A stretch of 64,000 nucleotides of DNA. Source: Streptomyces alfalfae (GTDB taxonomy: Bacteria > Actinomycetota > Actinomycetes > Streptomycetales > Streptomycetaceae). Numbering within the stretch: position 1 is the first letter of the stretch; each line of letters opens with the position of its first letter. The stretch is from NCBI RefSeq assembly GCF_004127445.1, contig NZ_QEXM01000003.1:124001-188000 (forward strand), written 5' to 3'. Below, one piece after another: positions 1 to 64,000 of this stretch. A model generated the notes under the pieces. It searched no databases. It was not told where the DNA came from and was given only the letters and a program-made list of their open reading frames with translations. The translations under genes and the position numbers were made by a program.

Positions 1-864
1 CTCGGCGCGCACTACGGAGCCGAGCGGCTCGGCTGTACGGTCATTCCCGCGTCCGGCGGCATGACCGCGCGCCAGGTGCGGCTGATCCAGGACTTCCGGC
101 CCGAGATCATCATGGTGACGCCCTCGTACATGCTCACCCTCCTGGAGGAGTTCGAGCGGCAGGGCGTCGATCCCCGGACGACCTCCCTGCGGGTCGGCGT
201 CTTCGGCGCGGAACCGTGGACCGAGGAGATGCGGCGCGAGATCGAGGAGCGCTTCGCCATCGACGCCGTCGACATATACGGCCTCTCCGAGGTGATCGGC
301 CCCGGCGTCGCGCAGGAGTGCGTGGAGACCAAGGACGGCCTGCACATCTGGGAGGACCACTTCTACCCCGAGGTCGTCGACCCGGTCACGGGCGAGGTGC
401 TGCCGGACGGCGAGCGCGGCGAGCTGGTCTTCACCTCCCTCACCAAGGAGGCCATGCCCGTCATCCGCTACCGCACGCGTGACCTGACGCGGCTGCTCCC
501 CGGCACGGCACGCGTCTTCCGGCGGATGGAGAAGGTGACGGGGCGCTGCGACGACATGGTGATCCTGCGGGGGGTCAACCTCTTCCCCACGCAGATCGAG
601 GAGATCGTGCTGCGCACGGCGGGCGTGGCCCCGCACTTCCAGCTCCGGCTGACCCGCGAGGGCCGCATGGACGCCCTGACCGTGCGCGCCGAGGCCCGCG
701 CCGACACGACCCCCGAGCGGCGCGCGGCGGCGGCCCGCGAGATCGCCGCCGCGGTGAAGGACGGCATCGGCGTCTCGGTGGGCGTGGAGGTCGTCGACCC
801 GGAGACGCTGGAACGGTCGGTGGGGAAGTTCAAGCGGATCGTCGATCTGCGCGGCGAGGGCTGA
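1..864 (+). CDS. paaK: Phenylacetate-CoA ligase (PaaK-type), 5'-truncated by the window edge
   Basis: This AMP-forming ligase would activate phenylacetate or a related aryl acid to its CoA thioester, the entry step of aerobic phenylacetate catabolism. The frame is open from base 1, so about 287 C-terminal residues are visible and the start lies outside. The family signature YGLSEVIGPGVAQEC, the YRTRDLT stretch, and the hinge and lid segment with GRCDDM and RGVNLFPTQIEE are all present, as in PaaK rather than general acyl-CoA synthetases. No other paa genes follow on this strand, and the next gene is convergent. An adenylating enzyme for another aryl or indolyl acid is possible, which would fit the neighbouring indole genes, but that is inference. 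Confidence 0.9.
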   Translation, partial: LGAHYGAERLGCTVIPASGGMTARQVRLIQDFRPEIIMVTPSYMLTLLEEFERQGVDPRTTSLRVGVFGAEPWTEEMRREIEERFAIDAVDIYGLSEVIGPGVAQECVETKDGLHIWEDHFYPEVVDPVTGEVLPDGERGELVFTSLTKEAMPVIRYRTRDLTRLLPGTARVFRRMEKVTGRCDDMVILRGVNLFPTQIEEIVLRTAGVAPHFQLRLTREGRMDALTVRAEARADTTPERRAAAAREIAAAVKDGIGVSVGVEVVDPETLERSVGKFKRIVDLRGEG

Positions 865-903
865 CGGCCGGACCATGGCGCCGGCCTCCCGGGAGATGTG
901 GAC

Positions 904-920
904 CGGGGCCGCCGGCCCCG
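904..920. terminator. Hairpin between convergent genes
   Basis: A perfect 7-bp GC stem (CGGGGCC / GGCCCCG) with a 3-base loop sits in the 80-bp gap between the converging ligase and tryptophanase genes. It has no U-tract, as is common in Streptomyces, and could serve both strands. Confidence 0.45.
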
Positions 921-944
921 CGGTGGCGCGGGGCCGAGCGGAGA

Positions 945-2318
945 TCAGCCGTCGGACCGCACGGGCTCCAGCTTGATGCTGAAGTGGCGGAGGATCGGCG
1001 ACTGGCCCACGATGCGGTAGCCCCGCACCGACTCGGGGTTCTTGGCTATGTCCGCCAGGGTGGCGGCGACGTGGTCGTAGTGGCTCCGGGTGTAGACCCG
1101 TCGGGGAAGCGCCAGCCGCACCAGCTCGAAAGGCGCGGTCTTGATGGAGTTGCCGTGCTCGTCCTCTTCCCCGAGGTACAGGCTGCCCAGCTCCGCCGAG
1201 CGGATGCCGCCGCGGCGGTAGAGCTCACAGACGAGCGCGGTGCCCGGGTACTGGTGCGGGGGGATGTGGGGCAGCAGCCGCCCGGCGTTGACGTAGAGGG
1301 CGTGCAGACCCGAGGGCTCCAGGATGTCCACCCCGGCCTCGCGGATGCGCGCCGCGAGGTAGGCGGCTATGTCGGCGCGTTCGGCGAGGTAGGCCGGTTC
1401 GGTGACTTCCAGGAGGCCGCGGGCCATCATCTCGAGGTCGCGGCCCGCCAGCCCGCCGTAGGTGGTGAAGCCCTCGGTGGCGATGAGCAGGCCTGCGCAC
1501 TTCTCGGCGAGCTCGGGGTCCTTCAGACCGATGAAGCCGCCGATGTGGACGATGCCGTCCTTCTTCGCGCTCATGACGCAGCCGTCCGCGAGGCGGAAGG
1601 CCTCCTCGGCGACCTGGCGGGGCGTGCGGCCGGCGTAGCCAGGCTCGCGCTGGGTCACCAGCCAGGCGTTCTCCGCGAAGCGCGCGGCATCCAGGATCAG
1701 GGGCACGTTGTGCCGTCGGCACAGTTCGGCGGTCTGCCGCAGGTTCTCCATGCTGACCGGCTGACCGCCGCCACCGTTGTTGGTGATGGTCATCAGCACG
1801 GCCGCCACGGGCGCCTGGTGCGCGTTCTCCAGCGCCTGCTCCAGGGCGATCAGGTCGATGTTGCCCTTGAACGGGTAGTCGCTGTCGAGGTCCTTCGCCT
1901 CGGCGCAGGGCAGGTCGTAGGCCTGGCAGCCGGTCAGTTCGACGTTGGCGCGGGTGGTGTCGAAGTGGGTGTTGGACAGCACGCTCGTGCCCGGTTCGAG
2001 CAGCGCGGAGAACAGGATGCGCTCGGCGGCGCGGCCCTGGTGTGCCGGCAGGATGTGGGGGTAACCGGTGAGTTCGGAGACGACCTCGTGCCACCGGTAG
2101 TAGCTGCGGCTGCCGGCGTAGGACTCGTCGCCGTGCATGCCCGCGGCGAGCTGGTCCGCGGAGATCGCACCGGTCCCCGAGTCGCTCAGCAGGTCGATGG
2201 TGACCTCGTCGGCACGCAGATCGAAGGGGTTGTAGGCGACCCGCTCCAGCGCGGCCTCGCGCTCCGCCCGGGTGGTGAACGCGATCGGCTCTACAACTTT
2301 GATGCGGTACGGCTCCAC
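945..2318 (-). CDS. Tryptophanase / tyrosine phenol-lyase family beta-eliminating lyase
   Basis: This PLP enzyme cleaves tryptophan (or a ring-substituted tryptophan) to an indole, pyruvate and ammonia; tyrosine phenol-lyases share the fold. The 457 residues match family length. The N-terminal SDSGTGAIS motif, the ITNNGGGGQP stretch and MSAKKDG are visible, with the second lysine of that motif (about Lys253) expected to bind PLP. The start is GTG at 2318 behind GAAGGAAG, and it overlaps the end of the upstream prenyltransferase gene by 28 bp, so the two are one transcript. Tryptophanase is uncommon in Streptomyces primary metabolism but recurs beside indole prenyltransferases (the IptB role in 6-dimethylallylindole-3-carbaldehyde synthesis). 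A role cleaving prenylated tryptophan is inferred from that context. Confidence 0.9.
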   Translation of the reverse strand: MEPYRIKVVEPIAFTTRAEREAALERVAYNPFDLRADEVTIDLLSDSGTGAISADQLAAGMHGDESYAGSRSYYRWHEVVSELTGYPHILPAHQGRAAERILFSALLEPGTSVLSNTHFDTTRANVELTGCQAYDLPCAEAKDLDSDYPFKGNIDLIALEQALENAHQAPVAAVLMTITNNGGGGQPVSMENLRQTAELCRRHNVPLILDAARFAENAWLVTQREPGYAGRTPRQVAEEAFRLADGCVMSAKKDGIVHIGGFIGLKDPELAEKCAGLLIATEGFTTYGGLAGRDLEMMARGLLEVTEPAYLAERADIAAYLAARIREAGVDILEPSGLHALYVNAGRLLPHIPPHQYPGTALVCELYRRGGIRSAELGSLYLGEEDEHGNSIKTAPFELVRLALPRRVYTRSHYDHVAATLADIAKNPESVRGYRIVGQSPILRHFSIKLEPVRSDG

Positions 2319-3547
2319 GTGACTTCCTTCTGTGCGGTGTGCGGACTGGCGTGATCGGCGGCTTCGCGCCCGGGGTTCGAAGTGTTCTTGGTCCGTTGCG
2401 CGGGCAGCAGGCCGGCTTGCGCGTCCTGCTCCTGGGGCGGCCGGGTCAGGTAGGCCTCGGAGGACAGATAGGCGGTGATGCGGGGCTGCCGGTTCCGCTC
2501 GTACACGAGGGCGAGGTAGGCGATGAGCCCGACGCCGTCGCTGAGCCGTCGCCGCGTGAGCGCGCCCAGGCTCCGGCTCAGGGCCGTGGGGTCCATGCCG
2601 AACCGGGTCAGCAGGGCGGTCGCCCGGGCGAGGGCCTCCTCGTCGTCGCGCACGTAGTCACGGACGGGGATGTGGAGCGTGAAGCCGCTGGGCTCGCTGT
2701 CGCCCTCGGTGAAGGAATGGCAGGTGAGCGCGGACCGCCGCAGGAGCCTCCGCGTGCCGTCTGCCTCCCGCCCGGACGGCGCGAGGGAGCCGGCGGCCGT
2801 GTGGAAGAAGGAGCGGATGTCCGCCGCCGATGCCCCGGAGGAGTGGCTGAGCGCGCAGGCGTCGTCGGCCGACATGCCCGCGTGCTTCACGTAGACCTTG
2901 ACGCGAGGTGACTTCCAGTCGCCCAGGTCCAGTGCGAGGAACGGATAGCCCGCCGCGGGCGGAAGCTGCGCGAAGGCCTTGTCGTAGCCGAGCCGACGCA
3001 AGGCTTCTCGCACGGTGCGTGCGGCGTGCTCGGGCCCGGCGGCGGAGGGGTTCAGATAGACCTTGACGCCGGGGACTCCTCCCGCGCGCAGGTCGAGCGC
3101 GTACCACAGGGAGAGCGGTCCCTCGGCCGCAGCGGGGAGGAACAGGTCCTCCAGGGCGTCGAGTTGCTCGGTGGAGAAGTCCCATCGGGCGGCCATCGCG
3201 CGGATGGCCTCAAGTCCGGCGCGCCCGCTGTCGCCCATGTCGCCGTGGGCCCATCCGGGCTCCACGAGCACCCGCAGGGCCGGGGCGGCGTTTGCCGTGG
3301 AGGCGAGGGAGAACTCGACGGGGGTGTGGTCGTCGGAGAGGAAGCTGGGCGACGCCGGGGGCAAGGACAGCGGCCGCCGGGCGGAGCCCGCGAGGGAGTC
3401 GAGCAGGACCTGCCCGTACAGCGCGGTGTCCGCCTCGCTCAGGCCCACCGTGGCGCCGAGCCGCCGCAGTTGGCCGAGCACGTGCTCGCCGAGTGTCGTC
3501 TCACCGGGTTCGGCCGCCGGTGTCGCGGCCTCGGGCAGGGAGCTCAT
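2291..3547 (-). CDS. DMATS-type aromatic (tryptophan) prenyltransferase
   Basis: The likely reaction transfers a dimethylallyl group from DMAPP to the indole ring of L-tryptophan, independent of an aspartate-rich metal motif. The 418-residue sequence resembles bacterial ABBA-fold DMATS enzymes: the VEFSLAST opening, LSLWYALDLR, GVPGVKVYLNPS, the LSHSSGASAADI segment and the tail VGLIAYLALVYERN. ATG at 3547 follows AGGA at good spacing, and it overlaps the stop of a short upstream frame as ATGA. Tryptophanase follows in the same operon. Streptomyces homologues prenylate C5 or C6 of tryptophan (SCO7467-like or IptA-like); the sequence read here does not settle regiospecificity. Codon use is like that of the neighbours. 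Confidence 0.87.
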   Translation of the reverse strand: MSSLPEAATPAAEPGETTLGEHVLGQLRRLGATVGLSEADTALYGQVLLDSLAGSARRPLSLPPASPSFLSDDHTPVEFSLASTANAAPALRVLVEPGWAHGDMGDSGRAGLEAIRAMAARWDFSTEQLDALEDLFLPAAAEGPLSLWYALDLRAGGVPGVKVYLNPSAAGPEHAARTVREALRRLGYDKAFAQLPPAAGYPFLALDLGDWKSPRVKVYVKHAGMSADDACALSHSSGASAADIRSFFHTAAGSLAPSGREADGTRRLLRRSALTCHSFTEGDSEPSGFTLHIPVRDYVRDDEEALARATALLTRFGMDPTALSRSLGALTRRRLSDGVGLIAYLALVYERNRQPRITAYLSSEAYLTRPPQEQDAQAGLLPAQRTKNTSNPGREAADHASPHTAQKEVTWSRTASKL

Positions 3548-3780
3548 CGCGTTCCTCGCACGTCGTGGCGCGGGAAGCGTGCGCACGGTGGTGCGCAGGT
3601 ACGGCGGCGTGCTCCGCCGACGAGGGAGGAGACACGGGCCGATCCGCCGTGAGCGGCGGTTATTCGGCCCTGCGCCTTGTCGGGGTCGCCGCACCCGCAC
3701 GGGTTCTTCCTGCTGGACGTGGTGCGCCGCTGGCCCGGTCGGTTGCCTGCAGAACGGGGCGCGGAGGTTGCGAGATCCAC
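3544..3780 (-). other. Possible 78-codon leader frame translationally coupled to the prenyltransferase
   Basis: A GTG at 3780 sits 7 bases after AAGGAG, the best ribosome-binding site in this leader, and opens a 78-codon frame whose stop overlaps the prenyltransferase start as ATGA. The predicted peptide is Arg-rich with a NPCGCGDPDKAQGR stretch and contains no tryptophan. Its third-position GC is clearly lower than in neighbouring genes, which argues against a conserved protein. It may be a leader read only for coupling, or chance. The rest of the 351-bp gap from 3548 to 3898 holds only the promoter-like and palindromic elements listed next. Confidence 0.25.
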
Positions 3781-3830
3781 TGTCTCTCCTTCATCTCGTG
3801 TCACTCCAGACACTCCGCGCTGTCCTACCC

Positions 3831-3887
3831 CATAAATGATCTTTCCATGCAGGCTACAACAACTGCCTGTGTCGCCTGCGTCACAGG
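3831..3887 (-). promoter_or_regulatory. Candidate promoter and palindrome upstream of the prenylindole operon
   Basis: On the minus strand, TTGTAG (3854-3859) and a weak T-rich -10-like TTTATG (3831-3836) are 17 bp apart in an unusually AT-rich patch. Just upstream lies an inverted repeat, CCTGTG (3866-3871) and CACAGG (3882-3887), separated by 10 bp, which could be an activator or repressor site. The conservon P450 ends at 3899, so this is the only room for an operon-specific promoter. Confidence 0.35.
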
Positions 3888-3898
3888 GGGTGCGCCGG

Positions 3899-5248
3899 TC
3901 ACTGACCGGTCAGCCACCGCATGAAGCTGCTCCAGCGGCCCGGCTTGCCGGCGCCGGGGGCCTGCGGCGCCACGGGCGCGGGGGCGACGGGCGGGTGCGC
4001 CTGGTCGCGATGGCGCTCCGACGGCTCAGGGGCGGGCGCGGGGCGCGGGGTGACCGCGCCGAAGCGGACGGGCAGGCTGGCCAGGGCCCGGTTGAAGGGG
4101 CCGGGCCGCCAGGCGAGGCTGTTGGCGGGGACGGCGAGTTCCACGTCCGGCAGCGCGTTGAACAGAGCTTCGAGGCCGGTCAGGGCGATGAGCCTGGCCG
4201 GTTCCTTGGACGGGCAGGCGTGCGGTCCCGCGCTCCAGGCGAGGTGGCCGCGCGTGTCGGCCCCCTGGTCCGCGAGCGCCGTGTTGGCCGCGCCGAAGGA
4301 CACCAGGAGCAGTTCACCGGCGCGGACCTTGTCGCCGGCCACGTCCGTGTCGGCGACCGGGTAGTGCGGCGCGTAGTTGGCCATGGGCGCGTTGCGCCAC
4401 AGGGTGTCGTCGAGGGCCTTGTCGAACTGCCCGTTGCGCGCGTACTCCTCGACGGTCAGCATCGTGTAGAAGGCGTTGCCGATGAGGTTGCCCTCCGGCT
4501 CGCCGCCCGCGCCGAGGAGCAGCACCAGCGTGTGCGCCAGTTCCTCGTCGGTCAGCTGGGCCGGGTGCTGCATCAGGTAGGACGTGATGTCCTCCCCGGG
4601 GTGGGCGCGCTTGAGCGCCACCAGCTCGCCGACCGCCTCCAGCAGGACCTGGCTGGCCTGCTCGGCGTTGACGCCGTCGAACATGCCGGAGATGCCGAAC
4701 AGGACGCGGTCGCCGATCTCCGCCGGGCAGCCGAAGAGTTCGTTGAAGACGTACAGGGGGAGCTGCTGGGCGTAGTCCCTGAGCAGGTCGGCGCTGCCGC
4801 GGGCGCTGAACTGGTTGATGAGGAACTGGGCGGCCTGGTTGACGATGCGGCTCAGCCGGCTGTTGCTGACGCGGGCCAGGCTCTCGGTGATGGCCTGCCG
4901 CAGCCGCACGTGCTCGGCGCCGTCGGTGAACATGCAGTTCGGCCGGTAGGACAGCAGCGGCAGGACCGGGCTGTCGGCGCGGATGAGGCCCTCGTTCAGC
5001 GCACGCCAGCGGCGTGAGTCCTTGCGGAAGGTCGTCGGGTCCTGCAACAGCTCCAGGGCCGCGCTGTAGTCGGTCACCAGGGTCGCCTCCACGCCGGGCG
5101 CGATCGTGACCGGCGCCGTGGGGCCGAGCTGGTGCATGTAGCGGTAGTACGCGTGCGGGTTGGCCGCGAACTCCGGGGTGTCGAGGGGTATGCGCTGCCC
5201 GCTGCCGTGTGCGGGGCAGCCGGGCGGAGGTACGGGAGGGGTTGTCAT
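3899..5248 (-). CDS. cvnE: Conservon cytochrome P450, CYP157-like (CvnE)
   Basis: This is the last gene of the conservon, a haem protein of unknown substrate. ATG at 5248 overlaps the cvnD stop (ATGA), giving 449 residues. The haem-binding loop WSAGPHACPS places the Cys ligand at residue 345. The K-helix has DDTLW at 280-284 followed by Arg285 instead of ExxR. This matches the CYP157 family, where the otherwise universal ExxR motif is known to be replaced by a sequence ending in LW. The I-helix GAGGEPEGN also lacks the usual acid-Thr pair. A Pro-rich tail of about 55 residues ends in a short basic/Trp segment. Catalytic competence is uncertain; a sensory or electron-transfer role with CvnA-D is possible. 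Confidence 0.9.
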   Translation of the reverse strand: MTTPPVPPPGCPAHGSGQRIPLDTPEFAANPHAYYRYMHQLGPTAPVTIAPGVEATLVTDYSAALELLQDPTTFRKDSRRWRALNEGLIRADSPVLPLLSYRPNCMFTDGAEHVRLRQAITESLARVSNSRLSRIVNQAAQFLINQFSARGSADLLRDYAQQLPLYVFNELFGCPAEIGDRVLFGISGMFDGVNAEQASQVLLEAVGELVALKRAHPGEDITSYLMQHPAQLTDEELAHTLVLLLGAGGEPEGNLIGNAFYTMLTVEEYARNGQFDKALDDTLWRNAPMANYAPHYPVADTDVAGDKVRAGELLLVSFGAANTALADQGADTRGHLAWSAGPHACPSKEPARLIALTGLEALFNALPDVELAVPANSLAWRPGPFNRALASLPVRFGAVTPRPAPAPEPSERHRDQAHPPVAPAPVAPQAPGAGKPGRWSSFMRWLTGQ

Positions 5249-5850
5249 GCGTGCTCCAGGGCGGCGCGCTTCTGCAGATAGCGGACCATGGTGATCAGGG
5301 CGTTGACGGACGACGCTTTGTCGCGCGCGTCGATGGTGACGACCGGGGTGTCGGGCAGCAGGTCGAGCGCCTCCCGGACAGCCTCCGGGGTGTGCACCGT
5401 GCCGCCGTCGAACTGGTTGATGGCCACGGCGAAGTCGAGTCCGTAGCTCTCGACCAGGTCCATGACCTCGAAACTGTCGGCCAGCCGCTCGGGGTCCACC
5501 AGGACCAGCGCGCCCAGCGCCCCGCGGGCCATGTCGTCCCACAGGTTGACGAACCGCTGCTGGCCCGGTGATCCGAAGAGGTACAGCACGATGCGCTCGC
5601 TGAGGGTCAGGCGACCGAAGTCCAGGGCCACGGTGGTCGTGGTCTTCCCCTGTACTCCCTTGAGGTCGTCGACGTTCTCCGAGAGGCTCGTCATCTGCTC
5701 CTCGGTGGACAGCGGGGCGATCTCGGAGAGCGAGCCGATCAGCGTGGTCTTGCCGACGGCGAAGTGCCCGACGACCAGGATCTTCACCGCCGTCTGCTGT
5801 GCGCCGCTGCGCACGTAGGCGTCCTCAGACAGAGAGAGCCTTGAGGCCAT
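5245..5850 (-). CDS. cvnD: Conservon Ras-like GTPase (CvnD)
   Basis: This small GTP-binding protein of about 201 residues belongs to the bacterial MglA-like group found in conservons. The P-loop reads GHFAVGKTT, the switch II region GSPGQQRF, and the base-specificity motif NQFDGG replaces canonical NKxD, as is usual in CvnD proteins. Its start overlaps the end of cvnC by 26 bp and its stop overlaps the cvnE start. By analogy with the characterised S. coelicolor conservons, it should assemble with CvnA, CvnB and CvnC at the membrane in a G-protein-like signalling complex. Confidence 0.93.
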   Translation of the reverse strand: MASRLSLSEDAYVRSGAQQTAVKILVVGHFAVGKTTLIGSLSEIAPLSTEEQMTSLSENVDDLKGVQGKTTTTVALDFGRLTLSERIVLYLFGSPGQQRFVNLWDDMARGALGALVLVDPERLADSFEVMDLVESYGLDFAVAINQFDGGTVHTPEAVREALDLLPDTPVVTIDARDKASSVNALITMVRYLQKRAALEHA

Positions 5851-6214
5851 CGAGCACCTCCTGAAGCAAGGTCTTGTTGGCGAGACGAGCCGAGGGCACC
5901 GGCGCACGGGTGACCAGATAGCCCCCCTCGGCGAGGGAACTGAGCAGCACCTTGACGACGCCCAGAGGCTGCTGGGTGTGGGCGGCGATCTCGGCGACCG
6001 AGAGATAGCCGCTGGAGCACATCTCCAGGATCTGCTGCTCCTCGGGCGAGAGCCGTTGGGGGCGCTGCTGCTCGTCGGTGGACGTCGTGACGAGGGTGAT
6101 GAGGGCGAACGTGCCCTCATCGGGCAGGTCGCGCCCACGGGTGATGACGTAGGGACGGACTAACGCGCCGGCCTCTGACACGGGTTCCAGATCGGTACGG
6201 TCCGGGTCCGTCAT
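5825..6214 (-). CDS. cvnC: Conservon DUF742 protein (CvnC)
   Basis: A 129-residue DUF742 protein with the family opening VRPYVITRGR near the N-terminus and a winged-helix-like segment, LSVAEIAAHTQQPLGVVKVLLSSLAEGGYL. Family members bind CvnA and the GTPase in the conservon complex; the helix-turn-helix-like part may be for protein contacts rather than DNA. It starts at ATG 6214 overlapping the cvnB stop (ATGA) and runs 26 bp into cvnD, so translation of the set is tightly coupled. Confidence 0.93.
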   Translation of the reverse strand: MTDPDRTDLEPVSEAGALVRPYVITRGRDLPDEGTFALITLVTTSTDEQQRPQRLSPEEQQILEMCSSGYLSVAEIAAHTQQPLGVVKVLLSSLAEGGYLVTRAPVPSARLANKTLLQEVLDGLKALSV

Positions 6215-6609
6215 GAGGTGACCGTGTCGGTGCGGCGGGCGCTCGACATGGCCTTGCCCAGTCGGCTGACCAGCTGCTGCATCCGATACGTGATGTCGCC
6301 CATGTCGACCTCGGCGGACGCCGCCACGGCGAGGTAGGAGCCGCCTCCCGCGGCGTTCAGGAACACCCAGCCGCCGTCGAACTCGATGAGCGTCTGGCGC
6401 CAGGACGTGCCGTCGTCGCCACAGAAGAACCCGACGGACCGGCTGAGCGACTGCAGTCCGCTCACGGCGGCGGCCACCTTGTCGGCGTCGTCCCGGCCGA
6501 TCTCCGCCGTGCGGGACATCTGCAGGCCGTCGGCGGAGATCAGGACCGCGTGGAGGGCATGGGGGATCGCCAGCGCGTCCTCAAGCATCCAGGACAGGTC
6601 GTCGCTCAC
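6211..6609 (-). CDS. cvnB: Conservon roadblock/LC7 protein (CvnB)
   Basis: A 132-residue roadblock/LC7-domain protein, the MglB-like partner expected to bind the GTPase CvnD and the kinase-like CvnA. It begins LSWMLEDALAIPHALHAVLIS, with the family's SADGL motif and a central sheet containing GGWVFLNAAGGGSYLAV. The start is GTG at 6609, because this overlaps the cvnA stop as GTGA and gives the normal N-terminus; no ATG lies nearby in frame. Confidence 0.93.
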   Translation of the reverse strand: MSDDLSWMLEDALAIPHALHAVLISADGLQMSRTAEIGRDDADKVAAAVSGLQSLSRSVGFFCGDDGTSWRQTLIEFDGGWVFLNAAGGGSYLAVAASAEVDMGDITYRMQQLVSRLGKAMSSARRTDTVTS

Positions 6610-7805
6610 GGGGCATCGAATCCTTCGTGTGAATCGGCAGGAGTGTCGCGTTCGGCGGCCGGTACCCCCGCACTTCGGCCGCTGAGAGTGCCGCGCTGAA
6701 ACGCGTCCATGGCCGCCACCCGTGCCTCCGCCGACCGGGCCGGCGGCGCGGTGGCTTCGTCGGGCTGGCTGTCCGGCACGAGTGCCATGGCGCGGCGCTT
6801 GTTCTGTCGCCGGGGCAGCCCCTCCACGGTCGTGGAGGGGGCCGAACCGCTGCCCCGCGAACCCGGGTCGGTTCCTCGTATCGCGGTCGGCCTCACGGGT
6901 TCCGGCATGTCCGTCAGCAGCTCCTTCGGCACCATCACCACCGCTCGGACGCCGCCGTAGGGAGAAGTGCTGTCGATGGTGACCGTGAATCCGAATCGCG
7001 CGCACAGCGCGCCGATCACCGCGAAACCGAACGCGGGAGGATTGCCGAGTTCGGAGACGCTCACCGCGGACCCGCCGGCCAGCAGCGCCGTGGCGGCCGT
7101 CTTCTCCTCCTCGCTCATCCCGACGCCCGCATCGTCGATCACGATGCAGATGCCCTTGGGGACCGTGCGCACTTCGACGTCCACCATGGAGGTCGGCGCC
7201 GAGTAGCTGGTGGCGTTGTCGAGCAGTTCGGCCACCGTCAGCGCGACCGGCTCGACGGCGCGGCTGGTCACCGCGATGTCCACCCGCGAGGCGATGTCGA
7301 TGCGCTGGTAGTGCCGGATCCGGCCCTGGGCCCCGCGGATCACGTCGTAGATGGACGCCGCGTCCCGCTGCCGGCCGAGCCACCCGCCGCACAGCACGGC
7401 GATGGACTGGGCACGTCGGTTGAACTGCGAGTTCATGTGGTCGACGTCCAACAGGTCCCGCAGCACGGCCGAATCGCCGTACTTCTTCTGCAGCCCGGAG
7501 ATGGCCCGCTGCTGCTCGGCCGCGAGACCCTGGAGGGTCTGCATCGCGGACTTCAGCACGGTGTTGGTCGCGTTCTCCGCCTCCTCCTTGGCCTGCCGGA
7601 CCACCTCGTCATAGCCCCTGCGGAGCTCTTCGACGGTGGACTGGAGGACGGCGTGGCTGCCCTGCGCTTCGGTCAGGTCGTTCTCGACGCCCTGCTTCTG
7701 ACGGCGCAACGACTTGATCGTTTTTCGCTGGCGAACGACAACCGTGGTGGCGACAGGGACGCCGGCAGCAAGCGCCCAGACTGTCGGATCCTGCAAAATT
7801 GTCAT
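6606..7805 (-). CDS. cvnA: Conservon sensor-kinase-like protein (CvnA)
   Basis: A 399-residue membrane-associated histidine-kinase-like protein, first in the conservon. A single N-terminal hydrophobic segment (WALAAGVPVATTVVV) is followed by a coiled-coil-prone linker, a nitrate-sensor-type helical region (LLDVDHMNSQF) and an HATPase domain with N-box ELLDNATSYS and the Mg/ATP loop IDDAGVGMS. Compared with typical CvnA proteins of several hundred more residues it lacks a large extracellular loop, so it may sense a partner rather than a ligand. The C-terminal 100 residues are Pro/Ser-rich. It probably recruits CvnB, CvnC and CvnD. A promoter-like region lies about 140 bp upstream. Confidence 0.92.
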   Translation of the reverse strand: MTILQDPTVWALAAGVPVATTVVVRQRKTIKSLRRQKQGVENDLTEAQGSHAVLQSTVEELRRGYDEVVRQAKEEAENATNTVLKSAMQTLQGLAAEQQRAISGLQKKYGDSAVLRDLLDVDHMNSQFNRRAQSIAVLCGGWLGRQRDAASIYDVIRGAQGRIRHYQRIDIASRVDIAVTSRAVEPVALTVAELLDNATSYSAPTSMVDVEVRTVPKGICIVIDDAGVGMSEEEKTAATALLAGGSAVSVSELGNPPAFGFAVIGALCARFGFTVTIDSTSPYGGVRAVVMVPKELLTDMPEPVRPTAIRGTDPGSRGSGSAPSTTVEGLPRRQNKRRAMALVPDSQPDEATAPPARSAEARVAAMDAFQRGTLSGRSAGVPAAERDTPADSHEGFDAP

Positions 7806-7923
7806 GTGACTCTCTTTGAGCGGCTGGAGTCCAGCTCTCGGATCTGTCCATGCGGACCCTCGGCGTGGGCAGTCTTCACCACCCCGGAGGGCCCCCTGGC
7901 TGTAGCCATGCCGAGGAGAAAGC

Positions 7924-7998
7924 CCACGTGGCATGTGCCCGAGATCGTAACACCGAACGATCATGAGGCTCTGTCAAGTACAACACGCCGTTGCAACG
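7924..7998 (-). promoter_or_regulatory. Putative conservon promoter with palindromic elements
   Basis: On the minus strand a consensus TTGACA lies at 7972-7977, with TGTTAC (7947-7952) or the overlapping GTGTTA as possible -10 hexamers at 18-19 bp spacing. The -10 area is covered by a 20-bp inverted repeat, GATCGT (7943-7948) and ACGATC (7957-7962). An 8-bp palindrome CCACGTGG (7924-7931) and a 10-bp palindrome CGTTGCAACG (7989-7998) flank it. The gap from 7806 to 8251 shows no gene. Confidence 0.45.
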
Positions 7999-8251
7999 TT
8001 GGCGAGAAACCCATGTTCCGGCCAGTGGAGAAGATGTGGGAGCGGCGTGGAGGCTCTCGACATCTGTCCGCCCACTGAACCGATCGGCGGTGCGCCGACT
8101 GGATTTCCGCAGTCCACCGCCGCTCCCGCCCGGCAATTGACTGACCGTGAGAGAACGCGGACCGTCAAGGCGAGGCCCCGCCGGCAGGCGTGCGCCCGGC
8201 GCAAGATGGCTGATTCGAGCGCGCCCGTGACGGAGAACCGCCGCCCCCTCG

Positions 8252-9775
8252 TCAGCCGTCGTCGGCGGCGAAGCGGTCCCGCAGCTCCCGTTTGAGGATC
8301 TTTCCACTGGCGTTGCGCGGAAGTTCATCCACGAAGAGGATCCGCTTGGGCGCCTTGAAGGGGGCGAGCCTGTCGCGCGCGTGGGCGATGAGCTCCGCCT
8401 CCGTGGGCTCCTCGCCCTCGCCGGCGGAGTCCTTGCGCACGACGACCGCCGTGACCGCCTCGATCCAGCGCTCGTCCGGCAGCCCGATCACCGCCGCCTC
8501 CGCGACGCCCTCGTGCTCGTACAGCGCGTCCTCGACCTGGCGCGAGGCGACGAGGACGCCCCCGGAGTTGATGACGTCCTTGACGCGGTCGACGACGGTG
8601 AAATAGCCGTCGGCGTCGCGTACGGCGAGGTCGCCGGAGTGGAACCAGCCGTCGCGGAAGGCCTCCGCGGTCTCCTCGGGCTTCTCCCAGTAGCCCTCGC
8701 ACAGTTGCGGTGAGCGGTAGACGACCTCGCCCGGTGTGCCGTCCGGCGCCTCCCGGCCCTCCTCGTCGACGACGCGCGCCTCGACGAACAGGACGGGCCG
8801 CCCGCAGGAGTCCATGCGCCCCTCGTGCTCGTCGGGGCCGAGGACGGTGGCGAGCGGGCCGATCTCGCTCTGCCCGAAGCAGTTGTAGAAGGCGAGCCCG
8901 GGAAGCCTGGACCGCAGCCGCTGAAGGACCGGCACCGGCATGATCGACGCGCCGTAGTAGGCCTTGCGCAGGGCGCCGAGGTCGCGGGTGGTGAAGCCGG
9001 GGTGGCGGGAGAGGCCGATCCACACCGTGGGCGGCGCGAAGAGGCTGTCGGCGCGGCCCGCCTCGACGAGGTCGAAGACGCGCTCGGGGTCGGGACCGTC
9101 CAGGACGGTGTTCTCGGCGCCGACCGCGAGGTAGGGCAGGAGGAACACGTGCATCTGCGCCGAGTGGTAGAGCGGGAGGGAGTGGACGGGCTTGTCGCCG
9201 GGCTTCAGGTCGAGGGCCGCGATGGCGCTGGCGTACTCGTGGACCAGTGCCCCGTGCGTGAGCATGGCGCCCTTCGGCAGGGCCGTCGTGCCCGAGGTGT
9301 AGAGGAGCTGCGCCAGGTCGTCGCCGCGGGGCCCCTCCCCCACGTACGCGGGTGACGCGGGGAGCCGTGCGAGCAGGGAGTCGTCCGTGTCGCGCAGGGC
9401 CAGCGTCCGCGTCCCGGCCGGGAGCCGCTCCGCCAGGTCCGGATCGACGAGGACGAGCGAGCTGCCCGACTGCTCCACGATGTACGCGAGGTCGTCGCCG
9501 GTCAGGTTCTGGTTGACCGGCACATGGATCAGGCCCGCCCGCGCGCAGGCGAGGAAGCCGATCAGATAGGCGTCGGAGTTGTGGGCGTACGCGCCGACCC
9601 GGTCGCCGTCGGCGAGGCCGAGCTCGCGCAGCACGTGGGCCGCGCGCGACACGGCCGCGTCGAGTTCCCCGTACGTCCAGGACCGCTCGCCGTAGTGGAG
9701 CGCCGGGCTCTGTGGCGCGCGGCGCGCGCTGCGGCTGAGGACTCCGTCGACCGTGTTGTCGCGTGCACCCGTCAT
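8252..9775 (-). CDS. Acyl-CoA synthetase (class I adenylate-forming)
   Basis: This ligase activates a carboxylic acid with ATP and CoA. The 507 residues carry the P-loop YTSGTTALPKGA, the core motif GEVVYRSPQLCEGYW, the hinge DRVKDVINSGG and the C-terminal catalytic lysine in PRNASGKILKRELR. The ATG at 9775 gives a normal-length N-terminus. The sequence resembles medium/long-chain or aryl acyl-CoA ligases; chain-length preference cannot be read. It is divergent from the secreted acylase at 9882, and a palindrome (9830-9841) lies in the shared 106-bp promoter region, so the two may be co-regulated, for instance if the acylase releases a fatty acid. Confidence 0.9.
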   Translation of the reverse strand: MTGARDNTVDGVLSRSARRAPQSPALHYGERSWTYGELDAAVSRAAHVLRELGLADGDRVGAYAHNSDAYLIGFLACARAGLIHVPVNQNLTGDDLAYIVEQSGSSLVLVDPDLAERLPAGTRTLALRDTDDSLLARLPASPAYVGEGPRGDDLAQLLYTSGTTALPKGAMLTHGALVHEYASAIAALDLKPGDKPVHSLPLYHSAQMHVFLLPYLAVGAENTVLDGPDPERVFDLVEAGRADSLFAPPTVWIGLSRHPGFTTRDLGALRKAYYGASIMPVPVLQRLRSRLPGLAFYNCFGQSEIGPLATVLGPDEHEGRMDSCGRPVLFVEARVVDEEGREAPDGTPGEVVYRSPQLCEGYWEKPEETAEAFRDGWFHSGDLAVRDADGYFTVVDRVKDVINSGGVLVASRQVEDALYEHEGVAEAAVIGLPDERWIEAVTAVVVRKDSAGEGEEPTEAELIAHARDRLAPFKAPKRILFVDELPRNASGKILKRELRDRFAADDG

Positions 9776-9829
9776 GGCGCGATCCTGGGCGGCGCGCGCC
9801 GCCCCGGTCAAGGGAGGGCACAGATGACA

Positions 9830-9841
9830 TACCGCTTGGTA
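9830..9841. promoter_or_regulatory. Palindrome in the divergent acyl-CoA ligase / acylase promoter
   Basis: TACC-GCTT-GGTA is a 12-bp inverted repeat 40 bp upstream of the acylase start and 55 bp from the ligase start. Its form is like short TetR-family half-sites, but no regulator gene is adjacent. Confidence 0.3.
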
Positions 9842-9881
9842 CGCTCAACCGCTCCTTCCCTCAACGATGTTGGGAGGCACC

Positions 9882-12326
9882 ATGAGCACCACGCGCACCA
9901 CGGGCGGCGTACGCCCCCCACGCACCCGTACGAGACGTCTGTCCGCCGTCGGGGTCACCCTGCTGACCGCCGTGGCCCTGCTGCCGGCCGGTGCGGGGGC
10001 CGCGACCCGCGACGCGCGCCCCTCGGACGGCGGGCTGCACGCCACCATCCGCTACACGCAGTACGGCATACCGCACATCGTCGCCGATGACCACGCCGAT
10101 CTCGGCTTCGGCACCGGCTGGGCGCAGGCCGCCGACCAGGTGTGCACGCTCGCCGACGGCTATGTGACCGTGCGCGGCGAGCGCTCGCGCCACTTCGGGC
10201 CCGGGGCCGCGCCCGGCTCCGCGCTGTCCTCGGCGTCCACCAACCTGAGCAGCGACCTGTTCTTCCGCGGCGTGCGCGAGAGCGGCACGGTCGAGAAGCT
10301 CCTGAAGCTGCCCGCGCCCGCGGGGGCGAGCCGCGACGCCAAGGACCTGATGCGCGGCTTCGCCGCGGGCTACAACGCCTGGCTGAAGCAGAACCGCGTC
10401 ACCGACCCCGCCTGCGCGAAGGCGTCCTGGGTCAAGCCGATCACCACCCTGGACGTGGCGCGGCACGGCTTCGCCGTCCAGGTGCTCGGCGGCCAGGGCC
10501 GGGCCGTGGACGGGATCACGGGCGCCCGGCCGCCGGCCGCCGGCGCGCCCGACCCGGCGGCGCCCGATCCGCGGCGGGCCGCGGACGCCGCCCGCGAGCT
10601 GCTCGATCCGCAGGGCGCCGACATGGGCTCCAACGCCGTCGCCTTCAGCGGCCGCACCACCGCCGACGGGAAGGGGCTGCTGCTCGGCAACCCGCACTAC
10701 CCCTGGCAGGGCGGGCGCCGCTTCTGGCAGTCGCAGCAGACCATCCCCGGCGAGTTCAACGTCTCCGGCGGTTCACTGCTCGGCACCAGCCAGGTCAACA
10801 TCGGCTTCAACGCCGACGTGGCGTGGAGCCACACCGTCGCCACCGGCGTCCCCTTCAACGTGCACCAGCTCACGCTGGACCCGGCCGACCCGACCGTCTA
10901 CCTCGTGGACGGCGAGCGGCACACAATGATGAAGCGGACGGTCACGGTCGCCGTCAAGGGCGGCGCCCCGGTCACCCGCACCCAGTGGTGGACCCGCTAC
11001 GGCCCGGTGGTCACCGGGCTCGGCGCCCAGCTCCCGCTGCCCTGGACCTCGACCACCGCGTACGCGCTCAACGACCCGAACGCGGTCAACCTGCGCGGCG
11101 CCGACACCGGCCTCGGGTTCGCCGAGGCCCGTTCCACCGCGGGCATCCTGAAGTCCCTGCGCGAGACGCAGGGGCTGCCGTGGGTGAACACCGTCGCCGC
11201 CGACCGGCGGGGCCACTCGCTGCTCAGCCAGTCCCAGGTGCTCCCCCGGATCACCGACGACCTGGCGCGGCGGTGCGGCACGGCCCTCGGCAAGGTGACG
11301 TACCCGGCCGCGGGCGTCGCGGTGCTCGACGGCTCGCGGGGCGACTGCGCGCTCGGCTCCGACAAGGACGCCGTGCAGCCGGGCGTCTTCGGCCCCGCGA
11401 AAGCGCCGACCCTCAAGGACGCCCCGTACGCGGTGAACTCCAACGACAGCGCCTGGCTGACCAACGCCGACCGGCCTATCACCGGCTACGAACGGATCTT
11501 CGGCACCATCGGCACCCAGCGGTCGATGCGCACCCGTGGCGGCATCGAGGACGTGGCGGCGCTGGCGGAGAAGGGCGATCTGACGGTGCGGGACCTCCAG
11601 CGCCAGCAGTTCGCCAACCGTGTGCCCGCGGCCGATCTCGCCGCCGGCGACGCGGCGAAGGCGTGTGCGGCGCTGCCGGGCGGGACGGCGACCGGCAGTG
11701 ACGGCAGCCGCGTCGACGTGGGCGAGGCCTGCCGGGTCCTCGGGCGCTGGGACCACCGGATGGACACCGGCAGCCGTGGCGCCCTGCTCTTCGACCGCTT
11801 CTGGCGCAAGCTGACGGCGGCCGTGCCGGGCGACCGGCTGTGGAAGGCGCCGTTCTCGGCGGCCGACCCGGTGCGCACCCCGCACACCCTGAACACCTCG
11901 GCGCCCGGCTTCGCCACCGCGCTCGCGGACACCGTGCGCGAGTTGGACACCGCGGGCATCGCCCTGGACGCGCCGCTGGGCGAGCACCAGTACGTCGTAC
12001 GCGGCAAGCACCGCATCCCGGTCCACGGCGGCACGGAGTCGCTCGGCGTCTGGAACAAGATCGAGGCCGTCTGGGAAGCCGGGCGCGGCTACACCGAGGT
12101 CGCGCACGGTTCGAGCCACGTCCAGGCGGTCGGCTGGGACGACGGGCGCTGCCCGAAGGCCCGTACGCTCCTGACGTACTCCCAGTCGTCGAACCCGGAC
12201 TCCCCGCACCACAGCGACCAGACGCGGCTGTACGCGAAGGAGCGCTGGGTGACGTCCCGCTTCTGCGAGAAGGACATCCTCGGCGATCCCGCGCTGAAGG
12301 TGGTGAAGGTGCGCGAGCGCCGCTGA
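9882..12326 (+). CDS. Secreted penicillin-acylase family Ntn-hydrolase (AhlM / aculeacin acylase-like)
   Basis: This enzyme would hydrolyse an amide-linked acyl chain outside the cell. A signal peptide (RRLSAVGVTLLTAVALLPAGAGA) precedes an alpha chain of about 200 residues, a Pro/Ala-rich spacer, and GADMGSNAVAF, where Ser250 is the predicted new N-terminal nucleophile of the beta chain after self-cleavage. LLGNPHYPWQG and the VNIGFNADVAWSHT block are typical of the aculeacin A acylase, AhlM and capsaicin/penicillin V acylase group. The 814 residues match. ATG at 9882 follows GGGAGG. Possible substrates are acyl-homoserine lactones, lipopeptide antibiotics or penicillin V; the sequence does not choose between them. 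Confidence 0.92.
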   Translation: MSTTRTTGGVRPPRTRTRRLSAVGVTLLTAVALLPAGAGAATRDARPSDGGLHATIRYTQYGIPHIVADDHADLGFGTGWAQAADQVCTLADGYVTVRGERSRHFGPGAAPGSALSSASTNLSSDLFFRGVRESGTVEKLLKLPAPAGASRDAKDLMRGFAAGYNAWLKQNRVTDPACAKASWVKPITTLDVARHGFAVQVLGGQGRAVDGITGARPPAAGAPDPAAPDPRRAADAARELLDPQGADMGSNAVAFSGRTTADGKGLLLGNPHYPWQGGRRFWQSQQTIPGEFNVSGGSLLGTSQVNIGFNADVAWSHTVATGVPFNVHQLTLDPADPTVYLVDGERHTMMKRTVTVAVKGGAPVTRTQWWTRYGPVVTGLGAQLPLPWTSTTAYALNDPNAVNLRGADTGLGFAEARSTAGILKSLRETQGLPWVNTVAADRRGHSLLSQSQVLPRITDDLARRCGTALGKVTYPAAGVAVLDGSRGDCALGSDKDAVQPGVFGPAKAPTLKDAPYAVNSNDSAWLTNADRPITGYERIFGTIGTQRSMRTRGGIEDVAALAEKGDLTVRDLQRQQFANRVPAADLAAGDAAKACAALPGGTATGSDGSRVDVGEACRVLGRWDHRMDTGSRGALLFDRFWRKLTAAVPGDRLWKAPFSAADPVRTPHTLNTSAPGFATALADTVRELDTAGIALDAPLGEHQYVVRGKHRIPVHGGTESLGVWNKIEAVWEAGRGYTEVAHGSSHVQAVGWDDGRCPKARTLLTYSQSSNPDSPHHSDQTRLYAKERWVTSRFCEKDILGDPALKVVKVRERR

Positions 12327-12332
12327 GCATGA

Positions 12333-12360
12333 GGGGCGGGCCCGGGCTGCGGTCCGCCCC
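12333..12360. terminator. Weak hairpin between convergent genes
   Basis: A 7-bp stem (GGGGCGG / CCGCCCC) with a 14-base GC-rich loop lies in the 41-bp gap between the converging acylase and acyl-CoA synthetase genes. Confidence 0.35.
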
Positions 12361-12367
12361 CGCCTCC

Positions 12368-13933
12368 TCACATCGTGCGCCGGCGGCCCTCCCAGTACGG
12401 CTCGCGCAGCCGCCGCTTGTACAGCTTGCCGTTGGGGTCGCGAGGCATGGCCGCGATGAAGTCGACGCTCTTGGGCCGCTTGTAGCCGGCCAGACGCCGT
12501 TCGCAGTGGGCGAGGATGTCGGCGGCGAGCGCGTCGCCCGCCTCCCTGCCCTCGGCGACCTCGACGACGGCCTTGACCTCCTCGCCCCAGTCGTCGTGCG
12601 GGATGCCGAAGGCGGCGGCGTCGGCGACGGCGGGGTGGGTGAGCAGCGCCGACTCGATCTCGGCGGGGTAGATGTTCACACCGCCCGAGATGATCATGTC
12701 GATCTTGCGGTCGCGCAGGAAGAGATAGCCGTCCTCGTCGAGGAGGCCGAGGTCGCCGACGGTGAAGAAGTCACCGATGCGGTTCTTCGCCGTCTTCGCC
12801 TCGTCCTTGTGGTAGGAGAATCCGCCGGTGGACATCTTCATGTAGACGGTGCCCAGTTCACCGGGCGGGAGGCGGTTCCCCTCGTCGTCGAAGACGGCCA
12901 GCTCGCTGATGGGCCAGGCCCTGCCGACCGTCCCCGGTCTCTTCAGCCACTCCTGGGCGGTGGCGAAGGCGCCGCCGCCCTCGCTGGCCGCGTAGTACTC
13001 CTCGACGCACTCGCCCCACCACTCGATCATCGCCCGCTTCACGTGGTCGGGGCAGGGCGCGGCGCCGTGGATGGCGTGCCGCATCGAGGACACGTCGTAC
13101 GCCGCCTTCGTCGCGTCCGGCAGGGCGAGCAGGCGGTGGAACTGGGTCGGCACCATATGGGTGTGCGTGCAGCGGTGCGCGTCGATGAGGCGCAGCATCT
13201 CCTCGGGCGTCCACCGGTCCATCAGGACCAGCGGGTGGCCGATGTGCAGGGCCGCGCCCGCGAACTGGAGCACGGCGGTGTGGTAGAGCGGCGAGCAGAC
13301 CAGGTGGACGTTGCCGTCGAAGGGCCTGATGCCGAAGATGCCGAGGAAGCCGCCGAGGTAGGACTCCTCGGGGGCCTTGCCGGGCAGCGGGCGGCGGATG
13401 CCGCGGGGGCGGCCCGTGGTGCCCGAGGTGTAGTTCATGACCCAGCCGAGGGTGCGGTCCGCGGGCGCCGAGTCGGGCTGCCCTTCGAGGAGTCGCGCGT
13501 AGGGGCGGAAGCCGGGGACGTCGCCGACGGCGTAGCGGTGGGTCGCGGGGAGCGCGGCCTCGTCGGCCGCCGCCGCAGCCGCGCCGGCGAACCGCTCGTG
13601 CGCGATGAGTGCCTTGGCGCCGGAGTCGGTGACGATCCAGGCGATCTCCGGGCCGACCAGGTGGTGGTTGACGGGGACGAGGTAGAACCCGGCCTGGGAG
13701 GCGGCGAGGTAGGCGGTGAGGAACTCGACTCCGTTGGGCAGGACCACGGCGAAGGCGTCGCCGCGCTGCAGGCCCGCCGCCCGCAGGCCGTGGACCAGCT
13801 GGTTGACGGCGGCGTGCAGACGGCCCGCCGTCCACTGCTCGCCGCCGGGGGTGACGAGGACGGGGCGTCCGGGGTCGGCGGCGGCCTGCGCCCAGAAGCC
13901 GTTGGGGGGTGTGTTGGAGGGCGGTGTGCTCAT
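12368..13933 (-). CDS. Acyl-CoA synthetase (FadD-like)
   Basis: An ATP-dependent acyl-CoA ligase of 521 residues with P-loop NYTSGTTGRPRG, EYYAASEGGG at the adenine pocket, GELGTVYMK, DRKIDMIISGGVNIYPAEIE in the hinge region and PRDPNGKLYKRRL carrying the catalytic lysine. The shape resembles mycobacterial FadD ligases acting on bulky or sterol-derived acids. Its ATG at 13933 overlaps the stop of the upstream flavoprotein gene (ATGA), so the two are co-translated. With that enzyme and the MerR regulator it forms a likely acyl-chain or cyclic-acid catabolic unit. Confidence 0.9.
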   Translation of the reverse strand: MSTPPSNTPPNGFWAQAAADPGRPVLVTPGGEQWTAGRLHAAVNQLVHGLRAAGLQRGDAFAVVLPNGVEFLTAYLAASQAGFYLVPVNHHLVGPEIAWIVTDSGAKALIAHERFAGAAAAAADEAALPATHRYAVGDVPGFRPYARLLEGQPDSAPADRTLGWVMNYTSGTTGRPRGIRRPLPGKAPEESYLGGFLGIFGIRPFDGNVHLVCSPLYHTAVLQFAGAALHIGHPLVLMDRWTPEEMLRLIDAHRCTHTHMVPTQFHRLLALPDATKAAYDVSSMRHAIHGAAPCPDHVKRAMIEWWGECVEEYYAASEGGGAFATAQEWLKRPGTVGRAWPISELAVFDDEGNRLPPGELGTVYMKMSTGGFSYHKDEAKTAKNRIGDFFTVGDLGLLDEDGYLFLRDRKIDMIISGGVNIYPAEIESALLTHPAVADAAAFGIPHDDWGEEVKAVVEVAEGREAGDALAADILAHCERRLAGYKRPKSVDFIAAMPRDPNGKLYKRRLREPYWEGRRRTM

Positions 13934-15042
13934 GCGTGACGTCCCCTTCCCGCGATGCGGTTGACGCGGTCCACGGCCCGTTCGAAGCCGCGGGTCAGGT
14001 CGTCGAAGACGTCCTGGACGGCCCGTTCGCTGGTCATCCGGCCGACGATCTGCCCCACGGGCGTGCCGAGCAGCTCCTGCACCTCGTACTTCTGGATGCG
14101 TGAGACGGCGTCGGCGACGAGCAGGCCCTGGAGCGGCATGGGCAGGGCGCCGGGGCCCTGCGGGTCGTCCCACGCCTCGGTCCACTCCGTGCGGAGCTGG
14201 CGGGCGGGTTTGCCGGTCAGGGCGCGGGAGCGGACCGTGTCGCCGGACCCCGCGGCGAGCAGCTTGCGGGTGAGGGCGGGCGAGTGCAGGTCGGCCTCGG
14301 TGGTGGTGAGCCAGAGGGAGCCGAGCCAGACTCCCTGGGCGCCGAGTGCGAGCGCGGCGGCGATCTGCCGCCCGCTGCCGATGCCGCCCGCGGCGAGGAC
14401 GGGCAGGGGCGTGACCGCGTCGACGGCCTCGGGGGTGAGGACCATGGAGGCGATCTCGCCGGTGTGGCCGCCCGCCTCGTACCCCTGCGCGACCACGATG
14501 TCGATGCCCGCCTCGGCGTGCTTGCGGGCGTGCCGGGCGCTGCCCGCGAGGGCGGCGACGAGGACGTCCCGGTCGTGGGCGCGCCGGATCACATCGGCCG
14601 GGGGTGAGCCGAGGGCGTTGGCGAGGAGCTTGATCGGGTAGTCGAAGGCGACGTCGAGCTGGCTGCGGGCGACCTGCTCCATCCAGCCCGTGATCCGCCA
14701 CCCCGACGCCTCGCCCTCGGCCGGCTCGGGGACGCCGTGCTTGGCGAGGACGTCCCTGACGAACTGCCGGTGGCCTTCGGGGATCATGGCCTCCACGTCG
14801 GCCTCGCTGACCCCCTCGACCTTCTTGGCGGGCATGACGACGTCGAGCCCGTACGGCCGGCCGTCGACGTGCTCCTGCATCCAGTCGAGGTCCCTGGCCA
14901 GTTCGTCGGGCGCCGAGTAGCGAACCGCGCCGAGCACCCCGAACCCACCCGCCCTGCTGATGGCGGCGGCCACGGCGGGGAACGGCGTGAACCCGAAGAT
15001 GGCGTGCTCGATTCCCAGTCTCCTGCTCAACTCCGTCTGCAT
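13930..15042 (-). CDS. Nitronate monooxygenase-family flavoprotein (NPD-like)
   Basis: A 370-residue FMN TIM-barrel protein of the nitronate monooxygenase / 2-nitropropane dioxygenase superfamily, which also includes enoyl reductases. The FMN-phosphate region GYEAGGHTGE and PVLAAGGIGSGRQIAAALALGAQGVWLGS are clear. It is followed with a 4-bp overlap by an acyl-CoA ligase, a pairing common in Actinobacteria for oxidising CoA-linked substrates, so detoxifying nitronates need not be the real job. An imperfect palindrome (15086-15100) lies just upstream. Confidence 0.85.
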   Translation of the reverse strand: MQTELSRRLGIEHAIFGFTPFPAVAAAISRAGGFGVLGAVRYSAPDELARDLDWMQEHVDGRPYGLDVVMPAKKVEGVSEADVEAMIPEGHRQFVRDVLAKHGVPEPAEGEASGWRITGWMEQVARSQLDVAFDYPIKLLANALGSPPADVIRRAHDRDVLVAALAGSARHARKHAEAGIDIVVAQGYEAGGHTGEIASMVLTPEAVDAVTPLPVLAAGGIGSGRQIAAALALGAQGVWLGSLWLTTTEADLHSPALTRKLLAAGSGDTVRSRALTGKPARQLRTEWTEAWDDPQGPGALPMPLQGLLVADAVSRIQKYEVQELLGTPVGQIVGRMTSERAVQDVFDDLTRGFERAVDRVNRIAGRGRHA

Positions 15043-15085
15043 GGGCGCAGGATGCCGCAGGGCCCGTCAAGGGGGAAGGGGTTTA

Positions 15086-15100
15086 CTGATGCAGCGTCAG
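15086..15100. promoter_or_regulatory. Imperfect palindrome upstream of the flavoprotein-ligase operon
   Basis: CTGATGCAGCGTCAG (arms CTGAtG / CgTCAG, one mismatch pair) lies 44 bp upstream of the flavoprotein start. It could bind the MerR regulator encoded just upstream. Confidence 0.3.
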
Positions 15101-15107
15101 ATCCGGT

Positions 15108-16109
15108 TCAGGGGGCGGTGCCCGGCTTCTGGCCGCGCCCACGGCGGCCGTGGTCCGGGGCGTGCAGTGCCTGGACGGTCCAGGTGAGGGCGGGGGCCAG
15201 GTCGGTCGGGGGTGGCCAGTCGTTCAGGACCGCCAGGAGGCGGAGGTAGCGGTCCCTGCGGGGGTCGTTCATGGTCCGGAAGCGGGCGGCGAGGCGGACG
15301 CGGAGGGCTTCGTCGTCGGGGTGGCCGGTGATGCGGGCGTAGTGCGCCGTGAGCGCCGCGGCGATGCGGGCGGCCCGGGGCGTGTGCGGGCCGATGCCCT
15401 CGGCCAGCGCCGGTTCGGCCAGGGAGCGGACGGCTTCGGCGAGGACGCGGGGCAGGCCCATGGCGTCGTCGGGTGACCGGTCCTCGGCGAGGTCACGCGC
15501 CATGCCCTGCACGCTCGCGCGAAAGCCGGGGTCCTGGAGCAGCTCGGCCAGCTCCACCCACGCCGCGACCTGCTCCGCCGTGGGGTCGTCCGGGAGCTCC
15601 GGGGTCATGGAGCGGATGACCGCGCCGAACGCCGGGTGGCTGTGGAGGCCTTCGAAGACCATGCCGAGGAAGTCGTCGACCATGCGGCGGCGTTCGTCCT
15701 CGGACAGCTTCGCGAGACGGTGCATGAGGGCCAGCTCCTCGGGGTCGGCGCCGCGTTTGGCCACGGCGGTCAGGACGGCCCTGCGCAGGCGCAGCGTGCG
15801 GATCTGCACGTCCAGGGCCTCGGCGTGCGCCGCCGCCACGTCGGCCAGCGGGACCTCCCGGTCCACGACCTTGCGGATGGTCGGCAGGTCGAGCCCGATC
15901 TCGCGCAGGGTCCGCACGAGGTCGAGGCGGGCCACGGCGTCGACGCCGTAACGCCGGTAGCCCGCCGGGGTGCGCTCCGTCGGCGTGACGATCCCGGAGT
16001 CGGACCAGAACCGGATGGTCTTGACGGTGAGCCCGGTGCGGCGGGCGAGTTCGCCGATGGAGTAGAGGGGGGCGGCGGGCCCCGGAAGCGTTTCGGTGTC
16101 GCCGTTCAT
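15108..16109 (-). CDS. MerR-family transcriptional regulator
   Basis: A 333-residue DNA-binding regulator. The N-terminal winged helix is typical (YSIGELARRTGLTVKTIRFW, then GYRRYG) and leads into a dimerisation helix with LREIGLDLPTIRKVV. The long C-terminal domain of about 200 residues is helical, has no conserved Cys cluster for metals, and resembles effector domains of multidrug-type MerR proteins. It lies 65 bp upstream of the flavoprotein-ligase pair on the same strand, so regulating these genes is likely. A 21-bp palindrome sits in its own promoter. Confidence 0.9.
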   Translation of the reverse strand: MNGDTETLPGPAAPLYSIGELARRTGLTVKTIRFWSDSGIVTPTERTPAGYRRYGVDAVARLDLVRTLREIGLDLPTIRKVVDREVPLADVAAAHAEALDVQIRTLRLRRAVLTAVAKRGADPEELALMHRLAKLSEDERRRMVDDFLGMVFEGLHSHPAFGAVIRSMTPELPDDPTAEQVAAWVELAELLQDPGFRASVQGMARDLAEDRSPDDAMGLPRVLAEAVRSLAEPALAEGIGPHTPRAARIAAALTAHYARITGHPDDEALRVRLAARFRTMNDPRRDRYLRLLAVLNDWPPPTDLAPALTWTVQALHAPDHGRRGRGQKPGTAP

Positions 16110-16122
16110 GGCTCCACCCTCA

Positions 16123-16143
16123 CGTCTCCCCCTACGGGAGACG
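16123..16143. promoter_or_regulatory. 21-bp palindrome in the merR promoter
   Basis: CGTCTCCC (16123-16130) and GGGAGACG (16136-16143) are perfect 8-bp arms around a 5-bp centre, 13 bp upstream of the MerR start. On the minus strand TTGCGT immediately precedes it. This is the usual place for a MerR operator, so autoregulation is likely. Confidence 0.5.
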
Positions 16144-16177
16144 CAAGCGGGGCCCGCTCACCCTCGTCCCTCGCCGG

Positions 16178-17731
16178 TCACTCCCCCAGCGCGGCCATCG
16201 CGGCGTTGTGCCCCGGCACCCCGCTGACGCCGCCACCGCGCACCGCGCCGGCCCCGCAGAGGAACACATTCGCGTGCCGGGTCTCCGCGCCCCAACGCCC
16301 GGCGCCCTCCTGGGCGTAGGGGAAGGCGAGGTCTCCGTGGAAGATGTGGCCGCCGGGCAGCCGCAGGTCGCGCTCCAGGTCCAGCGGGGTCTTGGCCTCG
16401 ACGCAGGGGCGTCCCTCGGCGTCGAGCGCGAGGCAGTCGGCGATCGGCTCGGCCAGGTGCGCGTCGAGCTGGGCGAGCGTCGACTCCAGCAGCTCGGCCC
16501 GTACGGCGTCGTTGTCCTCGGCGAAGAGCCGGGCGGGGGTGTGCAGGCCGAACAGGGTGAGGGTCTGGTAGCCGCGCTCGGCGAGGTCGGGGGCGAGGAT
16601 CGTCGGGTCGGTGAGGGAGTGGCAGTAGATCTCGGAGGGCGGCGCGGTGGGCGGCGTGCCGGAGGCGGCCTGCGCGTAGGCGGTCGCCAGCTCCCCGTAC
16701 CCCTCGGCGATGTGGAAGGTGCCCGCGAAGGCCTCGGCCGGGTCGACGGCGGTGTCGCGGAGCCTCGGCAGCCGCTTGAGCAGCATGTTGACCTTCAGCT
16801 GCGCGCCTTCGGCGGGCGCGGGCGGCTCGTCGCCGAGGAGCCCGGCGAGGGCCTGCGGGGAGGCGTTGACCAGGACGTGCCGGGCGGCGGCCGTGCGCTC
16901 GCCCTCGTCGCCCTGGCGGTACGTGACCTCGGCGCGCCGCCCGTCGGTGGCGATCCGCGTGGCCTCACAGCCCGTGCGCAGCGTGGCCCCCGCGTTGCGC
17001 GCGGAGTCGGCGAGGGCGTCGGTGAGGGCGCCCATGCCGCCGACGGGGACGTTCCAGTCGCCGGTCCCGCCGCCGATGACGTGGTAGAGGAAGCAGCGGT
17101 TCTGCTTCAGGGAGGGGTCGCCCGCGTCGGCGAACGTGCCGATCAGGGCGTCGGTGAGGACGACGCCGCGCACCAGGTCGTCGGAGAAGCGCTGCTCGAT
17201 CGCCGTGCCGATGGGTTCCTCGAAGAGCGTGCGCCAGGCGGTGGCGTCGTCGATGCGGGTGCGCAGCTCCGCCCGGGTCGGCAGCGGTTCGGTGAGCGTG
17301 GGGAAGACGCGGGCCGCGAGGCGTCCGGTCATCGCGTGGAACTCCCGCCAGGCCTCGTACTCCCCGCTGTCACCGGTCAACCGGGTGAAGGCCCGCCGGG
17401 TACGGGCCTCGCCGCCGCCGACGAGCAGCCCGGCGGGGCGGCCGCCGCGCTCGGTGGGGGTGTAGGACGAGACGGTGCGCGTGCGCACCCGGAAGTCCAG
17501 GTCGAGGTCGCGCACGACCTTCTTCGGCAGGAGGCTGACGAGGTACGAGTAGCGCGAGAGCCGTGCGTCGACCCCGGGGAAGGGCCGACCGGAGACGGCC
17601 GCGCCCCCGGTGGCGCCGAGCCTTTCGAGGAGCAGCACGGAGCGTCCGGCGCGGGCGAGGTAGGCGGCGGCGACGAGACCGTTGTGGCCACCGCCGACGA
17701 TGACGGCGTCGTACACATCGCGATCAGACAT
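16178..17731 (-). CDS. FAD-dependent oxidoreductase, phytoene-desaturase/PYROXD2-like
   Basis: A 517-residue flavoprotein with an N-terminal Rossmann motif (VIVGGGHNGLVAAAYLARAG) followed by VLLLERLGATGGAA and a C-terminal FAD closure, VFLCGAGAVRGGGVSGVPG. Overall it resembles carotenoid-desaturase-fold proteins of the PYROXD2 group rather than true CrtI, and no carotenoid genes are nearby. ATG at 17731 follows GGAAGAG. Substrate unknown. It stands between the MerR gene and the protein kinase without overlap, so it may be its own unit. Confidence 0.85.
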   Translation of the reverse strand: MSDRDVYDAVIVGGGHNGLVAAAYLARAGRSVLLLERLGATGGAAVSGRPFPGVDARLSRYSYLVSLLPKKVVRDLDLDFRVRTRTVSSYTPTERGGRPAGLLVGGGEARTRRAFTRLTGDSGEYEAWREFHAMTGRLAARVFPTLTEPLPTRAELRTRIDDATAWRTLFEEPIGTAIEQRFSDDLVRGVVLTDALIGTFADAGDPSLKQNRCFLYHVIGGGTGDWNVPVGGMGALTDALADSARNAGATLRTGCEATRIATDGRRAEVTYRQGDEGERTAAARHVLVNASPQALAGLLGDEPPAPAEGAQLKVNMLLKRLPRLRDTAVDPAEAFAGTFHIAEGYGELATAYAQAASGTPPTAPPSEIYCHSLTDPTILAPDLAERGYQTLTLFGLHTPARLFAEDNDAVRAELLESTLAQLDAHLAEPIADCLALDAEGRPCVEAKTPLDLERDLRLPGGHIFHGDLAFPYAQEGAGRWGAETRHANVFLCGAGAVRGGGVSGVPGHNAAMAALGE

Positions 17732-17806
17732 GGCTCTTCCTAACACGAAGGACCACCGCCGAGGACCCCGCGCGACCGCGCCCCGGCACACCGGTCCCGC
17801 ATCGGG

Positions 17807-20068
17807 TCACCCGGGGACGTCTCGGAGCCCGCCCGCGGCGCTCCGCTGCCGCAGCGCCGCCACCCTGCGGTAGAGCTCCACGGCCTCGGCGCCGCGGCCG
17901 AGCTGTTCCAGGCAGTGCGCCTCGTCGTTGCGGCTGGCCAGGGCGTCGGGGTGGCCCGTGCCGAGGACCCGCTCCCTGGCGGCGGCCACCCCGCGGTATT
18001 CGGTGAGGGCGTCGGGCCAGCGCCCCAGCCAGCCGAGGCCGACCGCGACCTCGCGCCGGCTGACCAGCGTGTCCGGGTGGTCGGGGCCGAGGACCCGCTC
18101 CCGGATCGCGCACACGTCCCGCGCCTCGGCGAGGGCCTCCTCCCAGCGGCCGAGCCGTCCGAGGTTCACGCCGAGGCCGTGGCGGGCCCGGAGCGTCTCG
18201 GGATCGGCGGGGCCGTTGACGCGCGTCCGGTCCTCGACCAGGACGCGGTACAGGTCGAGCGCCTCACCGCTGCGGCCGAGTCTGCCGAGGCTGATGCCGA
18301 CCTCGTAGCGGGCGGCGAGCGTGTCGGGGTGGTCGGGCCCGAGCGCCCGCACCCGCGCGTCGGCGACCTCGCGGTAGGTCTGCAGCGCCTCGGGCCAGCG
18401 CCCCAGCTGTCCGAGCGCGTACGCGACCTCGTACCGCGTGACGAGTGTGTCGGGGTGCGTGGCCCCCAGGACGCGCGCGCGGGCCTGTGCCACCTCGTCG
18501 GCCAGACGGTAGGAGTCCTCCAGGCGGCCGAGGCGGCTGAGGTTGTAGGCGAGGTTGTGGCGGCAGCGCAGCGTGTCCGGGTGGTCGGGCCCCGCCACCC
18601 GCTCCCGCACCGCGAGCACCGAGGTGTACGTCTGGTGGGCCTCGAAGTGCCGCCCGAGCTGCCCGAGCACGTAGGCCATCTCCTGGCGGGCGGCGAGCGT
18701 GTCCGGATGCTCGGCGCCGAGGGAGCGCTCCCGCCCCCGCGCCACGCGGGTGTACTCGCGCAGGGCGTCGGCGGCCCGCCCGGTGCGGCTGAGCGTGAAG
18801 CCGATCTCGTACCGGCTGGCGAGCGTGTCGGGGTGGTCGGGGCCGAGGGCGTGCTCACGCTCGGCGGCGACCGCGCGGTGCACCTCGCCCGCCTCCGCCC
18901 ACCGCCCGAGCCGGCCCAGGCTGAGGCCCGCGTTGTGGCGTCCCGCCAGTGTGGCGAGCAGTTCCGGCGGCGGCGCGGGCCGCTCGGGTTCGCGGGGCGC
19001 GGCGGCGCGGCGGGCGTCGGGCCGCGGTATCCACTCGCCGGTCAGGCCCGCCGCCGTGTCGGGCGGGGTGGGTCGCGGCCCGGAGCCGCCGCCCGCCTTG
19101 ACCCCGGTGGTCATGCCCCGCGTCCAGGAGGGCAGCCGCTCCTCGCGGACGGTCGCGGCGCCGTGCGGGTGGTGGTTGCGCGGGTGGGGCGTGACGACGG
19201 TCGGGACGTACGCGGGGGTGGCGCGGCCTTCGGCGATGCGGCGGCTCAGGTCGCGGGCGTCCTGCGGCCGGTCGGCCGCGTCCTTGGCGAGGAGGTCGAG
19301 GACGAGGTCGTCGAGGAACGCGGGCAGTTCGCCGCGGTGGCGGCGGGGCGGCGCGGGCGCCGTGTCGCGGTGCCCGACGAGCACGGCCCAGGCGTCCTCC
19401 AAGTCGAAGGGCGGGGCCCCGGTGGCGATCTCGTACAGCACGCACCCCAGGGAGTACAGGTCACTGCGCTGGTCGACCGGGTCGCCGCTGATCTGCTCGG
19501 GCGACATGTAGTGCGGGGTGCCCATCGCGATGCCCGTGCCGGTCAGGCGCGAGGTGAAGCCGATGTCGGCGCCGAGCCGCGCGATGCCGAAGTCGCAGAT
19601 CTTCACCGTGCCGTCGGTGAGCAGCATGATGTTCGCGGGCTTCAGGTCGCGGTGCACGATGCCCTGGTCATGGGTGTACGCGAGGGCGGCGGAGACCTGG
19701 GCGGCGATCTCCACGACGTCGGCGACGGGCAGCGGGTGCTGCTTGTTGTCCTCCAGGATCTGGCTGAGGTTGCGCCCTTCGAGGAGCTCCATCACCAGAT
19801 AGAGCACGCCCTCGTACTCGCCGAAGTCGTGGACGACGGTCACGCCGCGGTGCTGGAGCGCGGCGGCGACGCGGGCCTCGCGGCGGAAGCGCTCGCGCAG
19901 GACGCGGGTGAAGGCGTGGTCGTGCTGCGGCCCCATCGGCTTGAGGCACTTGACGGCGACCTGGCGGCCGAGCGACTCGTCGCGCGCCCGCCACACCTCG
20001 CCCATGCCGCCGCGCCCGATCAGATCCAGGAGTCGGTAGCGGCTCTGGATCAGCCTGGTGTCCGCCAT
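17807..20068 (-). CDS. Soluble Ser/Thr protein kinase with C-terminal TPR array
   Basis: The 753-residue protein joins a Hanks-type kinase (residues 10-275) to a TPR scaffold. Catalytic elements are complete: GRGGMGEV glycine loop, Lys40, HRDLKPAN with Asp141, DFG at 159-161 and MSPEQ. A Pro/Arg-rich linker (about 280-400) leads to eight 42-residue repeats plus a partial ninth, each with LGR near the middle and the consensus LGPDHPDTL at the end, as in kinesin-light-chain-type TPRs. No membrane segment or extracellular sensor is present, so the input is probably a protein bound by the TPRs. Its start overlaps the 3' end of the upstream oxygenase gene by 19 bp. Substrates unknown. Confidence 0.93.
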   Translation of the reverse strand: MADTRLIQSRYRLLDLIGRGGMGEVWRARDESLGRQVAVKCLKPMGPQHDHAFTRVLRERFRREARVAAALQHRGVTVVHDFGEYEGVLYLVMELLEGRNLSQILEDNKQHPLPVADVVEIAAQVSAALAYTHDQGIVHRDLKPANIMLLTDGTVKICDFGIARLGADIGFTSRLTGTGIAMGTPHYMSPEQISGDPVDQRSDLYSLGCVLYEIATGAPPFDLEDAWAVLVGHRDTAPAPPRRHRGELPAFLDDLVLDLLAKDAADRPQDARDLSRRIAEGRATPAYVPTVVTPHPRNHHPHGAATVREERLPSWTRGMTTGVKAGGGSGPRPTPPDTAAGLTGEWIPRPDARRAAAPREPERPAPPPELLATLAGRHNAGLSLGRLGRWAEAGEVHRAVAAEREHALGPDHPDTLASRYEIGFTLSRTGRAADALREYTRVARGRERSLGAEHPDTLAARQEMAYVLGQLGRHFEAHQTYTSVLAVRERVAGPDHPDTLRCRHNLAYNLSRLGRLEDSYRLADEVAQARARVLGATHPDTLVTRYEVAYALGQLGRWPEALQTYREVADARVRALGPDHPDTLAARYEVGISLGRLGRSGEALDLYRVLVEDRTRVNGPADPETLRARHGLGVNLGRLGRWEEALAEARDVCAIRERVLGPDHPDTLVSRREVAVGLGWLGRWPDALTEYRGVAAARERVLGTGHPDALASRNDEAHCLEQLGRGAEAVELYRRVAALRQRSAAGGLRDVPG

Positions 20069-21018
20069 CTCGCGCCGTCGCCCCCGTCGCCTCGCTGCGC
20101 CCTCCCCGGCCCGTCCAGTATGGCTTCTGGTCTGTGAAGTTTGTACGGGGCAGGGCGGCTGCCGGGGCCGAGCCTGGCCATGGCGCGCAGGATGTGCTTG
20201 GGCGGAAGTTGCCAGCGCAGACGGCTGGGGACGGTGCGCAGGACGGCGCCGGTGAGGACAAGGCGGCGCGTCACCACGGCGGGCGGCGGGGCGGCCCTGC
20301 CGTACAGCTCGTGCGCGTACGCGGGCAGCGAGGCGTACGCGAGGCGGGCCACCTGCCGCCACAGCAGGAAGCGCGCCGGGACCAGCAGGGGCGGCGTCGG
20401 CGGACACCGCAGGAAGTCGTCCACGGCGCGGGCGCCTGGACCGGCGGCCAACTCGCCCCGCACGTCACGGAAGTACGCCCGCAGCTCGGCCGTGGACCCC
20501 GGCACATCGGCCGGATCGAGCCCCACCAGCCGGGCGCTCTCGCGGTGCTCGCGCACATACCGGTCGGCGAGGGCGTCCGGCATCCGCAGCCCCGACCGGC
20601 GTGCGACGTGGAGGTAGGAGTCGATCTCCGCGCAGTGCACCCAGAGCAGCAGCTCCGGCTCGTCGACCCGGTACCGCTCCCCCGTCGCCGGGTCGGTGGC
20701 CGTGAGCGTCGCGTGGATCTTGCGCACCCGCGCGCCGGCGCGCTCGGCGGCCTCGGTGGTGCCGTAGGTGGTGGTCCCGACGAACCCGGCGGTGCGCATC
20801 AGCCGCCCCCAGGCGTCGGCGCGGAAGTCGCTGTTCTGCATGACGCCGCGCACCGCTCGGGGATGCAGGGCCTGAAGGTAGAGGGCGCGTATCCCCGCGA
20901 CCCACATCATGGGGTCGGAGTGCACCTGCCAGGTCACCGAACCCGGCCCGAAGAGTCCGGGGTCGGGCGAGGGCGCGTGCGCGGGGTCGGTCACAGCGGG
21001 GTCGGTCACGGGGTCCAC
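20050..21018 (-). CDS. Oxygenase MpaB family (DUF2236) protein
   Basis: A 322-residue DUF2236 protein, related to latex-clearing protein and MpaB, a haem-dependent oxygenase family. The family pattern is visible: GPGSVTWQVHSDPMMWVAGIRALYLQALHPRA, then TYGTTEAAER, and the His-bearing ELLLWVHCAEIDSY segment. The start is GTG at 21018. The gene runs 19 bp into the kinase gene, so they may be co-transcribed. Substrate unknown. Confidence 0.87.
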   Translation of the reverse strand: MDPVTDPAVTDPAHAPSPDPGLFGPGSVTWQVHSDPMMWVAGIRALYLQALHPRAVRGVMQNSDFRADAWGRLMRTAGFVGTTTYGTTEAAERAGARVRKIHATLTATDPATGERYRVDEPELLLWVHCAEIDSYLHVARRSGLRMPDALADRYVREHRESARLVGLDPADVPGSTAELRAYFRDVRGELAAGPGARAVDDFLRCPPTPPLLVPARFLLWRQVARLAYASLPAYAHELYGRAAPPPAVVTRRLVLTGAVLRTVPSRLRWQLPPKHILRAMARLGPGSRPAPYKLHRPEAILDGPGRAQRGDGGDGARWRTPG

Positions 21019-21081
21019 CTCCGGGGGCCGGTCATGTCCTCCAGTGTGACGCCGTCCCGTGACGGGTGTCCGGCGCCCGGG

Positions 21082-22269
21082 TCATCGCCGTACGCGCGGC
21101 ATCCCCAGGCCGATCCAGGAGATGATCTCCCGCTGGATCTCGTTGTTGCCGCCGCCGAAGGTGAAGATGACCGCCGAGCGGTAGCCGCGTTCGAGATCGC
21201 CGCGCAGGACCGTGCCCGCCGAGCCCTCCTTGAGGGCGCCCGCCGCGCCGATGACCTCCATGAGCCAGGCGTACGCGTCGCGGCGCGCCTCGGAGCCGTA
21301 GACCTTGACGGCGGAGGCGTCCTGCGGGGTGAGGGTGCCCTCCTGGACGGCGTTGACCATCCGCCAGTTGAGGAGCTTCATCGCGTCGAGCCTGGTGTGG
21401 GTCATGGCCAGGCGCCGGCGGACCCAGCCGAGGTCGATGACCCGGCGGCCGTCGGCGAGCTTGGTGTCCATGGCCCAGCGCTGTACGTCGTGGAGGGCGC
21501 GGATGGCCATCGTGCCGTGGGCGGCGAGGGTGACGCGCTCGTGGTTGAGCTGGTTGGTGATGAGGCGCCAGCCCTTGTTCTCCTCGCCGACGCGGTGGGT
21601 GACGGGGACGCGGACGTTCTCGTAGTAGCCGGCCGTGGTGTCGTGCGAGGCGAGGGTGTTGATGAGGGTGCAGGAGTAGCCCGGGGCGGTCGTCGGGACC
21701 AGGAGCATGGTGATGCCCTTGTGGAGCGGGACGCCCTCCTCGGGCGCCGCCGTGCGCACGGCGAGCCAGACCCAGTCGGCGGTGTCGCCGTTGGTCGTCC
21801 AGATCTTCTGCCCGTTGACGACGTACTCGTCGCCGTCCCTCACCGCCTTCGTCCGCAGCGCCGCGAGGTCCGTGCCGGCGGCGGGCTCGCTGTAGCCGAT
21901 GGCGAAGTCGAGTTCGCCGGAGAGGATCCTCGGCAGGAAGTAGCTCTTCTGCTCCTCGGTCCCGAACCGCATGAGCGTGGGGCCCACGGTGTTGAGTGCC
22001 ATCAGCGGCAGCGGCACGCCCGCCTGTGCGGCCTCGTCGAAGAAGATGAACTGCTCCATGGGCGTGAGCCCGCGGCCGCCGTACTCCTCGGGCCACCCGA
22101 CCCCCAGCCAGCCGTCCGCGCCCAGGCGGCGGATGGTCTCCCGGTAGAACCGCTTCCGGGCGGCGGGTTCGGCATGGCGGACGTGCACGTCGTCCGGCAC
22201 GAGGCCGGCGAAGTACGCGCGCAGTTCGGTGCGCAACCGCTGCTGCTCCGGCGTGTATTCGAGGTGCAC
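21082..22269 (-). CDS. Acyl-CoA dehydrogenase
   Basis: An FAD flavoenzyme that oxidises an acyl-CoA at the alpha-beta bond. The 395 residues cover all three ACAD domains: the helical N-terminus with GWLGVGWPEEYGG, the strand domain with IGYSEPAAGTDLA and NGQKIWTTNGDTADW, and the C-terminal FTFGGGNNEIQREIIS. The type resembles FadE-like ACADs of sterol and branched-acid breakdown. GTG at 22269 is chosen because GGAGGGG lies just upstream and length then fits the family. A KstR-like operator about 56-69 bp upstream suggests control by a TetR regulator of sterol or cyclic-lipid catabolism. Confidence 0.92.
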   Translation of the reverse strand: MHLEYTPEQQRLRTELRAYFAGLVPDDVHVRHAEPAARKRFYRETIRRLGADGWLGVGWPEEYGGRGLTPMEQFIFFDEAAQAGVPLPLMALNTVGPTLMRFGTEEQKSYFLPRILSGELDFAIGYSEPAAGTDLAALRTKAVRDGDEYVVNGQKIWTTNGDTADWVWLAVRTAAPEEGVPLHKGITMLLVPTTAPGYSCTLINTLASHDTTAGYYENVRVPVTHRVGEENKGWRLITNQLNHERVTLAAHGTMAIRALHDVQRWAMDTKLADGRRVIDLGWVRRRLAMTHTRLDAMKLLNWRMVNAVQEGTLTPQDASAVKVYGSEARRDAYAWLMEVIGAAGALKEGSAGTVLRGDLERGYRSAVIFTFGGGNNEIQREIISWIGLGMPRVRR

Positions 22270-22293
22270 GGCCCCTCCAGGCTCTGGCTGGCT

Positions 22294-22369
22294 CACTCGC
22301 TCCCGGACCTGACGGCGCACACAGTAGAACGCGTTGCAGAAATAGGGAATGGCGGTGCGGGAGCGAGTG
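22294..22369. promoter_or_regulatory. KstR-like operator inside a long inverted repeat
   Basis: TAGAACGCGTTGCA (22325-22338) fits the KstR pattern TNNAACNNGTTNNA. It lies inside a wider inverted repeat with perfect 12-bp arms, CACTCGCTCCCG (22294-22305) and CGGGAGCGAGTG (22358-22369), all within the acyl-CoA dehydrogenase promoter. Confidence 0.5.
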
Positions 22370-22403
22370 CCGCGGGGCCCGTCGCCTCGGCCCGGCGCCT
22401 TCA

Positions 22404-22849
22404 CTAGGCCGTCGCGGGTCCCGTCAGCGCCTTCGTGAGGTCGTCGCAGGCCCGTTCGCAGCGGCGGCAGGCCTTCGCGCAGCCGGCCGACGCGGGGCAC
22501 GTGGCGCAGAGGGCCGCGCACTGGCGGCGGACGGCGCGGCACCACTCGACCTGCACGCGTACGCGCTGCTCGTCCTCCTCGCCGTACGCGCCCCGCCCGG
22601 CGAGGACGCGGAAGGTCGCGTCGCAGACGTCGGCGCAGGCGGCGGTGAGACGGAGCGCATGGCTCGGCCCGTCGGCCGGGCGGCGCCGGGCGCAGACCCG
22701 GACGCACTCGTCACAGACCCGTGCGCAGGCGAAACGCGCTTCCAGCACCTGACGGGCTCCGGCCGGTCCCCCTGCTGCGGCTCCTCCGTCGGGACGGGCG
22801 CGGGTCGCACCGCCCGGGGGCCGGACGGCAAGGGTGTCGTGGCGGTCAC
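22404..22849 (-). pseudogene. Cys-rich four-helix protein (DUF326-like) with a probable 5' frameshift
   Basis: The C-terminal 110 residues have Cys pairs spaced along helices (CARVCDECVRVC, CADVCD, CRAVRRQCAALCATC, CAKACRRCERAC), as in DUF326 and copper-storage four-helix bundles that bind Cu(I). In that frame the upstream part has poor third-position GC. From GTG 22849 a different frame (TATTPLPSGPRAVRPAPVPTE) has near-perfect GC3 and a GAGG site upstream, and it meets the Cys-rich frame near 22745-22760. One missing base there would join them into a protein of about 149 residues. It could be a real frameshift, a sequencing error, or an intact gene starting at GTG 22874 in the Cys frame. Confidence 0.6.
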
Positions 22850-23116
22850 GGGACCTCGCCCTTCGGCCGGGCACGGGTTTCCGCCCTGGTGAGGCTCAAA
22901 CCTGGCGGAGGAGCGGCACGGGGACCTGCCGGAGGAGGGGCACGGCGTGCCGGGCGCGAAGGAGCCCCGCCGCGACGGGGGAGACACGGCGGGGCCCACC
23001 CATCGATTGCCCGCTCTGACGGGCCTCACACACCCGAGCCGCACTCGTTTTCGACGGGACCGCGACGGCCTGTACATCCCGGGCCCGTTGTCAGTGCCGC
23101 GCGCTACGGTCCGCAC

Positions 23117-23566
23117 ATGGCTTATATGATCGACCTGACCCTCGACTGCGCCGACGCCCAACTCCTCGGCGCCTTCTGGAAAACGGCCCTCGGCTATGTC
23201 GACGAGCCGCCGCCCGCGCCGTTCACCACCCGCGAGGAGTGGTTCGCGAGCTTCGGCCCGCCCGCGGACGAATCCGTGGACGACGGGGCCTGGCTCTGCG
23301 ACCCCGAGGGGCGCGGTCCCCGCCTGTCGCTGCTCAAGGTGCCCGAGCCGAAGACCGCGAAGAACCGCCTTCACATCGACGTCCGCGTGCCGGGGCACGG
23401 CTCGGCGGGCGAGCGCTGGGCCAGGGTCAAGGCGGAGTCCGAGCGGCTCGTCGCGGCGGGCGGCGGCGTGCTCGCCGAGATCACCGGTCACCACATAGTG
23501 ATGGCCGACCCGGAGGGCAACGAGTTCTGCGTCGCCGCGGGGCCGGCCCCGACCGCATCGTCCTAG
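23117..23566 (+). CDS. VOC/glyoxalase-like domain protein
   Basis: A 149-residue single-domain protein of the vicinal oxygen chelate superfamily. The opening MIDLTLDCADAQLLGAFWKTALGY, the middle RLHIDVRVPG with its conserved HID, and the closing MADPEGNEFCV are typical of the glyoxalase-like subgroup common in Actinobacteria. Binding or modifying a small hydrophobic molecule is likely; the substrate is unknown. It is preceded by about 240 bp without other genes, and a tandem repeat follows its stop. Confidence 0.85.
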   Translation: MAYMIDLTLDCADAQLLGAFWKTALGYVDEPPPAPFTTREEWFASFGPPADESVDDGAWLCDPEGRGPRLSLLKVPEPKTAKNRLHIDVRVPGHGSAGERWARVKAESERLVAAGGGVLAEITGHHIVMADPEGNEFCVAAGPAPTASS

Positions 23567-23570
23567 CCCC

Positions 23571-23644
23571 GTCGGCGGGTCGGTGGGGTTCCAGGTCCTC
23601 GGCGGATCGGAGGGGTCACGTCGTCGGCGGATCGGAGGGTTCAG
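23571..23644. repeat. Three tandem ~25-bp repeats between convergent genes
   Basis: Units at 23571-23594, 23595-23619 and 23620-23644 share the core TCGGCGGATCGGAGGG with few changes. They fill the gap between the converging VOC and PepSY genes and end inside the PepSY stop codon. They have no strong hairpin. Confidence 0.7.
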
Positions 23645-25119
23645 GCGTATGTGCGCCTCCCCCGCCGGTAGGCGAGCTCGCCCAGCGCGATGTCCACCGC
23701 GAGGAACGCCGCGAGCGGGATGCCGAGCAGCGGGACGAAGTAGCCGACGACGGCGACCGCCGCGAGCAGCGGGACGAGGACGTGGGCCGGGACGTTCTGC
23801 CACGCCCCGCGCGCCACGGGCCGGCCGAAGGCGGAGCCCCGGCCGCGCTGCCACCACATGCGGTAGCCCCAGACGATCAGGAGGATCAGGCAGAGGGCGA
23901 GCGCGATGAGGGCGAACTGGTTGACGAGGCCGAACAGCGAACCGGAGTGCGCGTCGATGCCCCAGCGCGTCAGCTTGGCGAGCACCGGGTAGTCGTCGAA
24001 CCGCAGGACGTCGGTGACCTCGCCGTTCGCGGGGTCCACGGCGATGGAGTCCTGCTTCTCCGGCCAGCTTCGCTGGATCTGCCGGACCACGTACGCGGAC
24101 GAGGCGTCGGCGGGCGGCACGATCTCCACGGGGTTGGAGAGCCCCTGGCCGCGGGCGGCCTTCAGGACGGCGTCGAGCCCGACGTCCGCGCGGGCCGCCC
24201 CCTCGCCGTCCGCGGCCCCGGAGCCGCCGCTCCCGCCGTGGCCGGAGTGCTCACCCGCGGGCTCCGCCGCCGGCTCCGCGCCGGGCGTGACGGTCGACGA
24301 CACCGCGGGCGTGGTCTGGCCGATGGCCTCGCGGAGGTCGCTGACGCTCTGGCCCGCGTACGCCGACCAGGTCAGCCCCGTGGCCGACAGGAAGACCAGG
24401 CCGAGGGCCGCCCAGACGCCGACCGAGCCGTGCAGCGCCAGGGTGCGGCGGCGGCCCGTCGTGCCGCGCGCCTTCCGCTGCGACCTGCGGCGTCCCAGCC
24501 AGAGCACGAGGCCGCCGCCCGCGATCACCCACAGCCAGCTCGCCGCGAGTTCGCTGTAGAGGCGGCCGGCCTCCCCGAGGTGCAGATCGCGGTGGAGCTC
24601 GTCGATCCAGGTGCGCAGCGGGAGGGCCCCCGTCGAGCCGTACTGCTCCAGGTCGCCGCGCACCTCGGCCGTGTACGGGTCCACGAAGACGGCGAGGGTG
24701 TGGTCGGGGTCGACGCCCGGCACGCCGGACAGCAGGACGCGCGTGGTGGCCCCCTCCTCCGGCGAGGGCCTGACCGCGCTGATCGAGCCCTCGGGGTGTG
24801 CGGCGCGGGCGGCGGCCATCTGCCGCGTCAGGGGCAGTTCGCCCTTCCCCGGCGGCACCGGGACGCGCAGCTCGTCGGCGTACACGATCTTCTCGGCCTG
24901 GTACGAACACGCGTAGAGCAGGCCCGTCGTGGCGGCGACGAGCAGGAACGGCGCGATCAGCAGCCCGGCGTAGAAATGGAGCCGCAGCACGAGCGGCCGC
25001 AAGGTCGCCCAGCCGGACCGCTTGGGCGCGCCCTCGGCCCGCGTCTCGCGCGACGCCTCCGCGGGCTCGCCGGGTGGTCGCCCCTCGCCTTCGGCGACGA
25101 CGGTGGATTCGGCGGGCAT
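23641..25119 (-). CDS. PepSY-domain membrane protein
   Basis: A 492-residue protein of the PepSY-associated membrane family (PiuB/DUF2271-like reductase group). A first membrane segment (LHFYAGLLIAPFLLVAATTGLLYA) is followed by an extracytoplasmic PepSY domain, a second (SWLWVIAGGGLVLWLG), a third (VWAALGLVFLSATGLTWSAYAG), a second PepSY domain after a Gly/Ser/His linker, and two or three more segments near the end. His residues in the first and third segments (LRLHFYAG, TLALHGSVG) could bind haem, as proposed for relatives acting in ferric-siderophore reduction or metal uptake. ATG 25119 follows GGGAG. No iron-box-like site was recognised. Confidence 0.85.
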   Translation of the reverse strand: MPAESTVVAEGEGRPPGEPAEASRETRAEGAPKRSGWATLRPLVLRLHFYAGLLIAPFLLVAATTGLLYACSYQAEKIVYADELRVPVPPGKGELPLTRQMAAARAAHPEGSISAVRPSPEEGATTRVLLSGVPGVDPDHTLAVFVDPYTAEVRGDLEQYGSTGALPLRTWIDELHRDLHLGEAGRLYSELAASWLWVIAGGGLVLWLGRRRSQRKARGTTGRRRTLALHGSVGVWAALGLVFLSATGLTWSAYAGQSVSDLREAIGQTTPAVSSTVTPGAEPAAEPAGEHSGHGGSGGSGAADGEGAARADVGLDAVLKAARGQGLSNPVEIVPPADASSAYVVRQIQRSWPEKQDSIAVDPANGEVTDVLRFDDYPVLAKLTRWGIDAHSGSLFGLVNQFALIALALCLILLIVWGYRMWWQRGRGSAFGRPVARGAWQNVPAHVLVPLLAAVAVVGYFVPLLGIPLAAFLAVDIALGELAYRRGRRTYA

Positions 25120-25372
25120 AGGGCGCTCCCTGGATAGACGGGCCATGGCCCGGCTGGGCCCGAGCCGATCCAGGAGTCGGGCCGGGGCATGGCCGAGTTC
25201 CCCCGCCCCGGCGTGACCTGCGCCACTGGCGGGTGGGCACACTGCCGCCACGCCCTTGCCACCACCACGCAAGAGGCTCAGCCGTCCGCCCCTGCCGCCG
25301 CCACGCCACGGGCTCAGCCGTCCGCCGTGGCCACCCGCGGCCCGAAGCCCGTCGGCGCACCCCGCAGCCGGA

Positions 25373-26521
25373 TCAGGACAGCCCGCTCACGACCTCCCGC
25401 ACCCGCTCCGCCAAGGACTCCGGCAGCGGCGCGTAGTGCAGCCGGGACAGCCGCTTCTGGCCCGCCTCGCTCGACGTGTGGGCCAGGAAGGACTTCAGGG
25501 CGGGCAGCGTCGCCTTCTGATTGCCCTTGTCGCACACGATCTCGTACGTGATCTGGACGATCGGATACGCGCCGGGCGCCGAGGAGTCGTGGCGGAACTT
25601 CAGCGTCAGGTCTTTGCCGTTCCCGGCGACCCGGGCCGCCGCGATCCCCGCCGACGCCGTCCTCGGTGTCGGCGCGACCGGCGCGGGCGCGCCCGTGTCG
25701 ATGCTGACGGTCTTGATGTGGCGGGCCCGCGCGAAGGACAGCTCGAAGTAGCCGATCGCGCCGAAGCCGGACGTCACTTCGGAGGCGACACCGCTCGAAC
25801 CGCTCGCCGACGCGCCGCCCTTGCCCTGCCAGGCCTTGCCCGGCGGGTGCCGCCAGACGTCGGGGGCGGCGCCCGCGAGATAGGCCTGGAAGTTCTGCGT
25901 GGTGCCCGAGTCGTCGGACCGGTGCACCGGGCGGACGGGGAGGGAGGGCAGCTCGACGCCGGGGTTGAGCCGCCGGATCTCCGGGTCGTCCCAGGCCGTG
26001 ATCCGCCGGTCGAAGATCTTGGCGAGGGTCGTGGCGTCGAGCACCAGGTCCCGCACGCCCGGCAGGTCGTAGCCGATCGCGATGGGACCGCCCACCATGG
26101 GCAGGTCGATGGCGCGCCCGCCTTCGCAGACCCGCTTCGACAGCTCGACCTCGTCGGCGCGCAGGGGGCTGTCGGAGCCGCCGAACGCGGTCGCGCCGCG
26201 CAGGAACTGCGCTCCCCCGGCTCCCGATCCGAGCGGGTTGTAGGCGATCCGCACCCCGGGGCAGGCCGCTTCGTACTCCTTGATCCAGTGCTTCATGGCG
26301 TTCTGCTGGGCGCTCGAACCCGTCCCGGGGACCTTGCCCGACTTAGCGCAGTCGATGTCGGCGGCTTGGGACCCGACGGACGAAGCGCTTCCGTCGCCGT
26401 CCTCCGCCCCCTCCCCCAGGAGCCCGCAGCCCGCCAGGGCCAGCGACAGCACGACCGCCGCCGAGCCCGCCCCGAGTGTCCTGCCGCTGTGCTGTGTACG
26501 TCGTGGCCGTGGGCGCAGCAA
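25373..26521 (-). CDS. pstS: PstS-like phosphate-binding lipoprotein
   Basis: A periplasmic-type binding protein of 382 residues. The lipobox LALAGC places the acylated Cys after a short signal sequence. GSGAGGAQFLRGATAFGGSDSPL, HRSDDSGTTQNFQAYL and GAIGYFELSFA are the phosphate-pocket blocks of PstS. No ATG or GTG suits the N-terminus; a TTG at 26521 is chosen because AGGA sits 7 bases upstream and a normal Arg-rich signal start follows. No pstCAB genes adjoin, so this is an extra, orphan copy that may feed the main transporter or act as a sensor. It is divergent from argG. Confidence 0.85.
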   Translation of the reverse strand: MLRPRPRRTQHSGRTLGAGSAAVVLSLALAGCGLLGEGAEDGDGSASSVGSQAADIDCAKSGKVPGTGSSAQQNAMKHWIKEYEAACPGVRIAYNPLGSGAGGAQFLRGATAFGGSDSPLRADEVELSKRVCEGGRAIDLPMVGGPIAIGYDLPGVRDLVLDATTLAKIFDRRITAWDDPEIRRLNPGVELPSLPVRPVHRSDDSGTTQNFQAYLAGAAPDVWRHPPGKAWQGKGGASASGSSGVASEVTSGFGAIGYFELSFARARHIKTVSIDTGAPAPVAPTPRTASAGIAAARVAGNGKDLTLKFRHDSSAPGAYPIVQITYEIVCDKGNQKATLPALKSFLAHTSSEAGQKRLSRLHYAPLPESLAERVREVVSGLS

Positions 26522-26661
26522 CGTCGTCCTTTCGAGAGGCCGGCCGGCACACCGCCGCCCGGTCACCGCTGTCGGGCCTCGCATCCTCGCCCACCCACGG
26601 CGACGGAAGATGACACCTGGGCGAACACAGGGCGACGCGTCGCCGTACGGAAGCACGGGGT

Positions 26662-28145
<1,484 letters not shown>

Positions 28146-28177
28146 CCCCGGCCCATCGGCCGTGCGCACTGAGGCCA

Positions 28178-28216
28178 GCGGGCCCCGGCGGTACTCCCCC
28201 CACCGCCGGGGCCCGC
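28178..28216 (+). terminator. argG terminator
   Basis: A perfect 15-bp stem, GCGGGCCCCGGCGGT (28178-28192) with its complement (28202-28216), and a 9-base loop, 33 bp after the argG stop; followed by TTCC rather than a T-run. Confidence 0.85.
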
Positions 28217-28320
28217 TTCCGCATGCCCCGGCGTCCGGCCCAGCGCCTCTCCGCGCTCATGTCCGGATGTGACAGGGAATCGTCATTGCGGTCGCCCCCG
28301 GCGGCCGTGAGGATGGCCGC

Positions 28321-29310
28321 ATGCCCACCACACACCGCGTCGTCATCGCGGTCTTCCCCGACGTCGACCTGCTCGACGTCACAGGCCCCGCCGAGGTCTT
28401 CGCGCTGGCCGACCGGGAGACCGGGGGCCGCCCCGGCTACGAGGTCCTGCTCGCGGGGCCGGAGGCCGGTGCGGTGCGCACGTCGGCGGGCGTGCGGCTG
28501 CTCACGGACCTGGCGTTCGCCGACACCGGCCGGGTGGACACCCTGCTGGTGCCCGGCGCGGTCGACATGACCGGCCAGGGGCCCGTCGCCCGCATCGACG
28601 CCGAGGTCGTGGCGTGGCTGGCGGCGACCGCGCCGCAGGCCCGGCGGGTGGCCTCGGTGTGCGTGGGCGCCCACCTGCTCGCGGCGGCCGGGCTCCTGGA
28701 CGGCCACACGGCGACGACGCACTGGTCGACCGCTGCCCAGCTGGCGGCCGACCACCCGGCCGTCACGGTCGACCCGGACCCGATCTTCGTACGGACGGAC
28801 CGCGGACGGCTGTGGACCGGGGCCGGGATCAGCGCCTGCCTGGACCTGGCGCTCGCCCTGGTGGCCGAGGACCAGGGCGAGGAGGTCGCCCTCGCGGTGG
28901 CCCGGCAGCTCGTCATGTACCTCAAGCGGCAGGGCGGCCAGAGCCAGTTCTCCGTGCCGCTCAGCCGCCCGGCGTCGGCCCGCAGGGACATCGACGAGCT
29001 CCGGGCGTACATCGCCGACCACCTCACGGACGACCTGTCCGCGGCGGCGCTCGCGGCCCGGATGTGTCTCAGCGAGCGGCACTTCGCACGGGTCTTCAAA
29101 CAGGAGACGGGCGCCAGCGCGGCCGAGTACGTGGAGGCCGCCCGGGTGGAGGCCGCCCGCCGGCTGCTCGAAGGCACCGACCACTCCCTGGAGCAGGTCG
29201 CCGCCGCGTCCGGGCTCGGCTCGGTCGAGACGCTGCACCGGGCGTTCCGCAGGCAGGTGTCCGGCACACCGGCCGCCTACCGCCGCCGCTTCCGCGTCCG
29301 CACGAGCTGA
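28321..29310 (+). CDS. GlxA-family AraC-type transcriptional regulator (DJ-1/PfpI domain)
   Basis: A 329-residue regulator. The N-terminal DJ-1/PfpI-like domain (residues 5-180) starts VVIAVFPDVDLLDVTGPAEVF and has the nucleophile-elbow SVCVGAHLLAAAGLLDG, with Cys where catalytic members have it. The C-terminal AraC double helix-turn-helix (about 220-320) contains LAARMCLSERHFARVFKQETG and AAASGLGSVETLHRAFR. Members of this family sense small metabolites. The isochorismatase-like gene 128 bp downstream is the obvious target. Confidence 0.92.
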   Translation: MPTTHRVVIAVFPDVDLLDVTGPAEVFALADRETGGRPGYEVLLAGPEAGAVRTSAGVRLLTDLAFADTGRVDTLLVPGAVDMTGQGPVARIDAEVVAWLAATAPQARRVASVCVGAHLLAAAGLLDGHTATTHWSTAAQLAADHPAVTVDPDPIFVRTDRGRLWTGAGISACLDLALALVAEDQGEEVALAVARQLVMYLKRQGGQSQFSVPLSRPASARRDIDELRAYIADHLTDDLSAAALAARMCLSERHFARVFKQETGASAAEYVEAARVEAARRLLEGTDHSLEQVAAASGLGSVETLHRAFRRQVSGTPAAYRRRFRVRTS

Positions 29311-29346
29311 CCCCGCGTCACCCCTCGCTCACCTCACCCACGACCC

Positions 29347-29364
29347 CCGCGGGCGGACCCGCGG
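29347..29364 (+). terminator. Short hairpin after the GlxA-type gene
   Basis: CCGCGGG-CGGA-CCCGCGG is a 7-bp perfect stem with a tetraloop 37 bp after the stop; it may end or attenuate transcription into the next gene. Confidence 0.4.
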
Positions 29365-29438
29365 CTTCGCCCTGCCCGCGGCACTTTCCTGCCCGGCTCC
29401 ACTCAAGTCACCGCCTCCACGGCCACGAAAGGCACCTC

Positions 29439-30062
29439 ATGAACACCGACCGCCCCTCCACGACCCTGCGCGACGTGATCGGTCTGGACGGCAGGGCGCC
29501 CCGCCTCGCCGAGAGCGCCCTCGTCATGATCGACTTCCAGAACACCTACCGCACCGGCGTCATGGCCCTGCCCGGCGCCGACGCGGCGCTCGCGGCGGGC
29601 GCCCGGCTCCTGGCGCGGGCCCGTGCCGCGGGCACGCCGGTCGTCCACGTCGTCAATGACGGCGGCGAGGGCACCCCGTACGACATCCGCGCCCACATCG
29701 GGGCCGTCATCGACGAGGTGGCGCCGGTGGACGGCGAGACCGTGGTGGTCAAGCGGTTCCCCGACGCCTTCCACGACACGGATCTGGAGAAGACCCTCAG
29801 CGGCCTGGGCTTCGCCCCGGGCGGCGGCGGGGACCTCGTCCTCGCCGGGTTCATGACGCACATGTGCGTCAACTACACCGCCCAGGGCGCCTTCAACCGC
29901 GGCTACCGGCCCACCGTCGTCGCCGAGGCCACCGCCACCCGGCCCCTCGCCGCGCTCGACGGCGCGGTCCTGTCCGCCGACGCGCTGCAGAGCGCGGCGC
30001 TGACGGCCGTCACGGACCTGTTCGGTGTCGTGGTGCCGACCGTCGACGCGCTGCCGGCCTGA
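29439..30062 (+). CDS. Isochorismatase-family cysteine hydrolase
   Basis: A 207-residue alpha/beta hydrolase of the isochorismatase-like superfamily that cleaves amides or related bonds. The catalytic triad is visible as Asp32 (MIDFQNTY), Lys105 (VKRFPDAF) and Cys143 (THMCVNYT), the pattern of nicotinamidase-like cysteine hydrolases rather than true isochorismatases. ATG 29439 follows GAAAGG. It lies directly after a GlxA-type regulator, a frequent pairing; substrate unknown. Confidence 0.88.
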   Translation: MNTDRPSTTLRDVIGLDGRAPRLAESALVMIDFQNTYRTGVMALPGADAALAAGARLLARARAAGTPVVHVVNDGGEGTPYDIRAHIGAVIDEVAPVDGETVVVKRFPDAFHDTDLEKTLSGLGFAPGGGGDLVLAGFMTHMCVNYTAQGAFNRGYRPTVVAEATATRPLAALDGAVLSADALQSAALTAVTDLFGVVVPTVDALPA

Positions 30063-30078
30063 TCCCCGGCGGCGGCGC

Positions 30079-30831
30079 TCAGAGGGCGCCGTTGCCGAGC
30101 AGTTGTCCTCCGTCGACGACGAGGGTCTCGCCGGTGATCCAGCGTGCCCCGTCGCCGGCGAGGAACGCCACGGCCTCCCCCAGGTCCTCGGGCTCCCCGA
30201 TGCGGCCGAGCGGGGTGGCCGCGGCGATCCGCGTCTCGTTCTCCTGCCACAGCGCCTCGGCGAGCCTCGTCCGCACGACGCCGGGCGCGATGGCGTTCAC
30301 CCGGACCTTCGGGCCGAGTTCCAGGGCGAGCTGCTTGGTCAGATGGATCAGCGCGGCCTTGGAGACGTGGTAGACGCCCACGTCCTGGGCGACCGAGAGG
30401 CCGCCGATCGACGCGGTGTTGACGATCGATCCGCCGTGCTCGCCCATCCACGCCTTCACCGCGAGCGACGTCCACAGGATCGGCGCCCACAGGTTGACGT
30501 CCATGGTCTTGGCGAAGCGGGCGTGGTCCTGGTCGATGACGGGGCCGTGGGCGGGGTTCGTGCCGGCGTTGTTGACCAGGACGTCGAGCCGTCCGTACGA
30601 CGCCACGACATGCTCGACGCAGGCGCGCGCGCCCTCCTCGTCGGTGGCGTGCGCGCCGAAGCCGCTGACGCCCTCGCCCAGCCGCTCCGCCGCCACCTTC
30701 GCCCGCTCCTCGCTGCGCGAGGTGATCACCACCCGCGCCCCGCGGTCCCGCAGGGCCCCCGCCGCCGCCAGCCCGATGCCCCGCGAGGCGCCGGTGACCA
30801 GGGCGACCCTGCCCTCCAGCGGCCCGCTCAC
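30079..30831 (-). CDS. Short-chain dehydrogenase/reductase (SDR)
   Basis: A classical SDR of 250 residues with [13 protein letters not shown] cofactor loop, NNAGT, the catalytic Ser in NTASIGG and YHVSK active-site pair. Arg after the cofactor strand (VITSRSEER) favours NADP(H). The GTG start overlaps the stop of the upstream acyl-CoA dehydrogenase (GTGA at 30828-30831). Together they look like sequential oxidation steps on an acyl-CoA, with the SDR acting on a hydroxyacyl or keto group. Confidence 0.9.
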
Positions 30832-32048
30832 CCGGCGTTCCGCGCGCTCTCGCGGCGGCGCAGCTCGCGCAGGGCGATGCTGCGCTTGTGCACCTCGTCG
30901 GGGCCGTCGGCCAGGCGCAGGGTGCGCAGGTGCGCGTACATGCTCGCGAGCGGGAAGTCGTCGGAGACTCCCCCGCCGCCGTGCACCTGGATCGCGCGGT
31001 CGATGACCTTCAGGGCCGCCTGGGGCGCGGCTACCTTGATGGCGGCGATCTCGGTGCGGGCCGCCTTGTTGCCGACGGTGTCCATCAGGTGCGCGGCCTT
31101 GAGGGTGAGCAGCCGGGCCATCTCGATCTCGACGCGGGACTCGGCGATCCAGTCCTGGATGTTGGCCCGGTCGGCGAGGGGCGCGCCGAACGTCGTACGG
31201 GACAGAGCGCGGTCGATCATCAGGTCCAGGGCGCGCTCGGCCATGCCGATGGTGCGCATGCAGTGGTGGATGCGGCCGGGTCCGAGCCGCGCCTGGCTGA
31301 TCATGAAGCCGTCGCCCTCACCCGCGAGCAGGGCGGTGCGCGGGACGCGGACGTCCTCGAAGAGCACCTCGGCGTGGCCCTCGCGGTCCTGGTAGCCGAA
31401 GACGGGCAGGTTGCGCAGGACGGTGACGCCGGGGGTGTCGAGCGGGACGACCATCATGCTCTGCTGCCGGTGGCTCGGCCCGTCGGGGTCGGTCTTGCCC
31501 ATCACGATGAGCACGCGGCAGTTCTTGTGCAGGGCGTTGGAGGTCCACCACTTGCGGCCGTTGAGGACGTAGTCGTCGCCGTCGCGCACCATGCGCATCT
31601 CGATGTTGCGGGCGTCGGAGCTGGCCACGGCGGGTTCGGTCATCGCGAACGCCGAGGCGATCTCGCCGGCGAGCAGCGGCTTGAGCCACTTCTCCTTGTG
31701 CTCGTCGGTGCCGAAGAGGGTGAGGACCTCCATGTTGCCGGTGTCCGGGGCGTTGCAGTTGGTGGCCTCGGGGGCGAGGTGGGCGCTGCGGCCCATGATC
31801 TCGGCGAGTGTCGCGTACTCCAGGTTGGTCAGGCCGGGGCCCCACTCCGGGTGCGGGTGGAAGAGGTTCCACAGGCCCTGCTTCCTCGCCTCGGTCTTCA
31901 GCTCCTCCAGGACCGGCGGGTGGAAGTGCGGGTCGCCGGATTCCGCCATCTGCCTCTCGTACACCGCCTCGGCCGGGTAGACGTGCTCGTCCATGAAGGC
32001 GAGCAGCCGCTCCTGGTACTCCTTGGCCCTGTCGCTGACGTCGAACAC
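30828..32048 (-). CDS. Acyl-CoA dehydrogenase, ACAD10/11-like
   Basis: A 406-residue FAD enzyme. The N-terminus ([20 protein letters not shown]), [42 protein letters not shown] and the tail [39 protein letters not shown] resemble the ACAD10/ACAD11 branch, whose animal members dehydrogenate long or modified acyl chains, including those from 4-hydroxy acids. GTG at 32048 is preceded by AGGAGG at ideal spacing. The HAD hydrolase 85 bp upstream on the same strand recalls the HAD domain fused in ACAD10, but no phosphotransferase gene is present. Confidence 0.92.
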
Positions 32049-32133
32049 GGGGTCCTCCTGCGGTCCTGGTATCGGGTCTGTCGGCACTACTGGTTCGGCT
32101 GGTGCCGGCTCGGCCGGCCCCGGGAGGGGGCCG

Positions 32134-32778
32134 TCACGTCGTGCGCTCCGGCGCGCCGCCGAGGAGGCGCGCCAGTTCCGCGGCCGTGGTCGCCGCGTCA
32201 CGGTGTACCACTCCGGCGATCCCGAGCCGCGCCGCGGCGTCGATGTTCTGCCGCAGATCGTCCACCATGACGGTGGCCTCGGGCGGGGCGCCGAGCCGCT
32301 CGCAGGCGATCGCGTACGCCCGGCGCGAGGGCTTGCGCACCCCGATCCGCCCGGAGACCGTGACGGCGTCGAACATGGCGGGCAGGTCGAAGCCCGCGTA
32401 GCAGTGGTCGCCGAGGGAGTTGGAGAGGAGCCCGACGCGGTGGCCCCCGGCGCGCAGCCGGGCCACCAGGGCGATCGTTTCGGGGTCGGGGCGCAGCCGG
32501 GCCTGCAGGCGGCTCACCAGTCCCGGGCCCTCCACCGTCAGGCCGTGGGCCCGCAGCCGGGCGGCGAAGCCGTCCTCGAACTCCCGCTCGCCGATGCGCC
32601 CTTCCTCGTGCGCCACGAGCAGCGCGGAACTCTCCCCGTCCCGGGAGAGGAGCCGCAGCGGGAGACCCGGGTCGCCGCCCAACTCCGCGCCGAGCCCGGT
32701 GAAGGCGGTGACCACGCTGGTGGTCAGCACTCCGCCGAAGTCGAAGAGGACCGCTCGGCGCGGGGGTGCCTCGCTCAT
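32134..32778 (-). CDS. HAD-superfamily hydrolase
   Basis: A 214-residue haloacid dehalogenase-like hydrolase with all core motifs: nucleophile [15 protein letters not shown], a lysine in [12 protein letters not shown] and the acidic MVDDLRQNI. The closest general type is the HAD part of ACAD10 and epoxide-hydrolase N-terminal domains ([12 protein letters not shown]). It is the first gene of a probable operon with acyl-CoA dehydrogenase and SDR, and its start faces the epoxide hydrolase gene across two matched operators. A phosphatase role on an acyl phosphate intermediate is possible but inferred. Confidence 0.88.
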
Positions 32779-32832
32779 CGCCGTACTCCCTGCTCCGCCG
32801 TGCGGTCGCCGCCGTGTCACGGGGGACCGTAC

Positions 32833-32854
32833 TTGAATCCGGGTTCATGTTCAA
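32833..32854. promoter_or_regulatory. 22-bp operator copy 1 (TTGAA-N12-TTCAA)
   Basis: TTGAATCC at the left and GTTCAA at the right of a 22-bp near-palindrome, 55 bp upstream of the HAD gene. The same arms recur at 32898-32919. Confidence 0.6.
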
Positions 32855-32897
32855 TGGTTGCCGTCGCGTGACCCCGGCGGGGCCGCCCCCTGTACAT

Positions 32898-32919
32898 TTG
32901 AATCCAACGTCAGGTTCAA
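32898..32919. promoter_or_regulatory. 22-bp operator copy 2 (TTGAA-N12-TTCAA)
   Basis: Starts TTGAATCC and ends GGTTCAA, 23 bp before the epoxide hydrolase ATG. It is 65 bp from copy 1, so both divergent promoters carry one. The TetR gene at 33939 is the likely source of the binding protein. Confidence 0.6.
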
Positions 32920-32942
32920 CCCTTCCCACAGGAGTCCCGCGC

Positions 32943-33884
32943 ATGACGACACACATCCCGGTCGGCGACTGGCAGCGCGTCGCGACGCGCGAGGTGACCA
33001 CGGGGGACATCACCCTCCGGGTGTTCGACCACGGCGAGGCGCGTCCCGGCAGGCCGCCGGTGGTGCTGTGCCACGGCTTCCCCGAGCTGGCGTTCTCCTG
33101 GCGCCACCAGCTCTTCGCCCTCGCCGAGGCGGGCCACCGGGTCCTCGTCCCCGACATGCGCGGCTACGGAGGCAGCGGGCGGCCCGCCGACGTCGGGGCG
33201 TACGACATCCTGACGCTCTGCGGCGACCTGGTCGCCCTCCTCGACGACGCGGGCGCCGACGACGCCGTCTTCGTGGGGCACGACTGGGGCGCCTCCGTGG
33301 TGTGGAACATGGCCCTCGAACACCCGGAGCGGGTGCGGGCGGTGGCCGGCATGAGCGTGCCCGTCACCCCGCGGGCCCCCGCGCCGCCCCTGCCGATCCT
33401 GCGCTCGCGCCTGGGCGACGACTTCTACATGGTGTGGTTCCAGGAGCCGGGCGTCGCGGACCGCGCCCTGAGCCGCAACGTGCGCAGGACGATGACCGCC
33501 CGGGAGATCTACTCCGACAAGTGGGCCGCCCGCGTGGACGAGGAGGCGGTGGCGCCCTGCTGGCTGAGCGAGGACGAACTCGCCTACTACGTCGACACGT
33601 TCACCGTGACCGGCTTCACCGGCGGGCTCAACTACTACCGCAACCTGGACCGCAACTGGGCGCTCACCGAGCACCACGAGGGCCGCACCATCGACTGCCC
33701 CTCGCTGTTCGTCACCGGCTCCAAGGACCCCGTGGGCCGGTTCATGCCCGCCAAGGGGCTCGACCGGGTCCTGACCGACCTGCGCGGACACGTCGTCGTT
33801 GACGGCGCGGGCCACTGGCTTCAGCAGGAGCGGCCCGAGGAGGTCAACGCCGCGCTCCTCGATTTCCTCTCCTCGGCCGGCTGA
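32943..33884 (+). CDS. Epoxide hydrolase (alpha/beta hydrolase fold)
   Basis: A 313-residue hydrolase expected to open epoxides to diols. HGFPELAFSWRHQ carries the oxyanion HGxP motif, GHDWGAS holds the nucleophilic Asp, and DGAGHWLQQERPEEV the catalytic His; Tyr residues of the cap (SDKWAARVDE, LNYYRNL) fit the epoxide hydrolase class. Preceded by AGGAG. It is followed after 54 bp by a TetR gene in the same direction and is divergent from HAD-ACAD-SDR, so all five genes are likely one regulon for a lipid or xenobiotic. Confidence 0.92.
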   Translation: MTTHIPVGDWQRVATREVTTGDITLRVFDHGEARPGRPPVVLCHGFPELAFSWRHQLFALAEAGHRVLVPDMRGYGGSGRPADVGAYDILTLCGDLVALLDDAGADDAVFVGHDWGASVVWNMALEHPERVRAVAGMSVPVTPRAPAPPLPILRSRLGDDFYMVWFQEPGVADRALSRNVRRTMTAREIYSDKWAARVDEEAVAPCWLSEDELAYYVDTFTVTGFTGGLNYYRNLDRNWALTEHHEGRTIDCPSLFVTGSKDPVGRFMPAKGLDRVLTDLRGHVVVDGAGHWLQQERPEEVNAALLDFLSSAG

Positions 33885-33938
33885 TACCATCCGCTGCCCC
33901 GGTTACGTACAGGCTCGAACGACAGTGAATGGATCTCG

Positions 33939-34598
33939 GTGGCTGCCCAGCCCCCGGCCGCGGACGGCGGCCAGAAGCAACCGATCACGCCCCGCAGCGC
34001 GCGCGGCGTCAGGACGCGCAACGCGCTGATCGCCGCCGCCCGCGAGGTCTTCGAGCGCGACGGCTACCTGGACGCCCGGATCACGGACATCTCCAAGGCG
34101 GCGCAGGTCGCCTCCGGGTCGTTCTACACGTACTTCAACAGCAAGGAAGAGGTCTTCCAGGCGCTCGTCGCGCAGGTGCAGGAGGAGATGCTCCACCCGC
34201 ACCTGCGCGAGCGCACCGGGATCACCGATCCCCGCGAGCTGATCGACGCCTCCAACCGCGAATACCTGCGCGCGTACAAGAAGAACGCGCGGCTCATGGC
34301 CCTCTTCGAGCAGGTCGCGCAGGTGGACGAGAAGTTCATGGCGCTGCGCATCGAGCGGGGCAACGCCTTCGCCCGGCGCAACGCCAAGCTCATCCGCACC
34401 CTCCAGGAGAACGGCGAGGCCGACACCGGCCTCGATCCGCTGATCACCGCGCACGCCCTGTCCGTCATGGTGAGCCGCATGGCCTACTCGGTGTTCGTGC
34501 TCGGCCAGCGCATCCCGTACGAGCGGCTGGTGACGACGCTGAACAAGATCTGGGAGAACGGTCTCCGGCTCACGCCCGCCGAGCACCCGGAGGGGTGA
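33939..34598 (+). CDS. TetR-family transcriptional regulator
   Basis: A 219-residue repressor with GTG start. The N-terminal HTH reads TRNALIAAAREVFERDGYLDARITDISKAAQVASGSFYTYFNSKEEVF in pattern, and the C-terminal ligand domain contains LMALFEQVAQVDEKFMALR and resembles regulators of fatty-acid and acyl-CoA genes. It lies 54 bp after the epoxide hydrolase and probably binds the twin TTGAA-N12-TTCAA sites upstream of that gene and of the HAD gene. Confidence 0.92.
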   Translation: MAAQPPAADGGQKQPITPRSARGVRTRNALIAAAREVFERDGYLDARITDISKAAQVASGSFYTYFNSKEEVFQALVAQVQEEMLHPHLRERTGITDPRELIDASNREYLRAYKKNARLMALFEQVAQVDEKFMALRIERGNAFARRNAKLIRTLQENGEADTGLDPLITAHALSVMVSRMAYSVFVLGQRIPYERLVTTLNKIWENGLRLTPAEHPEG

Positions 34599-34604
34599 GT
34601 CCCG

Positions 34605-35549
34605 TCAACGCTCGGCGCGCGCGGACGCCAGCAGATGGTCGCGCACGAGGGCCACGTGCGGGTTGTCGGAGGAACCGGGGCGCTGGACGAGGTAGCCGGT
34701 GTTGATGGGCGGGTCCTCGGGGTCGTCGAGCAGGACCAGCGCCCCCGAGGCCAGTTCGTCGAGACACAGGTAGCGGGGCAGCACGCTGAAGCCCGCGCCG
34801 CCCACCACCGCGGCCTTGACCGCCCGCAGGTCGGGCATGGTGAGGGCGGGCTGGCACACCAGGCGCCTGCCGTAGACGTGCCGCCAGTAGCGGCGCACGA
34901 TCGGCAGGTCCTCGGCGTACGCGACCAGGGGCACGCCGTTCAGCACCGCGGGCCCGTCCGCGGCGACACGCCCCCTGCCGCCGATGCGCTCCGCCCATGA
35001 GGCGCCCGTGACCAGCACGAACTCCTCGTCGGCGAGCGGCACCGAGGCGAGCGCGCGCCCGCGTGGCCGGGCCGTGGCGATGACGAGGTCGTGCCGGCCG
35101 GAGCGCAGCTCCGCCAGGAGGTCGTCGGTGAGGCCCGTCGTGATCCGCAGCCGCACCCCCTTCTCCACCAGCGGGCCGAGGCCGGGCAGCACGCTGTGGG
35201 AGAGGAACTCCGCCGGGCCCGCCACGTGGACCGGTTCGGCCTGGGCGTCGACGCTGTGACCCGCGACCTCGGCCAGGGCGTCCAGGGGCTCGCCGATGCG
35301 GGCCGCCAGCTCGTCGGCGAACGGCGCGGGGGCCGCGCCGCGCGGCGTCCGCGCGAACAGCTCCCGGTCGAGCCGGCGCTCCAGGGAGCGGATCTGGGCG
35401 GTGACGGTGGGCTGCGAGAGACCGAGGAGGCGGGCGGCGGCCGTGAAGGATCCCGAGCGGTAGACCGCGAGGAAGGTCCGCAGCTGGTTCAGGTCGAGCG
35501 ACGCGGTCCCCGCGGCCGCCTCGTCGCCGTCGTCCTCTCTTCGGTGCAT
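34605..35549 (-). CDS. LysR-family transcriptional regulator
   Basis: A 314-residue LysR-type regulator: N-terminal winged HTH (LNQLRTFLAVYRSGSFTAAARLLGLSQPTVTAQI) and a periplasmic-binding-like effector domain from about residue 100 (PVHVAGPAEFLSHSVLPGLG). Such proteins bind upstream of a neighbouring target; the flavin oxidoreductase gene lies 50 bp upstream on the same strand and the TetR gene is convergent, so the target is not obvious. ATG 35549 lies after a run of acidic codons in the next frame; the N-terminal 15 residues are extra to the family core. Confidence 0.9.
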   Translation of the reverse strand: MHRREDDGDEAAAGTASLDLNQLRTFLAVYRSGSFTAAARLLGLSQPTVTAQIRSLERRLDRELFARTPRGAAPAPFADELAARIGEPLDALAEVAGHSVDAQAEPVHVAGPAEFLSHSVLPGLGPLVEKGVRLRITTGLTDDLLAELRSGRHDLVIATARPRGRALASVPLADEEFVLVTGASWAERIGGRGRVAADGPAVLNGVPLVAYAEDLPIVRRYWRHVYGRRLVCQPALTMPDLRAVKAAVVGGAGFSVLPRYLCLDELASGALVLLDDPEDPPINTGYLVQRPGSSDNPHVALVRDHLLASARAER

Positions 35550-35599
35550 ACGGCCGAGCCTAGGCTCCGTCCGTGCCCGGGGCGCGGGGTGGGTCCCGG

Positions 35600-36475
35600 T
35601 CAGCGCACCAGCGGGGCGACCTGGTCCGTGACGAAGCGGACGTAGCCCTCCGGGTCCGGCTCGTCGGCGGTGGGCTGGAGGACCACGGTGTCGGCGCCCG
35701 CCTCGGCCAGGCGGAGCACGGCCTTCGCCACGTCCTCGGCGCCGCCCGCCACGCCGAGCCCCGGCACCTGTGCGTTGCCCTCGCGCCGCAGCTCCGCGTC
35801 CAGGCGCGCCCGTGCGCCGGGCCCGGTCGCGGCGTGGAGGTAGACCACCACCGGGTGCGGCCGGTCCGTGCGGCCTGCCGCCTCGCGGCCCTCGTCGATG
35901 AGCCGCCGCGCCCCGCGCACACCGTCCGGCGGGGTGCTCGCGTCGAGGATCGTGCCGTCCGCCGCCTCCCCGGTGAGCCGGACCGAGCGGGGGCCGCGCG
36001 CACCCGCGTACACGGCGGGGGCGGTGGCGGGCGGCCAGTCGAGGGCGACGTCGTCGAGGCGTACGTACCGCCCCTCGGTGGTGACGCGCTCGCCCGCGAG
36101 CAACGCCCGCATGGCGTCGAGGTGTTCGCGCAGCAGCGTCAGCGGGGACTCGGCCCGCGCGCCGACCTGCCCCATCCAGTCCTGTACGCCGTGCCCCACC
36201 CCGAGCATGACGCGGCCGGGGAAGAGACGGTGCAAGGTGGCCGCCTCCATCGTGGTGACCGCCGCGTTCCGCAGGGGTACGGGGAGCAGGCCCACCCCCA
36301 CGCGCAGCCGCTCGGACCAGGCGAGCGCCGCGGCGGCGGTCGCGATGCCGCTCTCCAGGAAGCAGTCCTCCCAGAGCCACAGCTCGGCGAGGCCCGCGGC
36401 CTCGGCCTCGCGCACCACGTCGCGCAGCCGCTCGGGCGGGAGTTGGGGACGGAACACCATGCCGAGAGTCGTCAT
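35600..36475 (-). CDS. Luciferase-like (LLM class) flavin oxidoreductase
   Basis: A 291-residue TIM-barrel flavoprotein, probably F420-dependent like many actinobacterial members. GMVFRPQLPPERLRDVVREAEAAGLAELWLWEDCF, GRVMLGVGHGVQDWMGQVGAR and the C-terminal VLRLAEAGADTVVLQPTADEPD are typical of the group. Substrate unknown. Upstream is only 57 bp to the CGNR gene on the same strand. Confidence 0.88.
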   Translation of the reverse strand: MTTLGMVFRPQLPPERLRDVVREAEAAGLAELWLWEDCFLESGIATAAAALAWSERLRVGVGLLPVPLRNAAVTTMEAATLHRLFPGRVMLGVGHGVQDWMGQVGARAESPLTLLREHLDAMRALLAGERVTTEGRYVRLDDVALDWPPATAPAVYAGARGPRSVRLTGEAADGTILDASTPPDGVRGARRLIDEGREAAGRTDRPHPVVVYLHAATGPGARARLDAELRREGNAQVPGLGVAGGAEDVAKAVLRLAEAGADTVVLQPTADEPDPEGYVRFVTDQVAPLVR

Positions 36476-36532
36476 CCCGCCTTCCTATCGCGGCGGCCCC
36501 GGGCGATCAACCGGGTTTCCCGCGGCCGGGAG

Positions 36533-37054
36533 CTACGCCGCCGCGCGCGCCCGGTGGCGGCGGACCGCGTCGCGGTTGGCGCACCGCTGGGAGCAGTAGC
36601 GCTGCCGCCCGGTCCGTGAGGTGTCGGCGAAGATCGTGACGCACTCCGCGACCGCGCAGCGGCGCAGCCGGTGCATGCCGCGCCCCACCAGGTGCAGCGC
36701 GGTGCCGACCGCGATGAGCGAGGCGAGCAGGGCGCCGAGCGACAGCCGGTCCTCGCGGTAGTGCAGGTGCCAGCCGTCGCCCGCGTGGTCGGTGAGCCGG
36801 GGGTGGGCGGTGGACTCGGCGAGCATGCGGTTGGCGCGGTCGGCGCGCTCCTGCTCCCCCGTGGCGTCGACGACCTCCTCCCAGGCGTCGAGGACGGCCA
36901 GGGTGCGGGCCACGTCCGCCTCGGTGGCGGGGTGTTCCAGGGCTAGACCGGCCGCGCGGCAGCGCCGCGTCAGCTCATCGGCGTCGGCGGGGCGGCGGTT
37001 GCAGAGGTCCGCGGCGAGGTTCACGGCGTCCGTGCCGTAAGGGTTGAGGTGCAT
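36533..37054 (-). CDS. CGNR zinc-finger transcriptional regulator
   Basis: A 173-residue stress-responsive regulator of the ABATE-CGNR family. The N-terminal ligand-binding ABATE domain starts DAVNLAADLCNRR; the C-terminal zinc finger reads LRRCAVAECVTIFAD then RQRYCSQRCANRDAVRRHR, with four Cys and the CxNR motif. Divergent from the GNAT gene with only 26 bp between starts, so both must share one control region. Confidence 0.92.
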   Translation of the reverse strand: MHLNPYGTDAVNLAADLCNRRPADADELTRRCRAAGLALEHPATEADVARTLAVLDAWEEVVDATGEQERADRANRMLAESTAHPRLTDHAGDGWHLHYREDRLSLGALLASLIAVGTALHLVGRGMHRLRRCAVAECVTIFADTSRTGRQRYCSQRCANRDAVRRHRARAAA

Positions 37055-37080
37055 GAGGTCATTACACCAGGCTGACCGTC

Positions 37081-37614
37081 GTGAGCCTCTCCACCGGACA
37101 CCGGACCGCCTCCGCCTCCCCCACCGCTGGACCCGCCGGCCGCCACGGCGCCGTACGGCGGGCCGTGCCCGACGACATCCCGGAACTCGTGCGCCTGCGC
37201 GCGCTGCTCTTCGAGGACCGCGGCGGCGACTACTTCAGCCCCGCCGCCACCCCCGGCGACTGGCGCCACGACCTCGCCGCCGTCCTGGCGGCGAAGCTGG
37301 CCTCGAAGAGCGTCCGCGTCCTGGTCGTGGACGGTGACCGGGGCCTCGCCGCCTGCGCCATCGGCACCGTCGAGCACTGGTTCCCCGGGCCGCACAACCG
37401 CAATGGCCGGGTCGGCCACGTGATCGGCGTGGTCACCGACCCCGCGTACCGGCGGCGCGGCCACAGCCGGGCCATCATGCGGGCCCTGCTCGACTGGTTC
37501 CGCGAGCAGGGCGCGTCCCGCGTGGACCTCTACGCCTCGGACGACGGCGCACCGCTCTACCGCGCCCTCGGCTTCGTCGACCACCCCGATCCGGCGCTGT
37601 ATCGGCGCCCGTGA
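37081..37614 (+). CDS. GNAT-family N-acetyltransferase
   Basis: A 177-residue acyltransferase that moves an acyl group from CoA to an amine. Core motifs are visible: the acetyl-CoA loop VTDPAYRRRGHSRAIM and the C-terminal VDLYASDDGAPLYRALGF with the catalytic-type Tyr. GTG 37081 is chosen since no ATG precedes the domain; the first 20 residues are Ser/Thr/Arg-rich. Acceptor unknown. Confidence 0.87.
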   Translation: MSLSTGHRTASASPTAGPAGRHGAVRRAVPDDIPELVRLRALLFEDRGGDYFSPAATPGDWRHDLAAVLAAKLASKSVRVLVVDGDRGLAACAIGTVEHWFPGPHNRNGRVGHVIGVVTDPAYRRRGHSRAIMRALLDWFREQGASRVDLYASDDGAPLYRALGFVDHPDPALYRRP

Positions 37615-37743
37615 CGGTTCGGGGCCCCGCCCCGCCGTTGGTGCGACGGCACGAACAGCGCCGCTCATCTTGGGACCGCACGACGAACTCCTGATCATCG
37701 GTCTCCCCTAGCATCGCCGCATGCTTTCGATTGGGAGGTCCCT

Positions 37744-38880
37744 GTGAGTGACACACCGATGGCCCCGTCGGCCGACCGGCTCTCCGCGATGGTCGCGGAC
37801 CTGCGGGAACTGGTGGTCTGCGAGTCCTTCTCCGCGGACCTCGACGCCGTGGCGCGCAGTGCCGACGTCGTGGCCGCGCAGGGCGCCCGGCACCTCGGCG
37901 CACCGCCCGAGCGCCTCGTCGTGGACGGGGTCACGCATCTGCGGTGGACGTTCGGCACCCCGAAGGTCCTGCTCCTCGGTCACCACGACACCGTGTGGCC
38001 GATGGGTTCACTCGCCACCCATCCGTGGTCCCTGGAGGACGGGGTCGCCCGCGGGCCCGGCGTCTTCGACATGAAGGCCGGTCTCGTGCAGATGTTCCAC
38101 GCCCTGGCCTCGCTGCCCTCCCTGGAGGGGGTGTGCGTGCTGGTGACCGGGGACGAGGAGGTCGGCTCCGACACCTCGCGGGCGCTCATCGAGGAGACGG
38201 CGCGGCAGTGCGCGGCGACCTTCGTCCTGGAGGCCTCCGCCGACGGCGGCGCCGTCAAGACCGGCCGCAAGGGCACGTCCGCGTACGAGCTCGTGGTGCA
38301 CGGCAGGGCGGCGCACTCCGGTCTCGAACCGGAGAAGGGCGTCAACGCGGCGATCGGGGCCGCCCATGTCACGCTCGCCCTGGAGGGGCTCGCCGCGGAG
38401 GTCGACGCCGGGGCGCCCGACGACTGGCGCACGACCGTGACGCCGACGATGTCCTGGGCGGGCTCGACGACCAACACGGTGCCCGCGCAGGCCACCGTCT
38501 GCGTCGACGTGCGCGTGCCCACCCTCGACGCGCAGCAGGCGGTGGACGCGGCGGTGCGGCGGCTCGACGTGCCCGTGCCGGGGGCGCGCCTGGAGGTGCG
38601 CGGCGGACCGAACCGGCCGCCGCTGGAGAACGCCTCGTCCGCCGGTCTCTTCGAGCGGGCGAGCGCGATCGCCGCACGCCTGGGCATCGGACCGCTGCGC
38701 TCGGCGAGGGTCGGCGGGGCGTCCGACGGCAACTTCACCGCCGGGCTCGGCTGCCCGACCCTCGACGGCCTCGGCGCCGTGGGCGGCGGGGCGCACGCCG
38801 ACGACGAGCATGTGGTCGTCGCCGAGATGGCGCCCCGCGCACGGCTCCTGGCCGCCCTCGTCGAAGAGGTCGCGCGGTGA
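37744..38880 (+). CDS. M20-family metallohydrolase, probable N-succinyl-L-amino acid desuccinylase
   Basis: A 378-residue zinc peptidase-fold amidohydrolase. The metal-binding set is complete: GHHDTVW, GPGVFDMKAGL, TGDEEVGSD and the dimer-domain HGRAAHSG. GTG 37744 follows GGGAGG. The frame overlaps the next gene (GTGA at 38877-38880), which encodes a COG3375-type acyltransferase, and an OSBS/NSAR enolase follows. In Geobacillus the same three functions (D-amino acid N-succinyltransferase, N-succinylamino acid racemase, L-desuccinylase) convert D- to L-amino acids irreversibly, so desuccinylase is the inferred role. A glutamate carboxypeptidase activity is the alternative. Confidence 0.9.
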   Translation: MSDTPMAPSADRLSAMVADLRELVVCESFSADLDAVARSADVVAAQGARHLGAPPERLVVDGVTHLRWTFGTPKVLLLGHHDTVWPMGSLATHPWSLEDGVARGPGVFDMKAGLVQMFHALASLPSLEGVCVLVTGDEEVGSDTSRALIEETARQCAATFVLEASADGGAVKTGRKGTSAYELVVHGRAAHSGLEPEKGVNAAIGAAHVTLALEGLAAEVDAGAPDDWRTTVTPTMSWAGSTTNTVPAQATVCVDVRVPTLDAQQAVDAAVRRLDVPVPGARLEVRGGPNRPPLENASSAGLFERASAIAARLGIGPLRSARVGGASDGNFTAGLGCPTLDGLGAVGGGAHADDEHVVVAEMAPRARLLAALVEEVAR

Positions 38881-39662
38881 GCGGCCTCACCGTACGGGAA
38901 CTGCACGACCTGCCCGACCTGGAGGCGGTCGACTCCCTCTTCTCGCGCATCTGGGGCGCGGGGCCCGGCGGTTCACCGATGGGCGTCGAGCAGATGCGGG
39001 CCCTGTCGCACGCCGGCAACTACGTCGCCGGCGCGTACGCCGACGGCCGCCTGGTCGGCGCGACCGTCGCCTTCTTCGCGGCGCCGGTGGGCCAGGCGCT
39101 GCACTCGCACGTCACCGGCGCCCTGCCCGGCCACGCGGCGGGCCTCGCCCTGAAGCGGCACCAGCGCGCGTGGGCGCTGGACCGCGGCCTGTCCCGGATC
39201 ACCTGGACCTACGACCCGCTGGTGCGGCGCAACGCCCACTTCAACCTCACCAAGCTCGGCGCGCGCCCGGTGGAGTACCTCACCGGCTTCTACGGCCCCA
39301 TGGACGACGCGATCAACGGCGGCGACGACACCGACCGCGCCCTGTGCTCCTGGGAGCTCTCCGACCCCGCGGTGGTCGCCGCCGCGGCCTCGGCGCCGCT
39401 CCCGGTGACCGTCCCCGACGGCGCGGTGACCGCCCTCGCGGCGCGGGACGGGCTGCCGGTCACCGGCCGCCTCGACGCCCCCGCGCTGCTGGTCGAGGTC
39501 CCGCCCGACATCGAGGCGCTGCGCCGCACCGACCCCGGGGCGGCCAAGGCGTGGCGGCTCGCGCTGCGCGAGGTGCTCGGCGGGCTGCTCGCGACGGGGG
39601 CCACGGTCACCGGCTTCGACGACCGCACCTCGTACGTGGTCGTACGCGACACCACTCCGTGA
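38877..39662 (+). CDS. COG3375-type GNAT, probable D-amino acid N-succinyltransferase
   Basis: A 261-residue member of the predicted GNAT family COG3375, marked by DLEAVDSLFSRIWG at the start, HSHVTGALPGHAAGLALKRHQRAWAL, and ITWTYDPLVRRNAHFNLTKLGA. GTG 38877 overlaps the desuccinylase stop. Members clustered with NSAR in Geobacillus succinylate D-amino acids, which makes the downstream racemisation and hydrolysis drive the route towards the L form. Acyl donor and specificity are inferred from operon context. Confidence 0.82.
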   Translation: MSGLTVRELHDLPDLEAVDSLFSRIWGAGPGGSPMGVEQMRALSHAGNYVAGAYADGRLVGATVAFFAAPVGQALHSHVTGALPGHAAGLALKRHQRAWALDRGLSRITWTYDPLVRRNAHFNLTKLGARPVEYLTGFYGPMDDAINGGDDTDRALCSWELSDPAVVAAAASAPLPVTVPDGAVTALAARDGLPVTGRLDAPALLVEVPPDIEALRRTDPGAAKAWRLALREVLGGLLATGATVTGFDDRTSYVVVRDTTP

Positions 39663-39721
39663 GCGCGCCCTCCTCGCCGCTCCCCCTCGCACGCACCCCT
39701 CTTTCTCAGGAGCCCCGCACC

Positions 39722-40822
39722 ATGAAGATCACCGGAATCGAACTGCGCCGGATCGCGATGCCCCTGCGGGCGCCGTTCCGCACCTCGTTCGGCGTGGAGA
39801 CCGCGCGTGACGTCCTGCTCGTGCGCGTGGTCACGCCCGACGGCGAGGGCTGGGGCGAGTGCGTCGCCATGTCGGAGCCGCGCTACTGCTCCGAGTACGT
39901 CGAAGGGGCCGCCGACGTGCTGCGCCGCTTCCTCGTCCCCGCGCTGCCCGCCGTCGCCGACGCGCACGCGGTCAAGCGCGCGCTGAAGCCCTTCAAGGGG
40001 CACAAGATGGCCAAGGCCGCCCTGGAGACGGCCGTCCTCGACGCCCAGTTGCGCGCCACCGGCCAGTCGTTCGGCGCCTACCTCGGCGCCGAGCGCGAGC
40101 GGGTGCCGTGCGGCGTGTCGGTCGGCATCATGGACTCCGTCCCGCAGCTCCTCGACTCCGTGGGCGCCTTCATCGACGAGGGGTACGTCCGCATCAAGCT
40201 GAAGATCGAGCCGGGCTGGGACGTGGAGCCGGTGCGCGCGGTCCGCGAGCGGTTCGGCGACGACCTGCTGCTCCAGGTGGACGCCAACGCCGCCTACACC
40301 CTGGCCGACACCCGGCAGCTCGCCAAGCTGGACGACTTCGACCTGCTGCTCGTCGAACAGCCGCTGGCCGACGACGACCTCGTCCAGCACGCGGCGCTCG
40401 CGAAGCGGCTGCGCACGCCGGTCTGCCTGGACGAGTCGATCGAGTCCGCCGAGGACGCCGCCGCGGCGATCACGCTGGGCGCCGCCTCCGTCATCAACGT
40501 CAAGCCGGGCCGCGTCGGCGGCTATCTGGAGGCCAAGGCCATCCATGACGTGTGCGTGGCCCACGGCGTGCCCGTGTGGTGCGGGGGCATGCTGGAGACC
40601 GGCATCGGCCGCGCCGCCAACGTCGCCCTCGCCGCGCTGCCCGGCTTCACCCTGCCCGGCGACACCTCCGGATCGAGCCGGTACTTCGCCACGGACGTGA
40701 CCGCGCCGTTCGAGCTGGCCGACGGCCATCTCGACGTGCCCACCGGGCCCGGACTCGGCGTGGAACCGCTCGACGAGGTCCTCGACCGGGTGACGACGGC
40801 CAAGGAGTGGATCCAGCTCTAG
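39722..40822 (+). CDS. Enolase-superfamily OSBS/N-succinylamino acid racemase
   Basis: A 366-residue enzyme of the MenC/NSAR family. All catalytic residues are present: KxK at 159-161, metal ligands Asp187, Glu212 and Asp237, and Lys261 in NVKPGRVGG. The family includes o-succinylbenzoate synthases and N-succinylamino acid racemases, often with both activities. Streptomyces make menaquinone by the futalosine route and need no OSBS, and the two genes upstream supply the matching acyltransferase and hydrolase, so racemase is the better call. ATG 39722 lies 59 bp after the previous stop behind AGGAG. Confidence 0.9.
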   Translation: MKITGIELRRIAMPLRAPFRTSFGVETARDVLLVRVVTPDGEGWGECVAMSEPRYCSEYVEGAADVLRRFLVPALPAVADAHAVKRALKPFKGHKMAKAALETAVLDAQLRATGQSFGAYLGAERERVPCGVSVGIMDSVPQLLDSVGAFIDEGYVRIKLKIEPGWDVEPVRAVRERFGDDLLLQVDANAAYTLADTRQLAKLDDFDLLLVEQPLADDDLVQHAALAKRLRTPVCLDESIESAEDAAAAITLGAASVINVKPGRVGGYLEAKAIHDVCVAHGVPVWCGGMLETGIGRAANVALAALPGFTLPGDTSGSSRYFATDVTAPFELADGHLDVPTGPGLGVEPLDEVLDRVTTAKEWIQL

Positions 40823-40896
40823 GGCCCGTCTCTGCGGTGGCCCGGCCTCCCGTCCCCGCGTGCGCTGCGCGACTCCGCAGCGGGCAGGCTGGGATC

Positions 40897-42126
40897 ATGG
40901 ACTCTCCACGCGACCCGGCCTCCCCCGCCGCCCCGCCCCGCGGAACGGAGTGGATCACCACTCCGTTCACCACGGCTCTCGCCGAGCGCCTCGTGCGCGG
41001 CGCGCTCGACGTGGAGCGCACCGCGCACGGGGTCCTGCCGCACCGGCTGCCGGCCCGCGCCCGCGCGCAGAACACCGACGAGCAGGTGGCGCGGGCGGAG
41101 GCCATGCCCGCCGGTGTCCGCCTGGTCTTCCGCACCAGGGCCACCGTGGTGGAACTCGCCGCCCTGCGCACCAAGATGGCGTACGAGGGCGCGCCGCCGG
41201 GCCCGGACGGGATGTACGACCTGCTGGTCGACGGCCGCCTGGCCGGCCGGCGTGGTGTGACGGGCGGCAACGTGCTCCTGATGGACCTGGCGACCGGGGC
41301 CACAAAGACCCGGCAGGGGCCGGTCGGCGCGGTCCGCTTCGCGGGGCTGCCGGCCGGTGACAAGGACGTGGAGATCTGGCTGCCGCACAACGAGATCACC
41401 GAGCTGGTCTTGCTGCGCACCGACGCTCCGGTCGAACCCTGCCCGGCCGGCGACCGCACGGTGTGGCTGCACCACGGCAGCTCCATCAGCCAGGGCGCCG
41501 AGGCCGCGGGCCCCACCGCGACCTGGCCCGCGGCAGCCGCCTCGCTCGGCGGAGTGGACCTGGTCAACCTCGGGCTGAGCGGCAGCGCGCTCCTGGACCC
41601 GTTCGTCGCGCGGGCCCTGCGGGACACTCCCGCGGACCTGATCAGCGTCAAGCTCGGCATCAACATCGTCAACCTGGACCTGATGCGGCTCCGCGCCTTC
41701 GGGCCCGCGGTGCACGGCTTCCTCGACACGATCCGCGAGGGCCACCCGCACACTCCCCTGCTGGTCGTCTCCCCCCTGCTGTGCCCCATGCACGAGGACA
41801 CGCCGGGCCCCGCGGCCCCCGACCTCGGTGAGGGCCGCTTCGGGTTCGCGGCCATGGGCGACCCGGCGGAGCGGGACACGGGCAAACTGACGCTCACCGT
41901 GATCCGGGAGGAACTGGCCCGCGTCGTCGAGCAGCGCGCGGCCGACGACCCGCACCTCCACCACCTCGACGGCCTCGCCCTCTACGGTCCCGCGGACTGC
42001 GCCGAACTCCCCCTCCCGGACCAGCTCCATCCGGGCCCGCGGGCCCACCGCCGCATCGGCGAACGCTTCGCCGCGTACGCCTTCGCCCCCGGCGGACCGC
42101 TCCAGCGCCGGCCTACTGGCTCCTGA
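40897..42126 (+). CDS. SGNH/GDSL-type hydrolase with N-terminal beta domain
   Basis: A 409-residue esterase-like protein without a signal peptide. The N-terminal 185 residues form a beta-rich domain; the SGNH domain starts with HHGSSISQG (nucleophile probably Ser196), then LVNLGLSGS, KLGINIVN with the oxyanion Asn, and PDQLHPGPRAH with the Asp/His pair. The two-domain plan matches the carbohydrate-esterase-like SGNH family of Actinobacteria. Its last 14 bp overlap the end of the convergent MFS gene. Confidence 0.85.
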   Translation: MDSPRDPASPAAPPRGTEWITTPFTTALAERLVRGALDVERTAHGVLPHRLPARARAQNTDEQVARAEAMPAGVRLVFRTRATVVELAALRTKMAYEGAPPGPDGMYDLLVDGRLAGRRGVTGGNVLLMDLATGATKTRQGPVGAVRFAGLPAGDKDVEIWLPHNEITELVLLRTDAPVEPCPAGDRTVWLHHGSSISQGAEAAGPTATWPAAAASLGGVDLVNLGLSGSALLDPFVARALRDTPADLISVKLGINIVNLDLMRLRAFGPAVHGFLDTIREGHPHTPLLVVSPLLCPMHEDTPGPAAPDLGEGRFGFAAMGDPAERDTGKLTLTVIREELARVVEQRAADDPHLHHLDGLALYGPADCAELPLPDQLHPGPRAHRRIGERFAAYAFAPGGPLQRRPTGS

Positions 42127-43432
42127 CCTCGGCCGGCAGCGGCTCCGGCTGCGTCGCCGCATCGACGCGGTGGCTCCAGAGCAGGACGCCCGTCGTGAGC
42201 GTGGCCGCCCCGACCAGCCACGGCAGCGGGCCCGTGGGCAGTACGCCGATCGCCAGGCCCGTGACGGCGCAGGACAGCTGGAGTGCCAGGGACTGGACCG
42301 ACAGGGCGGTGGCCCTGACCGTCGGGGTCACGCGGCGGTGCAGCAGGTCGTTCTCGTTGGGGCCCGCCGCGCCGAGGCCCAGGTAGACCAGGGCGAAACC
42401 GGTCACCGCGAGCACCGCGGGCGCCGGGCCCGCGAAGGTCGCCGTGGCGGCGAGCAGCAGGATCCCGGCCGTGGCCGCCGCCAGGCTCCACAGCACCGCG
42501 CGCCCGCTGCCTCCCGTGAGCCCGGCGGTGCGCGGCGCGAGGTGGCTGCCGAGCGCCGAGCAGAGGAAACCGGCGCAGGCGAGGCCCGCGTAGAGCACCG
42601 CGCCCGTCTCCGCGCCGCCGGTCAGGGCCGCGGCCCGCCCCGGCGTGAGCAGTTCGAGCGCGGCGAGGGCGCCGCCCGCGGCCGCCGCGCTGAGCAGGAC
42701 CCGCCGTACGAGGGTGTCGCCGCCGCCCAGCCGGAGACCGGCCGCGATGGTGGTGGGGACGCCGCGCAGCACGTCACGCAGGGTGGCGGACCGTCGGGGC
42801 GGCTCGGGCAGCGCGGTCAGGACGTACACCACGAAGACGATGTCGAGGGCCGCGGCGAGCAGGGCGGGCACGGAGAGCGGGATCACCAGGCCGGAGGTGG
42901 TCCGCTCCAGCCATGCGCCGGGATCGGGGCCGAGGCCGAGCAGCCAGGGCAGCGCGCCGCCCACCAGGGTGCCGGCGGCGAGCGCCCCCGCGGTGGCCGT
43001 GCCGCCGCGGGCCAGGCCGGTCCGCAGGTCGGCGTCCGAGCCGGCGGCGGCGTGGACGGTGTCGACGTACCAGGCCTCGGCCGGTCCGCTGGACAGGGCC
43101 CGGCCCGCGCCCTTGACCGCCATGCCGAGCGCCAACGCCCCGGCGGTCGTGCCGAGTCCGCCCAGGGTGAAGGCGATCAGGTCGAGGAGGCCCGCGGCGA
43201 CGAGGACCGCCCGGCGGCCCACGACGTCGGAGAGCCCGCCCGTGGGCAGTTCGAGCAGAGCGGCGGTCAGCGAGTGGGCGGCGAAGAAGCCGGCGATGGC
43301 GGCGAGGCTCATGCCGCGCTCGCCGAAGAGCAGCAGCTGCGGGGCGATGGCGAGCCCGAGCGGCAGCCAGAACAGGGCGCTGACCGTGACGTAGCGGCGC
43401 CGCGCGGTGTCCATGTCCAGGGGCGTCTTCAC
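42113..43432 (-). CDS. MFS transporter
   Basis: A 439-residue major facilitator protein with about 12 membrane segments and the signature loop ELPTGGLSDVVGRRAVLVAAG between segments 2 and 3, typical of drug or metabolite exporters. GTG 43432 is preferred to the ATG at 43414 because it overlaps the stop of the ArsR-type regulator gene (GTGA), so regulator and exporter are translated together. Substrate unknown. Confidence 0.9.
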   Translation of the reverse strand: MKTPLDMDTARRRYVTVSALFWLPLGLAIAPQLLLFGERGMSLAAIAGFFAAHSLTAALLELPTGGLSDVVGRRAVLVAAGLLDLIAFTLGGLGTTAGALALGMAVKGAGRALSSGPAEAWYVDTVHAAAGSDADLRTGLARGGTATAGALAAGTLVGGALPWLLGLGPDPGAWLERTTSGLVIPLSVPALLAAALDIVFVVYVLTALPEPPRRSATLRDVLRGVPTTIAAGLRLGGGDTLVRRVLLSAAAAGGALAALELLTPGRAAALTGGAETGAVLYAGLACAGFLCSALGSHLAPRTAGLTGGSGRAVLWSLAAATAGILLLAATATFAGPAPAVLAVTGFALVYLGLGAAGPNENDLLHRRVTPTVRATALSVQSLALQLSCAVTGLAIGVLPTGPLPWLVGAATLTTGVLLWSHRVDAATQPEPLPAEVRSQ

Positions 43433-44085
43433 CGGGGGCCCACGGCTTCCGGCCCCGCGTCCGGTCCGGCGTCCGGCCCGTCGGCTCCGGGCTGCGCGCG
43501 GGGCGCCAGCGGCAGGCCCGCCGTGAACACCACCGTCTGCAAGGCCCTCGGGTCCGACGCGTCGCGGTCCGTGAGCTCCGCGAGCTTCGTCTCGAAGGTC
43601 TGCCACAGCTCGTCGAGGGACTCCGGTGTCAGGCGCGGCATCAGGTCGCTGATGCCGGCGGGTTCCCGCCACGACGGGTCGATCCGCCCGGCGGCGACGT
43701 CGCCCTCGTGGCGCTCGACCGTCTCCAGGAGGTGCTGGATCTGGCGCCTGCGCATCACGCCGACGAAGTCACCGCTGCCGGGTGAATCCTCCATGGCCTG
43801 GTTGCTCCACGAGGTCACCTCGTGGACGGAACGCCAGCGGCGCTCCCTGCCGTCGCGCCGCTCGGCCTCGGCGACGAACGCGTACTTCGCCAGGACCCGC
43901 AGGTGGTAGCTGGTGGAGGCGGACGACTCGCCGGTCAGCGCCGCCAGCTCCGTCGCGGTGGACGGCCCCTCCATGCGCAGCAGGCCGAGGAGCCTGATGC
44001 GGAGCGGATGCGTGAGCGCCTTGAGCGCCGCCGCGTCGCTCTCGGGGTCGAGTACGCGCCTGTTGTCATCGCCGGTAGGGGCCAT
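43429..44085 (-). CDS. ArsR/HTH_20-type transcriptional regulator
   Basis: A 218-residue winged-helix regulator: ALTHPLRIRLLGLLRMEGPSTATELAALTG then STSYHLRVLAKYAFV, followed by a longer helical tail (YaaA/clpR-like HTH_20 group) without metal-binding Cys. It sits directly upstream of and overlaps the MFS exporter gene, so it most likely represses that operon. A strong palindrome with three CTTTTGC-type half-sites lies 31 bp upstream of its ATG. Confidence 0.9.
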   Translation of the reverse strand: MAPTGDDNRRVLDPESDAAALKALTHPLRIRLLGLLRMEGPSTATELAALTGESSASTSYHLRVLAKYAFVAEAERRDGRERRWRSVHEVTSWSNQAMEDSPGSGDFVGVMRRRQIQHLLETVERHEGDVAAGRIDPSWREPAGISDLMPRLTPESLDELWQTFETKLAELTDRDASDPRALQTVVFTAGLPLAPRAQPGADGPDAGPDAGPEAVGPR

Positions 44086-44115
44086 GCGGGGAGCGTACGA
44101 CGGACCACCCCTTCC

Positions 44116-44145
44116 GCAAAAGAACTTTTGCAGAGTTTCTTTTGC
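44116..44145. promoter_or_regulatory. Operator upstream of the ArsR-MFS operon
   Basis: A perfect 16-bp palindrome GCAAAAGAACTTTTGC (44116-44131) is followed by a third half-site CTTTTGC (44139-44145). AT-rich in a GC-rich genome and just ahead of the regulator's start, it is a strong candidate for autoregulation. Confidence 0.6.
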
Positions 44146-44172
44146 AGAAAGGGGTGGGTGGAGTCCCGGGCG

Positions 44173-45279
44173 TCAGCCGTCGGGCAGGATGACCGCACGG
44201 CCGTTGACGCGGCCCGCGTGCAGGTCCTCGTACGCCTTCGGGGCGTCGTCCAGGGTGTACGTCTCGACGTGGACGTCGATCGCGCCCGCGCGGGCCAGGT
44301 CGAGGACTTCGGCCAGTTCCGCCCTGCTGCCCCAGTACGGGGAGCGGACGGCCACGTCGTACGCGGTGGTGCCGAAGCCGACGGACGCGGCCCCGCCGCC
44401 GATGCCGACGATGGAGACGTCCGCCTCGACGCCGGCGCAGGCGGCCGCCGTGGCGGCGGTGGGCGGCGCGCCGACGAAGTCGAACACCGCCCGGGCGCCG
44501 AGGCCACCGGTCAGCTCGCGCACCCGGCCCGCGGCGTGCTCGTCGGAGAGCACGGTCTCATGGGCGCCGACCGCGCGGGCGAGGCGCAGCTTCTCCTCCG
44601 TGACGTCCAGGGCGATCACCCGCGCCGGGGTCAGCGCGCGCAGGAGCTGGATGGCGACGTGACCGAGGCCGCCGGTGCCGATGACCACGGCGGTGCTGCC
44701 CGGCGTCAGCTTCGGCAGCGACGTCTTGATCGCGTGGTACGGGGTCAGTCCCGCGTCGGTGAGCGGCACGGCGGCCACCGGGTCGAGGCCGCCCAGGGGC
44801 ACCAGGTGCCGGGGGTCGTCCACGATCATGTACTCGGCGATGGCGCCGGGCGCCCCGAGGCCGGGCGGGCGGATGCCCAGCTCGGCGGCGCGCGTGCAGT
44901 AGTTCTCCTTGCCCTGCGCGCACAGCAGGCAGCTTCCGCAGCCCCAGGGCCCGTAGACGGCGACGGAGTCCCCGACCTCGAAGCCGGTGACCCCTTCACC
45001 CAGGGCCGCGACCGTGCCCGCGCCCTCGTGGCCGAGGGTCAGCGGCAGCGGGAAGGCCAGCGCCTCGGCCGGCATGCTCATCACCGCGATGTCGGAGTGG
45101 CAGACTCCCGCCGCGGTGACCTTCAGGAGCACCTGGCCCGGCCCCGGCTCGGGGCGCGGGACGGTGACCACCTCGGGGGCGGCGCCGACACTGCGGTACT
45201 GCACCGCCTTCATCTCCGCGGGCATCGCGCCTGTCCGCGCCGCTTCCGCAGGCATCGTGTCCGTACGCATCGTGCTCAC
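44173..45279 (-). CDS. Zinc-dependent alcohol dehydrogenase
   Basis: A 368-residue medium-chain dehydrogenase. Catalytic zinc ligands lie in AGVCHSD and GHEGAG; the structural zinc loop is GCGSCLLCAQGKENYC; the Rossmann motif is GTGGLGHVAIQLLRAL, followed by an acidic residue (ALDVTEEK) favouring NAD. The N-terminal 20 residues before MKAVQYRSVG are extra; the ATG there (45213) is a possible alternative start. It lies 50 bp after an SDR and TetR gene on the same strand and probably acts in the same pathway on an alcohol or aldehyde. Confidence 0.92.
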   Translation of the reverse strand: MSTMRTDTMPAEAARTGAMPAEMKAVQYRSVGAAPEVVTVPRPEPGPGQVLLKVTAAGVCHSDIAVMSMPAEALAFPLPLTLGHEGAGTVAALGEGVTGFEVGDSVAVYGPWGCGSCLLCAQGKENYCTRAAELGIRPPGLGAPGAIAEYMIVDDPRHLVPLGGLDPVAAVPLTDAGLTPYHAIKTSLPKLTPGSTAVVIGTGGLGHVAIQLLRALTPARVIALDVTEEKLRLARAVGAHETVLSDEHAAGRVRELTGGLGARAVFDFVGAPPTAATAAACAGVEADVSIVGIGGGAASVGFGTTAYDVAVRSPYWGSRAELAEVLDLARAGAIDVHVETYTLDDAPKAYEDLHAGRVNGRAVILPDG

Positions 45280-45329
45280 TTCTCCTCGCTCCTCTCCCGG
45301 TCCCCCGGCCGGTCCGTGTCCTGGGTGGG

Positions 45330-46112
45330 TCAGCGCGCCGCGTAGCCGCCGTCGACCAGGTGGTAGCTGCCGTTGACGAACGACGCGCGGTCGGAGAGCA
45401 GGAACAGCGTCAGCTCGGCGACCTCCTCGGCCGTGCCGAGGCGTCCCTGGGGGTGCAGCGCGACGAGCTGCTCGCGCTGGGCGGCGTCACCCTTGAGCAG
45501 CGGGGTGTCGATGAACCCCGGGGCGACCGCGTTGACCCGTACGCCGCGCGACGCGTACTCCACGGCGGCGGTCTTGGTGAGGCCGACGACCGCGTGCTTG
45601 GCGGCGGAGTAGGCGGGCGAGCCCGCGAAGCCGTTGGCGCCGAGGATGGAGGACATGTTGACGACGGCGCCGCCGCCCGCGGCGATGAGGTGCGGCAGCT
45701 CGTACCGCAGGGAGTAGAAGACGCCGTTGAGGTTGGTGTCGATGACGCGCCGCCAGTCCTCCACGGCGTACTCACCGGTCGGGGCTGAGGCGCCGGCGAT
45801 CCCCGCGTTGTTCACGGCCAGGTGCAGCGCGCCGTACGTCCGCACGGCGGACTCGACGGCCTCGCGCACCGACTCGGGGTCGGTGACGTCGACCTTCACG
45901 GCGGCGGCCCGGCCGCCGGACTCGGTCAGCTCGCGGGCGACGTCCCGCGCGCCCGCCTCGTTGAAGTCGGCGACGACGACGGAGGCTCCCGCCGCGGCGA
46001 GGCGGCGGGCGACTTCGAGGCCGATGCCGGAGGCGGCTCCGGTGACGAGGGCGGTCCGGCCCGCGAACTCCGCCGGGACGGCCGCGCTGGTGCTGGTGCT
46101 GGCATTGCTCAT
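45330..46112 (-). CDS. Short-chain dehydrogenase/reductase (SDR)
   Basis: A classical 260-residue SDR: TGAASGIGLEVAR cofactor loop, VVADFNEAG with Asp for NAD, NNAGIAG, the catalytic Ser in NMSSILG and YSAAKHA. The sequence resembles cyclopentanol or 3-oxoacyl reductases. It follows the TetR gene after 14 bp and precedes the alcohol dehydrogenase, so the three form one operon controlled by the TetR protein. Confidence 0.92.
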   Translation of the reverse strand: MSNASTSTSAAVPAEFAGRTALVTGAASGIGLEVARRLAAAGASVVVADFNEAGARDVARELTESGGRAAAVKVDVTDPESVREAVESAVRTYGALHLAVNNAGIAGASAPTGEYAVEDWRRVIDTNLNGVFYSLRYELPHLIAAGGGAVVNMSSILGANGFAGSPAYSAAKHAVVGLTKTAAVEYASRGVRVNAVAPGFIDTPLLKGDAAQREQLVALHPQGRLGTAEEVAELTLFLLSDRASFVNGSYHLVDGGYAAR

Positions 46113-46126
46113 GGTGGTGCCTGGTT

Positions 46127-46774
46127 TCAGTCGGTGGTGCTGGGTGCGGGTTCGGCGGCCAGGGCCGCGAACGCCGAGTCGATGAGGAGCGGGAGCGGTT
46201 CGCTCTCGCCCGGCGCGATCCAGAAGCGGACAGCCGTGGCGAACGCCCCGACCGCCAGCGAGACGGCGAGCGCGGGGCGCAGGTCGCGCTCGGCGTCCAT
46301 GCCGAGGCGCCGCGCCACGATCAGCACGGACTCGGCCTCGGCCTCGTCCTGGACCCGCAAGTAGGCGGGGAGCAGCGAGGGCTCCGCGTGGAGCAGCCGC
46401 AGCAGGTCTCCCGAGCGCGGCAGGCGGTGCCAGGCGGTCGGTTCGCCGTCGAGCCAGGTCCGCAGGGCCCGGTGGTAGGCCGTGAGGGGGCTCTCGTCGG
46501 CGGGCCGCGCGGCGAGCGCGGCGTTGATCCGCGCGAAGTCGGCGCGCAGCGCGTCGACCAGGGCGTCCTCCTTGCCGGAGAAGTACCGGGAGAAGGTGCG
46601 GCGGGAGACGTCGGCGCGCTCGCTGATCATCTCGACGGTGACCTGGTCGAGCCCGTGGGCGAGAGCCAGGTCCACGGCGGCGTCGGCCATGGTCTCCCGG
46701 CTCTCCTGCACCTTGCGGGTCCTGCGGCCCTCACTCCTGCGGGCCTCACTGCCGCGACCCTCGTTGCTGCTCAT
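46127..46774 (-). CDS. TetR-family transcriptional regulator
   Basis: A 215-residue repressor. The HTH lies in ALAHGLDQVTVEMISERADVSRRTFSRYFSGKEDAL; the C-terminal domain has WLDGEPTAWHRLPRSGDLLRLLHAEPSLLPAY, typical of the MftR/AcrR-like group. ATG 46774 is chosen; an operator-like double palindrome lies 20 bp upstream. First gene of the TetR-SDR-alcohol dehydrogenase operon. Confidence 0.92.
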   Translation of the reverse strand: MSSNEGRGSEARRSEGRRTRKVQESRETMADAAVDLALAHGLDQVTVEMISERADVSRRTFSRYFSGKEDALVDALRADFARINAALAARPADESPLTAYHRALRTWLDGEPTAWHRLPRSGDLLRLLHAEPSLLPAYLRVQDEAEAESVLIVARRLGMDAERDLRPALAVSLAVGAFATAVRFWIAPGESEPLPLLIDSAFAALAAEPAPSTTD

Positions 46775-46793
46775 GTCTTCGACTGTACTCCTC

Positions 46794-46833
46794 GAACTGT
46801 CCCAACGGGACACATGGCCCGTCGGGACAGTTC
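46794..46833. promoter_or_regulatory. Double palindromic operator upstream of tetR
   Basis: A 40-bp element with perfect outer 10-bp arms, GAACTGTCCC (46794-46803) and GGGACAGTTC (46824-46833), and an inner perfect palindrome TGTCCC-AAC-GGGACA (46798-46812). This is enough for two TetR dimers. Confidence 0.6.
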
Positions 46834-46867
46834 ACGTGGTCCAGCCGTCACCGCCGATGGCAGGCGG

Positions 46868-48064
46868 TCACCCGAGGCCTGGCGGCAGCTTCGCGCCCTT
46901 CGGGGCGGGCGCCCCGCAGAACTCCGCCTCGATCACGGCGACGTACAGCGACCCGTCCGGCAGCCAGTCGCCGTTGACGTTGAACGTCAGCTGACGCCTG
47001 CCGTCGGGCGTGCCGACCATCGCGGAGAGCGAGCCGTTCGTACGGCCGCTCTTGCCCACCACCTTCACTCCGCAGGACAGCTCGGCGAACTCGACGCCGA
47101 GCCCGTATCCCAGCCCCTCGCCCACCGGCACCTCGTCGAGCATCGCCGTCATCTGCGCGCGGGGAAGCAACGTGCCGCGCATGAGCGCGCGGTGGAAGCG
47201 GTTGAGGTCGCCCGCGGTGGAGATGACGTCGCCGGCCGCGCCGAGCCAGGTCATGTTCTGTTCGGTGGCGTCGACGACGGGTGCGTCGGGGGCCTCCTGG
47301 TGCAGCCGCGAGTAGCCGACCGGGTGCGGCTTCGGCATCCGGGGGTCGGCGCCGGGGAACGAGGTGCCGCGCAGCTTCAGCGGGCGGATGAGGCGGCGGG
47401 TGACCTCGCGCTCGTAGGTGCGGCCGGTCGCCTTCTCGATGACCATCCCGGCGATCACGTAGTTGGTGTTGGAGTACAGCGGGTTCTTCTCCGGGTCGGG
47501 GTGGGGCGGCTGCTTCAGGGCCAGCGCCACCAGGTCCTCGGGGGCGTGGTCGTCGTAGCGGTGCTCGGGGAAGCCGGGGCCCGCGGCGTCGTGCGCGAAC
47601 CGCGGGTCGTCGGTGTGGCTCGCGATACCGCTGGTGTGGTTCAGGAGCTGCCGCAGGGTGATCTCGCCGCCGTCGTAGCCGTTGCCCCGCACCAGGCCGG
47701 GCAGCCACTTCTCGACCGTGTCGTCCAGGTCGAGCCTCCCCTCCGCCTCCAGCTGGAGCAGGACGGTCGCGATGAACGTCTTGGTGATGCTGGCCCCGCG
47801 GAAGTGGTCACCGGCCGAACGCGCACGCCCCGTGGCGGTGTCCGCGTGCCCGGCGGCCCCGAACCACGTCGCCGCGCCGTCCCGGGCCAGCGCGGCCACC
47901 CCGGGCTGACCGCCCTTGTCGATCAGGTCGTTCAGCGCCCTCGCGGTGGCCGTGTGCCCCGGTCCCCGCTCCGCCGCCTGTGCGGCCGGGGTGAGCGTCG
48001 CCGCGCCCAGGGCCCCCGTCACGGCCAGTGCGAGCAGAGCGGTACGTGCGGCTCGTCGCTTCAT
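46868..48064 (-). CDS. Secreted serine hydrolase (beta-lactamase / D-Ala-D-Ala carboxypeptidase fold)
   Basis: A 398-residue exported hydrolase. A signal peptide (RRAARTALLALAVTGALGAATLTPAAQA) leads to a class C-like fold with ASITKTF (Ser-x-x-Lys), YSNTNY (Tyr-x-Asn) and GKSGRTNG as the KTG-like box. Streptomyces R61-type DD-peptidases, esterases and D-aminopeptidases share these motifs; no feature favours beta-lactam resistance. It is divergent from the FG-GAP protein gene, with 217 bp between starts. Confidence 0.9.
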   Translation of the reverse strand: MKRRAARTALLALAVTGALGAATLTPAAQAAERGPGHTATARALNDLIDKGGQPGVAALARDGAATWFGAAGHADTATGRARSAGDHFRGASITKTFIATVLLQLEAEGRLDLDDTVEKWLPGLVRGNGYDGGEITLRQLLNHTSGIASHTDDPRFAHDAAGPGFPEHRYDDHAPEDLVALALKQPPHPDPEKNPLYSNTNYVIAGMVIEKATGRTYEREVTRRLIRPLKLRGTSFPGADPRMPKPHPVGYSRLHQEAPDAPVVDATEQNMTWLGAAGDVISTAGDLNRFHRALMRGTLLPRAQMTAMLDEVPVGEGLGYGLGVEFAELSCGVKVVGKSGRTNGSLSAMVGTPDGRRQLTFNVNGDWLPDGSLYVAVIEAEFCGAPAPKGAKLPPGLG

Positions 48065-48281
48065 GTGTCTCGTCTCCCGAGTGACTTACGGGGCCGGTGG
48101 GGCCCTGTGGTGCGGGTGACGCCGAACTCCGGCCGCGGGGTTGCTCGTTGCCCGCCGCCGCTCCCCACCTCCCCGCCCGGAGGACATCACCGGGGATTCC
48201 GGGATCTTGGCTGATATACGCTGCTGCTACTTTCCCGGCAGAGCGCCGGGAGGGACATCAAGCCCGGGGGGGCTCACTCGT

Positions 48282-50471
48282 ATGACCAGGCAATCCCGCG
48301 CGCTCCTGAGAAGCGCGCTTCCGAAGAGTGTGCTGGTGTCGGCGCTCGCGCTGAGCGTCATCGCGCCGTACGCCCAGGCGGCGCCCGCGTCGGCGACCGC
48401 GGCCGTCCCCGCCGGCATCGGCCCGTGGACGGCGCCGAAGGAACTGGCCGGGGTCACCGCCGTGGTCGACCTGAAGTCGGCCCGCGACGGCAGCGTGGCC
48501 GGACTCTTCACGCGGGACGGCGAGACCGTCCTCTCGGTGCTCCCCGCGGGCAGCACCACCTGGGGCGCGGCCACTCCCGCGCCGGCCGCCCGGCTCCAGC
48601 GCACCGACGACGGCGCCGTCTCGCTGCTCTGGTGGGAGGGCGCGGCCGACGGCGGGACCCGCACGCTCAAGATGTCGCGCCTCGCGGCGGACGGCGGCGA
48701 CTTCACACCCGCCGAGACCGTCACCACGGGCACGCTCGCCCAGGACCAGGTCCACTCACGCACCCAGGTCACCACGCTCGCGGCCAACGCCGAGGGCCAC
48801 CAGGCCGTCGCGTGGATGGACGCGGAGCACCGCCTGACCGTCGTGGAGCGGCCGGGCCCCGACGGCGCCTGGTCGACGCCGAAGACCCTCGACCAGCTGC
48901 CCGACCCGATCGTCCGCGACGACAACGTCTACGACTACGTCCTGCACGACATGCGCGTGGCCGTCGACCCCGCGGGCACGGTCGGAGTGCTCTGGGGCGG
49001 CAACAGCCGCTACACGGGCGACGGCGTCGACCCGGACCCGTCGGCGTACCAGTGGCACTACAAGTACCTGGAGAAGCCGGCGGGCGCCGACGCCGCCTGG
49101 ACCGCCCCCCGGGACGTGCCGCAGCTCGGCGAGCAGCCCGGACAGGTCACGCTGGCCGCCCACCCGCAAGGCGGTTTCCACCTCCTGGAGAACGGCTCCT
49201 ACGCGCGCAAGGCGGCCGGGGCCGCGGAGTGGGGCCCGGCGGAGCCGGTGGGGATCGGCTCCCAGTCGCACGTGCCCGCCGAGCTGCACACCGCCGCGAA
49301 CGGCGACGTCACGGCCGTCGGCATGCAGGGCTCGGGTGCTCCCGGCGTCGCCACCCGCCTCGCCTCGCGCGGCAGTTGGGGCGAGACCCGGAAGCTGGCG
49401 TCGAACGTCGTGTCGGACTCGGTGAGCTCCGTGGCGACCGCGGGCGCCGTCGTCGTCACGTACACGCAGAAGCGCTTCGAGCTCGGCCGCACCGTGCGCC
49501 AGGACTTCGTCGCCCAGACCGTCGAGGGCGGTGACGTGGCGAAGCCGCGCACGCTCAACGCCCTGACCAAGGACACCGGGAGCACCGGCCGCGTGGCCGC
49601 CGACGCCAAGGGCCGCCCGGTGGCGGTGTGGACGCAGGCGGCCGCCGACGGCGGCACGCGCGCCGCGTACACCGCGACGACGGGCGCACGCGCCCTGCCC
49701 CGGTGGCACGACTACGCCGACTCCGCGCGGGGTGACGTCGTCGGCCTGTCGCCCAGTGACTCGATGAGGCTCTACACCGGGGACACCGCCAACCCGACGG
49801 AGACGTTCTCGGTGTCGCCGTGGAAGGACACGACGCGGGTCGTGCCGTTCGGCGACTTCGACGGCGACCGCTGCAACGACATGGTCGTGCGGCTGCCGGA
49901 GGGCGAGGTCAGGCTGTACACCCCGGTGTGCGGGGGCGGGCTGCCCGCGCCCGAATCGGAGCACAAGCGGCTCGCCCGCGACTGGAGCAAGTACGACACG
50001 CTGTTCGCGAGCGGCGACCAGACCGGCGACGGCCGCCCCGACCTGCTGGCCCGCGACAAAGCCACCGGTGACGTCTACCGCTACACCCACGACGGCGCCG
50101 GGGGCTTCGAGGCGCGCGTGAAGATCCGCTCCGCCTGGACCGGCTACAAGAAGGTCGTCGGCGCCGGGGACCTGAACGGCGACGGCCTCGGCGACGTGCT
50201 CGCCCTCGACGACGCCGGGGTCCTGTGGCGCTACGACGGCCTGTCCACCGGCAAGCTGAAGGACCGCGTCCGCGTCTTCAAGGACTGGGGGTCCACGTAC
50301 ACGGACGTCATCGGCGCGGGTGACGTCGACGGCGACGGCAAGCAGGACCTGCTCTCGCGCGACACCTCCGACCGCGTGTGGCTCAACGCGGGCGACGGCG
50401 ACGGCACCTTCCAGAACCGGGTCGCCTTCGGTGACGCGAGCTACTGGAAGGGGTGGACGTCCCTCGGCTGA
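48282..50471 (+). CDS. Secreted FG-GAP/VCBS repeat protein
   Basis: A 729-residue exported protein of unknown role. After a signal peptide ending near PYAQAAPA, residues 40-480 look like a beta-propeller of irregular repeats (for example GHQAVAWMDAEHRLTVVE). Residues 510-729 hold four FG-GAP repeats with calcium-type loops: GDFDGDRCND, GDQTGDGRPD, GDLNGDGLGD and GDVDGDGKQD. Family members bind Ca2+ and mediate adhesion or substrate contact. ATG 48282 lies 30 bp after GGGAGG, so translation may begin nearer by; no closer in-frame start was found. Confidence 0.85.
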   Translation: MTRQSRALLRSALPKSVLVSALALSVIAPYAQAAPASATAAVPAGIGPWTAPKELAGVTAVVDLKSARDGSVAGLFTRDGETVLSVLPAGSTTWGAATPAPAARLQRTDDGAVSLLWWEGAADGGTRTLKMSRLAADGGDFTPAETVTTGTLAQDQVHSRTQVTTLAANAEGHQAVAWMDAEHRLTVVERPGPDGAWSTPKTLDQLPDPIVRDDNVYDYVLHDMRVAVDPAGTVGVLWGGNSRYTGDGVDPDPSAYQWHYKYLEKPAGADAAWTAPRDVPQLGEQPGQVTLAAHPQGGFHLLENGSYARKAAGAAEWGPAEPVGIGSQSHVPAELHTAANGDVTAVGMQGSGAPGVATRLASRGSWGETRKLASNVVSDSVSSVATAGAVVVTYTQKRFELGRTVRQDFVAQTVEGGDVAKPRTLNALTKDTGSTGRVAADAKGRPVAVWTQAAADGGTRAAYTATTGARALPRWHDYADSARGDVVGLSPSDSMRLYTGDTANPTETFSVSPWKDTTRVVPFGDFDGDRCNDMVVRLPEGEVRLYTPVCGGGLPAPESEHKRLARDWSKYDTLFASGDQTGDGRPDLLARDKATGDVYRYTHDGAGGFEARVKIRSAWTGYKKVVGAGDLNGDGLGDVLALDDAGVLWRYDGLSTGKLKDRVRVFKDWGSTYTDVIGAGDVDGDGKQDLLSRDTSDRVWLNAGDGDGTFQNRVAFGDASYWKGWTSLG

Positions 50472-50503
50472 GCCGCGGCATCCGCCCTCCGGCCGACCGG
50501 CTT

Positions 50504-50533
50504 CGGGGCCGCCCCGCACGGGTGGCGGCCCCG
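50504..50533. terminator. Bidirectional terminator
   Basis: A perfect 10-bp stem CGGGGCCGCC / GGCGGCCCCG with a 10-base loop between the converging FG-GAP and M1 peptidase genes. Confidence 0.7.
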
Positions 50534-50540
50534 GAACGGA

Positions 50541-51953
50541 TCAGTCCGGCTTTCCCGGCTCGTAGAGCCACGTCGCGAACAGGTCGGAGAGATCCGCTCC
50601 CGACTTCTCCTCGCAGAGGGCGATGAAGTCCTCGGTGCGGGCGTTCTGGTGGCGATGCTGACGCGTCCAGGTCCGGAGGACGTCGAAGAAGACGTCGTCC
50701 CCGATCTCCTCGCGCACCTTGTGCAGCGTCATGGCGCCCCTGCCGTACACCGGCGGGTCGGAGGTGCGGGGGCCGCTGGGCGGGGCCGCCGGGGGGAAGT
50801 CCCAGATCCCCTCGCTCTCGGGGTGGCTGCCGTCGTGGAAGGCGTCGAAGATCTCGTCGGCGGTGTCGCCGTCGTGGTCCTCCTGCCAGAGCCACTCCGC
50901 GTACGTGGCGAAGCCCTCGTTGAGCCACATGTCCTTCCACTCGCGCGGGGTCACGGAGTTGCCGAACCACTGGTGGGCCAGTTCGTGCACCACCAGCGTG
51001 TCCTCGGGCGCCTCGTCGAAGTAGGGCCGCGTCTGGGTCTCCAGGGCGTAGCCGAGGCCGGGCAGATGGTCCACGGTGGCCCCCACCGAGGAGAAGGGGT
51101 AGGGCCCGAAGCGCTCGCTCGCCCAGTCGGTGACCTCGGGCACCAGGTCCTCGACGCCCTCGGCGTCCTCGGCCTCGTCGGGGTCCACGGCGATGTGCAC
51201 GGGGATGCCGTCGGAGGTCCGGCCCTGGTGCAGGTCGAAGTAGCCGACGGTCACGTTGGCCAGGTAGCCGGCCATGGGCTCCTCGCTGCGCCAGTGGCTG
51301 GTGACGCGCTTGCCCTCGTCCTCCTCCTTGCGCGGCTCGCCGTTGCTCACCACGTCGTACGGGTCGCCGTCCTCGTCCTTGGGCACGGAGACCGTGATGT
51401 CGTAGGCGGCCTTGTCGGAGGGGTGGTGGTTGCCGGGGAACCACGTCATGGAGCCGGTCGGTTCGCCCAGCGCGGTCGAGCCGTCGTCGGTCTCGATCCA
51501 GCCCTCGACCCCCCCGTCGGCGTCCTCGATCATCCTCGGCGTTCCGTCGTAGGTGACGGTCGTCTCGAAGGTCGCGCCGTCCCGCACGGTCTTCTCGGGC
51601 GTCAGCACCAGCTCGTTCTTCTCGCGCGTGAAGCGGGCCTTCGCGCCGTCCACTTCGGCACGGCGCACCGTCAGGCCCGCGAGGTCGAGGTCGAAGCGGC
51701 TCAGGTCCTGGGTGGCGCGGGCGGTGATGACCGCGGTGGCCTTGAGGTGGTTGGTCTCGGGGACGTAGTCGAGGGTCAGGGCGTAGTGCGCGACGTCGTA
51801 GCCGCCGTTGCCCAGCTCCGGAAAGAGGGCGTCCCCGGCCCCGCGGGCGCCCGGCCGGCCCGCCGGGGTCTCGTCGCCTGGGCCCGTGCAGGCGGCTCCC
51901 GCCACCAGGGCGAGTGCGGTCAACCACGCGTACGGCCGTATGTGTCGGCTCAT
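50541..51953 (-). CDS. M1-family metallopeptidase (lipoprotein)
   Basis: A 470-residue zinc aminopeptidase-fold protein. The N-terminal signal ends at a lipobox-like AGAAC, so it is probably membrane-anchored outside the cell. Zinc ligands are His323 and His327 in HELAHQWFG with the distal Glu in NEGFATYAEWL, and GLGYALETQTRPYF stands where M1 enzymes have GxMEN, a departure from the aminopeptidase exopeptidase motif. That change and the short length, about half of PepN, suggest a compact secreted member with altered N-terminus recognition. Confidence 0.9.
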   Translation of the reverse strand: MSRHIRPYAWLTALALVAGAACTGPGDETPAGRPGARGAGDALFPELGNGGYDVAHYALTLDYVPETNHLKATAVITARATQDLSRFDLDLAGLTVRRAEVDGAKARFTREKNELVLTPEKTVRDGATFETTVTYDGTPRMIEDADGGVEGWIETDDGSTALGEPTGSMTWFPGNHHPSDKAAYDITVSVPKDEDGDPYDVVSNGEPRKEEDEGKRVTSHWRSEEPMAGYLANVTVGYFDLHQGRTSDGIPVHIAVDPDEAEDAEGVEDLVPEVTDWASERFGPYPFSSVGATVDHLPGLGYALETQTRPYFDEAPEDTLVVHELAHQWFGNSVTPREWKDMWLNEGFATYAEWLWQEDHDGDTADEIFDAFHDGSHPESEGIWDFPPAAPPSGPRTSDPPVYGRGAMTLHKVREEIGDDVFFDVLRTWTRQHRHQNARTEDFIALCEEKSGADLSDLFATWLYEPGKPD

Positions 51954-52093
51954 TGCTGTCTCCCCCTGTGCGGCACGTCCATATGATCATGGACCATACG
52001 GGTACAGCAGAGCCGACCAGGGCGTATCGCCCCTCGCGTGCGGAGGGCCGCGCGGCACGACGGCCACACGGCTCCGGCGCAGGGGCCCCTCCG

Positions 52094-53188
52094 TCAGGTG
52101 GCCACCGTCTCGCCGGTGATCAGCCGGGTCAGGCCGGGCAGACCGCCCTCGGCGTGGGCGCGGCGCTGACGGTCGGCGGGGGTGCCCTCCTGGAGCAGCC
52201 GGTGCACCAGCGAGGTCACCTCCCGGGTGTCCCCGGCCTCGTCGAGGGCCGGGGTGAGGTGGTCGAGCAGCATGCACAGGACGTCGCCCGCCCTGCGCGA
52301 CCGGCCGTCCGGATCGACCAGCCGGCCGCTCAGGCCGTGCCGTGCGGCGTGCCAGTTCATGGCCTGGAGCAGTTCGTGCGGGCAGTCGGGGAGCGGGACG
52401 CCGGCCTTCTGCTCGCGCAGAGCGGTGGCGACGAGCGCCCTGACGATCCCGGCGAACATCACCGCCGCGTCGGCGCGGAGCTGCACGTCGGCGCAGCGCA
52501 CCTCGATCGTGGGGTACCGCTCGGAGAGGCGGGCCTGCCAGTAGAGCTGGCCGGTGTCGGTGATGATGCCGGTGTCCATGAGGGACTTGATGCGGCTGTC
52601 GTGGTCGGCGAGCGAGGTGAAGCGGGGCGGCGGGCCGCTGACGGCCCAGCGGCCGAACATGACGGTGCGCCAGCTCGCCCAGCCGGTGTCCTTGCCGTCC
52701 CAGAAGGGGGAGTTCGCGGACATGGCGACCAGGACGGGCAGCCAGATCCTGACCCTGCTCAGGACGGCGACGCCGGTCTCCTTGTCCGGGACGGCCGCGT
52801 GCACGTGCATGCCGTTGACCAGGTGTTCGGCCACGAGCTGCGGGGCATGGGTGCGCAGGGCCAGATAGCGGGCGTTCCGCGTCACCGGTACGGGCGCCTC
52901 CGTCCGGAACGGCGCGACGGCGCTCGCGGCGATGCGGCAGCCGTGCTTCTCGGCCGCGGTGCCGAGGGCGTGCCGGAGCCTCAGCAGGTGGCCGCCGACC
53001 TCGTCCAGGTCGGTGCAGACGGGCGTGGCGACCTCCACCTGGGCCTGGAGCAGTTCCGACTGGACCTCACCGTCCTCCGCGATGGGCCCGAGTCCGGCAG
53101 CCGCCCGCACCTGGTCCGCGAGCGGCACCGGCAGGCAGGTTCCCGGATCGAGCAGCAAGTACTCTTCCTCGACCCCAATCGTGATCAT
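52094..53188 (-). CDS. YbdK-type carboxylate-amine ligase (GCS2 family)
   Basis: A 364-residue ATP-dependent ligase related to glutamate-cysteine ligase 2 and YbdK. The start [58 protein letters not shown] and [14 protein letters not shown] are the ATP/Mg and substrate-binding blocks of the family. Actinobacteria use mycothiol and the family is often duplicated, so the true substrate pair is unknown. Divergent from the decarboxylase-fold gene across 108 bp. Confidence 0.92.
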
Positions 53189-53296
53189 GCGTCCCGAGTA
53201 CCCCCGGATCAAAGTGACTAATCGGACATGTTACGCCGCACCGCCGTTCGGGACAGTGTGGTTTTTGCCCGGATCACGGAGGGAACCCGGAGTGCC

Positions 53297-54763
53297 ATGG
53301 ACCACTCACAGGCACCCGTGCTCGACGCGCTGACCGCGTACCACTCGGAAGGGCAGACTCCGTTCACCCCGCCCGGCCACAAGCAGGGACGCGGCGCCGA
53401 CCCCCGGGTGCGCGCGGTCCTCGGGGACGCCGTGTTCCGCTCCGACGTCCTCGCCACCAGCGGCCTGGACGACCGCATGTCCTCCAAGGGCGTGCTCAGC
53501 AGGGCCCAGGAGCTGATGGCCGACGCCGTGGGCGCCGAGCACACCTTCTTCTCGACCTGCGGCAGCTCCCTGTCGGTCAAGGCCGCCATGCTCTCTGTGG
53601 CGGGACCGCACGAGAAGCTGCTCGTGGGGCGTGACGCGCACAAGTCCGTCGTCTCCGGCCTCGTCCTCGCGGGCATCGTGCCGATCTGGGTGGACCCCCA
53701 GTGGGACGCCGAGCGCCATCTGGCCCACCCGCCGTCCGCCGACGCCTTCCGCGCCGCCCTGGCCGAGCACCCCGACGCCCGCGGCGCCCTCGTCACCACG
53801 CCGACGCCGTACGGCACCTGCTCCGACCTCGCCGCCATCGCGGAGGTCTGCCACGGGCACGGCGTGCCGCTCGTCGTCGACGAGGCGTGGGGCGCGCATC
53901 TGCCGTTCCACCCCGACCTGCCGACCTGGGCCATGGACGCGGGGGCGGACGTGTGCGTCACCTCCGTGCACAAGATGGGCTCCGGGCTCGAACAGGGCTC
54001 GGTCTTCCACCTCCAGGGCGACCTGGTCCAGGCCGAGGTGCTCAAGAACCGCGAGGACCTGCTCGGCACGACCAGCCCCTCCGTGCTGCTCTACGCGGCG
54101 CTCGACGGCTGGCGCCGCCAGATGGTGGAGCACGGCCGCGCCCTCTTCGACGACGCCCTCGCCCTGGCCGGAACCGTACGGGCCAGGATCGGCGACATCG
54201 AGGGCATGCACGTCCACGGGCGCGAGGACTTCTGCGGGCCCGGCCGCGCGCACGACCTCGACCCCCTCCAGGTCATCGTGGACATCACCGGTCTGGGCAC
54301 CACGGGCTACCGGGTCGCCGACTGGATCCGCGAGCACCACCACATCAACCTGCACCTGTCCGACCACCGGCGCACCAGCGCCCAGCTCACCCACGCGGAC
54401 GACGCCGACGCCACGGAGAAGCTGATCACCGCGCTCCGCGACGTCGCGGCCCACGCCGACGAGCTGCGGCCCGCGGGCCCGATCGACGTCCCCGACCCGG
54501 CCTCGCTCCGCCTCGAACAGGTCATGCTGCCGCGTGACGCCTTCTTCGGGCGCGTCGAGCAGGTGCCGTGGGAGAAGGCCGTCGGCCGCGTCACCGCCGA
54601 GATGCTCACGCCCTACCCGCCCGGCATCCCGGCCGCGCTCCCCGGCGAGAAGCTCAACCACGAGGTGCTGCGGTACCTGCGCGAGGGCGTGGACGCCGGG
54701 ATGGTCGTGCCGGACGCGGCCGACACCGAGGTCAAGACCGTGCGGGTGTCGGTGGAGGACTGA
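53297..54763 (+). CDS. Orn/Lys/Arg decarboxylase-family PLP enzyme
   Basis: A 488-residue fold-type I PLP enzyme. FTPPGHKQGRGAD, FFSTCGSSLSVKAAM, VDEAWGAHLPFHPDLP and the PLP-lysine motif SVHKMGSGLEQGS are those of the ornithine/lysine/arginine decarboxylase family. It lacks the N-terminal receiver-like wing domain of the large inducible enzymes, like the shorter biosynthetic arginine or lysine decarboxylases. Substrate cannot be read. Preceded by GGAG, and followed by a terminator embedded in the end of the convergent amidohydrolase gene. Confidence 0.92.
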   Translation: MDHSQAPVLDALTAYHSEGQTPFTPPGHKQGRGADPRVRAVLGDAVFRSDVLATSGLDDRMSSKGVLSRAQELMADAVGAEHTFFSTCGSSLSVKAAMLSVAGPHEKLLVGRDAHKSVVSGLVLAGIVPIWVDPQWDAERHLAHPPSADAFRAALAEHPDARGALVTTPTPYGTCSDLAAIAEVCHGHGVPLVVDEAWGAHLPFHPDLPTWAMDAGADVCVTSVHKMGSGLEQGSVFHLQGDLVQAEVLKNREDLLGTTSPSVLLYAALDGWRRQMVEHGRALFDDALALAGTVRARIGDIEGMHVHGREDFCGPGRAHDLDPLQVIVDITGLGTTGYRVADWIREHHHINLHLSDHRRTSAQLTHADDADATEKLITALRDVAAHADELRPAGPIDVPDPASLRLEQVMLPRDAFFGRVEQVPWEKAVGRVTAEMLTPYPPGIPAALPGEKLNHEVLRYLREGVDAGMVVPDAADTEVKTVRVSVED

Positions 54764-54778
54764 CGCGGGGAAGGCTCC

Positions 54779-56008
54779 TCACAGCCCCTGGGCCGCCTTC
54801 TCCCGGAAGGCGGCCCAGGCCCCGTCCCGCACCTCGGCACGGAGCAGCACGTCCGCGGCGGTGCACGCGAGCGCCTCCGCCGCCGCCAGCATCACCGCAC
54901 GGCCGCGCGGACCGGCCGCCGCCCGGGCGAACTCGGGTGTGTGGTCGGAGCCCTCCGAGCCCATGACGGCGACGAACGGGTGGATCGCGGGCACCCGGGT
55001 GCTGACGTTGCCGATGTCCGAGGAGCCCAGGTAGACCCCCGGCGCGGGCTGCGACAAGGCGATGCCCGCCCGCTCCAGGTGGTGCGCGAAGGCCCCGGAG
55101 AGCACGCCGTTGTCCCGGAAGTGCTCGTACCTGCCGCCCACGTCGGTCACCTCCGCCTTCGTACGGGTCGCGTCGGCCACGCCCCGCGCGCAGGAGCGCA
55201 GCTCGTCCGCCAGCTCCGCCAGGGCGGCGCTCGTCCCGCCGCGCAGCCCGAAGAGCCCTTCCGCGTACTCGGGGACGATGTTCGTGGCCCGGCCCCCGTC
55301 CGTGACGATGCCCTGGACGTGCGAGCCCGGCGGCAGCCGCCTGTCCAGGACGCCGAGCGTGTTGAAGAACTGGATCAGCGCGCCGAGCGCGTCGACGCCC
55401 TCCGTGGGGCTGCCGGTCGGATGCGCGGCCCGCCCGTGGAAGCCCACCCTGAGCTGAGCGCTGGCCGTCAGCGGCGCCCACGCCCAGTCGTGGACCCCCG
55501 GATGGAACATCAGCGCCGCGTCGACACCGTCGAACAGGCCCGCCGCCACCTCGGCCACCTTGCCGCCGCCGCTCTCCTCCGCGGGAGTCCCCACGGCCAG
55601 CAGGGTCCCGCCGATCTCCCCGAGCGCGGCCCGCGCGGCCAGGGCGGCGCCGAGACCGGCCGCGGCGATGAGGTTGTGCCCGCACGCGTGGCCGAGCAGC
55701 GGCAGGGCGTCGTACTCCATCAGCAGGGCCACGCGGGGGGCCGGGCCCGAAGGCGTGGCCGTACCGGCGCCCGTGCGGGCGACGAAGGCGGTGGGCAGCC
55801 CCGCGGCGCCGCGCTCCACCTCAAAGCCCTCCCCCTCCAGCTCAGCGGCGAGGAGGCGGGCCGCCCTGTGCTCCTCGTACGCGGTCTCCGGCTCGCGGTG
55901 CAGCGCGAGGCTCACGTCCCAGAGCCGGTCGGCCCTCGCGGCGACCTCCTGGCGGACACGGGCGTACACGGGCTCCATGGCCGGTGCCGCATCAGCGGTG
56001 GTGGACAC
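54779..56008 (-). CDS. M20-family amidohydrolase
   Basis: A 409-residue amidohydrolase of the M20D group (aminoacylase / hippurate hydrolase / AbgB-like). Visible metal and catalytic segments are LMEYDALPLLGHACGHN, VGTPAEESGGGK, LMFHPGVHDW and HGRAAHPTG, and the C-terminal GSEGSDHTPEF. Likely substrates are N-acyl or p-aminobenzoyl amino acids. GTG 56008 follows GAGGAG; the ATG at 55979 is a possible second start. Confidence 0.9.
   Translation of the reverse strand: MSTTADAAPAMEPVYARVRQEVAARADRLWDVSLALHREPETAYEEHRAARLLAAELEGEGFEVERGAAGLPTAFVARTGAGTATPSGPAPRVALLMEYDALPLLGHACGHNLIAAAGLGAALAARAALGEIGGTLLAVGTPAEESGGGKVAEVAAGLFDGVDAALMFHPGVHDWAWAPLTASAQLRVGFHGRAAHPTGSPTEGVDALGALIQFFNTLGVLDRRLPPGSHVQGIVTDGGRATNIVPEYAEGLFGLRGGTSAALAELADELRSCARGVADATRTKAEVTDVGGRYEHFRDNGVLSGAFAHHLERAGIALSQPAPGVYLGSSDIGNVSTRVPAIHPFVAVMGSEGSDHTPEFARAAAGPRGRAVMLAAAEALACTAADVLLRAEVRDGAWAAFREKAAQGL
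54788..54818 (+). terminator. Terminator embedded in the convergent amidohydrolase gene
   Basis: A perfect 12-bp stem (CTGGGCCGCCTT / AAGGCGGCCCAG) with a 7-base loop, 25 bp after the decarboxylase stop and inside the last codons of the opposing gene. Confidence 0.55.
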
Positions 56009-56183
56009 GTCGGGCTCCTCGGGTCGGGTCGGTCGTCACTGGCGCATCCCCACGTGTTCCCCGAACCGGCCCCGCGCCCACCGCCCGGCCGCTCCTTCCG
56101 GTGGCGGGCCCTCGGAAGCCTGCATAGAACGGGATGAGTTGACGCGCGGGGCGAGAACGTCCCGCTGGAATGGAGAAGCGAAG

Positions 56184-57425
56184 ATGGCCGCTGAGTCTTT
56201 CTCTGCCGCGCCGGAGCCCCCTGGGACCGGCGAACCCCTGGTGTCGGCGCCGGCCCACCGGGGCGCCGCGCAGCTCGGCGCCCCGCCTCCGCCGCCTGCC
56301 GGGCCGGCGCCGTGGCCGCAGACGGCGGACGCGGGCACGGCCGGCGCACCGCCGGACCACGCGCCGTACCGCACCCCCGACATCGACATCGGCGTCACCC
56401 GGGAGACGGCGGCCCCCGCCCCTCCCGCCGGGACGCCGTCGGCCCCTCCGGTCGAGGCGGCCCCCGATGCCGACGGCGAGGCGGTGGAGGAGCTCATACG
56501 CTGCGCCGTGCTCGCGCGGCCCCTGGACGACGTGGCCGACCTGGTCACCCGCCTGGAGCAGACACCGGAGGGCGGCCGGACCGCCTCGTCGGTCCTCCGG
56601 CTGGCCGCCGTCGCCCGCTCGGTCGACGACGTCAGCCGCCTGGTGGAACTGCTCGGCCCGCCGGAGCACCCCGCCGACCGCATGGACGAGGCCATCCGGC
56701 ACGCCGCCGAGGAGCGGCCCATCCCGGAGGTGACCCGCCTCGTCCAGCTGCTCTCCGCTCCCCCGCACGACCCGCACAGCAGCGCCGAAGCGGTGCACGC
56801 CGCCGCCACGAGCCGGTCCGTCGAGGACCTGATGCAGCTCATCGGCAGCCTGCGCGAGGCCGCCCCGGCTCCCGCGCCGGCTCCCGCTCCCGCTCCCGCG
56901 GCGAGGCCGTCCATGGACGCGACGCCTCCCGCGCCGGTGTCCGCGCCGGCGGAGCCCGCACGCCCCGCGCCGGGCATGGCCGTCGGGTCCCTCGCCCCGC
57001 AGAAGCGGCGGAACGGCACCACGCCCCTGGTGTGGATGCGCCGCGCGGCGGGCGTGCTGATGCTGCTCTGCGCGGTGGCGCACCTGCCGATGGACTGGTC
57101 CCGGGGGACCACTCCCGGCCTGCCCCTGGCGGTCGGCGTCGCGGCCCTCTGCGCCGCGGCCGGCGTCGTGCTCTGTCTGAGCCGCTCGCTGTACGCGGCC
57201 GTGACCGCCGCCCTGCTGGCCGGCGCGCTGGCCGTCGGGCACCTCGTCGAGGACCGGCTCGTCTCCGGCGACCTCGCCCAGGTGCTGCGGCCCGCGGGCG
57301 TCGCGGCGCCGCTGCCCACGCTCTCCGCGGTGATCGCCGCGCTGGCCGCCCTGGTCATCGTGGCGCTGACGGTCGCGGGCCTGCGGATGTCGGCCGCCGA
57401 CCGCTACCAGGCGCCGCGCGTCTGA
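56184..57425 (+). CDS. Membrane protein with four 38-residue helical repeats
   Basis: Function unknown. The 413 residues have three parts: a Pro/Ala-rich N-terminus of about 100 residues; four helical repeats (about 100-240) built on A..RS.DDVxRLVxLL, such as ARPLDDVADLVTRLE, ARSVDDVSRLVELL, ERPIPEVTRLVQLL and SRSVEDLMQLIGSL; then, after an Ala-Pro run, four membrane segments (from GVLMLLCAVAHLPM to VIAALAALVIVALTVAG). The repeats face the cytoplasm if the N-terminus does, and could be a protein-binding scaffold. A small TPR gene follows after 60 bp in the same direction and may be its partner. Confidence 0.8.
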   Translation: MAAESFSAAPEPPGTGEPLVSAPAHRGAAQLGAPPPPPAGPAPWPQTADAGTAGAPPDHAPYRTPDIDIGVTRETAAPAPPAGTPSAPPVEAAPDADGEAVEELIRCAVLARPLDDVADLVTRLEQTPEGGRTASSVLRLAAVARSVDDVSRLVELLGPPEHPADRMDEAIRHAAEERPIPEVTRLVQLLSAPPHDPHSSAEAVHAAATSRSVEDLMQLIGSLREAAPAPAPAPAPAPAARPSMDATPPAPVSAPAEPARPAPGMAVGSLAPQKRRNGTTPLVWMRRAAGVLMLLCAVAHLPMDWSRGTTPGLPLAVGVAALCAAAGVVLCLSRSLYAAVTAALLAGALAVGHLVEDRLVSGDLAQVLRPAGVAAPLPTLSAVIAALAALVIVALTVAGLRMSAADRYQAPRV

Positions 57426-57485
57426 CTCCCCCACCCGGAATGCGCGGACGCCCCGCGGGGTTACAGGGGCCGAAGGAGGCAGACA

Positions 57486-57845
57486 GTGGAGATGACCTAT
57501 TACGACCACGGGACGGCGGCGGAGCGCTGGGAGCGCGCGCGGCAGTTCTTCGACGCCAAGGAGTACGCGACGGCGGCGCGCGTCCTGGACGCGCTGGCCG
57601 ACGAGGTGCCCGAGCAGGTCGCCCCGCGTCTGCTCCTCGCCCGCGCCTATTACCACTCCGCCCAGCTGCGGCGCGCCGAGACGGAGCTGCGCAAGGTGAT
57701 CGAGCTCGACCCGGTCGAGGGCTACGCCCGGCTCATGCTGGGCCGCACCCTGGAGCGGCAGAACAGGGCCGACGAGGCGGTGCCGCACCTGCGGATGGCG
57801 GCCGCGCTGAGCGGCGACTTCCCCCAGGAGACGGCCCGGCTCTGA
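57486..57845 (+). CDS. Small TPR protein
   Basis: A 119-residue protein made of about three tetratricopeptide repeats (ERARQFFDAKEYATAARVLDAL, LLARAYYHSAQLRRAETELRKV, LMLGRTLERQNRADEAVPHLR). TPRs bind partner proteins; none is known here. GTG 57486 is preferred to ATG 57492 because GGAGG lies 7 bases upstream. Its upstream neighbour has its own helical repeats, suggesting the two work together. A 20-bp terminator stem follows. Confidence 0.85.
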   Translation: MEMTYYDHGTAAERWERARQFFDAKEYATAARVLDALADEVPEQVAPRLLLARAYYHSAQLRRAETELRKVIELDPVEGYARLMLGRTLERQNRADEAVPHLRMAAALSGDFPQETARL

Positions 57846-57858
57846 CGTCCGGCACGGC

Positions 57859-57903
57859 ACGGCGACGAGGCCCCCGCGAACCCCGCGGGGGCCTCGTCGC
57901 CGT
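57859..57903 (+). terminator. Very strong terminator
   Basis: A perfect 20-bp stem with a 5-base loop (AACCC) begins 14 bp after the TPR gene stop; core GGCGACGAGGCCCCC. The strongest hairpin in the window. Confidence 0.9.
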
Positions 57904-57994
57904 CCTGCCGCCGCGTCGCCCGGCTTCCGCCCGTCCGCGGCGCAGGGTCGCCGCCATCAGTGACCGCGACGCGAGGGCGAGGGCGAGGGCCGGC

Positions 57995-58554
57995 ATGCGG
58001 AAAGTCATCTGGGCGATGTCCGTCTCCCTGGACGGCTTCATGGAGGGACCGGACGGCGAGCTCGACTGGCATCTGGTCGACGACGAACTGCACCGGCACT
58101 TCAACGAGTAGACGGCCGCGATGGGCGCGTTCCTCGACGGCCGGGTCACCTGGCAGCTGATGGCCGCGTTCTGGCCGACCGCCGACCGGGCCCCGTCGAG
58201 CGAGGCAGAGGCGGAGTTCGCCGGCATCTGGCGCTCCAAGCCCAAGTACGTCGTCTCGCGCACCCTCAAGGAGGCGGGCTGGGGCACCGCGATCAAGCGC
58301 GATGTGGTGCCCGAGGAGATCCGCGCGCTCAAGGAGCGGGCCGAGGGCGACCTCGGTCTCGGCGGTGCCGAACTGGCCGGGTCGTTCCTGCGCCTCGCCT
58401 GATCGACGAGATCCACACCTACGTCCACCCCGTCGTCCTGGGCGGCGGCAGAGCCATGTTGCAGGCGCCGGGCGTCCGGGCGGACCTGCGGCTCGCTGAC
58501 ACCCGGACCTTCGGCAACGGCGTCGTGCGGCTCCGCCACCTGGTCTCCAACTAA
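57995..58554 (+). pseudogene. Decayed RibD/DHFR-fold reductase
   Basis: The frame opens with ATG 57995 and VIWAMSVSLDGFMEGPDGELDW, the hallmark of the small RibD C-terminal/dihydrofolate reductase-like family. An in-frame TAG at 58109-58111 follows HRHFNE, where relatives have Gln, so a CAG to TAG change is likely. Reading resumes (MGAFLDGRVTWQLMA, KPKYVVSRTL) until TGA at 58400, where one base is missing: in the next frame the sequence continues as LIDEIHTYVHPVVLGGGRAML to TAA at 58554. One nonsense and one frameshift mutation leave no full product. Confidence 0.9.
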
Positions 58555-58639
58555 TGCGCTTTAGCGGTCCCTTGGCCTAGCGATTCCGCGTATCTCCCCG
58601 TAAGAATTGCGGCGACTTCGATCCAGGGGAGAGATGAGC

Positions 58640-59575
58640 ATGAAGAGGCGCAGCGTCCTGCTCGCGGCACTGGCATTCACCGCCACGTCCGGCGGCACGG
58701 CCATGGCGGCGAGAAAGCCGGCCGCGGCGGCGAAACGCGTGGTCGTCTATTACCAGACGCAGTACACGAACGGCGCCTACGTGTCGCCGCTCGCGCTCAC
58801 CGAGCACCGCACCGGCGTGACCGACGTGCTGGTCGCGGCGGTGCACCTCAACGACCTGAACGGCCCGTACGCGCCCGTCCACCTGAACGACGACCCGCCG
58901 AGCGCGGCCAAGTTCGACCGGATGTGGCGCGACCTGAAGACACTGCAAGGGCAGGGCGTGCACGTGCTTGCCATGGTCGGCGGCGCCGCGCCGGGCAGCT
59001 TCACACGGCTCGACGAGGAATTCGACACGTATTACCCGCTGTTGCGGGACTTCATCCGGCAGTACGGGCTGGACGGCGTCGACCTCGACATCGAGGAAGA
59101 CATGTCGCTCGCCGGAATCGAGCGTGTCATCAGCGCCCTGCGCGCCGACTTCGGGGCCGGATTCCTCATTACGCTGGCACCGGTCGGCAGCGCGCTCAGC
59201 GGCGGCGGAAATCTCTCCGGCTTCGACTACGACGCCCTTTACCGCAGCCGCGGCCGGGACATCGCGTGGTTCAACGCCCAGTTCTACAACGGCTGGGGCC
59301 GGATGAACTCGACGTCCAGTTACGACGCCATCATCGCCCGCGGCCTGATACCCGCCGACAAGGTGGTGGCGGGCACGCTGACCTCACCGGCCAACGGCGG
59401 CAGCGGCTATGTCGACATGGCGACGCTGAAGAAGACCCTCGGCAGACTCGCCGCGAAGCACCCCGGCTTCGGCGGCGTGGCCGGCTGGGAGTACTTCAAC
59501 TCGGAGCCGGGCGGCGCCACCGCACCCTGGAAGTGGGCCGCCGAGGTCGCCTCGGCGCTGGCGGTACGCCGCTGA
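58640..59575 (+). CDS. Secreted GH18-family glycoside hydrolase
   Basis: A 311-residue exported protein with the GH18 active-site motif DxxDxDxE at 145-152 (DGVDLDIE), where Glu152 is the proton donor of chitinases and endo-N-acetylglucosaminidases. VVYYQTQYTNG starts the barrel, and WFNAQFYNGWG and GVAGWEYFNSE supply further barrel strands. A signal peptide (RRSVLLAALAFTATSGGTAMA) precedes it; no carbohydrate-binding domain. ATG 58640 is preferred to 58634 because AGGGGAG lies 8 bases before it. Chitin or N-glycan are both possible. Confidence 0.88.
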   Translation: MKRRSVLLAALAFTATSGGTAMAARKPAAAAKRVVVYYQTQYTNGAYVSPLALTEHRTGVTDVLVAAVHLNDLNGPYAPVHLNDDPPSAAKFDRMWRDLKTLQGQGVHVLAMVGGAAPGSFTRLDEEFDTYYPLLRDFIRQYGLDGVDLDIEEDMSLAGIERVISALRADFGAGFLITLAPVGSALSGGGNLSGFDYDALYRSRGRDIAWFNAQFYNGWGRMNSTSSYDAIIARGLIPADKVVAGTLTSPANGGSGYVDMATLKKTLGRLAAKHPGFGGVAGWEYFNSEPGGATAPWKWAAEVASALAVRR

Positions 59576-59586
59576 GCGGACCCCGG

Positions 59587-59961
59587 TCAGGCCCACAGGG
59601 CCTCGGCGACGGCCACCCCCACAAAGGCCGCGCCGAGGCCTGCGGCGACGCTGCCGAGCGCGTTGGCCACCGCGGAGAACCGGGCACCGCTCTCGGCCAG
59701 CCGCAGCGTCTCGTAGGAGAAGGTCGAATAGGTCGTCAGGGCCCCGCACAGGCCGGTGCCGAGGAACAGCTCCAGGTGCTCGGGGGCGGCCCCGGCGGTG
59801 ACGGCTCCGGCGAGCACGCCGAGGACCAGGGACCCCACGACGTTGACCGTGAAGGTGCCCCAGGGGAAGAGCGTGCCGAGGCGCGCCTGGACCGCTCGGT
59901 CCGTGAGGTGGCGCAGGGGCGCGCCGATCATCGCCCCGGCGACGACGCACAGCCAGTTCAT
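59587..59961 (-). CDS. crcB: Fluoride channel subunit CrcB (second copy)
   Basis: A 124-residue membrane protein of the CrcB/Fluc family, which lets fluoride leave the cell. Four membrane segments are evident, with [19 protein letters not shown] and the polar-track motif [12 protein letters not shown]. The start overlaps the stop of the other crcB (ATGA), as expected for two unlike subunits that assemble as an antiparallel heterodimer. Confidence 0.93.
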
Positions 59962-60449
59962 CCGCGCACCGCCGCCGCGATCCGGCGCGTCGTCCGCGCC
60001 GCGCCCCACACCGCGAGGAGCGCCACGAGCAGGGTCAGCGCGAGATAGGCGAGGGCGGTGCGGGCGTGGCCGCCGCTGACCAGCCGCTCGATGTCCGCGG
60101 TGTACGTCGAGAACGTGGTGAAGCCGCCGAGTACGCCCGTGCCGAAGAACGGCCGCAGCAGGGGGTGCGGTGTCCACACGTCGGTGATCAGGACCATGAA
60201 GGCTCCGATGACGGCGCACCCGGCCGCGTTCACCGCGAGCGTCCACCAGGGGAAGGCGTCGGCGGCGGCCGGCCAGAGGAGGGAGGCGCCGTAGCGGGCC
60301 GAGGCCCCGAGGGCGCCGCCGACGGCCACCGCCGCGACGGTCCTCCCCTGACCGCGTGTCAGGCTCTGCCGCCGCTCGGCGTCGACGCAGCAGATGTCCG
60401 GGTCGACGGGTTCGTCGGCCGCCGCGGGGCGGCCGGTCTCGCTGGGCAT
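59958..60449 (-). CDS. crcB: Fluoride channel subunit CrcB (first copy)
   Basis: A 163-residue CrcB/Fluc subunit with an extra hydrophilic N-terminus of about 35 residues containing a CC pair, then [23 protein letters not shown] and [11 protein letters not shown] with the Phe-box and Ser/Thr track of fluoride channels. Forms the heterodimeric partner of the downstream copy. No convincing fluoride riboswitch was found in the 140 bp upstream. Confidence 0.93.
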
Positions 60450-60590
60450 GTTCCTCCTACTCGCCCGCGCCCTCCGTCGGGCGCGCTCGTGCGCGAGGAG
60501 GGACCGTTGGCGGCATCCTTCGCCGCGGTTCGGGTACGGCGGGCCCCACCGCCGCGCGGCCCGCCCCTGGGGGCCGCCGCTGTCACCAGG

Positions 60591-60799
60591 CTAACCCGCG
60601 GCCGGGCCTCCGGCGTCGCCGGACCCGCGCGGGTCATGCGCCGCCGGATGCCGTGCGGCGGGCGCGGCGACCCTGGGCGGCCACATGGCCGGGTCGAGAA
60701 GTCCGAGTACGTAGGCCCTGGCCACCAGGGCGGTGCGGTTCTGGACCCGCAGCCGGCGGCAGAGGCGGGACAGGTGGTAGTTGACGCCGTCGACACCGA
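60591..60799 (-). pseudogene. 3' remnant of a LuxR-type regulator
   Basis: On the minus strand, GVNYHLSRLCRRLRVQNRT and ALVARAYVLGLL are the C-terminal half of a LuxR-type HTH as found in short Streptomyces regulators, ending at TAG 60591. The half of the domain before VNYHLS is gone: beyond about 60800 the sequence turns into an unrelated gene on the other strand. Confidence 0.75.
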
Positions 60800-61213
60800 T
60801 CCCGACGGACCGTCTCGCGCTCCTGCGCGCGGACGCCCGGCCGGCGCCCGCGCTCTGCTACGTCGGCTGCGACCATCCCGACGTCGACTTATCTGCACCG
60901 CGCCGAGCCGGAGGACGCGGAGCGCGCGGGCGCGGTGTCGCTGCGCCCGGCGTTCTCCAGGGCTCCGGAGGGCGGGCTGCTGTTCGTGCAGCACCGGATC
61001 GCGGCCGAGGGCGGCGAGGTCTGGCGCCTGCTCGAAGAGGGCGCTCGGGTCTACGTGTGCGGTGACGGCTCCCGGATGGCGCCGGGCGTGCGGGAGGCCT
61101 TCCAGGGGCTGTACGCGAAGGCCACGGGCGGCGACGCCGAGGCCGCCGCGCGGTGGCTGGGGGACCTGGTCGCCGAGGGGCGGTACGTGGAGGACGTCTA
61201 CGCGAGCAGCTGA
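60800..61213 (+). pseudogene. 3' remnant of a CYP102-type P450 reductase (BM3-like)
   Basis: The plus strand encodes the NADPH-binding end of a diflavin reductase as in P450 BM3: ALCYVGCDHPDVD, then after a frameshift YLHRAEPEDAERAG, LRPAFSRAPEGG, FVQHRI, YVCGDGSRMAPGVREAF and the terminal GRYVEDVYASS. About the last 130 of roughly 1050 expected residues remain. An extra T at 60889-60890 breaks the frame. The 5' end abuts the LuxR remnant. Confidence 0.82.
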
Positions 61214-61233
61214 CCCGCGCACGGGGCGCGGAA

Positions 61234-61265
61234 AGGGCCGCTCCCCCGGGTCGGGGAGCGGCCCT
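61234..61265. terminator. Bidirectional terminator
   Basis: A perfect 13-bp stem AGGGCCGCTCCCC with its complement and a 6-base loop, between the reductase remnant and the convergent flavoprotein gene. Confidence 0.8.
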
Positions 61266-61280
61266 CCGCGCGGCGGGCGG

Positions 61281-62705
61281 TCAGCCGCGGTAGGTCTCCA
61301 GGAGCCGCAGCCACACCTCGCTGATCGTGGGGTAGGCGGGGACCGCGTGCCACAGGCGGTCGACGGGGATCTCCCCGGCCACCGCCATGGTCGCCGAGTG
61401 GATCAGCTCACCCACCCCGGGACCGACGAAGGTGACGCCGAGCAGCACCTCGCGGTCCAGGTCGACGACCATGCGGGCGCGCCCGCGGTAGCCCTCCCCG
61501 TACAGGCTCGCGCCCGCGACGCCGGACATGTCGTAGTCGACGGCGCGCACCCGGCGGCCCGCGGCCTCGGCCTCGGCGAGGGTCAGTCCGGCGGAGGCCG
61601 CCTCGGGGTCGGTGAAGACGACCTGCGGGACCGCGTCGTGGTCGGCGGTGGCCGCGTGGGCCCCCCAGCGGTCGGTCTCCAGGAGCGGCACGCCCTGGGC
61701 GCGGGCGGCGATGGCGGCGCCCGCGACGCGCGCCTGGTACTTGCCCTGGTGGGTGAGGAGCGCCCGGTGGTTGGCGTCGCCCACCGCGTACAGCCACTCA
61801 CTGCCGCGCACCCGCAGGCTGTCGTCGACGTCGAGCCAGGAGCCGGGCTCCAGGCCGACGGTGTCCAGGCCGATGTCGTCCGTGCGCGGCGCGCGGCCGG
61901 TGGCGAACAGGATCTCGTCGGCCTCCAGCGTCGAGCCGTCGTCGAGGGTGGCCCTGACCGTGCCGTTGTCGCGGGTGACGGCGGTGACCGAGACACCGGA
62001 GCGGACCTCCGCGCCGGCCTCCGTCAGCGCCTGCCCCACCAGCTCACCGGCGAACGGCTCCATGCGCGGGAGCAGCCCGCCGCCGCGCACCAGCACCGTC
62101 ACCCGCGACCCGAGCGCCTGCCAGGCCGTGGCCATCTCCACGGCGACGACACCGCCGCCGACCACCAGCAGGCGGCCGGGCACGTGGTCGCTCGCGGTGG
62201 CCTCGCGGCTGGTCCACGGCTTGACGTCGGCGAGCCCCGGCAGGTCGGGCAGGGCGGCGCGGGTGCCGGTGCAGACGGCCACCGCGTGGCGGGCCGCGAG
62301 GAGCTGCTCGGAGCCGTCCTTGCCGGTCACCGAGACCTTGCGCGCTCCGGCGAGGCGGCCGTGGCCGCGGTACAGGTCGACGCCGACGCCCTCCAGCCAG
62401 CCGACCTGCCCGTCGTCCTTCCAGTGCGAGGTGAAGCCGTCGCGGTGGGCGAAGACCGCCGCGGCGTCCAGCGGCCCCTCCACCGCCTGCCGCAGGCCGG
62501 GGACGCGGCGCGCGTCGGCGCGGGCGATGACGGGGCGCAGCAGCGCCTTGCTGGGCATGCACGCCCAATAGGAGCATTCACCCCCCACGAGTTCGCTCTC
62601 CACGATCGCGGCGCTCAGGCCCGCCGCGCGTGCCCGGTCGGCCACGTTCTCCCCCACGGGCCCCGCTCCGATGACTACTACGTCGTAAGTCCTGGTATCC
62701 GTCAT
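61281..62705 (-). CDS. Pyridine nucleotide-disulfide oxidoreductase
   Basis: A 474-residue FAD/NAD(P) enzyme of the dihydrolipoamide dehydrogenase / mercuric reductase group. VVIGAGPVGENVADRA binds FAD; the redox disulfide is Cys44 and Cys49 in GGECSYWACMPSKALLRP; LVVGGGVVAVEMATAWQALG binds NAD(P); the tail has HAVPAYPTISEVW in place of the HxHPT active-site base motif of dihydrolipoamide dehydrogenase, with His at its start. It diverges from a thioredoxin gene across 165 bp, so it may serve that thioredoxin or another disulfide. Confidence 0.92.
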   Translation of the reverse strand: MTDTRTYDVVVIGAGPVGENVADRARAAGLSAAIVESELVGGECSYWACMPSKALLRPVIARADARRVPGLRQAVEGPLDAAAVFAHRDGFTSHWKDDGQVGWLEGVGVDLYRGHGRLAGARKVSVTGKDGSEQLLAARHAVAVCTGTRAALPDLPGLADVKPWTSREATASDHVPGRLLVVGGGVVAVEMATAWQALGSRVTVLVRGGGLLPRMEPFAGELVGQALTEAGAEVRSGVSVTAVTRDNGTVRATLDDGSTLEADEILFATGRAPRTDDIGLDTVGLEPGSWLDVDDSLRVRGSEWLYAVGDANHRALLTHQGKYQARVAGAAIAARAQGVPLLETDRWGAHAATADHDAVPQVVFTDPEAASAGLTLAEAEAAGRRVRAVDYDMSGVAGASLYGEGYRGRARMVVDLDREVLLGVTFVGPGVGELIHSATMAVAGEIPVDRLWHAVPAYPTISEVWLRLLETYRG

Positions 62706-62870
62706 GGGGACAGTCTTGCCGCAGGTGTGCGCCGTGGCCACATGGGTAAGCGCGCCGGACATGCCGGTGCGTGCGCGGTTCGCCGCGCACGCGCGACGGG
62801 CGGAATACGTTCGCACCATCGGCCGTTACCGACAGCGGCCATGCCTCACACAGGAAGCAGGGACACACCC

Positions 62871-63257
62871 ATGAGCGCGACACTGGAGCTCACCAAGGAG
62901 AACTTCGACCAGACGGTCACGGACAACGGATTCGTCCTGATCGACTTCTGGGCCGAGTGGTGCGGACCCTGCAAGCAGTTCGCTCCCGTCTACGAGAAGG
63001 CGGCCGAGGCCAACCCCGACCTCGTCTTCGCCAAGGTGGACACGGAGGCCCAGCCCGAGCTGGCCGCGGCGTTCAACATCCAGTCCATCCCGACGCTGAT
63101 GATCGTGCGCGACCAGGTGGCGGTGTTCGCCCAGCCGGGCGCGCTGCCCGAGGCGGCGCTCACCGACGTCATCGGCCAGGCGCGGAACCTGGACATGGAC
63201 GAGGTCCGCAGGCAGGTCGCCGAGGAGCAGGCCAAGCAGCAGGAGCAGGGCCAGTAG
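62871..63257 (+). CDS. trxA: Thioredoxin
   Basis: A 128-residue thioredoxin with active site WCGPC at 30-34 and the cis-proline in QSIPTLMI. It reduces protein disulfides in the cytoplasm. A charged, Gln-rich C-terminal extension (VRRQVAEEQAKQQEQGQ) is longer than in E. coli TrxA. It faces away from the flavin disulfide oxidoreductase gene; the chromosomal trxA/trxB locus is elsewhere in Streptomyces, so this is an accessory copy. Confidence 0.93.
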   Translation: MSATLELTKENFDQTVTDNGFVLIDFWAEWCGPCKQFAPVYEKAAEANPDLVFAKVDTEAQPELAAAFNIQSIPTLMIVRDQVAVFAQPGALPEAALTDVIGQARNLDMDEVRRQVAEEQAKQQEQGQ

Positions 63258-63289
63258 GTCCGCCGCGCGAGATCCGCGGCCCGGTCCTC

Positions 63290-64000
63290 TCAGCTGGACT
63301 CGCGGTGCACGACGTCCGCCCCGAGCACGTCGTGCACCTCGGGTTCGGTTCCCGGGTCGCGGACCACGCGGTCCACGAGTTCGGCGAGGCCGCGCCCGGA
63401 GGGCAGCTCGATGCGGACGGTGCTGAGCCGGGGCCGCAGCAGCCTGCCGAGCATGAGGTCGTCGGAGCCGACGACGGCCGTCTCGTCGGGCACCGCGACG
63501 CCTTCGTCCTGGAGCGCCCGCAGCAGCAGCATCGCGTACTCGTCGTTGTACGCGAAGACGCCGTCGAGGCCCAGTGAGCGCCAGCGCGCCGCGAGCCGCG
63601 CGGCGGACGCCTCGTCGTAGGCGAGGGGCACCTCCGTGAGGGACGCGCCGGTGATGCGCACGGCACGCAGGGCCTTGCGGAGTCCCTCGACGCGGGGCTC
63701 CGAGAAGATCTCCAGGCCGGGTTCCTCGGGGACGATCGCGCCGATCCGGCGTCTGCCGCGGGCCAGCAGGTGCAGGGCCGCGGCCTCCCCCACCCGGCGG
63801 CCGTCCATCAGGAGCGCGTGCGCGCCCTCGACGCGCTGCGGTCCGAGGGTGAAGACGGCCTTGGCGCCGGACCGCTTCAGGACCTCCACGCCGCGCGGCC
63901 CCAGCGCCGAGGCGTCGGGGGAGAGGACCGCGACGGGCCGCAGCTCGGCCCAGGCGCGGGCCGCGTCCTCGCCGGTCATGCCGAGGCTCGCGTACTGCAC
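63290..64000 (-). CDS. LacI-family regulator, truncated by the window edge
   Basis: The C-terminal 236 residues of a LacI-type repressor: the periplasmic-binding-like effector domain with LHLLARGRRRIGAIVPE, EGLRKAL, DGVFAYNDEYAMLLLRALQDEGVAVPDETAVVGSDDL and the dimer-end LVDRVV. The frame is open to the window end; the N-terminal HTH lies outside. Ligand unknown, probably a sugar. Confidence 0.9.
   Translation of the reverse strand: MQYASLGMTGEDAARAWAELRPVAVLSPDASALGPRGVEVLKRSGAKAVFTLGPQRVEGAHALLMDGRRVGEAAALHLLARGRRRIGAIVPEEPGLEIFSEPRVEGLRKALRAVRITGASLTEVPLAYDEASAARLAARWRSLGLDGVFAYNDEYAMLLLRALQDEGVAVPDETAVVGSDDLMLGRLLRPRLSTVRIELPSGRGLAELVDRVVRDPGTEPEVHDVLGADVVHRESS

Follow-up and report, generated by a model that had tools for sequence, protein, structure and literature searches.

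The chemistry considered here is known from other bacteria. In Geobacillus kaustophilus, D-amino acids are reportedly converted to their L-forms by a pathway, reported by Sakai et al. (2006, Biochemistry 45:4455), that is made up of an N-succinyltransferase, an N-succinylamino acid racemase (NSAR) and an L-desuccinylase. The NSAR/OSBS enzymes are known for their promiscuity, and it is hard to tell from sequence which of them are racemases in vivo. The N-acylamino acid racemase/NSAR structures 1sja, 4a6g and 7s8w are those of the enzyme from Amycolatopsis sp. T-1-60. PMC8142540 names this strain 'Ts-1-60', and PMC7431475 describes an NSAR/L-succinylase tandem in G. kaustophilus. Within the open-licence literature covered (passages of PMC8142540, PMC8762209 and PMC7431475, and the openings of abstracts), neither an actinobacterial GNAT-NSAR-M20 operon nor DapE copies beside a GNAT-NSAR pair were described.

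Organization of the locus

The window, a 64-kb stretch of DNA from Streptomyces alfalfae, carries three open reading frames (ORFs) on one strand (+), between 37744 and 40822, which encode an M20 hydrolase, a GNAT and an NSAR/OSBS enolase. The first-pass annotation had placed this trio side by side with the first two genes overlapping by 4 bp, and the ORFs lie exactly so, the M20 stop and the GNAT start sharing these 4 bp and a gap of 59 bp separating GNAT from enolase.

37615..37743, + strand, intergenic region, presumed to contain the promoter: 129 bp, from the end of an upstream GNAT gene to the M20 gene
37744..38880, + strand, M20 metallohydrolase: GTG start, TGA stop, 378 aa
38877..39662, + strand, GNAT: GTG start, TGA stop, 261 aa
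39722..40822, + strand, enolase: ATG start, TAG stop, 366 aa

A ribosome binding site (GGGAGG) is found directly 5' of the M20 start, and AGGAG (39708-39712) precedes the enolase ATG. The other GNAT gene, upstream of M20, occupies 37081-37614 on the same strand, and a scan of 37500-41000 for sigma-70 and terminator consensus sequences returned no match. Repeats at the locus resemble the GC-rich coding background. For the downstream esterase, synteny was based on nucleotide comparison.

Sequence and structural features of the three proteins

The enolase scored 315 bits against TIGR01928 (cut-off 200.65) and aligned with the Amycolatopsis NSAR 1sja over residues 1-364 (E 4.4e-171), with 252 identities in 366 columns (68.9%). 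The model and this characterised NSAR are thus both matched over the full length, which places the protein in the subfamily. It is the sole close NSAR-like enolase of the genome, the two other matches being 28% identical. The catalytic residues of the racemase had been described as intact, and every position checked against 1sja is indeed kept: K161, D187, E212, D237, K261 and R264 occupy the positions of K163, D189, E214, D239, K263 and R266 of the Amycolatopsis enzyme, R266 being a residue associated with NSAR activity. The two lysines and three acidic residues are invariant in all 43 aligned enolase rows, GNAT-linked or not. R264 is present in 35/35 GNAT-linked or characterised rows and also in seven of the eight unlinked ones, and is thus weakly discriminating; it was discarded as an NSAR marker, only the enolase of actinobacterium G165 differing. 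A strict clade of GNAT-linked enolases was likewise absent from a tree in which several branches are long and the deep forks weak, and on which the 'linked' label requires 5 changes, against a mean of 8.3 for shuffled labels (0/500 as low). We propose that this enolase may serve as an N-succinylamino acid racemase.

The M20 protein (P0001 in our comparisons, in which P0002 is the window's GNAT) matched Pfam Peptidase_M20 (PF01546, 2.5e-25) and M20_dimer (PF07687, 1.6e-16), as well as the structure of carboxypeptidase G2 (CPG2; 1cg2, E 1.9e-30). Its best NCBIfam models, PRK07338 and PRK06133, were both under cut-off, as were all 25 families shown among the 35 matched, and its substrate is therefore not assigned by family. 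By alignment, H81, D109, E138, E139, E163 and H351 are retained at the metal-ligand and catalytic/base positions of CPG2, so that by sequence the protein has an M20 fold with an intact metal site. The likeness to CPG2 lies in these positions; the overall similarity reaches no further than the above E value. The protein is proposed to be a carboxypeptidase-G2-like N-succinyl-L-amino acid desuccinylase.

For the GNAT, neither Pfam nor NCBIfam gave a match at E<=0.001. Its assignment as a GNAT, to which the earlier annotation had attached COG3375 as a label of its own, was confirmed on a predicted structure: the AlphaFold2 model has a mean pLDDT of 90.9, and residues 2-163 match GNAT folds in the PDB, with a VIA Z of up to 15.0 over 146 residues at 2.4 A (5isv) for the best match. 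These folds are annotated mainly as acetyltransferases and include AAC(3), phosphinothricin and tabtoxin enzymes. The protein also has a C-terminal domain, for which a separate model of residues 157-261 (pLDDT 89.8) gave no Foldseek match in the PDB at E<=0.001, a result that does not imply a new fold. We propose it as a candidate D-amino acid N-succinyltransferase.

Conservation of the GNAT-enolase pair

In 150 genomes of the same genus, the enolase was recorded in 51 rows, 48 of which have GNAT directly 5' of it; in 216 genomes of the phylum, the two are linked in 34 of 40 rows. At the thresholds used, no genome of either set had GNAT without an enolase, absence meaning here that the protein did not figure among the candidates which were scored at the E-value set. 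The pair also lies together on plasmids of Deinococcus (two), Priestia, Sulfitobacter and Arthrobacter. Because this linkage is conserved in other genomes, the grouping in the window is not due to chance.

Among 80 named GNAT loci (the best 80 of 175 relatives, and so biased towards close GNAT relatives), an M20 homologue lies <500 bp upstream of GNAT on the same strand in 50. Nine of the 80 have no enolase in the stretch covered, which for L139 ends about 200 bp beyond the match to GNAT. Of the nine, at least five are second GNAT loci in genomes with the enolase at their other locus, but three (L139, L151 and L155) still have M20 and M19. An M20 of the P0001 type (>=58% identity) is not adjacent in 32 of the 51 same-genus enolase rows, one of which, G028, represents a contig break; this count took 30 of 75 M20 rows (>=58% identity, one partial row included), and none of the 45 left out was, by eye, near an enolase. 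In WAC 01529 the M20 gene is about 375 kb away from the GNAT-enolase pair. P0001-like M20s with 67-70% identity occur in five genomes without the enolase, and this type of M20 is accordingly not specific to the pathway.

A Streptomyces sp. NBC_01243 plasmid offers a proxy for the context of the Amycolatopsis NSAR, which resembles the window's enolase in identity, catalytic residues and the R266 position. Its enolase, 96% identical to the Amycolatopsis protein, has GNAT (52% to P0002) on one side and a PucR gene on the other, and the plasmid also bears an M20 (60% to P0001), an Amidohydro_3 protein and serine hydrolases of the beta-lactamase family.

A variable third enzyme

The locus had been matched to the Geobacillus pathway. 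The correspondence holds in function, extending to the enolase subfamily, the GNAT partner, a hydrolase and the proposed chemistry. It does not extend to the subfamily of the hydrolase when Priestia stands in for Bacillota. The Priestia GNAT, directly 5' of its enolase, is 31% identical to that of the window (256 columns, E 1e-37) and the enolases are 46% identical, whereas the Priestia M20 is an M20D amidohydrolase (TIGR01891 over cut-off), barely alignable with the CPG2-like protein of the window (BLASTP E 3e-04 over 84 columns); assignment of the latter to the M20 subfamily of the Priestia operon was therefore rejected. The deacylase thus appears, from these comparisons, to differ between lineages, which would be the new element of otherwise known chemistry.

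DapE is the succinyl-DAP desuccinylase of the lysine pathway. A second DapE (TIGR01900 over cut-off) was encoded 1,642-1,978 bp from GNAT in 7 of 20 chosen genomes, the other 13 having one copy; five genomes had been selected for a DapE-like ORF already seen beside the pair, eight belonged to the same enolase lineage, four to that of the window (its own genome included) and one to the 46% lineage, and two were without the enolase.

Peptidases and transporters in the neighbourhood

An M19 dipeptidase is encoded on the same strand in 30/80 named loci, and L180 combines ABC importer genes, GNAT, NSAR, an M55 D-aminopeptidase, M20 and an S66 LD-carboxypeptidase, with the same gene clusters in L181. 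L204, L205 and L206 have S12 hydrolases and PucR, two of them also M19, and in Deinococcus sp. QL22 a D-aminoacylase and a serine hydrolase are annotated near the pair. Opp homologues were detected in 38/80 loci (tblastn with three representatives, 1e-12), at identities down to 25-36%, and may include other ABC transporters. ORFs at these loci are approximate, coming from a GC-bias caller that returned none for the low-GC L162 and L197, and neighbour families were assigned by scanning representatives, with clustering to extend the result to the remaining loci. Such neighbours point to peptides as a likely source of the D-amino acids. The earlier suggestion of peptidoglycan or nonribosomal peptides as the source draws on the neighbours seen in relatives, none of those peptidases lying beside the operon itself: homologues of M19, Opp, PucR, M55 and S66 were not found in the 64-kb window, and its sole S12 homologue lies about 6 kb downstream.

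Proposed pathway and alternative explanations

Taken together, the three genes probably form an operon for D-amino acid salvage by acylation, racemization and deacylation, and the initial pathway interpretation is supported and largely right. The GNAT would acylate D-amino acids at the amino group, most likely with succinyl donated by succinyl-CoA. Next, the N-succinyl-D and -L forms would be interconverted by the enolase through two-lysine, metal-dependent 1,1-proton transfer, and M20 would cleave only the N-succinyl-L form, yielding the L-amino acid and succinate. Hydrolysis restricted to the L-form would make the overall conversion to L irreversible, one acyl-CoA being consumed. The succinyl group, the D-selectivity of GNAT, the L-selectivity of M20 and the peptide origin of the substrates are what we infer; for succinyl this is because NSARs take several N-acyl groups, as stated in PMC7431475.

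That breadth of substrates leaves some room, in our judgement a small one, for a three-step route of this design that runs on a different acyl group. Acetyl would be the simplest case, with an acetyl-CoA-dependent GNAT, an enolase that racemizes N-acetyl-amino acids and an N-acetyl-L-amino acid deacylase. The predominance of acetyltransferases among the GNAT fold matches would suit this variant, against which stands the second succinyl-DAP desuccinylase adjoining the pair in seven of the 20 chosen genomes, probably the best clue to the succinyl tag, if an indirect one. According to PMC8142540, the Amycolatopsis enzyme (NAAAR) racemizes N-acetyl-methionine, which favours acetyl, whereas the Km values of about 11-40 mM for this substrate, versus 1.7-2.8 mM for N-succinylphenylglycine, count against it; the tabulated units were taken as micromolar on the basis of the kcat/Km column, and the two substrates differ in side chain.

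It is quite improbable that N-acylation protects the cell, as detoxification or self-resistance, from a D-amino acid or an amino acid-like antibiotic while the racemase and hydrolase recycle the product. Antibiotic-modifying GNATs do figure among the fold matches, yet resistance by acylation requires neither a racemase nor a deacylase, GNAT without enolase was not found in either genome sample, and the neighbours are peptidases and transporters.

A role of the enolase as o-succinylbenzoate synthase (MenC) in menaquinone synthesis, with incidental neighbours, is very unlikely. NCBI does name TIGR01928, the model common to both within the enolase superfamily, o-succinylbenzoate synthase, and plasmid-borne relatives are annotated menC. 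The first-pass annotation had maintained that Streptomyces do not need OSBS for menaquinone, and the genome bears this out: menB (best 140.5 bits, cut-off 342.7) and menD (62.6, cut-off 244.2) stayed below their cut-offs, while the futalosine-route model TIGR03700 (mena_SCO4494), which corresponds to mqnE, was passed (542 bits, cut-off 434.55), and the role was rejected on this basis. The window enolase further differs from a MenC in its linkage to GNAT; the enolase of G165, by contrast, is adjacent to menB (2.4 kb apart), without GNAT, and carries M in place of the R264 common to all 35 rows of linked or characterised enolases.

The reverse flow, with a D-selective M20 and D-amino acids as the product, is very unlikely, as DapE and CPG2 relatives act on L centres and the neighbouring peptidases, of families M55, S66, M19 and S12, are catabolic, for all that the racemase is reversible in principle and D-succinylases are mentioned in PMC7431475.

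Implications

If D-amino acid salvage is the function, then GNAT and NSAR may constitute a conserved, separable two-gene core for D-peptide salvage in several phyla, to which deacylases (CPG2-like M20, M20D or duplicated DapE) and peptidases (M19, M55, S66 and S12) have repeatedly been added; in this generalization, which we hold to be evenly poised between right and wrong, DapE would reveal the succinyl group, and GNAT adjacency would tell NSARs from OSBS. The GNAT partner, peptidase neighbours and DapE copies would then offer a simple context test for NSARs, and the swapped deacylases could supply new L-succinylases for L-amino acid production. For actinomycetes without a menaquinone route served by OSBS, the operon would give these enolases a concrete role in the reuse of peptide D-amino acids, plausibly from peptidoglycan fragments.

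Organization of the operon and proposed reaction sequence

The three genes that the first-pass annotation had proposed to form an operon for D- to L-amino acid conversion are all real open reading frames (ORFs) and lie in the claimed order on contig C13 of the 8.27-Mb S. alfalfae genome (G000; window 124001-188000), the first two overlapping by GTGA and the last two 59 bp apart:

37744-38880, + strand, M20 hydrolase (P0001), ribosome-binding-like sequence GGGAGG ahead
38877-39662, + strand, GNAT (P0002), GTGA overlap with the M20 gene
39722-40822, + strand, enolase, ribosome-binding-like sequence AGGAG ahead

A D-amino acid would be succinylated by GNAT, the N-succinyl product would be racemized by the two-lysine enolase, whose residues are observed and whose reaction is assigned by homology, and the L form would be hydrolyzed by M20; because acyl-CoA is consumed, the overall reaction would be irreversible. 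We consider this succinyl-based sequence probable. The D- to L-conversion reading is supported by the linkage of GNAT to the enolase, the neighboring genes, the NSAR-like nature of the enolase and the sub-cut-off scores of menB and menD.

The C-terminal domain of GNAT (residues 157-261, window 39345-39659) was modeled confidently and contains invariant residues, W226, R227 and R231 among them; a Foldseek search with the domain gave no clear PDB match. A GDSL-family esterase with an SsfX3 N-terminal-like domain (40897-42126) lies 74 bp past the enolase on the same strand, and its DNA is conserved beside M20 in Streptomyces sp. WAC 01529. A 3.76-kb stretch is 100% identical at three sites of the genome (C13 near 119249, C26 near 174818 and C53 near 319077; L004-L006), as a recent repeat or an assembly effect, and includes an enoyl-CoA hydratase-like gene below the threshold of the menB model.

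Identity of the enolase

The enolase, the only close member of its subfamily in the genome, scored over the cut-off of NCBIfam model TIGR01928, and its closest solved structures are those of the Amycolatopsis N-acylamino acid/N-succinylamino acid racemase (252 of 366 columns identical). Alignment to the latter confirmed the catalytic residues as intact: the lysine pair, all three acidic metal ligands and the arginine at the R266 position are retained. In a profile search of the whole genome the menB and menD models stayed below their cut-offs while TIGR03700, which we take to be mqnE of the futalosine route, exceeded its own; the check for a classical men pathway suggested in the first-pass annotation thus leaves the racemase reading standing. 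The biochemically studied Amycolatopsis NSAR is tied to this operon type by a plasmid of Streptomyces sp. NBC_01243, whose enolase is 96% identical to the crystallized enzyme and has an M20 60% identical to P0001 and a GNAT 52% identical to P0002 in its neighborhood. The other genes there encode PucR, an Amidohydro_3 protein, a beta-lactamase-family hydrolase and additional serine hydrolases.

Linkage of GNAT and enolase

The partnership with GNAT is the strongest evidence for the pathway. At E<=1e-60 for the enolase and E<=1e-10 for GNAT, the enolase was found in 45 of 150 same-genus genomes (51 rows) and GNAT in 43, all within those 45; in 48 of the 51 rows GNAT lay no more than 2 kb away, on the same strand and always upstream, with gaps of 8-435 bp. 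The three remaining enolases have 39-47% identity, and two of them (G006 and G035) sit in a common cluster of other genes, including ATP-grasp, RraA-like and M81 families (G006 scanned). The Streptomyces loci L182 and L183, whose enolases are 39-41% identical, lack GNAT and share a cluster unlike the operon, containing ATP-grasp, RraA-like and M81 genes (L182 scanned).

In the phylum sample (216 genomes) the enolase occurred in 39 genomes (40 rows) and GNAT in 34, never alone; 34 rows were linked, with GNAT upstream in 32 and downstream in two. Five of the six unlinked enolases have 44-48% identity, and the sixth (G348, 70%) belongs to a genome with both genes present but apart. Among the unlinked enolases, that of G165 is 2.4 kb away from menB and carries M at the R264 position, as would be expected for a true OSBS, and R is retained at that position in the other seven unlinked rows aligned. 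The presence of menB (E<=1e-60) does not predict the pair, since linked pairs occurred in 27 phylum genomes with menB and six without.

GNAT was also beside, or less than 1 kb from, an annotated menC in all six plasmid records examined of 44 matched (Deinococcus radiodurans, Deinococcus sp. QL22, Priestia, Sulfitobacter, Arthrobacter and Streptomyces); menC precedes GNAT in both Deinococcus records and that of Sulfitobacter, and two short transporter genes separate them in D. radiodurans. Between S. silaceus (L081) and window 30-50 kb, the three-gene block alone is shared (85% identity over 3 kb). Streptomyces sp. WAC 01529 has the surroundings and M20 of the window (34618-42098 versus L187 7133-12880 and 5702-6957, 79-83% nucleotide identity), with the GNAT-enolase pair (38894-40884) missing between M20 and the downstream esterase and located about 375 kb away (L185). 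The GNAT-enolase pair thus behaves as a unit, moving or staying together, and M20 can be separate.

The third enzyme and the acyl group

The M20 of the window is CPG2-like and keeps the residues at the metal and base positions of CPG2, whereas that of Priestia is an M20D (TIGR01891, 263 bits against 153.75) that barely aligns to it. In a second Streptomyces lineage (enolases about 61-67% identical) a gene scoring over the cut-off for succinyl-diaminopimelate desuccinylase (DapE) lies beside the pair, separated from it by a PucR gene in divergent orientation (scanned in L169 and L172); in L170, L172, L175 and L179 the DapE gene comes straight after a gene homologous to the L169 amino acid permease, overlapping it by 4 bp. 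Two DapE genes were present in seven of 20 genomes searched and one in the other 13; in all seven the second copy shares the strand of GNAT and lies 1,642-1,978 bp upstream of it. Five of the seven had been selected because such an ORF was already seen, and the other two had not. Judged from sequence, the third-enzyme slot appears to be filled differently by lineage, with interchangeable enzymes. Recruitment of this desuccinylase, indirect evidence from relatives, is the best clue to succinyl as the acyl group; the main rival, the identical three steps with acetyl instead, seems unlikely. The succinyl pathway is of a known kind; what makes it a variant is its CPG2-like third enzyme, together with the apparently lineage-dependent filling of that slot.

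Neighboring genes and the probable source of D-amino acids

Among 80 loci centered on GNAT (the best 80 of 175 relatives), the enolase was in the covered stretch of 71 (70 of them with both genes on one strand and no more than 500 bp apart), a P0001-like M20 within 500 bp upstream of GNAT in 50, an M19 dipeptidase in 30 (all same strand, 29 together with M20), oligopeptide-transporter component matches, some weak, in 38, PucR in 14 and an S12 hydrolase in 12. At least five of the nine loci without an enolase in the covered stretch are second GNAT loci of species whose other locus has one, so GNAT may act remote from the enolase or serve another role. M19, M20 and GNAT occur with no enolase found in the covered stretch in L139, L151 and L155, the L139 contig stopping just past GNAT. 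M19, PucR and Opp representatives had no match in the 64-kb window. A secreted-looking 398-aa S12-like (beta-lactamase-family) protein is encoded at 46868-48064 (- strand), with about 30% identity to an S12 beside the pair in a relative.

Two Streptomyces loci with 46%-identical enolases (L180, scanned, and L181, by clustering) share a longer run of an SBP_bac_5 binding protein, four ABC permease/ATPase-cluster genes, GNAT, enolase, M55 D-aminopeptidase, M20 (35% to P0001) and S66 LD-carboxypeptidase, and three more distant actinobacteria (L204-L206) have S12 and PucR around the pair, two with an M19 homologue. Since D-containing or murein peptides are the substrates of the M55, S66 and M19 families, peptides are the most likely source of the D-amino acids, and peptidoglycan fragments are the foremost candidate; where the window itself is concerned, this is an inference from its relatives.
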